Shown here piece after piece: positions 1 through 64,000 of a stretch of 64,000 nucleotides of DNA. The translations under genes and the position numbers were made by a program. Numbering within the stretch: the first letter of the stretch is position 1; each line of letters begins with the position of its first letter. The notes under the pieces are model-generated. The model made no database searches. It had not been told where the DNA came from and worked only from the letters and a program-made list of their open reading frames with translations. The stretch is from an uncultured Lachnospiraceae bacterium (GTDB lineage Bacteria > Bacillota > Clostridia > Lachnospirales > Lachnospiraceae). The stretch covers positions 1 to 64,000 of the forward strand of contig CAMWXE010000016.1 of assembly GCA_947178145.1 (NCBI GenBank). Direction: 5' to 3'.

Positions 1-203
1 GACTAAGAATAACGAAATTCCACTGGGCAAATTTATGCAGGGCATAAATTTGCATATTGAAAGTGGAAAGTTATTCTAAGTCAGCAAAGGACACTGACTA
101 AGAATAACGAAATTCCACTGGGCAAATTTATGCAGGGCATAAATTTGCATGTTGAAAGTGGAAAGTTATTCTAAGTCAGTAAAGGACACTGACTTAGAAT
201 AAC
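1..203. repeat. 95-bp tandem repeat (2 full copies, 1-95 and 96-190, plus the start of a third), each able to fold into a long hairpin
   Basis: Unit GACTAAGAATAACGAAATTCCACTGGGCAAATTTATGCAGGGCATAAATTTGCAT(A/G)TTGAAAGTGGAAAGTTATTCTAAGTCAG(C/T)AAAGGACACT. Nested arms: GACTwAGAATAAC/GTTATTCTAAGTC, TTCCACT/AGTGGAA, GCAAATTTATGC/GCATAAATTTGC. May extend left of the window. Confidence 0.95.
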
Positions 204-244
204 GAAATTCGCATAATGAAAAAGGAATAATAATGAGGAGCATT

Positions 245-889
245 ATGGCAAATAAAATAGAAGCAATCATATTTGACCTTGACGGAACGATGTGGAATGC
301 GCTTGACGGAATCCACCAGACATGGAATCCGGTGGTGGCAAACCACCCTGAATACAGGAAAGAGCCGATTACGTTTGAGGAGTTAGAAGGCTGTCTCGGG
401 CTTCCCATGACAGATATTGCAGCGAAATTGTTTCCGAAAACGACGGCGGAACAGCAGCAGGCGCTGATGGACGAGTGCTGTGCAGCGGAGAACGCCTATC
501 TGTCAGAGCACGGCGGAATCCTCTACCCCGGTCTTGAGGAGACCTTGCTGGAGCTGAAAAAAAGCTACAAACTTTTTGTGGTGAGCAATTGCCAGCAGGG
601 GTATATTGAGAGCTTTATCAAGGCGCATAAGCTTGCGGACTGTTTTGATGATATCGAGTGCTGGGGAAACAATCTGCTTCCAAAGGGTGAGAACAACAAG
701 CTGATCATGGAGCGCAACCAAGTGACAAAAGCTGTGTATGTAGGCGATACCGCGGGCGACGAGGAGTCCGCGAGAGTGGCGGGCATCCCGTTTATCTTTG
801 CGGAATACGGATTTGGCGAGGCCAAGGCGCCGGACTACAGGCTGGAGGCGTTTGCAAAACTGCCAGGGCTGATGGAGCAGATTGGATAG
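245..889 (+). CDS. HAD-superfamily hydrolase (phosphoglycolate phosphatase-like)
   Basis: IIFDLDGTMWNA motif I, VVSNCQQGY motif II, YVGDTAGDEESARVAGI motif IV. Confidence 0.9.
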   Translation: MANKIEAIIFDLDGTMWNALDGIHQTWNPVVANHPEYRKEPITFEELEGCLGLPMTDIAAKLFPKTTAEQQQALMDECCAAENAYLSEHGGILYPGLEETLLELKKSYKLFVVSNCQQGYIESFIKAHKLADCFDDIECWGNNLLPKGENNKLIMERNQVTKAVYVGDTAGDEESARVAGIPFIFAEYGFGEAKAPDYRLEAFAKLPGLMEQIG

Positions 890-907
890 CCTGTGGGAGG
901 TTTATCG

Positions 908-1036
908 ATGGATTATAAACCATTGCCAGTAGGAATCAGCGATTATAAACATGTCAGCTGCCATGGCACCGCATTCTGCGGCAAGGAGTGCGTGGTGCAA
1001 TGCAGCGATTCAGAGGATAGGAGGAGACTAAGATGA
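908..1036 (+). pseudogene. 42-aa ORF whose N-terminus resembles the start of AAA-ATPase-like/PD-(D/E)XK proteins; ATGA overlap with ddh
   Basis: MDYKPLPVGISDYKHVSCHGTAFCGKECVVQCSDSEDRRRLR; GGGAGG RBS at 895-900; the KPLPVGISDYK start resembles AAA-ATPase_like N-termini, but the expected YYVDKT and Walker A are absent. Confidence 0.4.
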
Positions 1037-2019
1037 GTACACGAATAGGAATAATAGGATACGGCAATCTGGGGCGCGGCGTGGAGTGTGCAGTCAGGCA
1101 GAACAACGACATGGAGCTTGCCGCAGTGTTTACACGCAGAACTCCGGATACCGTCCCGATTCTGACAGACACGGCAAAAGTCTGTAATATAGCGGATGTG
1201 GCAGACTGGAAGGATAAGATCGACGTGATGATCCTGTGCGGCGGCAGTGCCACGGATCTGCCAGTGCAGACGCCGGAGTACGTAAAAGATTTTAATGTGA
1301 TTGACAGCTTTGACACGCACGCCAGGATACCTGAACACTTTGCGAATGTGGATGCGGCTGCAAAGGAAAATGCGCACATTGGAATTATTTCTGTTGGCTG
1401 GGACCCGGGAATGTTCTCACTGAACCGTCTGTATGCGAACGCCATCCTGCCGGAGGGAACAGATTACACATTCTGGGGAAAAGGTGTCAGCCAGGGACAC
1501 TCCGATGCGATTCGCAGAATCAAAGGCGTCAGGAATGCAAAACAGTACACCATTCCCGTCGAGTCCGCGCTGGAGGCAGCGCGTTCAGGAAGCAATCCTG
1601 AACTCACGACAAGACAGAAGCACACAAGAGAGTGTTTTGTTGTGCTGGAGGAGGGCGCAGACGCGGTAAAAGTTGAGGAGGAAATCAAGACCATGCCCAA
1701 CTATTTTGCGGATTACGACACGACAGTGCACTTTATCAGTGAGGAGGAACTGCTCCAAAACCACAGCGGGATTCCGCATGGCGGCTTTGTGCTGCGAAGC
1801 GGCGTGACAGGCTGGGAGAAGGAAAATAAGCATTTGATTGAGTACAGCTTAAAGCTGGATTCCAACCCGGAATTTACAGCGAGCGTGCTCGTTGCATACG
1901 CGCGTGCGGCACACCGTCTTTCGCAAGAAGGGCAGAGCGGGTGCAGGACGGTATTTGATATCGCACCGGCGTATTTGAGCGCAAAGAGCGCGGAGGAGCT
2001 GCGGGCTTCGATGCTGTAG
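1033..2019 (+). CDS. ddh: meso-diaminopimelate D-dehydrogenase
   Basis: MSTRIGIIGYGNLGRGVECAVRQNNDMELAAVFTRR Rossmann start; full-length DAP dehydrogenase-like sequence (WDPGMFSLNRLYANAILPEG). Confidence 0.9.
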   Translation: MSTRIGIIGYGNLGRGVECAVRQNNDMELAAVFTRRTPDTVPILTDTAKVCNIADVADWKDKIDVMILCGGSATDLPVQTPEYVKDFNVIDSFDTHARIPEHFANVDAAAKENAHIGIISVGWDPGMFSLNRLYANAILPEGTDYTFWGKGVSQGHSDAIRRIKGVRNAKQYTIPVESALEAARSGSNPELTTRQKHTRECFVVLEEGADAVKVEEEIKTMPNYFADYDTTVHFISEEELLQNHSGIPHGGFVLRSGVTGWEKENKHLIEYSLKLDSNPEFTASVLVAYARAAHRLSQEGQSGCRTVFDIAPAYLSAKSAEELRASML

Positions 2020-2025
2020 TCTTAA

Positions 2026-2096
2026 GGAACTGTAGAATAATTTACTCTCGAAGAAATATTCTGCGCAATCTGTATCACTTATTTTCCTACAGTTCC
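2026..2096. mobile_element. Internally deleted copy (71 bp) of the 158-bp MITE family
   Basis: GGAACTGTAG...CTACAGTTCC TIRs; flanks TAA/TGA; interior CTCGAAGAAATATTCTGCGCAATCTG shared with the full copies. Confidence 0.8.
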
Positions 2097-2100
2097 TGAG

Positions 2101-2146
2101 CAGAGAGAACAGGAGCAGGTTTAAAAATCTGCTCCTGTTCTCTCTG
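2101..2146. terminator. Perfect 18-bp stem hairpin between convergent ddh and ABC exporter genes
   Basis: CAGAGAGAACAGGAGCAG-GTTTAAAAAT-CTGCTCCTGTTCTCTCTG; convergent location; no strong T-tract. Confidence 0.6.
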
Positions 2147-2166
2147 GAGAAACTTTGCGAAATCTA

Positions 2167-3753
2167 TCATGCTTCGCTCACGCGAAATGTATCTGCCCTG
2201 ACAACCATATCATATTTTGCAAGGTTTTTCTCGGAAACATCATGTGTAATAATAATCACGGTCTTGTCCTTCATCTCTCTGCTCTGTAACAAGTATTCCT
2301 GCACCTTTTCCGTATTTACAGCATCCATTGCTGAAAATGGTTCATCCATCAAAACAATCGGTGTATTTTTGGCGATAATGCGAAGAAATGCAATCAATTG
2401 TTTTTCCCCGCCACTCATTTTCTGGCAGTCTGCATTTTCTAGGGCGTCTTGTTTTTTGTTCCAGAATTTATTCCAAATCTGTGCGCCAACGGTAGGATAA
2501 GCGTCAAATATTGTGATATTATCATGGACGCCTGCATGGTAAAGATACTCATTTTGGTCGATATAGGATATGCATGCTGAAGTATCGAGCTCATATATCG
2601 GTTTTTCATCCAGAAGAATCGTTCCCGAATCTGGCTGAAGGTACTGCATAATCAGTTTCAGCAATGTGGTTTTTCCGCAGCCATTGCTGCCGATGATGGC
2701 ATATTTTTTTCCTTTTTCAAAATCCAGCTTGTCAATTCGAATATGAAACCCGCCATTTTGATAATCAACATCGTGAAACGTAATCCCCTTTTCCACCTTT
2801 TGCGGCGCGGGATAATCCTTCCTGATTCCAGAACTTAAGATGTGCAGAAATTTTTTCCGAACTTCATCTGTGGACTGGATAGCGCTGACATCATACAGGA
2901 TGGATTCCAGCGGTGAGATAAAGCTGCTCACATAACTGAATGTGGCAACCCCTGCGCCGATACTGATTTCTCCGTTAATCAGAAGCACGCAGGCGCAGAT
3001 AAAGGTTACAATCTGAATGATTCTGATTGCCGCATCGTTAATGCTTAGAGAAATGGTCTTGCTTTTTCCATAAGCATACCGTTTGTCTGCTGTTGTATTC
3101 AGTGATTTTTCGTGGACCTTGAGAATATTCTTTCTGGTAAAAATATTGACAAGTTTGTATCCGTTCAAAAGATCAGTGATACAATGAACATACGCTGCCA
3201 TTTGGTTTTGATATTCCATTCTCTTATCAGACATAATTTTTCCGGTAATTTTGGGACCAGTCACCACCAGAAAAGATGAAAGGATGATTGCCAATGCAAT
3301 TCGCCAGTCCACGTATACGACAATGACCACCGCATAAATGACAAACATGTTGACAGAACGGAACACATCAATCCATGGCGTGAGATAATCCTGGTCAATT
3401 GCTGTGATATCATTGCCTTGTATGGATATGTAGTCGCTTGTGGAGTAAGCATAAAAGCTTTTCTCCTCTTTTTTCAGCAGTGAGCAGATAAAGTCTGTTT
3501 TTAATGCCTTCTCAAACGTAATGGCAGTTTTCCATGTGCATATCATACATAGATAGACGCAGACACAGGATAATCCCTGCAGAATGATAAAGAGTGCTAT
3601 AATAGCAGGAATTCGGGATAACATACCTTTGGCAAGACTGTCAAACAGCTCTTTTTGCATCACAGGAATATACGCCGCAAAAATGGTACATAATACGTCA
3701 AATAGTATATCAATGATAATGTATTTTATAACAGGTCTAATATATTTTTTCAT
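2167..3753 (-). CDS. ABC exporter, fused permease/ATP-binding protein
   Basis: Walker A IIGSNGCGKTTLLKL, signature MSGGEKQLIAFLRI, Walker B PIVLMDEPFSA, N-terminal TM helices. Confidence 0.9.
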   Translation of the reverse strand: MKKYIRPVIKYIIIDILFDVLCTIFAAYIPVMQKELFDSLAKGMLSRIPAIIALFIILQGLSCVCVYLCMICTWKTAITFEKALKTDFICSLLKKEEKSFYAYSTSDYISIQGNDITAIDQDYLTPWIDVFRSVNMFVIYAVVIVVYVDWRIALAIILSSFLVVTGPKITGKIMSDKRMEYQNQMAAYVHCITDLLNGYKLVNIFTRKNILKVHEKSLNTTADKRYAYGKSKTISLSINDAAIRIIQIVTFICACVLLINGEISIGAGVATFSYVSSFISPLESILYDVSAIQSTDEVRKKFLHILSSGIRKDYPAPQKVEKGITFHDVDYQNGGFHIRIDKLDFEKGKKYAIIGSNGCGKTTLLKLIMQYLQPDSGTILLDEKPIYELDTSACISYIDQNEYLYHAGVHDNITIFDAYPTVGAQIWNKFWNKKQDALENADCQKMSGGEKQLIAFLRIIAKNTPIVLMDEPFSAMDAVNTEKVQEYLLQSREMKDKTVIIITHDVSEKNLAKYDMVVRADTFRVSEA

Positions 3754-3903
3754 ACCTCTTTCCTCTTAATTTCTTCATTTTCTGTATTATCATATACATA
3801 TCAACCACCTCCTTCTCTGTTTTTTTGCTGATTTCAGAACCTGCATAACACAAATCCTTAACAGCGCTTTTATTATACATCAATCTGAAAAAGAATGCTA
3901 TAT

Positions 3904-4235
3904 TTACTCTCCAATATGCACCACTTTCGCTTGTGGATAATCCCGCAAAATCTTATCGGTATCCCTGTGCGTGACAAGGATGACGGCTGCGTCGGAATCC
4001 AGGAACTGATAAACCTCACTCAGCCGGCTATGATTGACGCTTGCGTCTGCTTCGTCCAGCAGAATCAGCGGACTTGACACTTCTCGCATCACGGACAGGT
4101 TCTCGAGCTGCACCTCACCGCCAGAGCCTTCCCGCTCAAAATAACAATAGCTGTCCTGATTTTGCAAAAAAAGCGTTGCAAAGTTCCGCAGCTCACAATC
4201 CGCAGTCTCTTTACCGTCTAACAATATATGCCCTT
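3904..4235 (-). pseudogene. C-terminal remnant of a second ABC ATPase
   Basis: DEGHILLDGKETAD...GSGGEVQLENLSVMREVSSPLILLDEADASVN...AAVILVTHRD; no Walker A; begins just after the HelD remnant stop. Confidence 0.7.
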
Positions 4236-4250
4236 CGTCAGCCCCCTCCC

Positions 4251-5696
4251 CCTTACGGTTCCAGAAACCGACTCTTCTTCCCGCAATAAAGCAGCTTCAG
4301 ATGATGCATGGCCCTTGTGCATGCCACATAAAGCAGACTGCGGTCATATTCTGTACGATAATTTCTCTGGTCAGCATCCACAATTAGGACCTCGTCAAAT
4401 TCCAGTCCCTTGGAAAGCGACACGGATGTCACAATTGCACCGCCATAGAACATATCTGTATCATAAGGAACTGTAGGAAAATAACTGACGCATCTTGACT
4501 TGTCTATTTCTCCGATAGCACAGCACAAAAAGCCTCGCCGTAGCCCACTACGCCTGCGTTTTTTGTACTGCACTCTCGAAGAAATATCCTGCGCAATCTG
4601 CATCAGTTATTTTTCTACAGTTCCTAAGTAAAAAGATGAACTTCGCCTACACCAGACAGCACATCAAATAAAGCCTCCGCCTGTAAATGGCTTTTGCAGA
4701 TAATTCCCAGTTTTCCCGCTTTCTTATCTGCCTGTGCGCGGCAAATCTCACTTACAAGATAAGCCTCTTCATCCGACCGGCTCTCAAATGCGATCTCCAA
4801 GGGCTCATGGCCATGCCGCTCAATTGGTTCCAGATTTCGGTTTTCCTTAATCTTTCCCGCATAATTCATAATCTCGCAGGTTGAACGGTAGCTTTTATAT
4901 AGTTCTATCAACTGTGATCGAGGGTAAAGCTCTTTTAAGAAATCAGCGTGATTTTCAGCAAAAGGGACAACATTCTGGCAGAAATCTCCGAGAATTGTCT
5001 TCCGGCAGTCGTAAAGTTTGTTGATAACCGCATATTGAACAGGCGAATAATCCTGCATTTCATCAATGACCAGATGCAGGATTTCCGGCTCCCTTGCAAA
5101 GCCTTCCAGATACATTTTGATATATACAAGCGGAAAAATATCTGCGCTCTCGATCTCCATTCCCTCCTGATAACAAAAGTAATCTGTCTTCTCAAGATAT
5201 TCATAAAAATGTCTGTACAACTGCATGACATTATTATGTTCAAATCTTGCCATCAGCCACTCAAACAAGTCATTTCTGTGAACCTCTCTGATATCTCCGG
5301 AGACAAGCGCCGCAATCTCGTGAAAACGTTCCCAAACCGGGAGCGCTTCTCTGATATTGTAGCATTTTCGCAGATAGGCTGCCTCCACGATGCCGCCCTC
5401 ATAGGGATAATCTTCCTCATGAAAATTTTCTTTACTGCATTTGAGCAGATAATCATCTAACGTTCTTAGAAATTCTATCGTATTTTTAAACTGGTTTCTT
5501 TTTTTCCAATCTGCATCCGCATCCCTCTGTAAATACCGCTCTGACTGCAGATCCATTCTTTCACAATGATATTCTTTTCCAAGAATTTTTCGTGCAATAT
5601 CGTCCATGGCAATACAGCTGACATTCTCCTCGCCAAGCTCTGGAAGGACTTCTGCAATATAATCGACAAAAACGCCAATAGCAATAACGTTTTCTC
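4251..5696 (-). pseudogene. HelD/UvrD-type helicase remnant, 5'-truncated and split by a MITE
   Basis: NVIAIGVFVDYIAEVLPELGEENVSCIAMDDIARKILG... LHLVIDEMQDYSPVQYAVINKLY (4624-5696); C-terminal IVTSVSLSKGLEFDEVLIVDADQRNYRTEYDRSLLYVACTRAMHHL (4253-4466); no Walker A region. Confidence 0.85.
4467..4624. mobile_element. 158-bp palindromic MITE inserted in the HelD-like gene
   Basis: TIR GGAACTGTAG/CTACAGTTCC; 3-bp TAA duplication at 4464-4466 and 4625-4627; second 158-bp copy at 45020-45177 in inverted orientation. Confidence 0.9.
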
Positions 5697-6930
5697 AAAC
5701 AGCAGTTATCCGTGCAAGCATCTCCTCTATTGCGGTCCGATCTTCCGGTTTATCATAGGAGACTGTAATCAGAAAAAACCACGCGCCAGTAATTACTTCA
5801 GCCTCCACAAACCAAAACATGGTCTCCGCTTCCGCAATCTGCCGCCAGCCATAGCGAATGCGTCCGTTGGGTATTTCCTGCTCTACCAGATGATTCAGTC
5901 CTTCCCCAAAACGTTCTGAAAATTCTGCGTCCCCCTGCCTGCATTTGTAGGCGCTCACTCTCCATACAGGGCTGTTTACAGAATCATCGCACCAAAGGTT
6001 TGTGCCGCCTCCATTCTCATTTTCTTCCCATTCATATCGGTAAGTTCCTGGCAGTGTCAGGCGCAGCGGACCATAGGATTCTGTCACTGGATTTCTGCGG
6101 TATCCTATCGGAAATTCGTAGGAAAGCATAGAAACGGTTTTTGGTATTGACGGTTTCCGGCGGTGCAGCCTGCATACTTCCCTGTATGCCTCATAGGGGA
6201 GTGGAAGTTCAGGATCTAACTGATAAGCCATCTCCAAATCTGCGAGTATAGATCCGTTTCGTTCCTTATCCTGTTTGCTGCGGGAAGAGGGTCTGAAATA
6301 GCATTGTACCCACAACGTATACAGTGCTCTGTTCCGATAGAAGAGGGCGTCCTGCTTCTCCCTGCCCCACAGAAAGAACCGGTCCGCAAACGCTTCAATT
6401 TCCCCGCGCTCCAATATATTCGACAGGTATTCCCATGCATAGCGGCCCAGGGGGGCAGCAACTGTCCTGTCCACTTCCTCTGGATGGTACCAATCGAGAT
6501 CCCAGCAAAGCAGGATCTGACCGGCGCCATTTTTTTCTACCTGATCATGGCAGAGCTTGAGCAATCCACACAGCCAGGGATAAAAATGTTCTCTGTTCAT
6601 TCGGTCAAAATTCCGGTGAGTATAATATTCTGTCTCATCGTCCACCACCATATCCTGTATTCCAAGCGCTTCTGTAACCTCTATTGCCGCCTTATGGAAG
6701 CCTGCGCCGACCTGGGAAGTCGAGCAGGCCATTTCCACACGCCACTGTCCGGCATTTTCCTGTTCCTGTGACCATGAAAACACCAGATCTCCCAGGGGAC
6801 ACAGGCTGATGCACAGGCTGTCCTCATATACTGCTATCTCATAGCCTGTTTTCTTGGCCATACGCTGCGCAGTCCGAATCAGTGTATCAATCTTTCCTAC
6901 AGTTCCGGTTACATAAAATCCTACCCCCAT
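5695..6930 (-). CDS. Hypothetical protein (about 411 aa)
   Basis: Long ORF, start MGVGFYVTGTVGKIDTLIRTAQRMAKKTGYEIAVYEDSL; no family recognised. Confidence 0.75.
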   Translation of the reverse strand: MGVGFYVTGTVGKIDTLIRTAQRMAKKTGYEIAVYEDSLCISLCPLGDLVFSWSQEQENAGQWRVEMACSTSQVGAGFHKAAIEVTEALGIQDMVVDDETEYYTHRNFDRMNREHFYPWLCGLLKLCHDQVEKNGAGQILLCWDLDWYHPEEVDRTVAAPLGRYAWEYLSNILERGEIEAFADRFFLWGREKQDALFYRNRALYTLWVQCYFRPSSRSKQDKERNGSILADLEMAYQLDPELPLPYEAYREVCRLHRRKPSIPKTVSMLSYEFPIGYRRNPVTESYGPLRLTLPGTYRYEWEENENGGGTNLWCDDSVNSPVWRVSAYKCRQGDAEFSERFGEGLNHLVEQEIPNGRIRYGWRQIAEAETMFWFVEAEVITGAWFFLITVSYDKPEDRTAIEEMLARITAV

Positions 6931-7210
6931 GTTCTTTGTCCTCCTATTCGAAATTCTGATCAAGTATGGAAGAAACATAATCTAAGATTGGTTTCCATCC
7001 ATAGAAATATCCCATAGATGTGATGGCCCTGCTCCAGATAAATTTATACCTATCCGAACTGAACGGCAGTAACCAGGACTAACTACAGCCCAGTTCCGAA
7101 AGCTGCGATATTTCATATACTGGGCATCGTAAAAGCAGGTACACCCTTTATTATACAGGTTTTCAGGCAGATGTAAATCTGCTTTTTTGGATTGCTTACA
7201 AAAAGATACC

Positions 7211-7248
7211 TTGATTTGTGTTCTGGGAAATGATATAATTTCCCAGAA
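7211..7248 (+). promoter_or_regulatory. Methyltransferase promoter with an 11-bp inverted repeat over the -10 box
   Basis: TTGATT (7211-7216) - 17 bp - TATAAT (7234-7239); perfect dyad TTCTGGGAAAT (7221-7231)/ATTTCCCAGAA (7238-7248). Confidence 0.7.
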
Positions 7249-7269
7249 TATGACGAAAGGGGATTAACT

Positions 7270-10089
7270 ATGAGTGTACAAACGAAAGGCGCTTATGCGG
7301 CATTTGATAAATACAAATTTTATTTAGACGATGTTCAAAAAAAAGTGAAAGAAGATCACGCGTTTAAATTTCCAGAATCTATACAATATAAAAGTGAAAA
7401 AGAAGTTCTATCTGCTTTTGAAGCATTGGATTGGTCATTTTCTACAGATGATACGACTTATTTATCGCATGATATACACCCATATCCTGCTAAATTTGCA
7501 CCACAACTTCCTGCACAAATCATTAAATTACTTTCATCTGAAGGAGAGTGTATATGGGATCCATTTGGGGGTAGTGGAACCACTGCTTTAGAAGCTGCAT
7601 TGAATAATAGAAGCTGCATTAGCACAGATATTAATCCGATAGGAAGCATTATAGGAAAAGCGAAGACAACAACGCTTGGAACGGAAGATATAGAGGATAT
7701 AATCAGATTTATAGATAGGCTGGAGTACTATGACCGTAACACAGAACGTTTAGCAGATTTCATTGACAAGCGTAAAGGGACTCTTGAAGAAGAGATTCCG
7801 GATATTCCCAATATTGAAAAATGGTTTGAACCAACAGCAGTTTGCGAATTGGCTTTTTTGAAGTATTTCATGAAAATGGAGTTAAAGACTTCCGCAACTA
7901 TTACGATTGCAAAGGCCTCGCTTTCAAAAATTATTACACGGGTATCAAATCAAGAAAATGAAACGACGTATCGAGCAGTTTTTAAGGAAATGAAAAGTGG
8001 AGACACTATTAAATTATACCTGAAAGATTTGAAAGATAATTTAAAGAAAATCAAAGAGTTAAGTCCTCTCATGAGTTATCAGGATATCAAATTTATCACT
8101 ACCAACGTTATGGAATCTATAGTTGGCAGGGATAAAGCCATACAGAGTGGAACGGTAGATTTGGTTGTAACATCACCACCGTACCCTAACGCGTTTGACT
8201 ATCATTTATATCATCGGTTTAGAATATTTTGGCTGGATGGAGACCCTCGTGACGTTGGGAAAATGGAAATTGGGTCTCATCTTAAATATCAGAGAAATAA
8301 GAGAAGGTTCGAACAGTTTGAGAAGGAAATGACACCTGTCCTTAAGAATTGTATGGAGGCATTGAAAGCGGGGCGATATGCTGTTTTTATTCTTGGCAAC
8401 GCTGTATTTGACGGAGAAGAATACAAAACAGCTGAGAGAATAGGGAAGGTTGCGGAGACACTTGGTTTTATAAATATAGGAATTGTTGACAGACCTTTGC
8501 CCGAAAACAAAAGATCCATGAAGAACTGGGCAAGAAGAGCGACTACAGAACAGATCTTGATTTTGAAGAAGCCGGCAGTTGAATCGTTGATTAAATTGGT
8601 ACCTGTTGAATACAGGCTATGGCCATATGAAATTGAGATAAGCCGAAAGGAACGAGCAGCAATTTGTGATGTTGATGCGGATGAATTCAAATCAATGGAT
8701 ACAATGGTTCTGAAACAACTAAAGAAATTGACCTTTTATAAAGGGTTTACGATCAATGATGTCGAATTTATGACCTGGCAAAGAATTTTGGAACACGGTA
8801 TAGAAGATACAGCGAAGCGAAAAGAACCTAAATATCTTACACATGGAATTCACCCTTATAAAGGAAAGTTCTATCCGCAATTAGTACGACCACTTTTAAA
8901 TATATTGAAAGTCGAAGCAAATGGGAGAGTATTTGATCCTTTCTGTGGCAGTGGCACAGTTATCCTTGAGTCAATATTAAACGGGTATGATGCCTATGGT
9001 TGTGATATCAATCCTATTGCGGTTGAAATAGCGATGGTAAAAAATACTATATTTAAGGTTAACCCATATGAATTTGAAAAACAAGTTTCTATGTTTAGGC
9101 ATTGTATTGATCGGTATGTAGAGTCGGACTATGAGAATATGCTTTTTACAGATACATTGGATGAAATCAGAAGCTGGTTCCCAGAAAAAGTAATCTCAAA
9201 AATGGGATTTATTTTAGCTGAAATCAGCAAGGTTCCAGATGAATGCATTCGGAATTTTCTAAAGGTAATTCTTAGTTCAATTATTCGTGAAATTTCACAG
9301 CAAGAACCTTCAGATTTGAGAATTCGACGTCGGAAGGAAGCAATTGAAGATGCGCCTGTGTTAGAGCTTTACATAAAGAATCTAGACAAACAATATCATA
9401 ACATAATGGATTTCCATCAGGTAAAAAGCAATGCACCTGAGTCCATAGGAGAGGCTCATGTATGGCAAGGAACATCAGCAAATATAGAATCCGTTACTTC
9501 TAAAATAGAAAAAAACAGTATAGATATTGTTATCACAAGCCCGCCATATGCAACGGCGCTGCCTTATATTGATACAAATAGGCTTAATATGCTTGTTTTA
9601 GGAGGTTATACTTCGGAAAAAAGAGTGCCGATTGAAGCTTCCATGACAGGAACTAGAGAAATCAGTAAGTCAACTCGTCTTATGTTTGAATCACTGATTG
9701 CTAACCATGATTACGGAAAAATATGTTCAGAAACGGCGAAAGATATTATTAATAGGATATATACGCAGAATAAAGATGCTAATGTGGGATTTAGAAAAAA
9801 AAACATGGCAGCATTAATATATATGTATTTTCAGGATATGAGTCTTGTTATGGAGACGTTAAATCAGGTGGTTAAATCTGGCGGACATATTTGTATTGTT
9901 ATAGGAGACACGAAAACAACAACTGGTGAGGAAAAGATTATCATACGAACAACGCAAATGTTAAGAGAAACCGGATCCGCTTTAGGATGGCAGCTTATCG
10001 ATGATATTCCGATAAGTGTTACAAAAGAAAAATATCTCCATATGTATAATTCTATTACTGAAAACAACATTTTGATTTTTAAAAAATAA
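7270..10089 (+). CDS. DNA methyltransferase with two tandem MTase domains (TSPPY-type)
   Basis: Domain 1: HDIHPYPAKFAPQL, DPFGGSGTTALEA, VVTSPPYPNAFDYH. Domain 2: HGIHPYKGKFYPQL, DPFCGSGTVILES, VITSPPYATALPYID. Confidence 0.92.
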   Translation: MSVQTKGAYAAFDKYKFYLDDVQKKVKEDHAFKFPESIQYKSEKEVLSAFEALDWSFSTDDTTYLSHDIHPYPAKFAPQLPAQIIKLLSSEGECIWDPFGGSGTTALEAALNNRSCISTDINPIGSIIGKAKTTTLGTEDIEDIIRFIDRLEYYDRNTERLADFIDKRKGTLEEEIPDIPNIEKWFEPTAVCELAFLKYFMKMELKTSATITIAKASLSKIITRVSNQENETTYRAVFKEMKSGDTIKLYLKDLKDNLKKIKELSPLMSYQDIKFITTNVMESIVGRDKAIQSGTVDLVVTSPPYPNAFDYHLYHRFRIFWLDGDPRDVGKMEIGSHLKYQRNKRRFEQFEKEMTPVLKNCMEALKAGRYAVFILGNAVFDGEEYKTAERIGKVAETLGFINIGIVDRPLPENKRSMKNWARRATTEQILILKKPAVESLIKLVPVEYRLWPYEIEISRKERAAICDVDADEFKSMDTMVLKQLKKLTFYKGFTINDVEFMTWQRILEHGIEDTAKRKEPKYLTHGIHPYKGKFYPQLVRPLLNILKVEANGRVFDPFCGSGTVILESILNGYDAYGCDINPIAVEIAMVKNTIFKVNPYEFEKQVSMFRHCIDRYVESDYENMLFTDTLDEIRSWFPEKVISKMGFILAEISKVPDECIRNFLKVILSSIIREISQQEPSDLRIRRRKEAIEDAPVLELYIKNLDKQYHNIMDFHQVKSNAPESIGEAHVWQGTSANIESVTSKIEKNSIDIVITSPPYATALPYIDTNRLNMLVLGGYTSEKRVPIEASMTGTREISKSTRLMFESLIANHDYGKICSETAKDIINRIYTQNKDANVGFRKKNMAALIYMYFQDMSLVMETLNQVVKSGGHICIVIGDTKTTTGEEKIIIRTTQMLRETGSALGWQLIDDIPISVTKEKYLHMYNSITENNILIFKK

Positions 10090-10094
10090 AAGAT

Positions 10095-10128
10095 GCCACT
10101 TTCTATGCGTTTTCCTATAGAGAGTGGC
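10095..10128. terminator. Hairpin between convergent methyltransferase and PLD nuclease genes
   Basis: GCCACTTTCTAT...ATAGAGAGTGGC with one G-U pair, followed by GACTTTTATT. Confidence 0.7.
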
Positions 10129-10136
10129 GACTTTTA

Positions 10137-11414
10137 TTATATCCAGCCCATTTTACGTGCTATTGATTTACCGCCAGAAGGCAGTGATTGATCGCAAATA
10201 GCAAGATAGTTGTTATAATCTATGCTTCCAGCGGAATAAAAATCAAGATCGTAATCACATCCTATTATGGTTGATTCTCTCATCACCAAGAGTGGATAAG
10301 GGTTAGCAGGAGCAGTAAGGCCGTTTAGTATTGAAGGGGTAATTGTGATACGAATTTCTGATTTCTTTGTGTAATAAATTGTGTTGAGAGCATAGTTTAA
10401 CTCTGTTTTTATGAGGTTCCCGTTATTATCAAAGACGCGAATATTAACAATTGGATCAGGCACTCGTTGAGGATAAGATGGATTCGCTGGCTTTTTGGGA
10501 GTAGTTGCTCCTGTAAATGGGAATCCAAAGAAAGTCGGGTTTTGATTAATTGCAGCTTTGCTCAATAAAATTTCTCCATTACGATGAGGAACAATCTGAA
10601 TAACAAATCCGTTTATAACTATCGGAACTACTACAGGAGCGGCTGGCACAATTCCAGAAACGGAGGCAGAAAGTGTGCTGGGAGGGCTGGCTTTTTTTAC
10701 AGAGGGCATAACGATGCCAGCACTTGTTGCCGCCGTAATAATAACATTTTTAGGTATTGAACGGGCTGGTTTGATTTTAAAACCTCCAAATAATGAGGTG
10801 TGGCCAGAACTTGTTGAGACTGAAGTCATGGCTGCAGAAGACTTTGGCTTCTTTGTTTCGTCAAGCAAAAAGCCTGACGTAATAAGTGTATTTAAAAAAG
10901 TGGGGGTCAGTTTAGTTATGCATGACAACCCATAAGTTGCAATAGAGCTATAGCATTCAAAGAGTTCATCAAACTGCATCTGCTCTTTTGGAATATCAAA
11001 GTCAACGATCATGCCACCTTCAAAATTTGTTTCCAATCCACCAGATGTAAAGTTGCTGGAGCCATAATAGACGGAAGCTTTTGCTGCACCTGAAAAAATG
11101 TATAGTTTGGGATGAAACGTAGAGTAATTAACATGCAGAATCTGGACTTCATCAAAGTTTGCTAATGCATATTGCAAGGCTTGCAGGCTGGTTCCTTTGT
11201 GATCAATTCCAAATACAGCAGCAGACGTATTTCCTCTGGAGTTCCAGCCTTGAATACTGGTGTGCAATTTATAGAAAGGGTTAATTTTTGCAAATGCGGC
11301 TAAACAATAAAAGTGAGTGTAGTTTGTATTCTGAAAATTTTTATCAAGCCAGTCAATTAACCGGAATTTTCCAGATGGTTGGTCAGCTGGTTTGATGTAT
11401 TGATATAAGGGCAT
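10137..11414 (-). CDS. PLD-family nuclease-like protein, candidate restriction endonuclease
   Basis: FHPKLYIFSGAAKASVYYGSSNFTSGGLETNFEGGMIVDF (HxK...GSxN); Ser/Pro/Ala-rich linker, then a distinct C-terminal domain. Confidence 0.8.
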   Translation of the reverse strand: MPLYQYIKPADQPSGKFRLIDWLDKNFQNTNYTHFYCLAAFAKINPFYKLHTSIQGWNSRGNTSAAVFGIDHKGTSLQALQYALANFDEVQILHVNYSTFHPKLYIFSGAAKASVYYGSSNFTSGGLETNFEGGMIVDFDIPKEQMQFDELFECYSSIATYGLSCITKLTPTFLNTLITSGFLLDETKKPKSSAAMTSVSTSSGHTSLFGGFKIKPARSIPKNVIITAATSAGIVMPSVKKASPPSTLSASVSGIVPAAPVVVPIVINGFVIQIVPHRNGEILLSKAAINQNPTFFGFPFTGATTPKKPANPSYPQRVPDPIVNIRVFDNNGNLIKTELNYALNTIYYTKKSEIRITITPSILNGLTAPANPYPLLVMRESTIIGCDYDLDFYSAGSIDYNNYLAICDQSLPSGGKSIARKMGWI

Positions 11415-11513
11415 AATAAATCTCCTTTCAGTTCGGTTATAATTTTTAACTACCCAAATTGAATGACTCTAAATTAGTTCGAAAAGACAAACTATAGATT
11501 ATGCTTATTTGAT

Positions 11514-12044
11514 TCAAAGATTGTCCATCATTTTGTTCATACGATTTTTCCAGTTAGTATATGCTGATTGCTCAAAAGCCCCTTGTCTCTTATACCTTTT
11601 AATATCTTTTATAATAAATTTTGCTATTCTTCCTCTTTTTCTACGAAGAAATGCAATTGTTTCATCCACTCCTGCTCCTACTAAAAACTGACCATCAATT
11701 TCAAAATATGAATCATAGTCAATACATTTTGCATTCCATATAGACTTTACATCATTTAAATCGCCCAAACGATAAAGTAGATAGGTACTGCATATTATAG
11801 AAAGTGGGCAATCATAAGTATTATCAATTTCTCTTGCAACGTTTGAATCATAACTACAAAGAGCTTCGCGTTCTTTTACCTCGATTGCGAATAACTTTCT
11901 AATAAGTTCAGCATATTTGTAAGAGAAATCTCGGTGTAATTCCTTATATAGTAATTTTCTGAAATCACATATTTTTAGCTTATCATCTACTTCAGTTGAT
12001 TTAATGTTCTTACTGACAATTTCCAAAATCGATTCATTGTCCAT
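11514..12044 (-). CDS. Hypothetical protein, same strand and upstream of the PLD nuclease
   Basis: 176-aa ORF MDNESILEIVSKNIKSTEVDDKLKICDFRKLLYKELHRD...; no family recognised. Confidence 0.7.
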   Translation of the reverse strand: MDNESILEIVSKNIKSTEVDDKLKICDFRKLLYKELHRDFSYKYAELIRKLFAIEVKEREALCSYDSNVAREIDNTYDCPLSIICSTYLLYRLGDLNDVKSIWNAKCIDYDSYFEIDGQFLVGAGVDETIAFLRRKRGRIAKFIIKDIKRYKRQGAFEQSAYTNWKNRMNKMMDNL

Positions 12045-12125
12045 GTCATCACCCCAAATATAAATAACCTTCTATTTTTTTAACATTCGGATATAAAAAC
12101 AGATTATTTTATATCATTTATTTTT

Positions 12126-12240
12126 CCTCTTTTGGATTCAACCCAATCTTATCCATATATTCATCATGTGTCTTCTGGATCTGTAAATTCATATCAAACG
12201 GCTCTGACTATGGGTAAATATCCATCCAGAGATTAAAGTC
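12126..12240 (-). pseudogene. Short C-terminal gene remnant with an in-frame stop
   Basis: Reverse strand reads DFNLWMDIYP*SEPFDMNLQIQKTHDEYMDKIGLNPKEEK*. Confidence 0.4.
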
Positions 12241-12256
12241 TGCCTCTGCCTTTAAT

Positions 12257-12277
12257 AGAGCCTCGGCTCTTTTTTTT
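12257..12277 (+). terminator. Intrinsic terminator
   Basis: AGAGCC-TC-GGCTCT followed by TTTTTTT. Confidence 0.7.
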
Positions 12278-12376
12278 CACGTCTTTGATAGAATTACATT
12301 TTTCTACTTCTTCCATATATTTCCCGTAACGCTCACACCATGAACGCATCAAAGAAAGTGTACCAAAGCTGACATA

Positions 12377-12406
12377 CAGATTAAGTTGTTGGCGCAACTT
12401 AATCTG
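12377..12406. repeat. Perfect 12-bp inverted repeat
   Basis: CAGATTAAGTTG-TTGGCG-CAACTTAATCTG. Confidence 0.8.
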
Positions 12407-12470
12407 AGTGCAAAAAGGACAAGCCTCTTTACATAAATACACAGATTTATTATAGCAGAGGCTTTTCCGG

Positions 12471-13233
12471 ATGAAAAGGAGGGAAAGCTGTAAAATTGAA
12501 TATTTTTTCAGAGGTAAAAGAACATCTGACAGCAAGAAAAGTGGCAGAATATTATGGTCTGATTTTTCTCTGCCTATTGATGCGAAGGGGAATGCAGAGT
12601 TAAGTGTGCGGGAAAAAGAGCGCATCCGCAGGGAAAAGGCAGAGCGTGAAAGGGTAACACGTATTCAGGAAGGGTTTGAAAAATGGTGCAGTCGGACTGT
12701 TGATATATTGAGAAACTGTATTTCAGAGATTGAAAGTGTAAATCGTTTTCTTGTTGGTAAACCGCCTGACATTATTTTTTCAAAGGATTATGCGCAGATG
12801 CTTCATGCAGATCCACTTATCAATTACTGGCTGGATATTCTGTGCGTGGGAGATATTTCAGAAAAGCAGGAGTTATTTCTAAAAGACAGAAAGAAGGTGG
12901 AGGAAATTGCAGGAACAGTCTGCACAGGCAGAAAACGAATTATGGAATGCAGTCGGGGAAGCGTTTGATATGGAAATGAGTACCGTAGAGGACGTTCTGG
13001 AATCGCTTACAAGGACACAGAAATGGAATGTGAAATACTCTATTGAAAACTGCATGACTATTTTATACAGAGATCCGCTGCTGAAAGATGCCATATGGGA
13101 GCAGATGGCGGAGAGGGAGGGAGTGACGGAGCAATTAAAGGCACACGAACAGATGCTTTGGGTGCAGAGAATGAATGGCATTAGGGCGAGGGCGGAAGAG
13201 ATTGTGATGGAGGAAATTATATACACATTATAA
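12471..13233 (+). pseudogene. Frameshifted hypothetical gene
   Basis: ORF 12471-12968 (...LFLKDRKKVEE) continues with coding character in another frame (LQEQSAQAENELWNAVGEAFDMEMSTVEDVLESLTR..., 12907-13233). Confidence 0.5.
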
Positions 13234-13362
13234 TGAGTTAGAGTGGGGCAGAGGGTATCTGTCTCATTTGTAAGTTTTATGCAATTTTAAGAAGTATTTA
13301 AATGACAATTTGGATATTTTGTTGTAAAATTAATTTGGAAAATTATGCAAGGAGGTTGTCCA

Positions 13363-13616
13363 ATGATCGACAACAAAAAGGAACAAGAGAGGAATTGGTT
13401 GATACAAAGGGGTATTTTATTTTGCCGAGTGAACTGTTCAGCAATGTGAGGGAAAAAGCACCACAGGACGAGAACTTGAACAAAACGCTTGAAAAGATGT
13501 TCCGAAATATAGAAAGTTCTGCACAAGGACATGACAGTGAAAATGACTTAAAAGGTCTGTTTGATGACCTTGATTTGATAGGTTACTTGCGTATTTTGAG
13601 AAGTATTTGGATTTAG
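13363..13616 (+). pseudogene. hsdM: Type I restriction-modification hsdM remnant with internal deletion and frameshift
   Basis: Start MIDNKKEQERN in one frame, then ELVDTKGYFILPSELFSNVREKAPQDENLNKTLEKMFRNIESSAQGHDSENDLKGLFDDLDL in another; matches segments of HsdM N-terminal domains. Confidence 0.8.
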
Positions 13617-13670
13617 CTGGGATGAAATAATGTTATCAGATACTTTTAACACTGAAAATTTAAAAGTATT

Positions 13671-13698
13671 CAATTCGCTACACGCGTGTAGCGAATTG
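13671..13698. repeat. Perfect 28-bp palindrome, copy 1
   Basis: CAATTCGCTACACGCGTGTAGCGAATTG. Confidence 0.95.
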
Positions 13699-13813
13699 GA
13701 AAAGGTATATATCTAAAACAGAAATTTTTAGATGCTCTATTTTATTTTGAGAAATTTGCAGATAATTTGCGAGAATTAGAACACTAAAAAAGTTATGAGG
13801 TGGAAAAAGGGGA

Positions 13814-14194
13814 ATGATACATTTTTATAAGGAACAAGTAGAATTGGCAGTAAAATTAGTTGATATAAAAAGCAAATATGATGATATAAAAGCTTCGAAG
13901 GATGTAGCTGAAATAGAGGCTATGATTCATACGGCAAAGCCGACTGTGGAGTTTGTCAATGCAGCGAAACAGTTAGACAAAAGAATCAATGAGGACTATC
14001 CTGAAATCTATGAAATGCATAACATAGCATTGAACATGGCAAATCCTGCAAGGATATGTCAGGACAAGTCATTTTCTGAATATGATGCGATTTTAAAAGA
14101 TTTGAATAGTGACTTATATGGAATTTTGGCATCTGTATTATTAAAACATGGAAAGATTTCTTGTATTAAAGAGTTTATTGAAAGCGTTGATTAA
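13814..14194 (+). CDS. Hypothetical 126-aa protein between the two palindromes
   Basis: MIHFYKEQVELAVKLVDIKSKYDDIKASKDVAEIEAM...; no family recognised. Confidence 0.6.
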   Translation: MIHFYKEQVELAVKLVDIKSKYDDIKASKDVAEIEAMIHTAKPTVEFVNAAKQLDKRINEDYPEIYEMHNIALNMANPARICQDKSFSEYDAILKDLNSDLYGILASVLLKHGKISCIKEFIESVD

Positions 14195-14208
14195 TATTTA
14201 TCAAATTG

Positions 14209-14234
14209 AATTCGCTACATGCGTGTAGCGAATT
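14209..14234. repeat. 26-bp palindrome, copy 2 (one arm mismatch)
   Basis: AATTCGCTACATGCGTGTAGCGAATT, 15 bp before the DUF1016 ATG. Confidence 0.95.
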
Positions 14235-14248
14235 GAGGAGAGTGAAAA

Positions 14249-15258
14249 ATGGCGAATACAGAACTGATGGATACAGAAGATGAACTGAAATTTTATCAGG
14301 AAGTTCATGCTATACTGGATGAGGCAAAAAGTAAAATATATGAAGCTGCTAATAATATTATGACATATGCATATTGGAATGTCGGCAAAAGAATTATTGA
14401 ACAGGAACAAAAGGGCAATAGAAAAGCAAAGTATGGTTCGTATCTTATAAAACGTCTTTCGCAAGAATTGTCCGATGAATATGGCACAGGATTTTCGGTT
14501 GCCAATATTAGGAATTGCAGACAATTATATTTGACATTTCCAAAAGAATCTTATGGATATTCATTGATTGGAAAAATTCATTGGTCACATCTTAGAACTA
14601 TTATGCGGTTGGATGACGAGGAAGAACGGAATTTTTATTTGAAAGAGGTTGCAAATGAATACTGGTCTGTTAAGGAATTGGAGCGCAATATAAAATCCGG
14701 CTATTACAAACGCATTCTTTCAACACAATTTCCTGATAAAGTTGGACAAACTTCTAGTTTCGTGAAAGATCCATATGTTTTAGAATTTATGGGGATTAGA
14801 GATAATAAGGAAATTGCTGAAAAGGATGTTGAAAACGCAATTATTTGCAAAAATTTCTTTTAGAGTTGGGGAGGGGGTTTTGCTTTGTGGACAGACAGAT
14901 GCGTATTTGCACCGAAACATCTGATTTTTATATTGACTTAGTGTTTTACAATTATATATTAAAATGTTTTGTATTGATAGATTTGAAAACTCATAAGCTG
15001 ACTCATCAGGATATTGGACAGATGGATATGTATATCAGAATGTTTGATGATCTAAAAAGACAGTCAGATGATAATCCGACTATTGGTATTATCTTTTGCA
15101 CAGATAAAGATGAAACAATGGTAAAGTATTCCGTTTTGAATGAGAGTGAACAGATATTTGCATCTAAGTATATGACTGTGTTGCCTACGGTAGAAGAACT
15201 GAAGAACGGGTTAGAACGTAATCAATTGATGTATGGAGAGGAATTGAAGGACAATTAA
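14249..15258 (+). pseudogene. DUF1016/YhcG-type PD-(D/E)XK nuclease split into two ORFs by a -1 frame change
   Basis: 14249-14863: MDTEDELKFYQEVHAILDEAK...YWNVGKRIIEQEQ...FSVANIRNCRQLYLTF; 14845-15258: LQKFLLELGRGFCFVDRQMRICTETSDFYIDLVFYNYILKCFVLIDLKTHKLTHQDIGQMDMYI. Confidence 0.85.
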
Positions 15259-15466
15259 CAACATGATAACATTAGCTCATATAAGCAGGATAATATGGTT
15301 AAATCAAATAATCAAAAGGAAAATAAACTTAGCAAAGAATAAACACTAAACAAAATTGCTTAGTAATTGTTAATTGTGGATAATCAGAACTGACATTAAA
15401 AACGTGTAAAATTTGATTGAAGCAGTGCAATAGAAGGCACAAAGAAAATGGGGGAGATGAAGGCTT

Positions 15467-16021
15467 GTGAACAGGGTCGGAACGAAAGCCATCGAGACAA
15501 AACGATGCATTTTAAGAAGAATCTGCGCGGACGACTATAAGATGATGTATGAAAACTGGGCAAAATATGAATCCGTGTGCAGGTATTTTCCATTTGATCC
15601 AATAGAAGACATTCAAATATATCAACAGAAAGTACAAAGATGGTCGGATAGTTATGCGTCGGATGTCTATTTTCACTGGGTAATTGAGTGGAAGGAAAAT
15701 AAAGAACTGATTGGGACAATTAACCTGGGAAATGTCGAAGAATCCTGTCTGATGTCCGATACATGCTATATGCTTTCTCCCCAATACTGGGGAAGGGGAA
15801 TTATGACAGAGGTGCTTTATGCCGTATTGCATTATGCATTCAATGAAATAGGACTCAACCGGGTTCAGGCTGAGGTGTTTGCTGGGAATGTGGCCTCGGA
15901 ACATGTTCTGGCAAAATGCGGGATGCAGTATGAGGGAAGCGCACGGCAGAAGTATTATAAAAATGGTTCTTTTATTGATGCTGCCCAATATGCGATTCTC
16001 AGACAGGATTTTGAGAAATGA
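15467..16021 (+). CDS. GNAT N-acetyltransferase (RimJ/RimL-like)
   Basis: TKRCILRRICADDYKMMYENW, YWGRGIMTEVLYAVLHYAFNEIGLNRVQAEVFAGNVASEHVLAKCGMQYEG. Confidence 0.9.
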   Translation: MNRVGTKAIETKRCILRRICADDYKMMYENWAKYESVCRYFPFDPIEDIQIYQQKVQRWSDSYASDVYFHWVIEWKENKELIGTINLGNVEESCLMSDTCYMLSPQYWGRGIMTEVLYAVLHYAFNEIGLNRVQAEVFAGNVASEHVLAKCGMQYEGSARQKYYKNGSFIDAAQYAILRQDFEK

Positions 16022-16099
16022 AGTCTGGATGGAGAACAACAAGCGATCAGATTTCTAATTGTATCTCCCTTCTTTTTAAGAAATCGGAAAGGAAAAAAT

Positions 16100-16786
16100 A
16101 TGTATTATAAAGAATGTGGCAGCAGGGTCGGGCAGCTGGTGATATTTATTCATGGCGGTTTTACCACACATGAATCATTTATGAAGCAGTATAATCTGCT
16201 TCCGGATAAAAGAATGATTTTTGTTGACTTGCCTGGCTGTGGAAATAGTGTTCAGGAAGGCGTTGACGGTTTTTCATTTGATAGAGCTGCTTATGGGGTA
16301 ATGAATTTGGTAGAAAGGCTTTCTCCTGACAGAAAGGTCATTTTGATTGCTCATTCTTACGGAGGGTTGATTGTCAAAGAAGTTTTGATGAAAATACCTG
16401 ATCGGATTGAAAAAGTAGTTGTGGGCAGTACAAATGTTCAAAGAAGTCTTTTGTTTTGGCTCTATACGAGAAAAATAGGATGCCATATTCTTTGGAAACA
16501 AAACAACGAGCGCTATGAGCGGGAACAAATTTCATGGAAATGTGTGTGCGATATGCAAAAGGACGCATGGCATAAATTTGACATAAGCAAACTAAAAAGC
16601 AATTCCCAACTGGAATGTTTATTTTTGTGTGCAGAGCATGATATCAAAGAAATTCGGAATTCGATGAAGCTGTGGAAAGAGAAAATGCCGAACTGTAAAC
16701 TCTGTGAAGTGCCCCAATCAGGTCACAACTATTTTTGGGATATGCCGGAGATTGTAAATCCATTGATAGCTGATTTTTGTAAATAA
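16100..16786 (+). CDS. Alpha/beta hydrolase
   Basis: VIFIHGGFTTHESF, LIAHSYGGLIVKEVL nucleophile elbow, C-terminal SGHNYFWD. Confidence 0.85.
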   Translation: MYYKECGSRVGQLVIFIHGGFTTHESFMKQYNLLPDKRMIFVDLPGCGNSVQEGVDGFSFDRAAYGVMNLVERLSPDRKVILIAHSYGGLIVKEVLMKIPDRIEKVVVGSTNVQRSLLFWLYTRKIGCHILWKQNNERYEREQISWKCVCDMQKDAWHKFDISKLKSNSQLECLFLCAEHDIKEIRNSMKLWKEKMPNCKLCEVPQSGHNYFWDMPEIVNPLIADFCK

Positions 16787-16931
16787 GGTATTATAGCTGT
16801 GGCACACTGATTCCTTGTCCATTGAAGCAGAGGAATCATGTGTTAAATGAACATCAAACTGCTATCGTACTGCTTTCGCATGTTTTATGGAAGCGGCAGG
16901 GATAAAAATTTGATTAGCGTGTGATAGCTGT

Positions 16932-16960
16932 AAGCAAAGGAATTATTTCCTTTGCTTTTT
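16932..16960 (+). terminator. Intrinsic terminator downstream of the alpha/beta hydrolase
   Basis: AAGCAAAGGAA-TTAT-TTCCTTTGCTT then TTT; outer arms GTGTGAT/ATCACAC also pair. Confidence 0.75.
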
Positions 16961-17046
16961 CAGTTTCAGGAATAATCACACGCGTATATCATATCATTCG
17001 TGTGCAATATAAATGATGACACAAATTAAACGTTACTGTTCACGTC

Positions 17047-17158
17047 CAATGTCAGTAACTTAAGGAATTTGACCAACAAATTGTGCTGGAAAATGCCCAA
17101 TAAATCATTGTATTTGTTCACAAATCCTAGGTATTAAGGTCTTAAGTTAATGACATTA
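17047..17158 (+). mobile_element. 112-bp MITE, copy 1, with 9-bp target duplication
   Basis: CAATGTCAGTAACTTAAGG...CTTAAGTTAATGACATTA; GTTCACGTC on both sides (17038-17046, 17159-17167). Confidence 0.9.
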
Positions 17159-17374
17159 GTTCACGTCCCATCAGATTCTGGAAAATTTTGTTTATTGTAG
17201 GGGTAAATAGTAACAATTTTTGCACACAAAATGCTAAAAGGCAAGCTTTTGGCGCATGATTCCCACTACTTTTATGGATGTCTGAACTAGAAAAATTAAA
17301 TTTTAACAAACAAAAAGTAATATATATTTGACATGTAGTATTATATATGTTAATCTGTAATCGGAGGTGAACAG

Positions 17375-17575
17375 ATGGCAAGAAATATAGCGATTAAAGT
17401 GGCGCGTGCAGAGAAGGACATGACACAGAAAGCCCTCGCGGAAGCTGTTGGCATATCAAGGCAGACGATGAATGCCATTGAGCAGGGGGAATATAATCCG
17501 ACGATCCGATTATGCCGGTCAATTTGCCGTGTACTTGGAAAAAGTCTGGATGATTTATTTTGGGAGGATGAATAG
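17375..17575 (+). CDS. XRE-family helix-turn-helix regulator
   Basis: MARNIAIKVARAEKDMTQKALAEAVGISRQTMNAIEQGEYNPTIRLCRSICRVLGKSLDDLFWEDE. Confidence 0.92.
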   Translation: MARNIAIKVARAEKDMTQKALAEAVGISRQTMNAIEQGEYNPTIRLCRSICRVLGKSLDDLFWEDE

Positions 17576-17597
17576 AACAAAGGAATGGAGGATGACC

Positions 17598-18080
17598 ATG
17601 AAAAAAAGTAAGAACAGACTGGACGAAATGCAGGAACAGAAACTGCTGAAAATCGAACATAATGGCTGCTGGCTGGCGTTTTGGGGGCTGCTGGTGGTGA
17701 TATTTGGACAGCTCATTTTTTATGGAGAAGAGAGAGCGGATTTATTTCTGGGGGAATGGATTGTCTTTATGTGTCTTGCAGTATATATGGGGGCAGCATG
17801 TATCAGGAACGGAATATGGGACAGGAAAATGAAGCCCTCCCTGAAGATGAATTTATGTACAAGTGCAGTCGCAGGCTGCTTGGGAGGCACGATAAGGTTC
17901 CTTGCTGCCTGTCGCAGGGGCGATAATGTGCAGAGGGCTTTAAAGATAGGTGGAATTGTCTTTGGAAATATATTTGTCATCTGTTTTCTCTGCATGTCTC
18001 TGGTGCTTTGGATATTCTGGAAGAGGGTGGAACGGCTTGAGACGGATGAGGAAGAACAGACAGACAAGCGGGAAAAATAG
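17598..18080 (+). CDS. Small membrane protein in the HTH/ABC cluster
   Basis: MKKSKNRLDEMQEQKLLKIEHNGCWLAFWGLLVVIFGQLIFYGE..., about 4 TM segments. Confidence 0.75.
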   Translation: MKKSKNRLDEMQEQKLLKIEHNGCWLAFWGLLVVIFGQLIFYGEERADLFLGEWIVFMCLAVYMGAACIRNGIWDRKMKPSLKMNLCTSAVAGCLGGTIRFLAACRRGDNVQRALKIGGIVFGNIFVICFLCMSLVLWIFWKRVERLETDEEEQTDKREK

Positions 18081-18109
18081 AGCTTACAGAATACGGGAGG
18101 GCAGATAAA

Positions 18110-18877
18110 GTGATTACAGCAAGCCATTTGGTAAAGACGTTTACAAAAAATGAGAAGAAAAACAAGAAAAGAGAGATCAATGCCGTGGATGACATATCGC
18201 TGACGGTGGACGCGGGGGAAATCGTAGGGATTCTCGGGCCGAACGGCGCAGGAAAAACGACTTTGCTGCGCATGATGTCCAGGCTGATGAAACCGACCAG
18301 CGGTACAGTCACCGTACAGATCGGTCAGACGGCAATCTCGGACGACGTGGAGGTAAAAAAGCACATCGGTTATCTCTCCAACAATACCAAGCTGTACGGA
18401 AGGCTTTCTTCCAGGGAGCTGCTGCAGATGCTGGGCGTGCTTTATGGAATATCAGAAAATGACACAAAGGAACGAATCGGGATCATCAGCGGGCTGCTTT
18501 CCATGGATTCTTTTCTGGATAACCGGATTGAAAAGTTGTCTACGGGGCAGACGCAGCGCGCCTCGATTGCCAGGTGTCTGGTACACGATCCGCAGGTCTA
18601 CATTTTTGATGAGCCGACGCTGGGGCTTGACATTATCAGCAGCGCGGCAATTGTTGAATTTATGAAGGGAGAGCGGGAGCGGGGAAAAACGGTTCTCTAC
18701 TCCACACATTACATGGAAGAGGCGGAGTATCTCTGCGACAGGATTGTGATGATTCATCAGGGCAGAATCATTCGGGAGGGAACTCCTGCGGATTTGAAGG
18801 CGCAGATGGGGAAAGGGAGTCTGAGGGACGTTTTTGCGGAGCTGATACACATGGAGGAAATGACGGATGAACACTAA
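18110..18877 (+). CDS. ABC transporter ATP-binding protein, NatA-like
   Basis: GILGPNGAGKTTLLRM, KLSTGQTQRASIARCL, VYIFDEPTLGLD. Confidence 0.93.
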   Translation: MITASHLVKTFTKNEKKNKKREINAVDDISLTVDAGEIVGILGPNGAGKTTLLRMMSRLMKPTSGTVTVQIGQTAISDDVEVKKHIGYLSNNTKLYGRLSSRELLQMLGVLYGISENDTKERIGIISGLLSMDSFLDNRIEKLSTGQTQRASIARCLVHDPQVYIFDEPTLGLDIISSAAIVEFMKGERERGKTVLYSTHYMEEAEYLCDRIVMIHQGRIIREGTPADLKAQMGKGSLRDVFAELIHMEEMTDEH

Positions 18878-20930
18878 AATAATAAAGACGCTGTTCAAAA
18901 AAGAAATGCTGGATGTTTTTCGGGACAAGAAAACGGTCATAATGATGCTGGTAGTTCCGGTACTGTTATATCCGCTCATTTTTGTGGGAGTCATGCAGGT
19001 GATGGCTTTTATCAATTCCAGCATGGAGGAACAAAATTACCGGATTGCCGTGGAGACAGAGGACGGAGGAGCCTTTTGCGGTCAGCTGGCACAGGCGGGT
19101 GAACGCGCGTCAGAGGAGGATGGGACCGCATATCAGATCACAGTAGTTGACGCGGGAAGTATCGGGGGCGCGGACGGCGAAAAGGCGTGGGAGGAAGCGC
19201 TGGAAAATGAGGAGATTGATGCTTATGTCGCCACTTATGATTTGGATGGAAGGATGCAGTATGATGTATACTATCTTTCTTCCGTGACAAATTCGTCCTA
19301 TGCGGCAGACCTGGTGATGGATATGCTGGAGGATTTCCGGGAGGAACTGACCAGAAAACGGATTGCGAAAGAAGGACTGGAGGCGCAGGAAATTCTGGAG
19401 CCCATTCATTATGAAAGGAAAAATACTGCCAGCAGTGAGCAGTCGCTGGGGAGCATCATCGGTTCAGTTCTTCCCTTCATGCTGGTGGTCAGCCTGCTGA
19501 TGGGAACCATGTATCCGGCGATTGATACGACTGCCGGAGAGCGGGAAAGAGGAACGCTCGAGACGCTTCTGACCCTTCCTATCACAAACCAGGATCTGAT
19601 TATGGCGAAGTTTCTGACCGTGGCAGTGATCGGTATGGTTTCGGCACTTCTGAACATGCTATCGATGGGCGGCATCGCCGTCTACATGTATCAGATTATG
19701 GACTTGCAGACGGAAATGGCGGATATTGATATGGTGAAATTTATTCCGGCGATTTTGGTATGCATACTGGCGGTGTTCGCGTTTTCCTTGTTCATCAGTG
19801 CGGTAACGATGTGTGTCACTTCATTTGCGAAAAGTTATAAGGAGGCAAACAATTACATTACGCCGCTCATGCTGGTGGTGATGTTCACAGGCTATATCGG
19901 GTTTATCCCGAATCTGGAGCTGACGCAGGGAATCGCGATGATGCCTGTGGCAAATATCTGCCTGCTGGTCAAAAATATGATGGTGTTCAAGATTGATTAT
20001 GCGACGATTGCAGTTGTGCTGGCCAGCAATGTGGCGTATGCGATTCTGGCGGTTCTGTTTTTGAGCAGGATATATGACAGTGAGTCCATCCTGTTCTCGG
20101 ACGGAAAGGGCGGCCTGCAGCTCTTTGAGAGGCGGGTAAATATGACCAAGGGCGGGGTGCCTGCGGTGGCCGATGCAATGTTTGTGATGGCAGTTACGTT
20201 GCTGCTCCTGCTCTATGCGGGGAGCATTCTGCAGTTGAAATACGGGCTGGCGGGAGTGTTTGTGACACAGATGTTCATTCTGGCAGTGCCGCTGTTTCTG
20301 GTGGTTTACACCAAGAGGGACATGCGGCAGACTTACGGATTTGCCAGGGCAAAAGTACAGGAATATGTGGGCAGCGCATTCTTGAGTGCGGGATTGTTTT
20401 TTGCCAATCTGGTGATTGCGGCCGGATTTATGCAGTTGTTTCCGCAAAGTGCCGAAAATGTAGAAACGGCTTTTTCGGAGATTATGGGGGACAATATGGC
20501 AGCAGTGCTTTTTGTGATAGCGCTTGCCCCGGCAGTCTGCGAGGAATTGCTGTTCCGCGGTCTGGTGTTTCACGCTGTAAAGGCAAAGCACCGCGTTGCC
20601 ACGGCATGCATCGTCACAGCGGCGCTCTTTGGCTGTTTCCATCTGAGTCTGGTGAAATTCGTGCCCACCGGACTGCTGGGACTGATTCTGTGTCTTGTGG
20701 TCTGGCGGACAGGCAGCATTTACCCGGCGATGCTGATGCATTTTATCAATAATGCGCTCAGTGTGGTGATCAGTTACTGTCCGGAGCAGATCGGGAAAGT
20801 GTTCCCGGTACTGTACAAAAGTTCGTTTTCACTTGCAGACGGTCTGCTTCTGTTCGGGGGCGGAGCTGTGCTGGCTGGAATCGGCGCAGTGATATTGTGG
20901 AAAGGCAGCGGGCGAAAAATTGTACAATAA
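18867..20930 (+). CDS. ABC-2 permease (NatB-like) fused to a C-terminal CPBP intramembrane metalloprotease
   Basis: N-terminus KKEMLDVFRDKKTVIMMLVVPVLLYPLIF; C-terminus CEELLFRGLVFHAVKAKHRVATACIVTAALFGCFHLS...MLMHFINNALSVV. Confidence 0.92.
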   Translation: MNTKIIKTLFKKEMLDVFRDKKTVIMMLVVPVLLYPLIFVGVMQVMAFINSSMEEQNYRIAVETEDGGAFCGQLAQAGERASEEDGTAYQITVVDAGSIGGADGEKAWEEALENEEIDAYVATYDLDGRMQYDVYYLSSVTNSSYAADLVMDMLEDFREELTRKRIAKEGLEAQEILEPIHYERKNTASSEQSLGSIIGSVLPFMLVVSLLMGTMYPAIDTTAGERERGTLETLLTLPITNQDLIMAKFLTVAVIGMVSALLNMLSMGGIAVYMYQIMDLQTEMADIDMVKFIPAILVCILAVFAFSLFISAVTMCVTSFAKSYKEANNYITPLMLVVMFTGYIGFIPNLELTQGIAMMPVANICLLVKNMMVFKIDYATIAVVLASNVAYAILAVLFLSRIYDSESILFSDGKGGLQLFERRVNMTKGGVPAVADAMFVMAVTLLLLLYAGSILQLKYGLAGVFVTQMFILAVPLFLVVYTKRDMRQTYGFARAKVQEYVGSAFLSAGLFFANLVIAAGFMQLFPQSAENVETAFSEIMGDNMAAVLFVIALAPAVCEELLFRGLVFHAVKAKHRVATACIVTAALFGCFHLSLVKFVPTGLLGLILCLVVWRTGSIYPAMLMHFINNALSVVISYCPEQIGKVFPVLYKSSFSLADGLLLFGGGAVLAGIGAVILWKGSGRKIVQ

Positions 20931-21006
20931 TATTTACACTTGTGGCACGTTCTGATATGATGAAACTGTGAAAAAAGGCGTAAAATTGAGTCAGGAGGTC
21001 AATCAA

Positions 21007-21459
21007 ATGTTACAGACAGGAACAAAAGCCCCAGCGTTTTCGCTGCCGGATCAGAATGGACAGATTCATACATTGGAGGAGTACAAAGGTAAGAAGGTTA
21101 TTTTATATTTTTATCCGAAGGATAACACAGCAGGCTGCACAAAGCAGGCGTGCGGCTTTGGGGAACTCTATCCCCAGTTTCAGGAGAAGGGCGCTGTGAT
21201 ACTGGGCGTCAGCAAGGACAGTGTGGCATCGCACAAGAAATTCGAGGAAAAATACGGGCTTCCGTTCACGCTGCTCTCAGACACAGAACTTTCCTGTATT
21301 CAGGCGTATGATGTGTGGCAGGAGAAGAAAAACTATGGGAAAGTCAGCATGGGCGTGGTGCGGACGACTTATCTGATCGATGAGGAAGGTACGATCGTGA
21401 AGGCTTTTGACAAGGTAAAGGCAGCTGAAAATCCGGCGCAGATGCTTGCGGAGCTGTGA
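21007..21459 (+). CDS. bcp: Peroxiredoxin, thiol peroxidase (BCP type)
   Basis: APAFSLPDQNGQIHTLEEYKGKKVILYFYPKDNTAGCTKQACGF. Confidence 0.93.
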   Translation: MLQTGTKAPAFSLPDQNGQIHTLEEYKGKKVILYFYPKDNTAGCTKQACGFGELYPQFQEKGAVILGVSKDSVASHKKFEEKYGLPFTLLSDTELSCIQAYDVWQEKKNYGKVSMGVVRTTYLIDEEGTIVKAFDKVKAAENPAQMLAEL

Positions 21460-21511
21460 GAGGCACAGGAATATCGCGGTGTAGTTGAAGCGGGAATGGA
21501 GTGTGATATTG

Positions 21512-23089
21512 ATGGGAATTTATTTCAATCCTGGGAATAAAAAATTTTGGAAAGCCACTCGCTCTAAAATTTATGTGGATAAGACAGGGCTGATTGCATG
21601 GACAAATGAACAGATCAATACAGAGCAGGGATTTGTTTGTGTCAGCCGGCCACGGCGCTTTGGCAAATCCATAACACTCAATATGCTTGCTGCTTACTAC
21701 AGCCGCGGCTGCGATTCCAGGGAGCTGTTTGCCGGACGAAAGATACAAAGTGAGAAAAGCTTTGAGGAGCATTTGAATCAGTATGATGTGATTTTTCTAA
21801 ATATGCAGCATTTTCTGATCGGTGCAAAGAATCGGGAGATAACTGACTATATAGAGCAGGAAGTGCTCGGAGAAATCCAGAAAGAGTTTGGAGGAGATTT
21901 CGTTAATCCAGGCATTGGGCTTGCGGATGCATTGGAGAGAATATATGCGGAGACAGACAGACAATTCATTTTTCTGATTGATGAGTGGGATTGTGTGATG
22001 CGTGAGCGGCAGGAATCAGAGGAATTGCAGAAACAGTATCTTGATTTTCTGCGCAATCTCTTAAAGGACAGGGAGTACGTTGCGCTTGCATATATGACAG
22101 GTATTTTGCCGATAAAAAAATATGGACTACATTCCGCGCTGAATATGTTCTGGGAATATTCGATGACAGATCAAAAGGCGCTGGAAGAGTACACTGGTTT
22201 TACAGACATAGAGGTCAAAGAGCTGTGTGAGCGGTTTGACATGGATTTTCATTATGCGGGCAGCTGGTATGACGGATATATGTTTACAAGGTATCAGCAT
22301 ATATACAATCCAAGGTCTGTTGTGGAGGCAATGGTCTGCCACAGATATTCAAGTTATTGGACTTCAACGGAAACATATGATGCACTGAAAATGTATATGG
22401 ATATGGATTTTGACGGACTCCGGCCGGACATAGTGCAGATGCTTGGCGGCGGACGTGTTACAGTCAATACACGCAGCTTTCAAAATGATATGCGTAATCT
22501 CAGGACAAAGGACGATGTGCTGACTTTGTTGATTCATCTGGGGTATCTGGCATATGATCTGGAGAGGGAAGAGGCATTTATTCCGAATAAGGAAATTGTC
22601 GGGGAATTTGAAAATGCCATGAGTGTCGGCGGGTGGACAGAGGTTATGCGTGTATTGAAGGAATCAGAAAGTCTGCTTGAGGCTACCTTGTCCGGTGAGG
22701 AAGAAAAGGTTGCCGGGGGACTTGACCAGGCGCATATGGAGGTGGCATCGGTATTGACCTATAACGATGAAAACGCAATGGCGTGTGCGATCAACATTGC
22801 CTACTACAGTGCGAGAAAAGACTATAGAATCATCAGAGAGCTTCCGACAGGGCGTGGCTTTGCAGATGTTGTATTTCTGCCTCTGCCTGCCAGTGGAAAG
22901 CCTGCGCTAGTGGTCGAGCTCAAATATGACAAGTCAGCAAATGCAGCGATACAGCAGATTAAGGACAGACAGTACACGCAGGCACTTGACGGCTTTTTTG
23001 GTGAGATATTGCTGGTCGGCGTGAACTATGACAGATATAATGCAGACAAACCACACAGCTGTGTGATAGAGAAAATGGAGAAAATTTAG
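21512..23089 (+). CDS. AAA-ATPase-like / PD-(D/E)XK nuclease superfamily protein
   Basis: KIYVDKTGLIAW, CVSRPRRFGKSITLNML Walker A, FLIDEWDC Walker B, C-terminal ADVVFLPLPASGKPALVVELKYDKSANAAIQQI. Confidence 0.9.
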   Translation: MGIYFNPGNKKFWKATRSKIYVDKTGLIAWTNEQINTEQGFVCVSRPRRFGKSITLNMLAAYYSRGCDSRELFAGRKIQSEKSFEEHLNQYDVIFLNMQHFLIGAKNREITDYIEQEVLGEIQKEFGGDFVNPGIGLADALERIYAETDRQFIFLIDEWDCVMRERQESEELQKQYLDFLRNLLKDREYVALAYMTGILPIKKYGLHSALNMFWEYSMTDQKALEEYTGFTDIEVKELCERFDMDFHYAGSWYDGYMFTRYQHIYNPRSVVEAMVCHRYSSYWTSTETYDALKMYMDMDFDGLRPDIVQMLGGGRVTVNTRSFQNDMRNLRTKDDVLTLLIHLGYLAYDLEREEAFIPNKEIVGEFENAMSVGGWTEVMRVLKESESLLEATLSGEEEKVAGGLDQAHMEVASVLTYNDENAMACAINIAYYSARKDYRIIRELPTGRGFADVVFLPLPASGKPALVVELKYDKSANAAIQQIKDRQYTQALDGFFGEILLVGVNYDRYNADKPHSCVIEKMEKI

Positions 23090-23138
23090 CGATGCAAGGT
23101 GGGCCGTTCACGATTGCAATTGCTGGCTGGACGGGGAG

Positions 23139-24650
23139 CTATCCTTTGAGCCAGTAATCCAAATCGGGATAGAGCTGCTCCAGTTCATTTGCGTCGGAGT
23201 CGGACAAGTAATGTGTGCGAACCAGTTTTCCCATTTTATAATAAGACAATATTGATATCCAATCGTTTTCTGCCTCACTGTATTTGTATTCATAGATCAG
23301 CTCCTCGGTACAAGTGTACTCCCCATCTACGACACCATAGACGGATACAAACTGATAGCTGACGCCGAGTTGTCCCCGGTCTATGACTCTTTGCCTGTCA
23401 AATTCCAGAAAAGCAAGCTGTTCCGGAAAAGAGGGGTAATAGACAAACTGCCCGGACTTCCTATCCCATACAATAGCGCGGTAATTACCCCAGCTTCCTC
23501 CGCTCCCGCCGGAAAAGCCTTCATGAATCAGCAGATCTGGTGTTCCGTCAAAGTTGATATCCACGTTCTCTATATAGTAGCTTTCAGACGCACCTAAATC
23601 TGCCATTTCCATTTCGGTAAATGGAATAAACAGATGCTGTAGTGGAACTTCAGTTCCATCCCATTCACCCTCTATAATTATGTGATACCCATTATTCTTT
23701 CTCCGAAAACCACTATTCAGTTCTCCAATTTCAAAGGTACAGCACTGGATTCCCGCAATCTGTTCCAGCTTGATAAAACGTAAGTCTCCTTCTTCCTGCG
23801 CGATGGCATCATCGATAATTTTTTTCCACTCTGCTTTAACCAGCGTATGAAATGGAAGCATGGCATCCGTCCTCCCAGTCTCATCTCCGGAGCTGAAAAA
23901 GACACTGACATAATAGCCGTCCTGATTCTGATATTTTTCCCAGCGTTCCCGAAGGGTGACGGCTATTTTCTGTGTATCAAAATCCCAGCCGTATATAGAC
24001 AGGCGAACCCTGCAGTCAGGAAAAACAGACAGGTTCTTCACGATTTCTGCGGACTCTCCATCACTGCCAAGACTGATGGATACCTCATCTTCGGGGGACT
24101 GTTTCATATTATTTTGGATATTCAGATTTTCTATTTCTGCGGATTCACCTGCTTGAAACAAAGCATTTACAGTATTACCGCTGCATCTTGAAAAATTTCC
24201 TTCTATCCAGTGTCCGTCACCATCAAAATTTCCGCAAAACGGCGTTTCCTCTGTGCCGATAGAAAACCAGTACGTTCCCAGCGCTATGTTACTCCGCAAT
24301 CGGTAGGAAGCTTCTGCAGCGGATATACCAGATTCAATTTCCATACGCTCCTGTATCATTTGACTTAATGCGATTAACTGGGAGCGGGTGTCAATTAAGT
24401 AAATGCCGCCTTTTTTGACAAAACCGGTTTCTGTCGTGCTCTCTTCCAAGGCCAGGCGCTCTGCGAGTTGCGTCTGCAGATTGCGCAGTTCTCTTGTGTA
24501 TTCCTCATTTGCGGCATTGGCGTACGCAAGCTCTGCCTGCAGTTCTTTCGTTTGCGATTGGTATTTCCGGCACAGACAGATTAGTGAAACGAATAAGATG
24601 GCGGAGCCTATTGCAAGTAGGATTCCTGTTATGTTCCTTCTATTTTTCAT
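23139..24650 (-). CDS. Hypothetical membrane-anchored protein with coiled coil
   Basis: N-terminal TM (ITGILLAIGSAILFVSLICL), coiled coil, C-terminal NVDINFDGTPDLLIHEGFSGGSGGSWGNYRAIVWD. Confidence 0.75.
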   Translation of the reverse strand: MKNRRNITGILLAIGSAILFVSLICLCRKYQSQTKELQAELAYANAANEEYTRELRNLQTQLAERLALEESTTETGFVKKGGIYLIDTRSQLIALSQMIQERMEIESGISAAEASYRLRSNIALGTYWFSIGTEETPFCGNFDGDGHWIEGNFSRCSGNTVNALFQAGESAEIENLNIQNNMKQSPEDEVSISLGSDGESAEIVKNLSVFPDCRVRLSIYGWDFDTQKIAVTLRERWEKYQNQDGYYVSVFFSSGDETGRTDAMLPFHTLVKAEWKKIIDDAIAQEEGDLRFIKLEQIAGIQCCTFEIGELNSGFRRKNNGYHIIIEGEWDGTEVPLQHLFIPFTEMEMADLGASESYYIENVDINFDGTPDLLIHEGFSGGSGGSWGNYRAIVWDRKSGQFVYYPSFPEQLAFLEFDRQRVIDRGQLGVSYQFVSVYGVVDGEYTCTEELIYEYKYSEAENDWISILSYYKMGKLVRTHYLSDSDANELEQLYPDLDYWLKG

Positions 24651-24730
24651 GGAAATATCCTTTCATTCATGGAAGTGTCCTTTCCAGGCAGCACTGCTAA
24701 ATACAAAAAGACAGCTCCCTCCGCGATTGG

Positions 24731-25456
24731 TCAGCTATTCTCTGATTCTGAAATCGGCAAATGATTCAGGCAGGGCGGCAAATGCATCATATGATGATCT
24801 GTCATGGGGGTTAAGATCATGCCGCCTCTCGTCAGCCTCCCCCAGTATACCAATAACCAGACAGAGCGAAAATCTGTAGTCACACCGCCTTCTTCCAATA
24901 TTCGCATCACCCATTCTTCGGGAACCATGGACTGTATCTGTTCCAGTGTCAGATTTTCCAAAATACTGCGAGTATTTTTCCCTACTGTAATCATATAATC
25001 GCGAAGGGCGAGGCTGTTGATTCCTTTCCCGAAAGCGACCGCCTCATCAAATTCTAACGCATTGCCGGTGTCTGTGATAGAAGCGCCGATTTTTCTCTGC
25101 CACTCTGCATTGAAAATCTGGTTCTGATTCACCATTAGGAGGTTGCTTACCAAATCTTCAATGCGATATGTATGCCAAAACTGCCAGCACATGGGAACGT
25201 TTCTCGTTCCGGCATAATGCAGATCTACGTCGTAATCTTCTCTTGGCACAATTGCATTTTGGTTGCCTGACAGCATGTAATCCAGAACATAATCTGCAAT
25301 TGTTTTTTCTGTTCGTCCAGATATTTCGGCGGGGTGCACCATGGCATGAACTTCCAGTGTCAGTTTTTTAATTTTTTCCAGATCGGTTCCCTCTAAGTCT
25401 GTTTTTAACGCAGCGTATTTTTCTCTGATTGGTGCAAATAGTTCTTCCTTTTTCAT
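24731..25456 (-). CDS. DinB-like four-helix-bundle protein
   Basis: EVHAMVHPAEISGRTEKTIADYVLDYML...CWQFWHTYRIEDLVSNLLMVNQNQIF. Confidence 0.55.
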   Translation of the reverse strand: MKKEELFAPIREKYAALKTDLEGTDLEKIKKLTLEVHAMVHPAEISGRTEKTIADYVLDYMLSGNQNAIVPREDYDVDLHYAGTRNVPMCWQFWHTYRIEDLVSNLLMVNQNQIFNAEWQRKIGASITDTGNALEFDEAVAFGKGINSLALRDYMITVGKNTRSILENLTLEQIQSMVPEEWVMRILEEGGVTTDFRSVWLLVYWGRLTRGGMILTPMTDHHMMHLPPCLNHLPISESENS

Positions 25457-25626
25457 GAAATAAATCCCTTTCGTGGCTTCTTTTGGCAGAAATTGACTTC
25501 CGACAATTCCGATGTAACGCTGTTAGCAACAGTAAAATTATACCACCAAATCAACCGGAACTCAATGACACATGCTAAAGCTTTTATCAATTTGGCACAT
25601 GATTCCCGCTTCTTTTATGTCTGAAC

Positions 25627-25738
25627 CAATGTCATTAACTTAAGACCTTAATACCTAGGATTTGTGAACAAATGCAATGATTTATTGGGCATTTTCCAGC
25701 ACAATTTGTTGGTCAAATTCCTTAAGTTACTGACATTG
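25627..25738 (-). mobile_element. 112-bp MITE, copy 2 (inverted relative to copy 1), with 9-bp target duplication
   Basis: CAATGTCATTAACTTAAGACC...CCTTAAGTTACTGACATTG; TGTCTGAAC on both sides (25618-25626, 25739-25747). Confidence 0.92.
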
Positions 25739-25863
25739 TGTCTGAACAGTAACATAACTGTATAATGATAAAAGAAACATAACTGGTTGCTTTTGGCGGT
25801 AGGTTGTGGTATGCTGTAAATAGTTCTATATAGAAATGTTCTAACTAGATAAGAGGTGACTAA

Positions 25864-26304
25864 TTGGAGACAAAAGGTGGATTTTATATCACGCAGATTA
25901 AGCAGCTTCAGGACAGGATTTTTGAGCGGCTGCTGTTGGAAAACGGCATCGAGATCAGCGGTGGGCAGGGGCGCATTTTATTTGTCTTATGGAAAACGGA
26001 TCATATGACCATCAGCGAGATCAGCGGGAAAACGTCGCTTGCCAGAAATACGGTGTCTATTGTGGTAGATGGAATGGTGCATAAGGGGATTGTCGAGCGA
26101 AGGATCAATCCCGCGAATCGCCGCCAGACAATTATATCACTCACAGAATACGCCAAATCCCTCCAGGAGCAGTATGAACAGGTATCGCAGCGGATGAACA
26201 CGCTGTTCTACGAGGGATTTTCTGAGGAGGAGCAGAGACAGTTTGAACAATATCTCGCCCGTATCCTCGATACACTGACAAAGAACCTGCGTGTAAAAAA
26301 GTAG
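25864..26304 (+). CDS. MarR-family transcriptional regulator
   Basis: TISEISGKTSLARNTVSIVVDGMVHKGIVERRINPANRRQTIISLTE. Confidence 0.9.
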   Translation: METKGGFYITQIKQLQDRIFERLLLENGIEISGGQGRILFVLWKTDHMTISEISGKTSLARNTVSIVVDGMVHKGIVERRINPANRRQTIISLTEYAKSLQEQYEQVSQRMNTLFYEGFSEEEQRQFEQYLARILDTLTKNLRVKK

Positions 26305-26325
26305 TTTTAGAAGGGAGATTTTCAA

Positions 26326-26748
26326 ATGATAACAGGAGAACAAGTGATTGAATTTATCAGGAAACAAAAGGTAGCTTTTATTGCCTCCGTGGACGAGGAC
26401 GGTTTTCCGAATATGAAGGCGATGTTTGTCCCGCGCAAGATTGATGGAAATTTGTTTTATTTTAGCACAAATACATCTTCCATGCGCGCACAGCAGTTTC
26501 TGAAAAACCCAAAAGCGAGCATCTATTTTTACAATAAAGGCCGCTTCAGGTATGAGGGTATCATGCTGGTTGGGACAATGGAAGTGCTGCAGGACGAGGA
26601 GAGCAAACGGGAAATATGGTGTGCCGGTGATACGATGTATTATAAACAGGGCGTGACAGATCCCGATTACTGTGTGCTAAAGTTTACAGCGGTAAAGGGC
26701 AGGCGTTACTGCAATTTGAAAACAGAGGAATTTGATATGAGCTTATAA
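26326..26748 (+). CDS. Pyridoxamine 5'-phosphate oxidase family protein
   Basis: VAFIASVDEDGFPNMKAMFVPRKIDGNLFYFSTNTSS. Confidence 0.88.
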   Translation: MITGEQVIEFIRKQKVAFIASVDEDGFPNMKAMFVPRKIDGNLFYFSTNTSSMRAQQFLKNPKASIYFYNKGRFRYEGIMLVGTMEVLQDEESKREIWCAGDTMYYKQGVTDPDYCVLKFTAVKGRRYCNLKTEEFDMSL

Positions 26749-26892
26749 AGTCGGGCGCGTTTGTACCCGGCTTTTTTATGATTATGGAAAAAAACAATAA
26801 ATTATATTTTTTTACAACCAAAACAACAAAATCCGTACTTAGTATATGTGGAGGCTGTTTATCTATAAAATGACAGGAGGTGAAATCACACT

Positions 26893-27450
26893 ATGGATGA
26901 CGAGACGATTGTAAGTCTTTATTGGGCACGAAATGAAAGCGCGATTGCAGAAACATCTTTAAAATATGGCGGACTTTGTAATCATATTGCAAACAATATT
27001 CTCTCAAACTACCAGGACAGGGAAGAATGTATCAATGATAGTTACCTTGCAGTCTGGAACGCAATTCCGGATAAACATCCAAACAGATTTTCTGTATTTC
27101 TAAGCAGAATTGTCAGAAATTTGGCGTTAAAGAAATATGAATATATTTCTGCTGCAAAAAGAAATCCGGCTGTTGTCACATCATTAGAGGAATTAGGTGA
27201 CTGCGTATCTGGAACAGACAGCATAGAGTCGGAAATCGAAAAAAAGAATATAGAAAGTGCGATTGATAAATTCCTTTGGCGTTTAGAGGAGGAAAAACGA
27301 AATGTATTTATACGGCGGTACTGGTATTTTGATTCCATAGAAACTATTTGTAAATGTACAGGTTTCAGCCAAAGCAAGGTAAAATCCATGCTGTACGAAA
27401 TGCGCCGTAAGTTAAAAAAATATTTAGAAAGTGAGGGTATCAAAGTATGA
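26893..27450 (+). CDS. ECF-type sigma-70 factor
   Basis: YQDREECINDSYLAVWNAIP (region 2), NVFIRRYWYFDSIETICKCTGFSQSKVKSMLYEMRRKLKKYL (region 4). Confidence 0.9.
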   Translation: MDDETIVSLYWARNESAIAETSLKYGGLCNHIANNILSNYQDREECINDSYLAVWNAIPDKHPNRFSVFLSRIVRNLALKKYEYISAAKRNPAVVTSLEELGDCVSGTDSIESEIEKKNIESAIDKFLWRLEEEKRNVFIRRYWYFDSIETICKCTGFSQSKVKSMLYEMRRKLKKYLESEGIKV

Positions 27451-28055
27451 ATAAAAAACAGCTTTCCGAACATATTGGGAACATTGACGACCGGCTTGTT
27501 GAACAGGCAGAAAAAATCCCGAATTACAGACAACTGCACCATCGTCAAACAATAAGACGCTTTATCACTGCGGCAGCAGCCTTTGTGCTTATGGCTTGCA
27601 GCTTTAGTGCAGGTGCGTTTGCATTTGCCCGTGAGATAGTGGTTGAAGTACCTGCAGAGCAGGAAACGATAAAATTGAAAGAAATCAATCTGACCCTGGT
27701 CCTGCCCGATGACTGGAAGGGAAAATATTCTGTAGAGAAAAATGGTCAAAATTATATCATTTATCACCCGCAAGTCAGAGAAGGCTATGGTACAGAAATA
27801 GCGTTTGACGGCGGTATCCTGTTTTATATTGTCTGCCACGAGGAACCAATGACGCCGGAACAATTTGTAGCGAACGGATATGATTTTGTCGGATACCGAT
27901 ATCTGTTTTCTACCAGTGATAAAACATATATTCTTTATTATCCAAGTGATGTGCAGTGGAACCCTGAGAATTCAGAACAGGAAGCGGAGTATCTGGGAAT
28001 GGAGAGAGAAATAGAAGATATTAAGTTTGTGGTTGACAATATCCTTGCTGACTGA
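27447..28055 (+). CDS. Putative anti-sigma/single-TM protein
   Basis: ATGA overlap with sigma gene; one TM helix FITAAAAFVLMACSFSAGAFAF; extracytoplasmic domain. Confidence 0.65.
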   Translation: MNKKQLSEHIGNIDDRLVEQAEKIPNYRQLHHRQTIRRFITAAAAFVLMACSFSAGAFAFAREIVVEVPAEQETIKLKEINLTLVLPDDWKGKYSVEKNGQNYIIYHPQVREGYGTEIAFDGGILFYIVCHEEPMTPEQFVANGYDFVGYRYLFSTSDKTYILYYPSDVQWNPENSEQEAEYLGMEREIEDIKFVVDNILAD

Positions 28056-28169
28056 AAATGTTTTGAATCTTGAAACAGGCATGGTGGGAATGCTGAACGT
28101 AAGGTATTTTTGTTCATAGCCATATAAAAAGAAAAAAATTTTAATATCATGATTACATGGAGGTTAAAA

Positions 28170-28682
28170 ATGGGAAACAAAAAACAAAAACTACGGAATA
28201 ATATATGGGTAATTGGTATCTTGTCTGCAATATTGCTTTCCGGGTGCAGTAAAGAGAATGTGCCAAAGGAAGATTCGTCTGTGGACAGCGGCATTGAAAG
28301 TACAATGGCAGAAAAAGACAGTATGCCAGAAGAATATAATTCAGGAGCTGAAAAATTGGCAGAAAATTCTGCACCCAGTGAAAAGGTTATGGAGCAGACT
28401 ATAAGCGAATGGAAAGAAATGTATGCTTCATTTTATGATTACCAGGATTGTTCCGCAGTTCTTTCAGAGCGTACAGAAAATGATGGAACTGTAGACGAAA
28501 TATTCACGGTAGACATTACATATACATCTGAACAGTCAGATGGTGACGAACCAGAGCATTTTATTGCAGATATGAAAGCAAGCTATCCGGCAGATAATCC
28601 GGAAGATATTACTTTATGGATGGATAACAGTGGCGGGGAAATGACGGCTCTTACTCTGTTTAAAGAGTGCGGTCCCGGTTGA
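28170..28682 (+). CDS. Putative lipoprotein
   Basis: Signal with lipobox ILSAILLSGCSKEN. Confidence 0.75.
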   Translation: MGNKKQKLRNNIWVIGILSAILLSGCSKENVPKEDSSVDSGIESTMAEKDSMPEEYNSGAEKLAENSAPSEKVMEQTISEWKEMYASFYDYQDCSAVLSERTENDGTVDEIFTVDITYTSEQSDGDEPEHFIADMKASYPADNPEDITLWMDNSGGEMTALTLFKECGPG

Positions 28683-28875
28683 TAAATAATACCCCACTGA
28701 TATTTCCTGTATGGAAATGTCCAAGATACCTTATGTTCAGCATTCCCATCATATTTGCTTGAATGTCTAATCGTCCAATTTGTCGGGAAAAATCAAGACA
28801 GAAGAATGATATGAAAACTGAATATCCTTTACCTTTAGGTTCTGTGAAGATTTACACAGTTTATTTTACACACCC

Positions 28876-28908
28876 GAACCACCCGGCTATTGAATAGACG
28901 GGTGGTTC
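28876..28908. terminator. Hairpin between converging genes
   Basis: GAACCACCCG...CGGGTGGTTC with inner CTAT/ATAG stem. Confidence 0.6.
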
Positions 28909-28914
28909 ACAGTT

Positions 28915-29035
28915 GTTTATCTTTTTAATATAGTAAATGAACGCATCATCTTTCTTATATTCGATATAGCCCAGTTTTTGATAAAAGGCATTTGTACGAA
29001 TGTTCCAAACTGGTGTATCAAGAAATATTTCTTTC
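28915..29035 (-). pseudogene. C-terminal remnant of a GNAT acetyltransferase
   Basis: Reverse strand reads KEIFLDTPVWNIRTNAFYQKLGYIEYKKDDAFIYYIKKIN. Confidence 0.6.
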
Positions 29036-29170
29036 TGGAAATACTATTTATCACCAATACATCTGATGTACTGGCTTTTGTCAATTCCATCATTAATCCG
29101 TGCATTCATTAGAGAATATATTGGCGAGGCTTTTTGCCAATTACATATGCCTTTGCATATGCAATTGAGA

Positions 29171-29197
29171 ATCGGAGAAATAGACAAGTTAAGATGC
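29171..29197. repeat. Internal relic of the 158-bp MITE family
   Basis: ATCGGAGAAATAGACAAGTTAAGATGC, one mismatch to the interior of the 45020-45177 copy. Confidence 0.7.
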
Positions 29198-29422
29198 TAT
29201 TATATCATCATATTTTTGGTGCAATCAGAAACAGGACACACAGTTGACATGTTTTTTGTGTTATAATTGCTGTATGCTGACAATCACAGTTTGGTCCAGG
29301 ACTTTGCACTGTGCTACAAAAGCCGAAAGCTGAACTGTTACTGCTGACGAAAAAGTATGTTGAAACAGATTGACATAGTTTCTTATAATGATACCATGAT
29401 GAAAAGAGGAGAGCTTTCCACT

Positions 29423-30349
29423 ATGAAAATAGACAGACAGATTGGAATCCTGTCCATATTGCTGCAGAAGGACACGGTCACAGCGCCCTGTCTGGCAGAA
29501 CAGTTTGAGGTGTCCAGGCGGACCATCAACAGGGACATCAAAGACTTGTGCAAAGCGGGAATTCCGATTGTGACGAAACAGGGAATCAATGGCGGCATTG
29601 CGATTATGGAGAATTACAAGATGGACCGCACGCTGTTTACCAGCACAGAAATGCAGGATATCATTGCGGGAATCCGCAGCCTGGGCAGTGTCAATGGCAC
29701 CAACCGCTACGGACAACTGATGGAAAAGCTGTCGGCGGACTCCTCGGATTTCATGGTTGGAAACCAGTCGGTACTGATCGACTTATCCTCCTGGTACAAA
29801 GATTCGCTGGCGTCTAAGATTGAACTGATCCGCACATCCATCGACCAAAGCAGAGAACTGGAGTTTGCCTATTATTCCCCGAAAGGTGAATCGGAACGGT
29901 GCGTGGAGCCATATTATCTGATTTTCCGGTGGTCGAGCTGGTATTTGTGGGGATGGTGCAAAGCGCGGGAGGATTATCGCCTGTTCAAGCTAAACCGCAT
30001 GGACCATGTACAGATTTCAGAGAACGCGTTTTCCAAAAGACAGGCACCAGTGCCGGATCTGGGAGAAGAGCGGATTTTTCCAGGCGGGATTGCCGTGAAG
30101 GCACTCTTTGAGCCAGCGTGTAAATGGAGACTGGTCGAGGACTTTGGCCCACATTGCTTTGCGGTGCAGGAGGACGGGAGACTGCTGTTTCAGGCAGACT
30201 ATACAGATAAAGAAAATCTGATCACGTGGCTGCTTTCCTTCCGCGATCAGGTGAGGCTGCTGGAACCGAAGGAAATCCGCACAGAGATGCGGGAGCATAT
30301 CGAGCGCATGAGAAGAAATTATATGGAGGAAGAAAAAGATGGTATTTGA
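29423..30349 (+). CDS. YafY-type HTH/WYL-domain transcriptional regulator
   Basis: MKIDRQIGILSILLQKDTVTAPCLAEQFEVSRRTINRDIKDLCKAGIPI; RELEFAYYSPKGESERCVEPYYLIFRWSSWYLWGWC. Confidence 0.92.
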   Translation: MKIDRQIGILSILLQKDTVTAPCLAEQFEVSRRTINRDIKDLCKAGIPIVTKQGINGGIAIMENYKMDRTLFTSTEMQDIIAGIRSLGSVNGTNRYGQLMEKLSADSSDFMVGNQSVLIDLSSWYKDSLASKIELIRTSIDQSRELEFAYYSPKGESERCVEPYYLIFRWSSWYLWGWCKAREDYRLFKLNRMDHVQISENAFSKRQAPVPDLGEERIFPGGIAVKALFEPACKWRLVEDFGPHCFAVQEDGRLLFQADYTDKENLITWLLSFRDQVRLLEPKEIRTEMREHIERMRRNYMEEEKDGI

Positions 30350-30971
30350 CTACAAGAAGGAATACAGGGAATTTTACATGCCGAAGAACAAACCAGGCAT
30401 GATTGAAGTGCCTGCGATGAATTATATCGCAGTCCGCGGAAAAGGCGATCCGAATATGGAGGGAGGCGAGTATAAGGAATCAATCGGATTGCTGTACGCG
30501 ATTGCCTTTACGATTAAGATGAGCAAGAAAGGCAGCCGCCAGATCGAGGGATACTTTGATTACGTGGTTCCGCCATTGGAGGGATTCTGGTGGCAGGAAG
30601 GCGTCTGCGGAATTGATTATGCGCACAAGGAGGCTTTTCAGTTTCTTTCTGTGATCCGCCTGCCGGATTTTGTGTCGAAGGAGGATTTTGACTGGGCCGT
30701 TCAGGAGGCGGAAGCGAAAAAGCATGAGGATTTTTCCAAGGTGGAGTTTTGGACCTATGACGAGGGATTGTGTGTGCAGTGTATGCATATTGGTCCCTAC
30801 GACAGCGAGCCGGAAACGGTTGACCGGATGCATGATTTTATGACAGGGCAGGGATATCAGCTTGACATCAGCGACAGGAGGATGCACCATGAGATTTATC
30901 TGAGTGATGCGCGAAGAACTGCACCTGACAGATTAAAGACCGTGATCCGTCATCCGGTCCGCAAAATTTAA
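30339..30971 (+). CDS. GyrI-like small-molecule-binding domain protein
   Basis: MNYIAVRGKGDPN..., LCVQCMHIGPYDSEPETVDRMHDFM. Confidence 0.88.
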   Translation: MVFDYKKEYREFYMPKNKPGMIEVPAMNYIAVRGKGDPNMEGGEYKESIGLLYAIAFTIKMSKKGSRQIEGYFDYVVPPLEGFWWQEGVCGIDYAHKEAFQFLSVIRLPDFVSKEDFDWAVQEAEAKKHEDFSKVEFWTYDEGLCVQCMHIGPYDSEPETVDRMHDFMTGQGYQLDISDRRMHHEIYLSDARRTAPDRLKTVIRHPVRKI

Positions 30972-31090
30972 CTATGCCGTCAATGACTTGTCTGTTCTCT
31001 TTTGCTATAATGATAGCAGGAACGATGGTAAATACGGTTGTTAAAGTTTATTCATAAAAAAATAAAATGATATGGAAAAGGAGAACAAAA

Positions 31091-31513
31091 ATGCAGATTG
31101 TACCTACACTAAATTTTGGAGGGAATTGTCGGGAAGCGATTCAAATGTATGAAAAAGCATTTAATGGAAAGATCAGCTGTATGATTACATATGGAGAAGC
31201 AAATGATCCCGAATACAATCCATTGCTTAAGGAACACCAAAGGGAATATATATACCATTCGGAACTTGTATTGGGCAGTCAGAGAATCATTATGAGTGAC
31301 GATGTGGATCATGAATTTCAAACGTGCTATTCAAATTTCCTCACGATTATGTATGATACAAAAGAAGAAGTACAAAGAGCATATGAAATGATGAAAGAAG
31401 GAAGTAAGACCATATATCAACTGGAAGCCACTCCATACAGTTCCTGCCGGGTTGTTTTTGTTGATAAGTTTGGAATTCGCTGGGGAATTATGACCGAGCA
31501 GACAGAGCGGTGA
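31091..31513 (+). CDS. VOC family protein (PhnB-like)
   Basis: MQIVPTLNFGGNCREAIQMYEKAFNGKISCMITYGEA...FVDKFGIRWGI. Confidence 0.9.
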   Translation: MQIVPTLNFGGNCREAIQMYEKAFNGKISCMITYGEANDPEYNPLLKEHQREYIYHSELVLGSQRIIMSDDVDHEFQTCYSNFLTIMYDTKEEVQRAYEMMKEGSKTIYQLEATPYSSCRVVFVDKFGIRWGIMTEQTER

Positions 31514-31581
31514 ATTCCGGTTTATGGAACTGTCAGGATAGAGCCTGTTTGAAAATGCGTTCTGTCAGATGTGCGGGCGCG

Positions 31582-31938
31582 ATGGGCACAGAGGAGGAAA
31601 CAGTGGGAAACAGACCAGAATATGATGCAAAATTGATCGGGCGCAATTTAAAGCGTCTCCGTATAGCGAAAAAACTCTCAGTGGAGGAAGTGCGAAGGTA
31701 TCTGGGGCTGGGGTCGGTACAGGCGGTCTACAAATACGAGGCGGGCAAAAGCTATCCGCCGTCTGATGCAATATTTGCGCTCATGCAGCTGTATGAGGCG
31801 GACCTTTACGACATACTGTGCGGATGCGATCAGAGACCAGGTATCACATTCGTTCAAATGACACAGAAAAGACATATCAGAAAGATGAAAAAATACGTTA
31901 TCATTTACAGGAAATATATTGGTGGAAAAACCGGATAG
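31582..31938 (+). CDS. XRE-family helix-turn-helix protein
   Basis: LIGRNLKRLRIAKKLSVEEVRRYLGLGSVQAVYKYEAGKSYPPSDAIFALMQLY. Confidence 0.88.
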   Translation: MGTEEETVGNRPEYDAKLIGRNLKRLRIAKKLSVEEVRRYLGLGSVQAVYKYEAGKSYPPSDAIFALMQLYEADLYDILCGCDQRPGITFVQMTQKRHIRKMKKYVIIYRKYIGGKTG

Positions 31939-32071
31939 GGACAGGCAATAACCATCTGTACTTTTCAGGAAATAACGCGTGGCAATGATTTGTAAAAATG
32001 TCCATCATTGTCATGCGTTGTCTGCTTGCAGTTCTCTCATACTTCGCGAATGTCAATGCTGAATAAACGCA

Positions 32072-33760
32072 TCATAGCTTTGCTGCTAAAGGAAGGAGCT
32101 GCTTCGCCTTAGCCTGTTTCTGAAAAAATGAAATTCCATAACAAAGAATCTGTTCATAGCCATGAAGTCCTTCCGCATATTTTCTGGTAATTATTTGACA
32201 AATAGCATCATCACAGACTGCTTCCATATGTGATTCCAAATCAGATTTCTTTGCTTCGATTATGACTGCTCTGCGGTTTTTTTGATCCAAGAGCAGAATA
32301 TCTGGTCTTCCAAGCCCTTTTTCTTTGTTTGATTCTACTTCATACCCCAATCCCACAAACACGCCTGCAAGAAAAGCATGATAATAGTCCTCGTGATAGT
32401 CATGATAACTGATCGTTTTCCATAGGAGATCTGACAGGATTCTGGAGATGGTTTTCTCATCACCATTCCAAAAAGCGTCCATCATGGATTTCTGCATATT
32501 GTTATCTATGGTGTTCCTAAAATATGTCACAACAGTATCCTCAAAAATAGAGGCAATTTCCCGGTTTGGGATACGGAGGCTTACTGTTTCTCCCTCTTCC
32601 TCCACATCTGACTTGGTGAGGTACCCTGTCATCAGCAGTACACTCCACAGGTGATCTTCAGAGGAGTGAAGTATATCGTAAGTCAGTTCGTCAGAGATTG
32701 TCTGAATGATTGTACCGCCATTCATTAGAATTTCAAATTTACGGGATACAAGGAATTCAGTCCTTGTAATAAAGGACAGAAGAATTTCATTGTGACTGGT
32801 ATTTTTCCAATAATTCTTCGGCTTGGCGTTCTTTCTTTTTGTCAGTGCAGATATATAGTTCATCACGTCCCACGGGCAATAGACATAACTGTTTCCAAAC
32901 ACATAGCCATTGTACCATTCTCTTATGACATCCGCTTTATCTTCCCTGTCGGCAGCAGATAAGAGCTGCGCGACTTCACGGTCTGAAAAACCAAAGTATT
33001 GAGAAAAATCATCATCTAAAACAGAGTAGGGAGCAAAGTTGTTTGTTCCTGTAAAAATACTTTCCTTGGCGATGCGAAGACAGCCTGTAACAACTGCAAA
33101 CTTAAGAAACTGGTTGTCTTTTAATGCCATTCCGATCATACCTTTCATCATATTGAGCATGGGATGATAAAATGGATTTCCTGCAGCGTCCTTTTCACTT
33201 GCGGTAGCAAGTGGGACATCGTATTCGTCGATCAGAACGATCACTTCTTTTCCATAAGCAGCATGCATCATGCGCATAATTGTTTTTAAGGAGTTTTTGA
33301 CATCGGCAGCAGTACTGGTCTGCGCCTCCAGTCTCACAAAAATTTCAGCGTCATACTGATTAACGTTGTCATTGTCTTTCAGATCAGAATACTCTTTACA
33401 CACATCGGCTAATCGAACTTTGAGCAGGGCATACGCATCTTGGAAAGTTTCGGCCTCGATATCTTTCAGTGAAATAAAAAGTACTGGGTACTGGTTCTGC
33501 CATTTCTCACAAAACGCTCTGTGTTTCGTTATTTGAAGTCCCTCAAAGAGTTCCTGGCTGTCTTTTCTTATATCAAAAAAATATTCCATCATACTGAGCA
33601 TAAGTGTTTTGCCAAAACGTCTTGGTCTGGTAAACAGAGTCACCTCATTGTCAGTCTCTTTTATAAGCTCATACATAAGCTCAGTTTTATCGACATAATA
33701 ATTCCCTGCCCTGCGTAGTGCTGCAAAATTTGATCTTCCGACGCCGACCTTGAATGCCAT
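32072..33760 (-). CDS. AAA-ATPase-like / PD-(D/E)XK nuclease superfamily protein
   Basis: NYYVDKTELMYELI, LFTRPRRFGKTLMLSMMEYFF, VIVLIDEYDVPLA, GLGRPDILLLDQKNRRAVIIEAKKS. Confidence 0.93.
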   Translation of the reverse strand: MAFKVGVGRSNFAALRRAGNYYVDKTELMYELIKETDNEVTLFTRPRRFGKTLMLSMMEYFFDIRKDSQELFEGLQITKHRAFCEKWQNQYPVLFISLKDIEAETFQDAYALLKVRLADVCKEYSDLKDNDNVNQYDAEIFVRLEAQTSTAADVKNSLKTIMRMMHAAYGKEVIVLIDEYDVPLATASEKDAAGNPFYHPMLNMMKGMIGMALKDNQFLKFAVVTGCLRIAKESIFTGTNNFAPYSVLDDDFSQYFGFSDREVAQLLSAADREDKADVIREWYNGYVFGNSYVYCPWDVMNYISALTKRKNAKPKNYWKNTSHNEILLSFITRTEFLVSRKFEILMNGGTIIQTISDELTYDILHSSEDHLWSVLLMTGYLTKSDVEEEGETVSLRIPNREIASIFEDTVVTYFRNTIDNNMQKSMMDAFWNGDEKTISRILSDLLWKTISYHDYHEDYYHAFLAGVFVGLGYEVESNKEKGLGRPDILLLDQKNRRAVIIEAKKSDLESHMEAVCDDAICQIITRKYAEGLHGYEQILCYGISFFQKQAKAKQLLPLAAKL

Positions 33761-33896
33761 GTAAGAGTCTCCTTTCTAACTATCTATATCAAAGCAAATA
33801 GGTGATTGGTCTATACAATTAAACTTTATCATAAAAGCTTTATGATATCAAACAAAAATTAATGCTAAGGTACGTTAGTTTTTACTGATAAGCTAC

Positions 33897-33948
33897 AGTT
33901 CACACCCGGCAAATTTTGAAAGGAATTTTGTTTCTAGAAGTGTGAACT
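33897..33948. repeat. Short inverted-repeat element
   Basis: AGTTCACAC...GTGTGAACT terminal arms, 52 bp. Confidence 0.6.
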
Positions 33949-34176
33949 ATTTCAGAAAAAATGTATTTTTCTGGAAGGATGACAATGGAAACCCAATATG
34001 GAAAGATACATATGTATATGCGAGATTAAATACGGACGAATAAAGAAGGGAACTCATGTTGTGATTTTGCAGGTTGTATGATATAATCTCCATATTGTGA
34101 CAGAGGATGACGACAGGAAATCCTGATCAGGAATCCTGAATTAGGATGAAAGAAAACAGATACTGGGAGGGGATGG

Positions 34177-34698
34177 GTGAAAATGATTTGCGCAATCAGA
34201 AAATGGGAGCTGTCAGATGCAGGCGATCTGGCAGCGGCGCTTTCCAACAAAAACATACTTGACAATCTTCGGGACGGGCTGCCTTACCCTTACACCGAGC
34301 AGGACGCAGCGGATTTTATTTCAGCCATGCTTTCCGCGGATGAAACAGAAACATTTGCCTTTGCAATCGCGGCAGATGACAAAGTGATTGGCAGCATTGG
34401 CGTTTTCCGCCAGGGAAATATTCACAGGCAGACAGCCGAGATGGGATATTACATTGCAGAGGTGTACTGGGGCAGAGGAATCATGACGGAAGCGGTGAGG
34501 CAGACTTGTGAATATGTCTTTGCACAAAGCGACATCATCCGCATCTATGCAGAGCCGTTTGCCGATAATGCAGCATCGTGCAGAGTGCTTGAGAAAGCAG
34601 GATTTCAGTACGAGGGCACGCTGAGAGGCAATGCGGTCAAGAACGGGAATGTCATTGATATGAAGGTGTACGCTTTGCTGAGGAAAAGCTATTATTGA
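34177..34698 (+). CDS. GNAT N-acetyltransferase
   Basis: YWGRGIMTEAVRQTCEYVFAQSDIIRIYAEPFADNAASCRVLEKAGFQYEGTLRGNAVKNG. Confidence 0.92.
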   Translation: MKMICAIRKWELSDAGDLAAALSNKNILDNLRDGLPYPYTEQDAADFISAMLSADETETFAFAIAADDKVIGSIGVFRQGNIHRQTAEMGYYIAEVYWGRGIMTEAVRQTCEYVFAQSDIIRIYAEPFADNAASCRVLEKAGFQYEGTLRGNAVKNGNVIDMKVYALLRKSYY

Positions 34699-34747
34699 AC
34701 AGTTATGTGGTGACGAATCAGGAAACGAAAGGACGCAGTTTGGGAAC

Positions 34748-36511
34748 ATGGAACAGTTTCGGTTTATCTGGAAGTATATCAGGCTGCACAAGTGGCAGTA
34801 CATAGGCGGTATCATTACTTTATTTGTATTGGATTTTGCAAATCTCTATATTCCAAAAGTGACAGGCATCATCACAGACGGTCTCGCCGCGCACACGATT
34901 GACAGGGATGGGGTGCTCCGAAATATCGGCATCATTCTTGGAATTGGTCTGACGCTTGCGGTGGGGCGTTTTTTGTGGCGCTATTTTATTTTCGGGGCAT
35001 CGCGGTCGATTGAGCACGAGATCCGCGACAATATGTTTGCGCATCTGGAAACGCTTGACGTGGAGTACTACAACGAGCACAAGACCGGCGACCTTATGAC
35101 ACGCTTCACAAGCGATCTGAACGCAGTGCGCATGGCAATCGGACCAGCTGTCATCGCAGCATTTGACGCGGTGGTCATGACTGTGATGGTGATCGGACAG
35201 ATGATGGTCTATGTCAATATCAGGCTGACACTCATCGCCATCATTCCGATGGTCTTTATAGCGTTCGGAGAGCTTTATTATGGAAAAATCATGCAAAAAC
35301 GCTTTCTGGAGCGCCAGGAGGCCGTGTCAGAGCTCACAGATTTTGTGCAGGAGAGCTTTTCGGGTGTGCGTGTCGTGAAGGCATTCGTGCGCGAGCGGTC
35401 GCAGATTCGGGCATTCGCGAGGGCAAACGCCAATGCAAAAAAGAAAAATCTCAGAATCGCCCAGATGGAATCGATTGTCATTCCGCTGCTGGACGTTGTG
35501 ATCGGTATCAGCAGCCTGCTCACACTTCTGTATGGCGGATATCTTGCGCTTGCAGGGGAGATTACGATCGGGCGCTTTGTCGCGTTTAACCAGTATATTA
35601 CCATGCTCGTGTGGCCGATGCTCGCCTGCGGGGAGGCGATCAACATGTTTTCGCAGGGCGGCGCGGGAATCAGGCGCATACAGGAGGTCTTTGAGGAAAA
35701 ACCGGAGATTGCCGACAGGGAGGACGTGGCGAAGGTAGACCGGATCAAGGGAGATATCCGTCTAAAACATCTTACGTTTATCCACAGGGGACACAGCGAG
35801 CCGACGCTGAAGGACATCAGTCTGGAAATCAGGGCGGGAACCACGCTTGCCGTCATCGGGCGCACCGGAAACGGCAAATCAACGCTCGTCAACTTGCTGC
35901 TGCATCTCTATCAGACGAAGCCGGGTATGATATTTATTGACGGAAGGGATATCAACAGCATTCCGCTGAAAAGCCTGCGCGAACATATTGCCTACGTGCC
36001 GCAGGATAATTTTCTGTTTTCCGACACCCTGAAATCCAACATTGCATTCGGGACAGACAATGAGGAGATGGACGAGATTGTCAGGGCGACAAAGACAGCG
36101 TGCATTCACGACAATATCATCGCATTTCCCGACGGTTACGACACGATTGTGGGAGAGCGGGGCGTCACCCTGTCCGGCGGTCAGAAGCAGAGGAGTTCGA
36201 TCGCGCGGGCATTGAAGAAAGATGCGCCGATTCTGATTCTCGACGATGCGCTCTCCGCGGTGGACACAGACACCGAGGAAAAAATACTCAGCAATTTGAA
36301 GGAAAACAGGCGCGGAAAGACGACGATTCTGATTGCGCACCGTATCTCCACCATACAGAATGCGGATGTCATTCTCGTGCTGGAGGACGGGGAGGCAAAG
36401 GAATGCGGCAGCCACAGGGAACTGATGGAACTTGGAGGCATTTACAGGGATATGTTTGAAAAACAGCAGCTCGAAGCGGCAAAAAATCTGGCAATTTCTA
36501 CAATGAAATAG
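34748..36511 (+). CDS. ABC exporter half (permease + ATPase), heterodimer partner 1
   Basis: AVIGRTGNGKSTLVNLL, TLSGGQKQRSSIARALKKDAPILILDDALSAVD. Confidence 0.93.
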   Translation: MEQFRFIWKYIRLHKWQYIGGIITLFVLDFANLYIPKVTGIITDGLAAHTIDRDGVLRNIGIILGIGLTLAVGRFLWRYFIFGASRSIEHEIRDNMFAHLETLDVEYYNEHKTGDLMTRFTSDLNAVRMAIGPAVIAAFDAVVMTVMVIGQMMVYVNIRLTLIAIIPMVFIAFGELYYGKIMQKRFLERQEAVSELTDFVQESFSGVRVVKAFVRERSQIRAFARANANAKKKNLRIAQMESIVIPLLDVVIGISSLLTLLYGGYLALAGEITIGRFVAFNQYITMLVWPMLACGEAINMFSQGGAGIRRIQEVFEEKPEIADREDVAKVDRIKGDIRLKHLTFIHRGHSEPTLKDISLEIRAGTTLAVIGRTGNGKSTLVNLLLHLYQTKPGMIFIDGRDINSIPLKSLREHIAYVPQDNFLFSDTLKSNIAFGTDNEEMDEIVRATKTACIHDNIIAFPDGYDTIVGERGVTLSGGQKQRSSIARALKKDAPILILDDALSAVDTDTEEKILSNLKENRRGKTTILIAHRISTIQNADVILVLEDGEAKECGSHRELMELGGIYRDMFEKQQLEAAKNLAISTMK

Positions 36512-36544
36512 AGTTAAGCAGTATTTTTTGGGAAGGATGTTTTT

Positions 36545-38290
36545 ATGAAACGGTTATTAGGATATTTAAAACCACATAAATGGATGATGCTTCTCTCCTC
36601 GGTGCTTGTCATCGCGCTGATTGGCGTGGAGCTCTACAAGCCGATTATCATCGGAAATGCCATTGACAATTACATTGGCAGCTACGGGCAGCCGGGGGTG
36701 AACCTTGCGATGGAGGAGGCCTTTTGCGGAATCCTGCGCGCCGGAGGGCTGTACGCCGTGATGCTCCTGCTGGGCTTTGTGTTTAACGCGTCCAATACAT
36801 GGATTCTGCAGAACATCGGCCAGTCCATTATCTATAAAATGCGCGAGGAAGTCTTTACACACATTCACAGTCTTTCCGTCAATTTCTTTAACACGCAGCC
36901 GGTGGGAAAGCTTGTGACCAGGGTGTCAAACGATACGGAGGCTGTCAATGAGCTGTTCTCGCAGATTCTGGCAAAGCTGTTCAAAAATTCGGTGAAAATC
37001 ATCGGTTTTGCGGTTGTGATGCTCTCGATTGATGTGCGCATGGCATTGTATTCTTTTATCCTGATTCCGTTTGTGACAGGACTGACGTTCTTTTTCCGCT
37101 ATATGTCAAGGAAAGCGTACCGATTGACAAGAACGCGCATCACGGAGCTGAACACCTTTTTGTCCGAGCATATTTCCGGCATGAAGCTGATACAGATTTT
37201 TGCGCGGGAGAAAGAGAAATACAAGGAATTTGAGTGGAAGAGCGAGCAGCTTTTCCGGGCGAACTGGCGCGAGGTCATGACCTTTGCCATCTTCCGCCCG
37301 TCCATTTACATGCTTTCGGTCTTTGCGATGGTGATTGTAATCGGTCAGGGGAGCGCGTCCGTGCTGGCAGGAACAGTTTCGCTGGGAACGCTGTTTGTGT
37401 TTATCAACTATATCAGCTCCTTTTTCGAACCGATTCAGGAGCTTGCAGAGCAGTTTGGAACGCTGCAGTCCTCGCTGGCATCTGCGGAGAAGATTTTCTC
37501 GATTCTGGATGAAAAAGCGGAGATTGTGAATCCAGAGAATCCCACAGCAGTCGTGATTCGCGGCAGGATTGAGTTCAGGCATGTCTGGTTTGCTTACGAA
37601 AAGGACGATTATATCCTAAAGGACGTAAGTTTTTGCATTGAGCCGGGCGAAAAGGTGGCGTTTGTGGGGGCGACCGGCGCGGGCAAGTCCTCTATTCTGA
37701 ATCTGATTGGGCGCTATTACGATATCCAGCGGGGAGAAATTCTGATTGACGGCGTGAGCATCAGGGAGATTGACAAGGATGCCCTGCGGCGCGCGATTGG
37801 GCAGGTCCAGCAGGATGTGTTTATTTTCACGGGGGACATCAAAGGCAATATCTCGCTGGACAATGAGGATATATCGCGGGAGGAAATCGAGCGCGCGGCC
37901 CGCATTGTAAACGCGGATTCCTTTATCAGCAAAATGCCGAATGGGTTTGATGAACCGGTAACGGAGCGCGGAAGCACGCTCTCGGCGGGACAGCGACAGC
38001 TCCTTTCCTTTGCGCGGACGCTCGCCTACCAGCCGACGATCCTCGTGTTGGATGAGGCGACTGCCAACATCGATACCGAGACAGAGAGCCTGATCACGCA
38101 GGCGTTGGAAAAGCTGATGGAGGGGCGCACGACCATCATGGTAGCGCACCGTCTCTCCACGATTCAGCACGCGGACAAGATTATCGTCATGCACAAAGGC
38201 GAGATCAGGGAGAGCGGCTCGCATCAGGAGCTTCTGCAGCTGGGTGGTATGTATAAGAAGCTGTATGATCTGCAGCTGGTGGAGGCGTGA
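36545..38290 (+). CDS. ABC exporter half (permease + ATPase), heterodimer partner 2
   Basis: AFVGATGAGKSSILNLI, TLSAGQRQLLSFARTLAYQPTILVLDEATANID. Confidence 0.93.
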   Translation: MKRLLGYLKPHKWMMLLSSVLVIALIGVELYKPIIIGNAIDNYIGSYGQPGVNLAMEEAFCGILRAGGLYAVMLLLGFVFNASNTWILQNIGQSIIYKMREEVFTHIHSLSVNFFNTQPVGKLVTRVSNDTEAVNELFSQILAKLFKNSVKIIGFAVVMLSIDVRMALYSFILIPFVTGLTFFFRYMSRKAYRLTRTRITELNTFLSEHISGMKLIQIFAREKEKYKEFEWKSEQLFRANWREVMTFAIFRPSIYMLSVFAMVIVIGQGSASVLAGTVSLGTLFVFINYISSFFEPIQELAEQFGTLQSSLASAEKIFSILDEKAEIVNPENPTAVVIRGRIEFRHVWFAYEKDDYILKDVSFCIEPGEKVAFVGATGAGKSSILNLIGRYYDIQRGEILIDGVSIREIDKDALRRAIGQVQQDVFIFTGDIKGNISLDNEDISREEIERAARIVNADSFISKMPNGFDEPVTERGSTLSAGQRQLLSFARTLAYQPTILVLDEATANIDTETESLITQALEKLMEGRTTIMVAHRLSTIQHADKIIVMHKGEIRESGSHQELLQLGGMYKKLYDLQLVEA

Positions 38291-38441
38291 CTGGATGCTG
38301 CACCGGCTTTGATGTGCGAAGAATTGATTAACATAACAAAATTGTTCTTTCAAAAAGAAACGATGAAAATCTTGATTTTGTAAAATGGCAGGAATATAAT
38401 AAAAGGCGGAAACTATTTTTATACTTAGGAGGAGATAGAAA

Positions 38442-39017
38442 GTGGGAAGCTATTACAAGCATACGAGAACCGAAAAGATTGATGTGCCATATTCGTTTCG
38501 CTGTGAGCAGTGCATGAAAGACAGTGGTCCGAGGGTAGCGGTCATATATGGTATGCAGGCGGAGATCAACAGCTATTACAAAGAGCTGGAAGACAAAAAG
38601 AAGGAGAAACTGAACGAGATGGCGCACAAGAATCTTGTGAAGGCGGTGAAAGATGCACATCGCAATGCTGCAGAAAAACAGATTTATGTGAAGGCTTTTA
38701 AAGATCAGTGTCCGTTTTGCAATAAACCACAGTCATGGGCAGTCAGCGGTATCAAGAAAGAGATGTTTAGTACACCGATCGTCTGTGTTATTGTTGGAAT
38801 TATCGTGGGTTTATGCTGCTATTTTGCTTCAGGACTTGATGAGAAATTGATACTTGCCCTTGCTGCTGTGGGAATTAGTCTTGTGGTGGCAGCAGGATTT
38901 CTTCTAGTTAACATTATAAAAGTAGCGCGCAAAAAGAAACAGACTTCCACGGCTGTGCAGAAAAATATACCCGTTATTGAATGGAACGCGGTACAGTACA
39001 TTCTAAATGAGCAGTAG
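38442..39017 (+). CDS. Hypothetical membrane protein with N-terminal Cys pairs
   Basis: CEQC...CPFC zinc-ribbon-like pairs, two TM helices. Confidence 0.7.
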   Translation: MGSYYKHTRTEKIDVPYSFRCEQCMKDSGPRVAVIYGMQAEINSYYKELEDKKKEKLNEMAHKNLVKAVKDAHRNAAEKQIYVKAFKDQCPFCNKPQSWAVSGIKKEMFSTPIVCVIVGIIVGLCCYFASGLDEKLILALAAVGISLVVAAGFLLVNIIKVARKKKQTSTAVQKNIPVIEWNAVQYILNEQ

Positions 39018-39210
39018 TACCAAGGAGGAAGTCCGCTCTACCGTTTCATTTGGCTCATCAGGCAAAATGAAAATGAGTATATTGCAATGCGAATCGAAAA
39101 GCTGATAAGTGTGATATCATCTTAAAAATGGTTCAGGAAACAAATACATATCTGGTGGGAAGATAGTGCACCTGGGAGAAATCTTAGGTGCTTTTCTTAT
39201 ATTCTGATTA

Positions 39211-39357
39211 CAGGAGTTATAATACGCTGCAGGAAGCCCAAAAGCACGTACAAGCTCACTGAGACTGGCATCACGAATTTCAGGGAGAATGTGGAGATGC
39301 TGAAAAATATGCTGAAAAGCATGGGGCAGGGAATAGAACGGATTAAGATGAAATGAG
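39211..39357 (+). pseudogene. Remnant of a winged-helix regulator
   Basis: RCRKPKSTYKLTETGITNFRENVEMLKNMLKSMGQGIERIKMK*, no N-terminal HTH. Confidence 0.45.
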
Positions 39358-39429
39358 ACGCTGCACAGAACGGTCAGGGACTGCTGGGTAAGGAACTGCG
39401 CAGCGGCAAAGACAGGGAGGGCGGGGTAT

Positions 39430-39852
39430 TTGATTTCGCTCTCGCTGCACGATGTTCTTTGGCTGACTGCAGCAGTAATCAAAGTGAGTGCTCTGCTCTT
39501 TGCCGTTGAATATCAGGCGATTTTAATCTATTTTTCAAAAAAGAATTTGACGGCGATACAGTTGAGGAGCGTGCGAAAAGAAGGGAGACATGAGCGGACT
39601 TGTGTTCTGGTAATCGCGGGAATCGGCTTGTTTGTCTGCGCGATGCTGCTGTTGCGGCAAAAGGATACTTTGCATGAAATGCTCAGTATCGTGGTCTGCC
39701 TGGCCGGAATGTACATGATTCTGTCGTACGGCGGAAGTCTGACGCTCAGGATTCTCAAGGCATTTAGGACGAGCAGAGCCAGGAGGATTTTTATGGGCAG
39801 ATTATTAAAAAATTTTGTGACAACCAGCCCTTCTGATGCGTCTTATCTATGA
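39430..39852 (+). CDS. Hypothetical membrane protein
   Basis: ORF with three hydrophobic segments. Confidence 0.45.
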   Translation: MISLSLHDVLWLTAAVIKVSALLFAVEYQAILIYFSKKNLTAIQLRSVRKEGRHERTCVLVIAGIGLFVCAMLLLRQKDTLHEMLSIVVCLAGMYMILSYGGSLTLRILKAFRTSRARRIFMGRLLKNFVTTSPSDASYL

Positions 39853-39885
39853 GATCTCAAACAGAAGAAGAAAGGAGATGCATTC

Positions 39886-40350
39886 ATGCATGATGTGATA
39901 GAGCTGTTTCATCTGTATAAGGACGATGTATACAGGCTGGCAGTCAGCTATACGCACTCGGTTCATGACGCGGAAGATGTCTGCCAGACGGTTTTTTTGA
40001 AACTGATGGAACAAAATGAACTTACGCCCGGGAAAGAGAAAGCATGGCTGATGCAGGTAGCTGCCAACCAGTGCCGCAGTCTGTTGCGCTCTGTCTGGTG
40101 GAAGAGAACGGAGCCGTTAGAAGAGGATGTAAAGGAAGAAAATTTGTTCGAACAGCCAGAACAGCAGGATGTATGGGAATGTATTAGAAGGCTGAAGCCC
40201 AAATATCGTATCGTAGTATATCTGTTTTACTATGAGGAGTATACGGTAAAGGAAATTGCGGAATTGTTACATATCTCCGGCACGGCTGTCACAACAAGAT
40301 TGTCGCGGGCAAGACGGATTTTGGAGGAAGAGTTGAAGGAGGAGGTCTGA
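39886..40350 (+). CDS. ECF-type sigma-70 factor
   Basis: YKDDVYRLAVSYTHSVHDAEDVCQTVFLKLME; YKVVVYLFYYEEYTVKEIAELLHISGTAVTTRLSRARRILEEEL-type region 4. Confidence 0.93.
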   Translation: MHDVIELFHLYKDDVYRLAVSYTHSVHDAEDVCQTVFLKLMEQNELTPGKEKAWLMQVAANQCRSLLRSVWWKRTEPLEEDVKEENLFEQPEQQDVWECIRRLKPKYRIVVYLFYYEEYTVKEIAELLHISGTAVTTRLSRARRILEEELKEEV

Positions 40351-40353
40351 TTC

Positions 40354-40974
40354 ATGCAGAAAAGATTTCAGGAAGTATATGAACAGGTTCGGATGCCGGA
40401 GGAATGCAGCCGGCGCATAGAACAGGCGATGCGGAGCAAAAGAGCGGGCGCGTTGAAACCTTTTGCGGGATACCGGCGGATATCCAGAATTGCGGTCGCG
40501 TTGACAGGCGTGCTGCTGTTTCTGCTGACAAACGTAACCGTGTACGCCTGCACCGGAAGAGGGATTATCGGCCGGTTTGTCTCTTTTGCGGACAATGCCG
40601 TATTTACAAGAGAGAAAGATGAGAATGGCAATAACATTTCCACTGCCACCCTGGATACCTCCGATGCGACAGCGCCGGCAGAATTCAGGGATGGACATCT
40701 CTGGTTTACGGCGAATGGAGAAAACATTGACATTACGAGTCAGGTCTCTGAGGACGATGCCTTTGTCTATCAATACAGGGACGGGGAGGGAATCACCCAT
40801 TATCTGATTGTGGGCGGTGCGCCGGAAACCTTCGGGTATGCAGAGTTTCTGTATGATGAGACGCAAATGCCGGAATGGATCGGGGGATATTTTACAGCGG
40901 GAAAAGTGGGGGAAACGCTGAACCCTGACTGGCTGGAGAATGCGAAGAAAGAACTGGGCATTCCATGGCCGTAG
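40354..40974 (+). CDS. Putative anti-sigma factor, single TM
   Basis: Adjacent to sigma gene; TM ISRIAVALTGVLLFLLTNVTVYA; extracytoplasmic domain. Confidence 0.65.
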   Translation: MQKRFQEVYEQVRMPEECSRRIEQAMRSKRAGALKPFAGYRRISRIAVALTGVLLFLLTNVTVYACTGRGIIGRFVSFADNAVFTREKDENGNNISTATLDTSDATAPAEFRDGHLWFTANGENIDITSQVSEDDAFVYQYRDGEGITHYLIVGGAPETFGYAEFLYDETQMPEWIGGYFTAGKVGETLNPDWLENAKKELGIPWP

Positions 40975-41020
40975 ACATTGGCTGTGGAAGTTCGTGAACG
41001 GAAAATGGAGGGGAATAATC

Positions 41021-42250
41021 ATGAAGAATAAACTGACAAAAACAGTGATAACAATATTGACAGCGGCTTGTATGACTGGCTGCGGTGCGGAGCATTTTGC
41101 AGGACAGCATTTGGAGGGAATGAAGACAGAGTATGTTGAAGCAGCGTTTGCTTATGAGAACATGTCGCAGACCAGGGACGAGGTGCTTCCAAAGCAGCAG
41201 GGGACAGATATACAGCCATTGAATACGGAATTGTTTGACGGAAACGCGGTACGTATTTGGAAAGGGAAAGAGAATACGCTGCTGGCGCAAAAAGAGGACA
41301 CCCTGTATCTCTATGATGTGGTGTCGGCACAGATCAAGGCAGAGACACAGACGGAGCACTGGAACTGGGTGGACGTTTATCCGTACAAAGACGGGTATTG
41401 CGCGATTGGACAGATTATAAAGGGCAAACCCAATGAAGATACAGCATCGGGCGGCGGACCGATGATGATGGTGGCAGAGGAAATGGATGTGGAATGCATG
41501 AGCGTTTTTTATGATGACTCCTTGAAAGAGATGCGCAAAGTGTCACTGTTTGACATTGTGGAAAATGCGGAAGTGGCTGTATGGTCCGTCTCGCCGGACG
41601 GCGCGATGCTGGGGTGCTTTGACCAGTGGGAGGGATTAAACCTTTATGATATTCAGAATCAGAAAAAAGTGAATTTGCTGGAGCCGGGAGATGAGGGAAA
41701 ATGCCCGGAGCTTCTGACAATCGATGCAATGTTCTTTGATGCAGATAACAGCCAGGTGGTCTTTACGGGGCAGACGAATCAGAATGGCAGAACCGTTGCG
41801 TCATGGGGCAGAATCCGCACAGACGGAACGGGATTGGAAAACCATATCTTACAACATAATCTGGGCATGGCATCAGGGTACGGTGACGGAAAGCTGCTGC
41901 TTGGAGAGGACAGCATATTTTTTAAAGGGGCAATGGGATTTGTCAATCAGGAGACAGGAGAGGCGGTGTACAAGACAGATTTAAAAGGCGCTTTGCCGAT
42001 GAGTGGACCATTTTATTCAGATGATGGAACGATTTTTGCCACGGCTGCCCTGGACACGAACCAGATGGAGCTGACAGTCTGGCGGACACAAGATTTTTCC
42101 CCGCTATCTAAGGAAGTGATCCAGGATGACAGGGAGGAGATGTTCTACCGCGCTCCGCAAGTCTGCCTGTTTCCTGAGATTAGGGTATGCATTGTCTGTA
42201 TGGGAGGGCACAATGACATCCCGCAGAAGGCAGTGCTAGTGCATTATTAA
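41021..42250 (+). CDS. Putative lipoprotein with propeller-like repeats
   Basis: Lipobox TAACMTGCGAEHF; repeated short Gly/Asp beta-like segments. Confidence 0.65.
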   Translation: MKNKLTKTVITILTAACMTGCGAEHFAGQHLEGMKTEYVEAAFAYENMSQTRDEVLPKQQGTDIQPLNTELFDGNAVRIWKGKENTLLAQKEDTLYLYDVVSAQIKAETQTEHWNWVDVYPYKDGYCAIGQIIKGKPNEDTASGGGPMMMVAEEMDVECMSVFYDDSLKEMRKVSLFDIVENAEVAVWSVSPDGAMLGCFDQWEGLNLYDIQNQKKVNLLEPGDEGKCPELLTIDAMFFDADNSQVVFTGQTNQNGRTVASWGRIRTDGTGLENHILQHNLGMASGYGDGKLLLGEDSIFFKGAMGFVNQETGEAVYKTDLKGALPMSGPFYSDDGTIFATAALDTNQMELTVWRTQDFSPLSKEVIQDDREEMFYRAPQVCLFPEIRVCIVCMGGHNDIPQKAVLVHY

Positions 42251-42340
42251 ACATTAAAACAGTGTCATATGTGATGCAATTTCAGCGATGGGAAACGATA
42301 CTTCACACTATGAATTTCTCACCTGCTTTCGGGCAGAAAA

Positions 42341-42371
42341 CAGCGGTAAATCTGAGATCGATTTACCGCTG
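42341..42371. terminator. Perfect 12-bp stem hairpin between convergent genes
   Basis: CAGCGGTAAATC-TGAGATC-GATTTACCGCTG. Confidence 0.75.
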
Positions 42372-42395
42372 TCTGGTTTATGACAGTTTCCAGGC

Positions 42396-43154
42396 CTATA
42401 GCTCTTTTGTTTTAAAAAGCCTAATTGCTATCAGCAATCCCATAATTGATATAATTACTGAAGTCAAAGTGGGCAGAATAAAATCAGACGGGGCTGCTAC
42501 GCCGGAGATCAAATCTATATTTTGTGTCGTTAAATTCAATGGACTGAATTTGGCAAGTGGTTCTATCATTCCGAGCAGGGATATAATCGCTGCAATACCG
42601 CCGGTAAAAAGTATACTTGTGAATGTCTGCTGAAACAAAACACAACCAATCATAAGAATGCTTAAATACAAAAAGCCAGCAAACCAAAGAGCAAGTGCAG
42701 CAAATGCAACATTAGAGAGTTTCGTATCTACCCATAAAAACGCAGTATAACCATAAGTAAAAGCGTAGCTGGTCCAATAACTGATTGTCATAAAAACGGC
42801 TGCTACGGTATATTTAGCGAGGATAACGTTTTTACGCGAAAGTCCTTTTGTTACCATTAAAACTAAAGTTCCTTTGGAATATTCACTGGAAAGACAACTG
42901 CCATATAGAATAATAAAGGCGCTAAATCCTACACCAGAAATATTTTTATAAAATTGTTTCCATGCGTCTAAAGCAACGGGTTCTGAACTCATTTCCATAT
43001 CTGCTGATAATGCCGATAAAATCTCCGGTGTAAACTTAGCAAGAAATGCACTCATCATACCAAAAATCAAAAAGACAGCAAACAAGATAAGAAAACGATA
43101 ATTTTTTATATTCTCTGCAAATTCTTTTCTTACAAATGCAAGATAACCACTCAT
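42396..43154 (-). CDS. ABC-2 type permease
   Basis: Multiple TM helices, GLSRKNVILAKYTVAAVFMTISYW; ATGA overlap with ATPase gene. Confidence 0.85.
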   Translation of the reverse strand: MSGYLAFVRKEFAENIKNYRFLILFAVFLIFGMMSAFLAKFTPEILSALSADMEMSSEPVALDAWKQFYKNISGVGFSAFIILYGSCLSSEYSKGTLVLMVTKGLSRKNVILAKYTVAAVFMTISYWTSYAFTYGYTAFLWVDTKLSNVAFAALALWFAGFLYLSILMIGCVLFQQTFTSILFTGGIAAIISLLGMIEPLAKFSPLNLTTQNIDLISGVAAPSDFILPTLTSVIISIMGLLIAIRLFKTKEL

Positions 43155-44068
43155 TTTATCACCTCCAAAAACAGACTCTCAAGGGACGGTTCCATGATTT
43201 CTATTTTGACAGGACAAAGCCCGGTTTCGGAAAATACATTGAAAAGAAATTGCTGCACTTTTTTCATGTTACGGCTATGCAGGACAATTTCCCTGTTGTT
43301 TTCTTCCGAGTTGGCAAGCAGCGGTTTGATAGCCGGCTGCTGTTTAAACGCCAGCAATTCATCGTCAGCAGAAAACTCTACCAATAGGCTGTCATGCCCA
43401 TGTAACGCCTTGATTTCCGCGAGTGTACCACAAACAGCGATTTTTCCCTGATTCAGAAAAGCAGCATGGTCGCAAATACGCTCTACGTCTGAAAGAATGT
43501 GGGTAGAGAATAAAACGGTTGTGGTATCACTGATTTTGCGGAGAATATCTAAAATTTCTTTTCTCCCCACAGGATCAAGTGCGCTTGTCGGTTCGTCACA
43601 AATCAATAATCTGGGATTGGTAAGCAAGGCCTGCGCGATACCGAGACGCTGTTTCATACCACGCGAAAATCCGCCGATTTGTTTTGTTACGCCGCTCAAT
43701 CCTACGAGGGAAAGAAGTTCATGACCTCTTTGTTCCATTTCACTTTTGTCTATACCAATGACTGCACCACAAAGTCTAAGGTATTGCGGCGGGGTCATAT
43801 AATTGTAAAACTCCGGCACATCTGGTAAATAACCAATAAACTGATTTGTTTTTGTTTGTCCAAAACAGACTGCCTCATTACAGATATGGATTTCTCCACT
43901 ATCCGGCTGCAATAGTCCTAACACCATTTTCATTGTTGTCGTTTTCCCTGCGCCGTTTTGCCCAATGAAGCCGAAAATACTTCCTTCTGGTACTGACATA
44001 TTCAGATTATCTATGATTTTCTGCTTTCCAAAACTTTTAGACAAGTTTTGTATTGTAAGTACATTCAT
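43151..44068 (-). CDS. ABC transporter ATP-binding protein
   Basis: GFIGQNGAGKTTTMKMVLG, GFSRGMKQRLGIAQALLTNPRLLICDEPTSALDP. Confidence 0.93.
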   Translation of the reverse strand: MNVLTIQNLSKSFGKQKIIDNLNMSVPEGSIFGFIGQNGAGKTTTMKMVLGLLQPDSGEIHICNEAVCFGQTKTNQFIGYLPDVPEFYNYMTPPQYLRLCGAVIGIDKSEMEQRGHELLSLVGLSGVTKQIGGFSRGMKQRLGIAQALLTNPRLLICDEPTSALDPVGRKEILDILRKISDTTTVLFSTHILSDVERICDHAAFLNQGKIAVCGTLAEIKALHGHDSLLVEFSADDELLAFKQQPAIKPLLANSEENNREIVLHSRNMKKVQQFLFNVFSETGLCPVKIEIMEPSLESLFLEVIK

Positions 44069-44268
44069 TCGTCCGCCCCCTTTCCGAAAATAAAATAGAT
44101 GACTGGTCCAAAAAGTAATAGAACCATGACAACTATAAGCCACATAATTTTATTACCAAAACGATAATGTGGATGGCGTAAGATGTGAACCACCGCTACG
44201 GCTGCAAGTGCGATATCCATGATTAGAATCGGTATAAGCAAAGGCAGCATTTTAAATAGAGTATCCAT
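44065..44268 (-). CDS. Small protein resembling the phospholipase D nuclease N-terminal (PLDc_N) TM domain
   Basis: NKIMWLIVVMVLLLFGPVIYFIFGKG. Confidence 0.8.
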   Translation of the reverse strand: MDTLFKMLPLLIPILIMDIALAAVAVVHILRHPHYRFGNKIMWLIVVMVLLLFGPVIYFIFGKGADE

Positions 44269-44375
44269 GTTTTACCTCCTGTTAATTGATGCGTCACTAT
44301 TTGTATCATATTAGAAATATTATCATAATGATAATAAATAGTCAATAGATACCGCCCATGTCAGGGCGGCAGATT

Positions 44376-44918
44376 TTATTGATTGTTTTTTTCTTCCGGA
44401 GAAATAATTAATCCAATCGTTCTCAATTTACGTTCTGGGTTAGGTTCGTTATCTTTTACTTTGCTGATGATGTGTGAAATATCTGTTACAAGAGAAGTCA
44501 ACTCCTGATCTGATAAATAAAGGGGAGAAAGGGAAAAACCGGACATATCTTCTTTGATATTTATATTCGGCGACTGACAGTACTGTTGAAATTGCTTTGC
44601 AAACCCTATCATATACTGCATGAAATACTGCATATATATTTTTCCGGAATTTTCTTCTAACATTGTTTCCATTTCGCTATTGATATTGAACGCAAGCGCA
44701 TATGTCTTTTCAACTGTACCGCGTATTTGTGTTTCCTCAACCACTTTCAAAATACCGTCACGCAACATTTTTTTAAGATGCCGATATAATGTGGCAGGTG
44801 GAATATCATTATATGTATCAGATAAATGCTTTGCTGTTGCTTTCCCCTGGGAATGTATTTCAAGCAATAGTTTGCATCTAACTGGATTTGTAATACAGTC
44901 CATAAGTTTATCAGCCAT
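44376..44918 (-). CDS. ArsR-like winged-helix regulator
   Basis: MADKLMDCITNPVRCKLLLEIHSQGKATAKHLSDTYNDIPPATLYRHLKKMLRDGIL. Confidence 0.85.
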   Translation of the reverse strand: MADKLMDCITNPVRCKLLLEIHSQGKATAKHLSDTYNDIPPATLYRHLKKMLRDGILKVVEETQIRGTVEKTYALAFNINSEMETMLEENSGKIYMQYFMQYMIGFAKQFQQYCQSPNINIKEDMSGFSLSPLYLSDQELTSLVTDISHIISKVKDNEPNPERKLRTIGLIISPEEKNNQ

Positions 44919-45019
44919 AGTGTTCCTCCTGTTTGAGTATATGAAAATATTATCGCTCTGGCAGTAAAAAGTCAACTACTGATATAGACATATATTCTCA
45001 GTAAATTGAAAACAAATTA

Positions 45020-45177
45020 GGAGCTGTAGGAAAATAAGTGATGCAACTTGCGCAGGATATTTCTTCGAGGATGTATGTCAAAAAACGTAGGCGTAGCGGG
45101 CTACGGCGAGGCTTTTTGACATGCATAATCGGAGAAATAGACAAGTCAAGATGCGTCAGTTATTTTTCTACAGATCC
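45020..45177. mobile_element. 158-bp palindromic MITE, full copy 2
   Basis: TIR GGAGCTGTAG/CTACAGATCC; TTA on both sides (45017-45019, 45178-45180); inverted relative to 4467-4624. Confidence 0.9.
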
Positions 45178-45394
45178 TTACTATTTACTGCGCATTGTGT
45201 GAGAACATGATGGCTTCCAGGCCGTGAATGGCAACGAGAAGAATACGATTCTGCAATAATTGACATTTGTGGTAATGTGTATCAGGATATTTTGATTGTG
45301 GTCGTGTCAGCGGCATGATATAATGAATGGTATTAGAGTGTGTCTGGAGAATCAGAATCATAAAAAAGAAGAGTCTAAGGAGGAGAAGACATTT

Positions 45395-45844
45395 ATGGCA
45401 CGCACAGAATCAGTTGAGCTTACGGTGTTATGTCTGATATATGATAAGGACAGGTATTTACTGCAGGACAGGGTGAAGGAGGATTGGAGAGGATACACGC
45501 TGCCCGGCGGTCATGTGGAGGCAGGGGAATCCATTGTCGATGCTGTGGTGCGTGAAATGCGGGAGGAGACAGGGTTGACGGTGTTAAACCCCAGACTTTG
45601 CGGTGTCAAGCAGTTTCCGACGGAGGAGGGGCGCTACATTGTGTTTTTGTTTCGTGCGGACCAGTTTGAGGGGGAACTGGTTTCCTCAGAGGAAGGGGAG
45701 ATGCACTGGGTTCGGAGAGATGCACTGGCGCATGTTCCCGCGGTGAACGATCTTGACGGGCTGCTGCGGGTGATGCTTGACGATGGGCTGAACGAGTTTC
45801 AGTATATGATAGAAAATGGTGAGTGGAAGGCGATAATAAAATAG
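45395..45844 (+). CDS. NUDIX hydrolase
   Basis: GGHVEAGESIVDAVVREMREETGLTV Nudix box. Confidence 0.93.
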   Translation: MARTESVELTVLCLIYDKDRYLLQDRVKEDWRGYTLPGGHVEAGESIVDAVVREMREETGLTVLNPRLCGVKQFPTEEGRYIVFLFRADQFEGELVSSEEGEMHWVRRDALAHVPAVNDLDGLLRVMLDDGLNEFQYMIENGEWKAIIK

Positions 45845-45882
45845 GAGAATATGCTAAAAGAAAGAGAGGAACAGAAATCAAT

Positions 45883-46530
45883 ATGAATTATTATTTTATA
45901 GATTATGAAAATGTCCACGCAGATGGATTTACGGGGGCGGAAAATCTCGGTGAAAAGGATGTGATCTGCGTGATGTACACGGAGCAGAGCAAGGCGTTTT
46001 CGCTGGAGCTGGTGGAGAAGATTGCAAGACAGCATGCAAGGCTTGAGTCCTACAAGGCGGGCACAGGGGCAAAAAATTCGCTGGATTTTCAGCTCGCGTC
46101 CTATCTGGGATATATGATTGCAAAGAGCGAGGGCACGGACGACTGTTTTTATATTGTTTCCAGAGATACCGGATTTAACCATCTGGTTGACTTCTGGGCG
46201 GAGCGCAATGTGACAGTGAAACGGGTTCCCAATTTTATGGGGGAGGAGAAAGAGACAAAAACCGCTGCCGAGGAGGAACCCAAAGTCAACGCCAAACCAA
46301 AGACAAAGGGAAAGTCCAAAGTATCGGACTCGAACAAGGCTACGAAGGAGGAGCTTCTGCAGTATCTCACGGAGGAGGAATACTCGGACAAGATACTGGA
46401 GATTTTTAACAGTTACAAGACGAGGGTTGCCATCAACAATGGTCTGAGCAAGGAGTTTCGGGACAGCCAGAAGAGCAGTGCCATTTACAAAAAGTTAAAG
46501 ACCCTGTTAAAAGAAAAGCAGAAGTCTTAA
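45883..46530 (+). CDS. NYN/PIN-like domain protein
   Basis: MNYYFIDYENVHADGFTG, KNSLDFQLASYLGYMIAK, FYIVSRDTGFNHLVDFWAERNVTVKRV. Confidence 0.8.
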   Translation: MNYYFIDYENVHADGFTGAENLGEKDVICVMYTEQSKAFSLELVEKIARQHARLESYKAGTGAKNSLDFQLASYLGYMIAKSEGTDDCFYIVSRDTGFNHLVDFWAERNVTVKRVPNFMGEEKETKTAAEEEPKVNAKPKTKGKSKVSDSNKATKEELLQYLTEEEYSDKILEIFNSYKTRVAINNGLSKEFRDSQKSSAIYKKLKTLLKEKQKS

Positions 46531-46579
46531 ACAGGCTATGTGAATCAATATATTGTGCAAAGTCAGAGAGGGCGGCAAA

Positions 46580-46903
46580 ATGGGAGTATCGGCAAAGGGG
46601 CGAAGGCGGATTTCGTATCAGGGACAGAATTTTGTGTGGTGGGTTGCGCCGGACGGCGATGACTGCGACAGGGTTTATCTGAATATTGTCTCTGAGGATA
46701 AAAGCATGATATTGGCCTACAGGGTTGATGGCGAGAGCTTTCGCATTATCAGTAAGGGAAGGCGGCTTCATGGAGAGAAGACCTCCGGGAAGTGGCAGAT
46801 GTGCAGGATTCCGTTTCGGGATCCGCTGATGGTCGTGACGCCAAAAGATGTGGCGCAGATGATCGCGTGGGCAGTCAGTGAAAGGGATGAGTACTCTGTA
46901 TGA
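46580..46903 (+). CDS. Hypothetical protein, paralogue-like N-terminus shared with the next gene
   Basis: RRISYQGQNFVWWVAPDGDDCDRVYLNIVSEDKS. Confidence 0.65.
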   Translation: MGVSAKGRRRISYQGQNFVWWVAPDGDDCDRVYLNIVSEDKSMILAYRVDGESFRIISKGRRLHGEKTSGKWQMCRIPFRDPLMVVTPKDVAQMIAWAVSERDEYSV

Positions 46904-46947
46904 GGAAAGTACTGCTCTGTGATGGATAAAAAGAGGAGAGTGGTTAA

Positions 46948-47394
46948 ATGAAGAGGAAAGTAAGGACGATAACGGTAAATGGACAAAAGTTTGTGTGGTG
47001 GTATTTGATTCGTGAGCATGAGACGATCGTGAAACTATCTCCGTATGCGGATAAGACTTCTGTGATTAGTGTCGTTTTTTCAGATATAAAGGACAGTCTT
47101 TATGGTCAGTATAATGAATGTGTTGTGATATCCTCGGTTAAAACGGATAACTCTTTTCTCAGCGGTCTGATTCAATATAATGAAGGGGTTGCATTGTCTG
47201 CCGACGATCCAAGGTGTTGTGTCACGTTTGTGGAGTCATGGAGTAATCCAGAGTATTACTGTACGATTATTGAGCCGAAAATGGCAGGGTTGCTGCTCAC
47301 TTATTTTACGGAGCAGAATTATTTATTTGAGACGCGAAAAAGCATCACGCGAAATGGATACGATCTGCTTTGGCAGATGGGGTATCGTAGATGA
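46948..47394 (+). CDS. Hypothetical protein, paralogue-like N-terminus shared with the previous gene
   Basis: RTITVNGQKFVWWYLIREHETIVKLSPYADKTSV. Confidence 0.65.
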   Translation: MKRKVRTITVNGQKFVWWYLIREHETIVKLSPYADKTSVISVVFSDIKDSLYGQYNECVVISSVKTDNSFLSGLIQYNEGVALSADDPRCCVTFVESWSNPEYYCTIIEPKMAGLLLTYFTEQNYLFETRKSITRNGYDLLWQMGYRR

Positions 47395-47429
47395 CAAACA
47401 AAGATAATAAGTAAAAAAGGAGCAATAAA

Positions 47430-48377
47430 ATGAAAATAGCCGACATGCACTGTGACACGATATCCGAAATATGGGAAAGCAGGAAACGGGACAGTCCCCA
47501 GCAGCTTTCGCAGAACAATTTACAGATAGATATTCAGAAAATGAAAAAATCAGGATACTTGCTGCAGAATTTTGCCATGTATGTGGACTTGGGAAAGGGA
47601 CTTGACCCGTTTGCGTATGTGCTGGAGCTGATTGATGTGTTTATTGATGAGATGGAGAAGAACAAAAACGACATTAGTGTCATAAAAACGTATGAGGAAA
47701 TTGCCGAAAACGAGCAGCAGGGGAAAATGTCCGCGCTCATGACAATCGAGGAGGGCGGATGCTGCAAGGGAGATATTGGAAACTTGGAGAAACTCTATCA
47801 GCTTGGGGCGCGCATGATGACACTGACTTGGAATTATCCCAATGAGCTTGCAAGCCCGAACCTGTTTGACAATTCAAAAGGATTGACAGAAAAGGGATTT
47901 TTATTTATAGAAAGAATGGAGCAGCTTGGCATCATCATTGACGTTTCCCATCTGTCCGATGCGGGTTTCTGGGATATTGCGGGGAACACGAATAAGCCGT
48001 TTGTGGCAAGCCACTCCAATGCGCGCGCGCTGTGCGGACACTGCAGAAATCTCACGGATGATATGATCCGGACAATCGCGGAGCGGGGCGGTGTCATCGG
48101 ACTCAATTACTATGGATGCTTTTTGAATGAGACAAATGACAGTCATTCCAGCGCGGCGCGAATGGCAGCGCACGCGAGGCATATGCTCAATGTGGGGGGC
48201 AGCGAATGTCTGGGGCTTGGCTCTGACTTTGACGGCATCGGCGGCGAACTTGAGATACAGGACTGTTCGCAGATGCATAAGCTCGTCGACGCGTTCGAGA
48301 GACAGCACTTCACCAATACTGAGATCGAGAATGTTCTGTACCGGAATGTCATGCGGGTATACAGGGAGCTGCTGTAG
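47430..48377 (+). CDS. Membrane (renal-type) dipeptidase
   Basis: IADMHCDTISEIWE, IIDVSHLSDAGFWDIAGNTNKPFVASHSNARALCGHCRNLTDDMIR, GLGSDFDGI. Confidence 0.93.
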   Translation: MKIADMHCDTISEIWESRKRDSPQQLSQNNLQIDIQKMKKSGYLLQNFAMYVDLGKGLDPFAYVLELIDVFIDEMEKNKNDISVIKTYEEIAENEQQGKMSALMTIEEGGCCKGDIGNLEKLYQLGARMMTLTWNYPNELASPNLFDNSKGLTEKGFLFIERMEQLGIIIDVSHLSDAGFWDIAGNTNKPFVASHSNARALCGHCRNLTDDMIRTIAERGGVIGLNYYGCFLNETNDSHSSAARMAAHARHMLNVGGSECLGLGSDFDGIGGELEIQDCSQMHKLVDAFERQHFTNTEIENVLYRNVMRVYRELL

Positions 48378-48623
48378 CACAATTTCCTCTGCTATGACAA
48401 AATGGTCTCAGCAGATTTTCACAATAATGATCAGCTCCTTCGTTGACAAATTCTGCCTGTGTAATGTTCTACCGTTCCTTGCATGGATATCAATAGTTAC
48501 AGTTGTTTTTAAGCGCTTTCAGGCCGGTTCATAGAAAGCGTGTTTTTAGAGAAAGTTTAGAGACAACTGTGTTATTATAGAATGTAAAACATCAAATATC
48601 AACGGTACATTTGGAGGTAGAAT

Positions 48624-50981
48624 ATGAGACAAAGATCATTGTTTGTAAGGCTGGCTGCTTTTTTTATGGCTGTTGTGCTCGCTATGGCTATGACAGGCTG
48701 TAATGGAAACATTTCATTGGATGGAGAAAATGGAACATTCACTGACGGGATGAATGAAGCATCCGGGCAGGGAAATAGTGCCGACAGCAATGGAATGGGA
48801 CGCTATGTGGGTACGACTGTCTATGAGGGAAAAGAATGCTATGGCTTGACACAGATGCAGACGTTAAATGACGGTCGGATCATGCTGTTGAACCCCTCTG
48901 CTATGGAGAAATCCGTGTCAACAGACGGAGGAAGCACGTGGAATATTGAGGCAGACGAAACGTTATCGGCATTTATGGAAGAGCATTATCCTGCAGCGGC
49001 AGCAGTTGCAAAGGACGGTACGGTTGCGTTTATCGGTCTGGACGAAAGAGAAGATTCTCCGGGCGGTTTTTATAGTGAGTATGATTGTAACCTCTATATA
49101 TGCAGTACAGATGGTACAATCAGGCAGCTGCCAGTGGAACTGCCGGAAGAGGATGCCCGCATGAGAAACCTTGCCTTTGACGAGGCGGGAAACCTTTACG
49201 TGTATGTGTATGCAGCCGGAAGCGGCAGTATCTACGTGATAGATATCCATGAGGGGACAGCAGAGAAGCTCGTGCAGGTTGACAATTCCAATGAAACCAT
49301 GATGGAATGCAGAGACAATCTGCTCATGTATGTGACTGCCAGAACAATTTTTCTGTATGATTTGGAAAAGAAGAGCTTTGTTGAGGATGAAACACTTGAA
49401 CGATTTCTTGAGGAAAATTATGAGAGCGGAATGCTTTGGGTTGGCGGAAATTACCACGCATATGCCTTTCTGGGGGAAGGCTGCACAATTTATATTGTGG
49501 ATGAGAAAGGACTGTACCGTCACACGATTGGCGGCAGTGTGGTAGAACAGGTAATTGACGGGGCTTTTTCACCGCTGGGAAATCCCACAGACCACATTGT
49601 CGCAATGACTACAGCTGAGGAAAATAATTTTCTTGCCATGTTTGATAATGGGAAAATGATAAAATTTGACTATGATGCTGCGCTTCCGTCAGTACCGACG
49701 GACAGGCTTATCGTTTACAGTCTGGAAGAAGATGATTTGGTGAAACAGACGATAGCGGCATGTCAGGCACAGGCGCCAAATCTGTACATACAGTATCAGA
49801 TTGGAATGAGTGAGGAAGGCATCACGCGGGAAGACGCACTGAAAAAGCTGAATACACAGCTGCTTAGCGGCAGTGGTCCCGATATCATCATGCTGGATGG
49901 CATGAATATGGACACCTATGCTGAAAAAGGTGTGCTGGCGGATCTGTCCGATATTGTCAGGGAAGTCAGCCAGCAGGACGGACTTTACAGCAATCTTATC
50001 GACGAACTTGCAGTGGACAACAGGATATACGCTGTTCCGGCAAAGTTTTATATACCTGTTCTTTATGGGGATGAGACATTTGTAGGCGGCGTGGAGGACT
50101 ATGAATCTCTGGCTGATATGGTGGAGAGGGCAAGGGAGTCCTACCCTGATACGGATTTGTTGAATGTATGTTCCGCAACAGGTATTCTCAGAAGGTCTGT
50201 TCCAGTATGTGCGCCGTCATGGAAGGATGACGATGGGCATCTGAATCAGGATAAAATACGGGCATTTTTGGAGCAGACCAAGCAGATTTATGAGGCACAG
50301 ATGCATGGCATACCACAGTCAGATATAGAAAAGTACCAGCAGGACCGGTTTTGGGATGACGGAACAGACTTTGAGGACAATGGGTACTTTATGTCGACGC
50401 AGGGCAGCGCTTATCTGATGCGTGAGTCGCCGTTTGCATATGGTGAGATTCTGACAGCCTCGAACTATGAGGATATGCTGTCTGTATCAAGAATGGAGGG
50501 TTTGGAGAATACCATGATAAAGCTGCTGGATGGTCAGAGCAGTAAGGTCTATCATCCTGCGTCCATTATCGGCATGAACGCGGCAGCGGAGAATCCCCAG
50601 ACCGCCAGGCAGTTTGTGAAGATGATGATCGGCAATGATGTCCAGAAACTGATGCAGTTTGGGCTACCTGTGAACAAGAAAGCGCTGACAGAGCAGTTTG
50701 CCTGCAAAGAAAGTGACCTGGGAGAGAACGGCGAAAAGGGTTTATCAGGTTTCACTATGACAAATGGGGAGACTTTTCTATATCTGATTTATCCTGTTGA
50801 TGAGGATGACATTGCCCGCCTTGAACAGTGGATAGCCTGTTTCGATACGCCGTACCTTGGCGATGCAGTGTTGGAAAATATAGTTTATACGGAGGGCGTG
50901 GCGTATCTTGAAGGGATGCAGGAACTCGACGCGGCAGTGTCAGCGATTGCAGACAGTGTGGAAATCTATTTATATGAATAA
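48624..50981 (+). CDS. Large lipoprotein: propeller-like N-terminal part fused to an extracellular solute-binding domain
   Basis: Lipobox AMTGCNGN; STDGGSTWNIE; C-terminal half LNTQLLSGSGPDIIMLDGMNMDTYAEKGVLADLSDIV. Confidence 0.75.
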   Translation: MRQRSLFVRLAAFFMAVVLAMAMTGCNGNISLDGENGTFTDGMNEASGQGNSADSNGMGRYVGTTVYEGKECYGLTQMQTLNDGRIMLLNPSAMEKSVSTDGGSTWNIEADETLSAFMEEHYPAAAAVAKDGTVAFIGLDEREDSPGGFYSEYDCNLYICSTDGTIRQLPVELPEEDARMRNLAFDEAGNLYVYVYAAGSGSIYVIDIHEGTAEKLVQVDNSNETMMECRDNLLMYVTARTIFLYDLEKKSFVEDETLERFLEENYESGMLWVGGNYHAYAFLGEGCTIYIVDEKGLYRHTIGGSVVEQVIDGAFSPLGNPTDHIVAMTTAEENNFLAMFDNGKMIKFDYDAALPSVPTDRLIVYSLEEDDLVKQTIAACQAQAPNLYIQYQIGMSEEGITREDALKKLNTQLLSGSGPDIIMLDGMNMDTYAEKGVLADLSDIVREVSQQDGLYSNLIDELAVDNRIYAVPAKFYIPVLYGDETFVGGVEDYESLADMVERARESYPDTDLLNVCSATGILRRSVPVCAPSWKDDDGHLNQDKIRAFLEQTKQIYEAQMHGIPQSDIEKYQQDRFWDDGTDFEDNGYFMSTQGSAYLMRESPFAYGEILTASNYEDMLSVSRMEGLENTMIKLLDGQSSKVYHPASIIGMNAAAENPQTARQFVKMMIGNDVQKLMQFGLPVNKKALTEQFACKESDLGENGEKGLSGFTMTNGETFLYLIYPVDEDDIARLEQWIACFDTPYLGDAVLENIVYTEGVAYLEGMQELDAAVSAIADSVEIYLYE

Positions 50982-51129
50982 AGGAGAGTGATTTGTGTAC
51001 AGTTTCTTATATAGACAAAAACTATAACAGCTAGAAGGAAAGAGAAACTGTACAATTTCATTGGCATCTGGTATAGTAATATCTAAATTACAAATCATAC
51101 CCAAATCATAGGAAAACGGAGACCATAAA

Positions 51130-52041
51130 ATGACACTTGTCCAATTGAAGTACATCATCACAGTGGCCGGGGAGAATTCTTTCAACGATGCTGCCAAAGT
51201 CCTTTTTATATCGCAGCCCAGCCTTTCCGCCGCGGTCCGCGCACTGGAGAGAGAGATCGGGTTTGACATCTTCGTGCGCTCGAAGGCGGGAATCACGCTG
51301 ACTGCAAAGGGTGCGGAGTTCATCGGTTATGCAAAGTCGGTAATGGAGCAGTACGAACTGCTGGACGCAAAGTTTATCTCACAGACCGAGGTGCGCAAAA
51401 CCTTTAGCGTGTCGATGCAGCACTACACATTTGCAGTGAGTGCGTTTGTGGAGCTTGTAAAACAGTATGGAATGGACGAGTACGAGTTTGAGGTGCACGA
51501 GACCAAGACGTATGATGTGATTGACAATGTCAGGAACCACAAGAGTGAGATTGGAATCCTGTATCTGAACGATTTTAACAGAAAGGTGCTGACAAAGCTG
51601 TTTGTGGAATACGATCTGCAGTTTGAGCCTCTGATGGAGTGCAGGATCTATGTCTATCTGTGGAAGGGACACCCGCTGGCGGACAGGGAGGAACTTGCCC
51701 TGGAAGAGCTGGAGGAATATCCATGCCTCGGATTTGCACAGGGAGAGCACAATTCCTTTTACTTTGCGGAGGAGGTCCTGAGCACCTATCAATACAAGCG
51801 ATTTATCCGCGCAAACGACAGGGCGACGCTGCTCAATCTGATGGTTGGATTAAATGGTTATACGCTGTGCTCGGGAATTATCTGCGAAGATTTGAACGGA
51901 AAAGATTACTGTGCGATCAGGTTGAAATCCGACGAGAAAATGACCATCGGGTACATTTCCCGCAAGGATGCGCCGGTCAGCGTTATCGGACAGAAGTATC
52001 TGGAAGAGATCGCAAAATACAAGGATAAATCATTAGAATAG
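51130..52041 (+). CDS. LysR-family transcriptional regulator
   Basis: MTLVQLKYIITVAGENSFNDAAKVLFISQPSLSAAVRALEREIGFDIFVRSKAGITLTAKG. Confidence 0.93.
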   Translation: MTLVQLKYIITVAGENSFNDAAKVLFISQPSLSAAVRALEREIGFDIFVRSKAGITLTAKGAEFIGYAKSVMEQYELLDAKFISQTEVRKTFSVSMQHYTFAVSAFVELVKQYGMDEYEFEVHETKTYDVIDNVRNHKSEIGILYLNDFNRKVLTKLFVEYDLQFEPLMECRIYVYLWKGHPLADREELALEELEEYPCLGFAQGEHNSFYFAEEVLSTYQYKRFIRANDRATLLNLMVGLNGYTLCSGIICEDLNGKDYCAIRLKSDEKMTIGYISRKDAPVSVIGQKYLEEIAKYKDKSLE

Positions 52042-52048
52042 ATTTTTA

Positions 52049-52102
52049 GGAATTGTGGAGGCAAATATTTGCAGATTGCGTGGAATCTGTCTTCACAGTT
52101 CC
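52049..52102. mobile_element. Degenerate 54-bp copy of the 158-bp MITE family
   Basis: GGAATTGTG...CACAGTTCC ends, interior GCAGATTGCG, flanks TTA/TTG; aligns with the reverse complement of 2026-2096. Confidence 0.55.
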
Positions 52103-52127
52103 TTGCAGGAAGAAACGGGGGAGTATC

Positions 52128-53294
52128 ATGGCAAGGGGAATCGCGACGAGATGCCTGCATCTCGAGGAGGAAGAGGGGGACAACAGTAACTATGGAGCAG
52201 TCAGTTACCCGATTTACCAGACGGCGACTTATGCGCACTCAGGTGTGGGCAGGAGTACCGGATACGATTACAGCAGACTGCAGAACCCGACAAGGGAACA
52301 TCTGGAAAAAGTGGTGACAACACTGGAGAATGGAACGGACGCGCTGGCGCTGTCGTCGGGTATGGCGGCGGTTGCACTGATGATGGAGTTGTTCCGCCCG
52401 GGCGATCACCTGATTGTGGATGCAGATCTTTACGGTGGGAGTATCCGCCTGTTTCGCAATATTTCTGAGAAAAACGGCATCAGGTTCTCGAGTATGGACT
52501 GCTGTAAGGAAGATGTGGAGCGCTATATCAATGAAAATACGAAGGCAGTCTATATCGAGACGCCGACGAACCCGATGATGAACGTGACCGATATCGAGGC
52601 GCTTTCACGCATCACGAAAAAGCATCAGCTGCTGCTGATTGTCGACAATACATTTCTCTCGCCGTATTTCCAGAATCCGCTGGATCTGGGGGCGGATATC
52701 GTGGTACACAGCGGGACAAAATTTCTCGGCGGACATAACGACACGCTGGCTGGATTTCTGGTAACAAACAGGGCGGATATCAGCGAGCAGTTTCGTTTTT
52801 TGATCAAGACGACAGGCGCAGGGCTTGCGCCGTTTGACAGCTGGCTGATTCTGCGCGGCATCAAGACGCTGGGAATCCGCATGGAGTGCGCACAGAAAAA
52901 TGCCATCGCGATCGCGGAATGGCTGCAGGGACAAAAGGCTGTCACAAAGGTGATTTATCCGGGACTTCCCTCGCATCAGGGCTATGCAGTCATGAAGCGT
53001 CAGGCGAGAGGATTTGGCGCAATGATCACGTTTCAGGTTAAAAGCAGGGAGTTTGCCCTTGCAATTCTCGAGAACGTCAGAATGATCAAATTTGCGGAGA
53101 GTCTCGGCGGCGTGGAAACGCTGATCACTTATCCGTCGACGCAGACGCATGCGGACGTTCCAGAGGAGATTCGGGAGCGAAATGGGATTACGGAAAGGAC
53201 ATTGCGGCTCTCTGTCGGGATTGAGGATGTGAAAGATCTGACAGAGGAGCTTGATAGCGTTTTTAAGGCGGCAGAGGAGGATTTATATGGCTGA
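52128..53294 (+). CDS. Cystathionine gamma-synthase / methionine gamma-lyase family PLP enzyme
   Basis: ATRCLHLEEEEGDNSNYGAVSYPIYQTATYAH, YSRLQNPTREHLEKVVTTLENGTDALALSSGMAAV, VVHSGTKFLGGHND. Confidence 0.93.
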   Translation: MARGIATRCLHLEEEEGDNSNYGAVSYPIYQTATYAHSGVGRSTGYDYSRLQNPTREHLEKVVTTLENGTDALALSSGMAAVALMMELFRPGDHLIVDADLYGGSIRLFRNISEKNGIRFSSMDCCKEDVERYINENTKAVYIETPTNPMMNVTDIEALSRITKKHQLLLIVDNTFLSPYFQNPLDLGADIVVHSGTKFLGGHNDTLAGFLVTNRADISEQFRFLIKTTGAGLAPFDSWLILRGIKTLGIRMECAQKNAIAIAEWLQGQKAVTKVIYPGLPSHQGYAVMKRQARGFGAMITFQVKSREFALAILENVRMIKFAESLGGVETLITYPSTQTHADVPEEIRERNGITERTLRLSVGIEDVKDLTEELDSVFKAAEEDLYG

Positions 53295-54483
53295 ACAGCT
53301 GCGTGAAAGAAACCTTGATTTTGACAGAGTGATCGACAGAAAGAATACAAGATGTATTAAATATGATTTTGCCGCGAGACGCGGAATGCCGGAGGATGTG
53401 CTGCCGCTGTGGGTGGCAGATATGGATTTTAAGACGTCCTCCTATGTTGAGGATGCGCTGGTTGAGGCGGCAAAACATGGAATCTATGGATACAGTGAGG
53501 TGCAGACGCCCTATTTTGAGATTGTGCGGGAATGGATGAGGCGGCATCACAACTGGGAGGTACAGGAGGAATGGCTGGTAAAGACGCCGGGTGTTGTATT
53601 TGCACTGGCGATGGCAGTGAAGGCATACACGCAGCCGGGGGACAGTGTACTGATTCAGCAGCCGGTTTATTATCCCTTTTCCGAGGTCATAGAGGACAAT
53701 GGGCGAAGGGTGGTCAGCAATACCTTATCTCCCGATGAGGACAACCGCTACCATATTGATTTTGAGGATTTTGAGAAAAAAATAGTGGAAGAGAAGATTG
53801 CGCTGTTTTTCCTGTGCAGTCCGCATAACCCGGTAGGAAGAGTGTGGACTGTGGAGGAACTGACAAAGCTTGGCGATCTCTGCGTGAAACACCATGTGAC
53901 AGTGGTCAGCGACGAGATTCATGGGGATTTTGTATTCAAAGGGGAGCATCATGTCTTTGCCGGATTGAAAAAAGAGTACGCAGATATCACGATCACATGT
54001 ACTTCGCCAAGCAAGACGTTCAACCTGGCGGGCATGATGATTTCGAACATTTTTATCCCGAACAGAGAACTGCGCCACCGCTTCCGCAAGGAACTGGACG
54101 CGGCGGGTATCAGTCAGCTTGGCGTGATGGGGCTGGCGGCGTGTGAGGCTGCCTATAGCAAAGGCGAGGAGTGGTATCAGGCAATGCGTGCTTATGTGGC
54201 GGACAATATAGAGTTTACCAGAACGTATGTGGCAGACAATCTGTCAGGTGTTCGTATGACAGAGCATGAAGGAACTTATCTGGTGTGGCTTGATTTCAGG
54301 GACACAGGACTCAGTGCTGATGCGTTGGAGACACTGATTGTTCACAAAGCAAGGCTATGGCTTGACAGCGGGGAAATTTTCGGCGAGAGCGGCAGAGGAT
54401 TCCAGCGTGTGAATGTGGCATGCCCGCGGAGTGTTTTGGAGGAAGCGCTGGAGCGAATCAGACAGGCGCTGGAGACAGTGTAA
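53287..54483 (+). CDS. MalY/PatB-type aminotransferase (cystathionine beta-lyase)
   Basis: LPLWVADMDFKTSSYVEDAL, HGIYGYSEV, FLCSPHNPVGRVWTVEEL, TCTSPSKTFNLAGM. Confidence 0.93.
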   Translation: MAEQLRERNLDFDRVIDRKNTRCIKYDFAARRGMPEDVLPLWVADMDFKTSSYVEDALVEAAKHGIYGYSEVQTPYFEIVREWMRRHHNWEVQEEWLVKTPGVVFALAMAVKAYTQPGDSVLIQQPVYYPFSEVIEDNGRRVVSNTLSPDEDNRYHIDFEDFEKKIVEEKIALFFLCSPHNPVGRVWTVEELTKLGDLCVKHHVTVVSDEIHGDFVFKGEHHVFAGLKKEYADITITCTSPSKTFNLAGMMISNIFIPNRELRHRFRKELDAAGISQLGVMGLAACEAAYSKGEEWYQAMRAYVADNIEFTRTYVADNLSGVRMTEHEGTYLVWLDFRDTGLSADALETLIVHKARLWLDSGEIFGESGRGFQRVNVACPRSVLEEALERIRQALETV

Positions 54484-54497
54484 AACAGGAGGAAGGT

Positions 54498-54938
54498 ATG
54501 TATCAATTATTGACTGCACAGTTGAAATCTCTGACGGAAGACAATCTCTATTCGATTGCCAATCTCGCAAATGAGGCTGCACTGCTCTATGACAGTCTGG
54601 AACAGATTAACTGGGCAGGGTTCTATATCATGCAGGATGGAAAACTGATTCTGGGACCATTTCAGGGAAAGGCAGCCTGCACGCAGATCGCAGTCGGGAA
54701 GGGCGTCTGCGGCAGGGCAGCTGCTACAGGGGAGACACAGCGCGTCGATGATGTCCATCAGTTTGAGGGACATATTGCGTGTGACAGTGCCTCCAATTCC
54801 GAGATTGTCATACCGTTATACAAAAACGGGGAACTGTTCGGTGTTCTGGATATTGACAGCCCCATAACAGGACGGTTTTGCGAGGAGGACCAGACCGGTT
54901 TGGAGGCGTTTGCAAGAGCACTGGAACTGGCATTGTGA
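54498..54938 (+). CDS. GAF-domain protein, free methionine-(R)-sulfoxide reductase-like
   Basis: INWAGFYIMQDGKLILGPFQGKAACTQIAVGKGVCGRAAATGETQRVDDVHQFEGHIACDSASNSEIVIPL. Confidence 0.88.
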   Translation: MYQLLTAQLKSLTEDNLYSIANLANEAALLYDSLEQINWAGFYIMQDGKLILGPFQGKAACTQIAVGKGVCGRAAATGETQRVDDVHQFEGHIACDSASNSEIVIPLYKNGELFGVLDIDSPITGRFCEEDQTGLEAFARALELAL

Positions 54939-55078
54939 AACCTTCCAGACATTGCAGAAAATGACAACAAATGGATAAAAAGACAGAAGCAAAAACGCTT
55001 GACTTTGAAAAAATATATGATATGCTTTTGTCAAATCATAGTAAAACTATAGTTAAAGTATGAAAAGGAGAGGATATT

Positions 55079-56026
55079 ATGAAAAAAAGTAAATTATTGG
55101 CATTGGGACTTGCAGCTGCAGCAATCGTAGGCGTTGCAGGCTGCGCTTCAACAGCTGGTTCATCCAGCGTGGAAAATGCTCAGGAAAGTCAGAGTGAAGC
55201 GGCTTTAGAAGCAGTTGTTTCTGAGACGGGGGCTTCGGAGACAGAACAGACAGCGTCAGGGCAGGTTCACGGGATTACGGCGCCGGATGGTGACGATAAC
55301 CATATTTCAATTGGGGTTACGCCGGTTCCTCATGCAGAGATCGTCAATGCTGTTGTCAAGGCGAAACTTGAGGAGGCAGGCTGGAATGTTGAAGTGGTGG
55401 AATTTAACGATTATGTGCAGCCCAATACTGCATTGGAGGACGGTGAGCTGGACGCAAACTATTTCCAGACAATCCGCTATCTTGAGGAGCAGAATTCCGG
55501 GAGAGGGCTTCACCTTGTGGCGGTGGCAGGAATTCATCTGGAGCCGATGGGATTCTACTCGTCTGGTATTGATTCCGTGGACAGCCTCGCAGATGGCTCG
55601 TCGATATCGATTCCAAATGATAGCTCCAATGGGTCCAGGGCACTAAAACTGCTGGCGGACAATGGTCTGATCACGCTTAGCGATACGGAGGATCTGTACG
55701 ATTTGACACATATCGCAGAAAACCCGCATGATTTTGAGTTTGTGGAGCTGGATGCGGCAAATCTTGCGAGATCACTCGACGATGTGGAGGCGTCTGTCAT
55801 CAACGGAAACTATGCGCTGGAAGCCGGATTAAATCCATCCGCAGACGCGCTGTTTGCAGAGCAGGCCGACAGCGATGAGAGCTACAAGTACATCAATTAT
55901 CTGGTTGTCAAGGAAGGAAATGAGGAGACGGCGAAGACAAAGGCGCTCACAGAGGCGCTGCAGAGCGAGGACGTCAAGTCATACATAGAGGAGAACTATC
56001 AGGGCTCTGTGATCGCGGCTTTTTAG
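55079..56026 (+). CDS. metQ: MetQ-type substrate-binding lipoprotein
   Basis: Lipobox VGVAGCASTA; ISIGVTPVPHAEIVNAVVKAKLEEAGWNVEVVEFNDYVQPNTALEDGELDANYFQTIRYLEEQN. Confidence 0.92.
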   Translation: MKKSKLLALGLAAAAIVGVAGCASTAGSSSVENAQESQSEAALEAVVSETGASETEQTASGQVHGITAPDGDDNHISIGVTPVPHAEIVNAVVKAKLEEAGWNVEVVEFNDYVQPNTALEDGELDANYFQTIRYLEEQNSGRGLHLVAVAGIHLEPMGFYSSGIDSVDSLADGSSISIPNDSSNGSRALKLLADNGLITLSDTEDLYDLTHIAENPHDFEFVELDAANLARSLDDVEASVINGNYALEAGLNPSADALFAEQADSDESYKYINYLVVKEGNEETAKTKALTEALQSEDVKSYIEENYQGSVIAAF

Positions 56027-56048
56027 GAAATGGGCAGGAGTTGGTTTG

Positions 56049-57017
56049 ATGATTAAAATTCAGAATCTAAGTAAAAAATATGACAATCTGACGGTATTAA
56101 AAGATATCTCTTTGGAAATAAACCAAGGAGATATCTTTGGTATTATCGGTCAGAGCGGCGCCGGGAAGTCCACGCTCCTGCGCTGTATCAATGGGCTGGA
56201 ACCTTATGACGAGGGCTCTATCACGATTGAAGGGAAAGAAATCGCATCGCTGGGGAAACAGGAGCTTCACAGGATGCAGAGCCGTATGGGCATGATCTTT
56301 CAAAACTTTCATCTGCTCAATCGTCTGAACGTTTACGACAATGTGGCACTGCCGCTGCAGTTTTGGGGAAAGAAGAAGAATGCGCCTGAGAGCAGGGAGA
56401 AGATTCTGCATCTGTTGAAGCTGGTGGGACTGGAGGACCGCATAAAGAGCAAGCCAGGTCAGCTGAGCGGCGGGCAGAAGCAGAGGGTGGCTATCGCGCG
56501 GGCGCTGGTGCTGGACCCGCAGATTTTACTGTGTGATGAAGCGACTTCCGCGCTGGATCCGCAGATCACAAAGGACATTCTGACCCTTTTGTCACAAATC
56601 AACCGGGAGATGAATATCACGATCGTGATGGTCACGCACCAGATGGAGGTAGTCAAGGAAATCTGCACGAAGATGGCATATATCGAAAACGGCGAGAGCA
56701 TTGCTGTCGGCAGACCGGAAGAGCTTTTTGTGGCGCCCAATTCTCCGATCAAAAGTTTTGTGCGCGACGTGTCGGAATTTCTTCCGCAGACGGGCATCAA
56801 TATCAGGCTGTATTTTAATAACGATGCGACGGCGGAGGACAGTGTGATCACCAAGATGGCAAGAGAACTGGATGTCAATTTTGCGATCTGTGACGGTAAG
56901 TTGGAGAATTATCATGGCACGATCATGGGAAGTCTGGCAATCAATGTGAGCGGGGAGAATCAGGAAGCAGTCACATCCTATCTGAGCCAGAAAAATATTC
57001 CGTGGGAGTATGCATGA
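56049..57017 (+). CDS. metN: MetN-type ABC ATPase with C-terminal NIL domain
   Basis: GIIGQSGAGKSTLLRCINGLEPYDEGSI, QLSGGQKQRVAIARAL, LLCDEATSALDPQ. Confidence 0.93.
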   Translation: MIKIQNLSKKYDNLTVLKDISLEINQGDIFGIIGQSGAGKSTLLRCINGLEPYDEGSITIEGKEIASLGKQELHRMQSRMGMIFQNFHLLNRLNVYDNVALPLQFWGKKKNAPESREKILHLLKLVGLEDRIKSKPGQLSGGQKQRVAIARALVLDPQILLCDEATSALDPQITKDILTLLSQINREMNITIVMVTHQMEVVKEICTKMAYIENGESIAVGRPEELFVAPNSPIKSFVRDVSEFLPQTGINIRLYFNNDATAEDSVITKMARELDVNFAICDGKLENYHGTIMGSLAINVSGENQEAVTSYLSQKNIPWEYA

Positions 57018-57045
57018 GTGGGACAGGACAGGAGGGAATCTTTCT

Positions 57046-57681
57046 ATGTGGAACATTATAACAAAGGCAGCAGGACAGACTGTTTATATGGTGGCAGGCT
57101 CCACGCTGTTTTCTGTGATACTTGGTTTTATACCGGCAATGATACTGACGCTGACTGCGCCAGATGGGCTTAGGCCAAACAGACTGATCTATGGAATACT
57201 TGATGCGATTGTCAATATTTTCCGGAGTTTTCCGTTTGTCATTCTGATGGTGATCATTATTCCGTTTACCAGACTGATCGCGGGGAAATCAATCGGGACA
57301 AAGGCGGCGCTTGTGCCGCTGACAGTGAGTGCGATTCCTTTTGTCGCGAGAGTGATCGAGACAGCTCTCCGGGGAGTTGACAGTGGACTGATTGAAGCGG
57401 CGCGGTCCTTTGGTGCCAGCGATGCGCAGATTATCCGGCGCGTGTATCTGAAAGAAGCATTTCCCGGCATCATATCAGGTATCACACTCACCATGATCAA
57501 CCTGATCGGTTACAGTGCCATGGGAGGCGCCATCGGCGCAGGCGGTTTGGGTGATGTGGCGATCCGGTATGGCTATCAGGCATATAAAATACCGTATCTG
57601 GTCGTAACCAGCATTATTCTGATCGTTTTTGTGCAGGTGATACAGAGCGTTGGGAATCTGCTGTACAAAAAGCTGATGTGA
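57046..57681 (+). CDS. metI: MetI-type ABC permease
   Basis: NIFRSFPFVILMVIIIPFTRLIAGKSIGTKAALVPLTVSAIPFVARVIE, YSAMGGAIGAGGLGD. Confidence 0.93.
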   Translation: MWNIITKAAGQTVYMVAGSTLFSVILGFIPAMILTLTAPDGLRPNRLIYGILDAIVNIFRSFPFVILMVIIIPFTRLIAGKSIGTKAALVPLTVSAIPFVARVIETALRGVDSGLIEAARSFGASDAQIIRRVYLKEAFPGIISGITLTMINLIGYSAMGGAIGAGGLGDVAIRYGYQAYKIPYLVVTSIILIVFVQVIQSVGNLLYKKLM

Positions 57682-57826
57682 TAAATAGGAGACGAAAACC
57701 ATGGGAAGCATGGTGCAGCGACAGAAAGGAGCAGGGCAGCGGGGGTTGAGCCGATGGAGATAGAGGATTAGGAATAAACTATTATAGATAGAAGGCAAAA
57801 GCGATAACCATATTTGTGAAAGTCTG

Positions 57827-57890
57827 TTGACAGGATAAATGTGGCAGTGTATAATATAAAACATATTATTCCTACTATAAAAGTAGGAAT
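57827..57890 (+). promoter_or_regulatory. Consensus sigma-A promoter and downstream dyad operator candidate
   Basis: TTGACA (57827-57832) - 17 bp - TATAAT (57850-57855); dyad ATTCCTACT (57868-57876)/AGTAGGAAT (57882-57890). Confidence 0.85.
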
Positions 57891-57916
57891 AGAGATGCGA
57901 GGAAAGGAGAAAACAT

Positions 57917-58021
57917 ATGAAAGGAAAAAGGATCGTTGTTAAGACAAGAAACAATATGTGCTGTTGCTGTCAGACTATATGGAAGAATATGGTTTCCTTT
58001 TCCTGTGCAATATGCGTCTAG
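57917..58021 (+). CDS. 34-aa Cys-rich putative leader peptide
   Basis: MKGKRIVVKTRNNMCCCCQTIWKNMVSFSCAICV*; GGAAAGGAGA RBS at 57901-57910; 6 Cys, 4 consecutive (TGC TGT TGC TGT). Confidence 0.7.
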   Translation: MKGKRIVVKTRNNMCCCCQTIWKNMVSFSCAICV

Positions 58022-58041
58022 CTTACAAAATCACAGTGTAG

Positions 58042-58075
58042 GCAGTTGTCATATGTGTATGGCAGCTGCTTTTTT
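58042..58075 (+). terminator. Intrinsic terminator/attenuator downstream of the leader peptide
   Basis: GCAGTTGTCATA-TGTG-TATGGCAGCTGC then TTTTTT; 12-bp stem with two G-U pairs. Confidence 0.85.
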
Positions 58076-58212
58076 CTTGCATAGGTCATAATTGCTTTGG
58101 AAACTGATATTGGACAAAATACAGGCAATACGAAAAGTTATCACAAAACAGTTCCTTGTATGCGGCAAAACAGTGTGGGCAATAAGATATTGCCAAGGAG
58201 GAGAAAAAAGTT

Positions 58213-59304
58213 ATGATAGAATTCAGAAATGTGAGTAAGGACTTTGAGGCGAAAGACAGAAAGGTGCATGCATTAAAAAATGTGACACTGAAAATTGAAA
58301 AGGGTGACATCTATGGAATCATAGGTTTCTCGGGAGCTGGGAAATCAACCCTGCTGCGCGCCATCAATGCATTGGAAAAGCCGGATGCAGGAGCGGTGCT
58401 CATCGATGGCGAGGATATCCATCAACTTCCGGCGAAGGCTTTGCGGGCAAAACGCAAGCAGATCGGAATGATTTTCCAGCAGTTTAATCTGCTGGAGACA
58501 AAGACGGTCTATGAAAATATCGCGCTTCCGCTCAAATTAAACAAGGTTCCAAAGAGTCAGATCCGCAAAAAGGTGGAGGAGATTCTGGAATTTGTGGAAC
58601 TCTCGGATAAGCGGGACGCCTATCCGTCAAAGCTGTCAGGCGGGCAGAAACAGCGTGTCGGCATTGCGCGGGCGCTGGCAACGGAACCATCTGTTTTGTT
58701 GAGTGATGAGGCGACAAGCGCACTTGATCCAAAGACGACAACTGCCATTCTGCAGCTGCTCAAAAAGATCAACCGCGAGCTGCACATTACGATTGTGCTG
58801 ATCACACACGAGATGAATGTGATTCAAAGCGTATGTAATCATGTGGCGGTGATGGAGAATGGCGAGATTGTGGAAAAAGGCGATGTGATTGATGTGTTCA
58901 GTGAGCCGAAGGAGCTTATCACAAAGAATTTTGTAAAGACGGTTATCCCGGACAGTGTTCCTGAAAAACTGATCAGAAGTATTCAGAACGATACAAGAAA
59001 TTACAACATACTGCGTCTGAAATTTTTGAATTCCGACAGCACAGAGTCGGTGCTTGCAGCAATCAACAAGCGATATGATGTGGAGACGAATATTTTGTTT
59101 GCCAATATCAGTGAAATACAGGAGACCATCCTTGGTATTATCATAGTGCAGGTGATAGGAAGTCCTGCTGAAATCAATAAGGCACAGTCGTATCTCAGGG
59201 CACAGAAAGTCGGCTATCAGGAAGTCGGTCTCGGAGAAGCAGAAGCACCGCTCTATGCGCCAGATAAATCAAAGGAATATGTGACGGATATCGTACCTGC
59301 ATAG
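58213..59304 (+). CDS. MetN-type ABC ATPase, second system
   Basis: GIIGFSGAGKSTLLRAINALEKPDAGAV, KLSGGQKQRVGIARALATEPSVLLSDEATSALDPK, C-terminal NIL-like domain. Confidence 0.92.
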   Translation: MIEFRNVSKDFEAKDRKVHALKNVTLKIEKGDIYGIIGFSGAGKSTLLRAINALEKPDAGAVLIDGEDIHQLPAKALRAKRKQIGMIFQQFNLLETKTVYENIALPLKLNKVPKSQIRKKVEEILEFVELSDKRDAYPSKLSGGQKQRVGIARALATEPSVLLSDEATSALDPKTTTAILQLLKKINRELHITIVLITHEMNVIQSVCNHVAVMENGEIVEKGDVIDVFSEPKELITKNFVKTVIPDSVPEKLIRSIQNDTRNYNILRLKFLNSDSTESVLAAINKRYDVETNILFANISEIQETILGIIIVQVIGSPAEINKAQSYLRAQKVGYQEVGLGEAEAPLYAPDKSKEYVTDIVPA

Positions 59305-59391
59305 AAAGGAAGTGGCAGAGGGAACTGGAACAAAATATCCGCCTGCTGCATCAGCCGGTCCTGATGCACAACAGAGAAATGGAGGAATATT

Positions 59392-60069
59392 ATGAAAGAA
59401 TTGATTGAAAGTTTTTTAGGAATACCATTGAGCAAAATCAGTGTTTCCATCAGCGAGACATTATATATGGTGAGCATTGCATTGATAATCGGCGCAATAC
59501 TGGCATTTATCATATCGATTGTGCTGATTTTTACCAGAAAGGGAGGACTGTATCAGAACACGGTTGTCTATAATCTCATTAACATTATCATCAATGTGAT
59601 ACGAAGCACGCCGTTTGTCGTTCTGCTGATTGCCGTGATGCCATTGACAAAGGCGCTCATCGGAACACGGATCGGACCGACTGCAGCGATTGTGCCGCTG
59701 ACGATCTATATCGTGCCGTTTCTGTCGCGTCTGATGGAGAACTCACTGCTCGATACCGGGAAAGGAATCCTGGAGGCAGCGCAGTCCATGGGAGCGACAT
59801 TCTGGCAGATTATTTTTTACTTTATCCTGCCGGAGTCCAAAGGTTCCCTGATTCTGTCGCTGACTACAGGAATCGTAGGTCTGATTGGTGCCAGTGCGAT
59901 GGCAGGATACATAGGAGGCGGTGGCATAGGAAGTCTTGTGCTGAATTACGGATACAACAGATTTAACTTTGAGTTGATGTATTCACTCGTAATCCTACTG
60001 ATTATTGTGACACAGGTCGTGCAGTCTCTGGGAAACAGCTTAGCCCAACGGGCAAGAAAAAATAATTAA
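59392..60069 (+). CDS. MetI-type ABC permease, second system
   Basis: NVIRSTPFVVLLIAVMPLTKALIGTRIGPTAAIVPLTIYIVPFLSRLMENSL, GASAMAGYIGGGGIGSL. Confidence 0.92.
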   Translation: MKELIESFLGIPLSKISVSISETLYMVSIALIIGAILAFIISIVLIFTRKGGLYQNTVVYNLINIIINVIRSTPFVVLLIAVMPLTKALIGTRIGPTAAIVPLTIYIVPFLSRLMENSLLDTGKGILEAAQSMGATFWQIIFYFILPESKGSLILSLTTGIVGLIGASAMAGYIGGGGIGSLVLNYGYNRFNFELMYSLVILLIIVTQVVQSLGNSLAQRARKNN

Positions 60070-60100
60070 GAAATGGTATCAGAAAGAATGGAGGATTATT

Positions 60101-60955
60101 ATGAAAAGATTCAAAAAAGCAGTCGTGACAACCACATTTGCAGCACTGATAGGAATAATCGGTCTGACGGGGTGCGGAAAAACCGCGGATAATGCGGCGA
60201 GTGCTTCTGTAACTGACGAGAAGACTGAGATTGTATATGGAAAAGGTGTAGGACCGTACTCGGAACTGTTTGAGGAGGCCATTGTACCGATTCTGGAGAA
60301 AAAGGGCTATACGTTTACCGCGTCGGAACTTGACCTGAATCAGGCCGATGCTGCAATCACAAGCGGGGACGTTGACCTGTCCGTCGAACAGCATACAGCA
60401 TACATGGATGCATTTAACGAGCAGGCGGGCGGCCATTTGGTGGCGCTCTCAAAGATTCCTACTGTGCCGGCGTCCATCTTTTCAGAGAAACATGATTCTA
60501 TCGGTGAGATTGGTGACGGAATGGTCGTCGCAGTGCCGCAGGATGCCGGAAATCAGGCGAGAGCCTATGTAATGCTGCAGGATATCGGCTGGATTACGTT
60601 GAAGGAAGGAACGGATTATGCGACAGCGTCGACAGAGGACATTGCCCAGAATCCGTACAATCTGGAGTTCTATGAGCTGCAGACGAACTACATCGCGACA
60701 AGCCTGAGTGATTTTGATTACGGCGTCATCACAGGCAGTATTGTATACAACGCGGGAATTGACCCGTCAACGGCACTGTTCAATGAAAACCTGTCCGAAA
60801 GCTTCTGGCTTCAGGTTGTAGTGGATGAGAAAAATAAGGATGCACAGTGGGTAAAGGACATTGTGGAGGCGTATCAGTCGGAAGAATTTCTGACATGGCT
60901 CAGGGAAAATAATGGGCCAAAATACAGTGAGCTCTGGTCGATTCCGGAGTACTGA
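60101..60955 (+). CDS. MetQ-type substrate-binding lipoprotein, second system
   Basis: Lipobox GLTGCGKTAD; GKGVGPYSELFEEAIVPILEKKGYTFTASELDLNQADAAITSGDVDLSVEQHTAYMDAFN. Confidence 0.92.
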   Translation: MKRFKKAVVTTTFAALIGIIGLTGCGKTADNAASASVTDEKTEIVYGKGVGPYSELFEEAIVPILEKKGYTFTASELDLNQADAAITSGDVDLSVEQHTAYMDAFNEQAGGHLVALSKIPTVPASIFSEKHDSIGEIGDGMVVAVPQDAGNQARAYVMLQDIGWITLKEGTDYATASTEDIAQNPYNLEFYELQTNYIATSLSDFDYGVITGSIVYNAGIDPSTALFNENLSESFWLQVVVDEKNKDAQWVKDIVEAYQSEEFLTWLRENNGPKYSELWSIPEY

Positions 60956-61027
60956 GGGAGGTATAGGGGACAATAGTCCGGCACAGCTGACAGGAGTGAT
61001 GTCAGAGAGTTATATGAGGAGGATAAA

Positions 61028-62350
61028 ATGGATACAGTTGAAAAGAAGATTATCGATGTGATTGATGCGCACAGGGAGGAAATCATCGACTTTGCGAGAG
61101 ACATCTACAGCCACGCAGAATTGGGATACAAGGAGTTTGAGACGGCGAAGAAGTTTGCAGCGTTCAGCAGAAAGCTGGGACTTACCGTGAAGGAAGGACT
61201 TGCAGTGACCGGTGCAAAGGCGTATCTGAATCAGGACAAAAAGGACGCGGTCAGTCTTGCATTGATCGGAGAGCTGGATGCGCTGCGCATTCCAAACCAT
61301 GAATATGTCAATCCCAGGACGCAGGCGGCACACTGCTGCGGGCATCACGCACAGCTTGCAGGAATTGTGGGGGCGGCAATTGCGCTCACTGTGCCGGAGA
61401 TCGCGCAGAAGCTTGACGGACAGGTGGTATTTTTCGCGGTTCCGGCGGAAGAGTACGGAGAGATTGCGTTTAAGAACCAGCTGAGGGAAGAGGGCAAGAT
61501 CAAATATGGCGGTGGAAAGTGCGAACTGATTCGCATTGGTGCGTTTGATGACATTGATTTGAATATTGCGCATCACAGCACGAATGGAAACGCGGTTTCG
61601 TTCCGGCAGGGCGCAAACAACGGATTTGTGAGCAAGGTGATCAAGTACCATGGCAAGGCGGCCCATGCTGCCGGCAGTCCGCAGCTTGGCATCAATGCGC
61701 TCAACGCGGCGTCGATTGGACTGACTGCGCTCGCGTACCACAGAGAGACTTTCCGGGATTCTGACCATGTCAGGATTCATCCGATTGTGACAAAAGGTGG
61801 CAATCTCGTCAACGTTGTGCCTGATGAAGTCATTATAGAGACACTGGTTCGTGCGTCGAATCAGGACGCAATCGTGGATGCGGCGGAGAAGACGGACCGT
61901 TCTTTCTTTGCAGGCGGTGCGGCCATCGGCGCATCTGTGGAGATTGAGACAATGCCAGGATATCTGCCCACACTTCCGCAGGAACCGGACGAGGAGCTGG
62001 TGGAGGCGGCAAAAATAGCTGCTGGCGGCAAATACCAGGTTGAGATTGCGGATGATAAAGGCAGCGTCAGCGGCGGCTCGACAGACGTGGGAGACGTGCA
62101 GCATATTCTTCCGGTGTACACGTTCCAGACGGGAGGAATCGAGGGGAATTTTCACAGTGCGGAGTTTAAGGTCGTTGACGAGGAGCTTGCATATATCGTG
62201 ACGGCCAAGGTATTTGCATTGGGCGCTTATCGGTTATTGAAAGATGGTGCCAGGGAGGCAAAGAAAATTACTGCGGAGTATCAGCCGAAATTTACGAAGG
62301 AAGCGTATGTGGCGTTCATGGATTCCATGATTAAGAAGGAATTGCGATAA
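61028..62350 (+). CDS. M20-family amidohydrolase (aminobenzoyl-glutamate hydrolase-like)
   Basis: HAELGYKEFETAKKFAAFSRKLGL, LIGELDALRIPNHEYVNPRTQAAHCCGHHAQLAG, SGGSTDVGDVQHILP. Confidence 0.92.
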   Translation: MDTVEKKIIDVIDAHREEIIDFARDIYSHAELGYKEFETAKKFAAFSRKLGLTVKEGLAVTGAKAYLNQDKKDAVSLALIGELDALRIPNHEYVNPRTQAAHCCGHHAQLAGIVGAAIALTVPEIAQKLDGQVVFFAVPAEEYGEIAFKNQLREEGKIKYGGGKCELIRIGAFDDIDLNIAHHSTNGNAVSFRQGANNGFVSKVIKYHGKAAHAAGSPQLGINALNAASIGLTALAYHRETFRDSDHVRIHPIVTKGGNLVNVVPDEVIIETLVRASNQDAIVDAAEKTDRSFFAGGAAIGASVEIETMPGYLPTLPQEPDEELVEAAKIAAGGKYQVEIADDKGSVSGGSTDVGDVQHILPVYTFQTGGIEGNFHSAEFKVVDEELAYIVTAKVFALGAYRLLKDGAREAKKITAEYQPKFTKEAYVAFMDSMIKKELR

Positions 62351-62428
62351 ATTGGTATTGATTATTTCTGTCATAATCGTATAATATTAAGAATGGAAAT
62401 GTTGAGATACAGAAAGGACTGGTTATCG

Positions 62429-62974
62429 ATGAACAAAGAACAGGCGTGGGATTTGCTCAAAGAATATAACAAGGATGAATTTCATCTGGAGCATGCGGAG
62501 ATTGTGGGCAGTGCGATGCAGTATTTTGCCGAAAAGCTGGGATATGGAGACGAGCAGGATTTCTGGGAGGTGGTCGGAATCCTGCACGACCTTGATTTCG
62601 AGATGTACCCAGAGCTGCACTGCATCAAAGAACAGGAGATTCTGCGGGAACGCGGTGCGGACGAGCGGCTTATTCATGCGGTGGCAAGTCATGGATATGC
62701 GCTCACTGTGGATATCAAGCCAGAGCATCAGATGGAGAAGGTGCTCTACGCAGTGGATGAGTTGACCGGGTTAATCGGCGCGGTGGTGATCATGAGACCA
62801 TCAAAAAGCGTTCAGGATCTGGAAGTAAAATCAGTAAAGAAAAAGTATAAGAGCAAAGGGTTTGCGGCCGGCTGTTCCAGGGAAGTGATCGAGCGCGGCG
62901 CCGATATGCTGGGATGGAGCCTGGAGGAATTGATACAGCAGACAATTGACGCGCTGCGGACATTCCGGCCTTGA
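62429..62974 (+). CDS. HD/HDIG-domain protein
   Basis: EHAEIVGSAMQYFAEKLGYGDEQDFWEVVGILHDLDFEMYPE. Confidence 0.88.
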   Translation: MNKEQAWDLLKEYNKDEFHLEHAEIVGSAMQYFAEKLGYGDEQDFWEVVGILHDLDFEMYPELHCIKEQEILRERGADERLIHAVASHGYALTVDIKPEHQMEKVLYAVDELTGLIGAVVIMRPSKSVQDLEVKSVKKKYKSKGFAAGCSREVIERGADMLGWSLEELIQQTIDALRTFRP

Positions 62975-62977
62975 TAT

Positions 62978-64000
62978 TCAGAGCAATATTTCATAAAATG
63001 CCGCATCGTGCGTCAGCGCGCTGCGGTTTTTGTAGTCAAATAAAATATAGGCAGGTGTTTGGAGCCTGTCTGTGCAGTTTTCAGGACATTGCTTCCACAC
63101 AGAATAAGAGAACTTTTCAATATGCGTCATTCGCAAGAGCTGTACTGAAGTATAGTTGTCATATCCTTTCAGATATTGATGTGCCTCCTCTTCGCGTTCG
63201 AAGAACTGGCGCATTTTTTTCTTTTCCGCAGCATTGGTGCTCATTACATTTTCCGGTGCAAAGTCCGGCCTGCTCTTTAGGTTCTCGCGCAGATACAGGT
63301 CAAAGGTGAGGAGCTCGGCAAAAAGGGCACGTTTGTCTGGTGCGACGGAGCATGCAAAGTCCAATAGTATCTGATAGCGGTAGCCTCTGGAGGGCGTGCT
63401 GGTCAGATATCCGTTTGCGCGGTAATAGTCTGCGAGAGCCTCATACATATGGAAGGGGGAGGCAAATTCGCGTATCAGGACAGGGAGGGTATGGGTGAAC
63501 TGGTTTGAATTATAGTATCGTTCCACCATTTCTTCAATTTCTTTTAAATGCAGCACATCATCATAGCTGAGCCATTTGGTATACAGCACCTCGTAAGGCG
63601 GTTTGGAACCGTAGACAATGCCATATTCGTCGGCGCGCTGTTCCATCGGCGAGCCTTTCAGCACTTTTAGGAAACCAAGCTGTAACTGGTTGGGATTCAT
63701 CACATACACGTCATTAAAAGAACGGGCAAAGCTGTCATAATCCTCGTATGGAAGTCCGGCAATCAAATCAAGATGCTGGTGGATATTTTGAAAGCTGTGG
63801 ATAGCGGCAACTGCCCTGCGAAGAGCGGTTATGTCCATGCGGCGGTTGATTGCCTGCAGTGTTGTATGGTTGGTGGACTGCACACCGATTTCAAGCTGGA
63901 TTAATCCGGGGCGCATACCGCGCATCACTTCAAGCTGCCTTTCGGTCAACAGATCGGCTGCGATCTCAAAGTGAAAATTTGTGACACCATTGTCATGTTC
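62978..64000 (-). CDS. Radical SAM protein (C-terminal part; B12-binding/DUF4080-like), runs off the window
   Basis: NFHFEIAADLLTERQLEVMRGMRPGLIQLEIGVQSTNHTTLQAINRRMD...HQHLDLIAGLPYEDYDSFARSFNDVY; frame open to the window edge. Confidence 0.85.
   Translation of the reverse strand, partial: EHDNGVTNFHFEIAADLLTERQLEVMRGMRPGLIQLEIGVQSTNHTTLQAINRRMDITALRRAVAAIHSFQNIHQHLDLIAGLPYEDYDSFARSFNDVYVMNPNQLQLGFLKVLKGSPMEQRADEYGIVYGSKPPYEVLYTKWLSYDDVLHLKEIEEMVERYYNSNQFTHTLPVLIREFASPFHMYEALADYYRANGYLTSTPSRGYRYQILLDFACSVAPDKRALFAELLTFDLYLRENLKSRPDFAPENVMSTNAAEKKKMRQFFEREEEAHQYLKGYDNYTSVQLLRMTHIEKFSYSVWKQCPENCTDRLQTPAYILFDYKNRSALTHDAAFYEILL

Follow-up and report, generated by a model that had tools for sequence, protein, structure and literature searches.

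A probable cysteine-responsive leader-peptide attenuator of a metNIQ-type operon in Lachnospiraceae and its relatives with Met/Cys codons

The segment 57827-58075 on the plus strand of the window, the 64,000-nucleotide stretch of uncultured Lachnospiraceae DNA analysed here, is in all likelihood, as judged from sequence comparison, a transcription attenuator of the ribosome-mediated type, responding to charged tRNA-Cys and controlling a metNIQ-type operon. A cysteine-responsive leader-peptide attenuator had been proposed at this position by the first-pass annotation, and the proposal is well supported in silico by conservation in an orthologous locus (L001), by homologous leaders ahead of cysK, and by enrichment of a leader class upstream of metN. 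A short ORF with its own start codon and ribosome-binding site lies between promoter and first gene, an intrinsic terminator lies between this ORF and the first gene, and the Cys regulatory codons are conserved and fit the pathway of the operon. The features are as follows.

57827 to 57855, plus strand: sigma-70-type promoter TTGACA-N17-TATAAT (57827-57832 and 57850-57855, 17-nt spacer, 12/12 match), aligned in L001 as TTGACT-TATAAT
57869 to 57889, plus strand: conserved dyad TTCCTA-N9-TAGGAA, probably a DNA operator bound by a regulator of sulfur metabolism
57903 to 57909, plus strand: Shine-Dalgarno (SD) sequence AAAGGAG, 7 nt ahead of the ATG, from the sequence
57917 to 58021, plus strand: leader peptide ORF, 34 aa with six Cys, MKGKRIVVKTRNNMCCCCQTIWKNMVSFSCAICV, from the sequence, the L001 alignment and homologous leaders
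57956 to 57970, plus strand: regulatory codons ATG TGC TGT TGC TGT (Met-Cys4), from the sequence and the L001 alignment
58007 to 58027, plus strand: putative antiterminator 5' strand (region 2), which includes the leader stop codon, from the fold with a ribosome stalled on the Cys codons
58037 to 58056, plus strand: putative antiterminator 3' strand (region 3), taking in the terminator 5' arm, from the fold and the sequestration test
58041 to 58075, plus strand: intrinsic terminator with a 13-bp stem (58041-58070) and T tract (58070-58075), from a scan and compensatory changes in homologous leaders
58213 to 59304, plus strand: metN-like ABC ATPase with NIL domain (TIGR02314, 3.6e-117, below cut-off)
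59392 to 60069, plus strand: metI-like permease, from profile matches
60101 to 60955, plus strand: metQ/NlpA-like substrate-binding lipoprotein, from profile matches
61028 to 62350, plus strand: M20 amidohydrolase, probably of the same operon; an M20-like gene next to metN is also found behind a Met/Cys leader in genome G199

Promoter, leader ORF and terminator are read directly from the DNA, as are the conservation, covariation and enrichment described below. The consensus promoter, the good ribosome-binding site, the ORF with its run TGC TGT TGC TGT (57959-57970) and the metN-like gene starting at 58213 downstream of the terminator all agree with the first reading, and its measurements of dyad and terminator were revised. 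The dyad is present, but its length is 10 bp and not 9 bp (TATTCCTACT-ATAAA-AGTAGGAATA, with the core at 57869-57889); the terminator does follow the ORF and carries six Ts, but its stem is 13 bp (14 with an outer A-U pair) instead of 12 bp, and it begins 19 nt instead of 20 bp past the stop codon. Three terminator-like sites, one of them the leader terminator, were detected on both strands of 57600-58300 against 0.3 expected, and the leader RNA was more stably folded than its shuffled versions (z -4.0). The Rfam search of the window gave no match, with T-box core and stem I as well as the SAM aptamer (SAM-I riboswitch) absent; the 10 T-box matches and the single SAM match in the same genome are all located elsewhere. 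A hairpin, GAAAC...GUUUC, is formed around the Cys codons at 57946-57998, followed by CUUUUCC; it is kept in L001 and might act as a pause hairpin (1:2).

In the mechanism proposed, the sensor would be charged tRNA-Cys, with one Met codon directly ahead of the Cys run. Under ample supply of Cys-tRNA, the ribosome would reach the stop codon at 58019 and mask 58007-58027, upon which the terminator at 58041-58070 would form and transcription would stop before metN. Under scarce supply, the ribosome is predicted to stall at 57959-57970. Region 58007-58027 would then be open to pairing with 58037-58056 while RNA polymerase transcribes the latter, and this pairing would occupy the terminator 5' arm and allow readthrough. 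The ligand and the antitermination step are, like the stalling itself and the role of the operator, inferred.

The predicted antitermination was analysed by a sequestration test on 20 leaders (L001 being excluded as a close copy), in which the free energy of capture of the terminator 5' arm by the RNA freed when the ribosome stalls on Met/Cys codons was compared with that of dinucleotide shuffles. Capture in the stalled state was stronger than in shuffles (mean z -1.8, Stouffer z -8.1 for the 20 leaders) and was mostly gone with the ribosome placed at the stop codon. When the segments were swapped between leaders, the summed energy of -195 kcal/mol for own segments changed to -130 +/- 10 kcal/mol, and none of 20,000 permutations reached the former (p<5e-5). 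Textbook antiterminators were found in the folds of L132, L136, L205 and L152, and likewise in the cysK leaders. In the window, the antiterminator between 58007-58027 and 58037-58056 forms in the stalled state, with a signal that is modest against shuffles (z -1.4, fraction 0.12), and a simple duplex calculation between region 2 and the terminator arm does not single out the window (z +0.6), the ensemble sequestration test being the more discriminating of the two. The terminator remains favoured in the equilibrium fold of the window, and the attenuator model therefore needs co-transcriptional kinetics. The alternative pairing suggested earlier, between the Cys codons and the terminator 3' arm, can be dispensed with; a conventional antiterminator fits better. 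Although 8 of the 9 pairs of the earlier suggestion can be drawn in L001 as well as in the window, they follow from the match of UGY repeats with GCAGC and serve no clear regulatory role.

L001 (UBA7179; the same record as G153/L125) was the only close orthologous locus in the searched sets, with a 90%-identical operon and a MetN 90% identical to that of the window. It retains the promoter, the dyad half-sites at equal spacing, the frame, the peptide core NxMCCCCQT, the stop codon and the terminator, and its regulatory codons, ATG TGT TGC TGC TGT, differ at two of the four Cys codons, both changes being synonymous. By DNA search of 38 same-genus genomes, leaders homologous to that of the window were identified in G180 and G154, upstream of a gene that is cysK (TIGR01139, over cut-off). 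Their peptides, MNGNHVKTARTNANKMMCCCQTVWNMVFFSYA and MNGNHAVTGKVNGNEMMCCCQTVWNMVFFSYAFLCIA, share the pattern MNGNH...MMCCCQTVWNMVFFSYA with the regulatory run MMCCC, and both are followed by a terminator. Among the four leaders (window, L001, G180 and G154) the basal 10 terminator pairs hold in all, and both sides are changed at pairs 1-30 (G-U, G-C or A-U) and 4-27 (A-U, G-C or G-U). The Cys run, frame and terminator, whose conservation among related Lachnospiraceae the first-pass annotation had put forward as a check, are all kept in L001, with covariation seen in the cysK leaders. The cysK-linked homologues with their covarying terminator fit Cys sensing, and on sequence grounds they are the strongest evidence for cysteine supply as the signal. 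The run by itself is not rare, since four consecutive TGY codons occur at 39 places in the genome, and the case for the attenuator rests on conservation, not on the run. As a genome-wide leader detector the run was dropped: among 30 of the 39 runs fetched, the window's was the only leader-like short ORF with an SD sequence, with no second convincing case. A further locus, L343 (G174:C79, near 4157-4200), carries the promoter, the operator CCTA-TAATTCGAA-TAGG and the first 15 leader codons fused to the middle of an M20 amidohydrolase gene; this fusion is either a remnant of a metNIQ-operon deletion or an assembly error.

For the wider distribution of such leaders, the sequences ahead of 197 metN-like genes (80 loci of the genome contig set, plus those of Lachnospiraceae genomes) were screened for ORFs of 10-70 aa that follow an SD sequence and have four or more Met/Cys within eight residues, a threshold fixed after the first examples were known and applied equally to the controls. 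Such ORFs were detected in 22 of the 197 regions, against 0 of 197 on the antisense strand and 2 of 567 for other genes of the same contigs (Fisher 7e-12), the leaders of related genera being partly non-independent and several genomes being metagenome assemblies. Shuffled regions gave a mean of 0.75 at a score of at least 4, and at a score of at least 5 there were 20 real regions and none in shuffles. Cys plus Met ranks top among the 190 residue pairs, though both residues are rare. Examples of the peptides are MRSYMRAYNQMMCCCCRYICGIMLYGVRFKPVLYLL (L205), MNTLSHPGFTSMNMMMCCCETMCMCNMCFTAF (L184) and MRTSYSVMSAMCCCMECMFCCCCDTLTF... (L148); most metN loci examined are without such a leader. After removal of a weak Brachyspira match (L033) and addition of L117, which has no clear SD, an intrinsic terminator was located between leader stop and metN in 21 of 22 loci, 19-101 nt past the stop.

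The Met/Cys pattern ATGATGTGYTGYTGY, searched with no gene query, detected SD-preceded leaders before metN, before metQ (L263, L321), before a gene for a cystathionine synthase/lyase (L320), before an M20-like gene adjoining metN (L323) and before a gene resembling that of an amino-acid ABC substrate-binding protein (L326), while L256 precedes a thioredoxin-like protein, the last two genes being assigned by inspection; the remaining fetched matches were chance-like. Between the L326 leader terminator and the substrate-binding protein gene (G120:C7, near 59002) there is a second short ORF, MRTKDIHLNTSTRMCSTNRCHK, and in L240 the Rfam Clostridiales-1 RNA (RF01699) occupies 402-573, between leader terminator and metN. 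A contig labelled Alistipes (L003) carries a metN 61% identical to that of the window, a Met/Cys leader (MRTTVIRRVNNMMCCMCMCCCSG...) and a CCTA-N9-TAGG site, the label being a probable result of mis-binning or transfer.

The family leaders are rich in both Met and Cys, indicating that the class senses sulfur amino-acid supply and not Cys alone, and the window leader is a Cys-led member of this Met+Cys class. The same anatomy might then respond to a shortage of methionine, or of any sulfur amino acid, instead of cysteine specifically, the response being set by the Met ahead of the Cys run and by analogy with Met-rich relatives. Met-dominated relatives are indeed frequent (e.g. MFAAKAMNNSMMMDMMMCGMMMVMCRM and MKTTFHQNMNQNMMMTGCATMCMMCMM) and the operon is MetNIQ-type, but the run in the window and L001 consists of one Met and four Cys, and the closest homologues, with MMCCC, precede cysK; we regard a methionine or general signal as unlikely.

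The promoter-proximal dyad is probably, to judge from its distribution, a DNA operator for a protein regulator. TTCCTA-N9-TAGGAA has its sole exact match in the window at the dyad, and CCTA-N9-TAGG was found in five leader regions and in 4 of 177 non-leader regions. The spacer of 9 is strongly favoured upstream of metN, and when all other lengths between 4 and 15 were tried, only spacer 10 gave matches (two). A one-mismatch copy stands in the same genome at the promoter of an OAH-sulfhydrylase-like (metY-like) gene, which was assigned by inspection and is followed directly by cysK. These observations altogether indicate that the dyad is likelier a protein-binding site than an RNA structure, and the bound protein would probably add repression or activation. 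A CymR consensus for comparison with the dyad was not found in the literature searched. Regulation by a CymR-like or other factor at this operator alone, with leader and terminator setting a constant level of attenuation, would agree with the five leader loci, the metY-like/cysK promoter copy and the four clear Rrf2-family genes in the genome; it is nevertheless very unlikely, because the operator is missing from most leader loci and the Met/Cys codon bias and the antiterminator signal would be left unexplained.

Action of the leader on translation or mRNA stability instead of terminator readthrough is known for mycobacterial polycysteine ORFs, as far as later papers describe them (Canestrari 2020, via PMC9094748, PMC13236596), but is highly improbable here, given a strong covarying intrinsic terminator between the ORF and metN, about 140 nt ahead of the metN start. 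Equally improbable is a functional Cys-rich micropeptide binding thiols or, as a Met/Cys-rich sequence could, metals, with the terminator incidental, since beyond close relatives only Met/Cys richness is retained and no sequence motif, the ORF is flanked by promoter and terminator, the latter following the stop by 19-101 nt in 21 of 22 loci, and the 3' half of the ORF is constrained as RNA.

Accounts of how Bacillota regulate their sulfur amino-acid genes usually centre on SAM riboswitches, T-boxes and CymR-like repressors. A SAM-I riboswitch occupies the corresponding position before metN in 11 of 20 phylum-wide loci scanned, and a T-box does so in one Lachnospiraceae locus. Met/Cys leaders were found in none of the best-scoring 30 phylum-wide metN loci (some with gene starts only roughly placed), and no riboswitch or T-box was detected by Rfam in 17 leader loci apart from Clostridiales-1 downstream of one terminator. 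From these patterns, Met/Cys leader and SAM riboswitch look like mutually replacing sensors before metN, one type exchanged for another on one operon.

Cys-codon attenuation was predicted for Rhodobacterales cysS as the uORFC-8-2 motif (Brewer et al. 2021, PMC8632094), which shares with the window a short ORF, tandem Cys codons (near position 14-15), an intrinsic terminator and proposed Cys-tRNA-sensing, ribosome-mediated attenuation. It differs in being a prediction only, confined to Alphaproteobacteria and located before cysS, with two Cys codons and no Met run described (PMC8632094); the gene downstream in the window is metN, which sets the two apart by location. The metL leader ORF of Streptomyces lividans likewise precedes metNIQ and carries Met/Cys codons, ending in RCMCRRMCAF, but it is known in one species, on a leaderless transcript with no Rho-independent terminator found, and its authors implicate Met and Thr instead of Cys (PMC8079986); no leaderless Met/Cys ORFs were detected before metN in 12 actinobacterial loci. 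Mycobacterial polycysteine ORFs also control Cys genes by Cys-codon runs in a leader ORF, but are leaderless and are described, in the papers citing them, as translation attenuation (Canestrari et al. 2020, via PMC9094748, PMC13236596); Cys-codon attenuation was predicted in Actinobacteria, where the cys leaders of mycobacteria show no conserved terminator (PMC1262725). Leader-peptide transcription attenuators of Firmicutes include Listeria Rli60 at ilv-leu, validated by mutants (PMC5864092), and the His leaders of bacilli (PMC2965389), which differ in using branched-chain amino-acid or His codons at other operons. Such systems (predicted Cys-codon attenuators, mycobacterial polycysteine ORFs and the metL leader) are already known, and the Lachnospiraceae Met/Cys leaders are a variant of them; no description of these leaders was found in the literature searched, most subscription papers lying outside its scope.

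The attenuator of the window would belong to a Lachnospiraceae family of leaders with Met/Cys codons, whose members stand ahead of metNIQ, of cysK, of a gene for a cystathionine synthase/lyase and of an amino-acid ABC transporter. Evenly balanced between acceptance and rejection is the broader proposal of a Lachnospiraceae regulon, in which dual-codon (Met + Cys) attenuators read both tRNA pools as one signal, have replaced the SAM riboswitch ahead of metNIQ, extend their control to cysK, cystathionine and cystine-type transport genes, and are stacked with the shared CCTA-N9-TAGG operator. A major gut family appears to translate Met/Cys codons as a sensor at its sulfur amino-acid genes in place of the usual Bacillota controls, and the leaders offer a basis for regulon prediction and a hint at the substrates of NlpA-family transporters; how gut Lachnospiraceae use sulfur amino acids is relevant to H2S and thiol chemistry.

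The operon downstream of the leader runs metN-metI-metQ-M20 amidohydrolase. Cystine, the cargo suggested at first, is a candidate but unproven, the genes being MetNIQ-type and below NCBIfam cut-offs. The neighbourhood is one of sulfur amino-acid metabolism, as had been noted: upstream there is a LysR gene, genes for a cystathionine gamma-synthase/lyase and a PatB-type C-S lyase are also present there, and so is a first metQ-metN-metI operon. Directly behind the M20 gene, 62393-62974 encodes a small protein with an HD-like motif, for which no Pfam family was found. The first metQNI operon (55079) has no leader before it; its promoter region, 55010-55065, contains a CATAGTAAAACTATAG repeat, possibly the site of another regulator.
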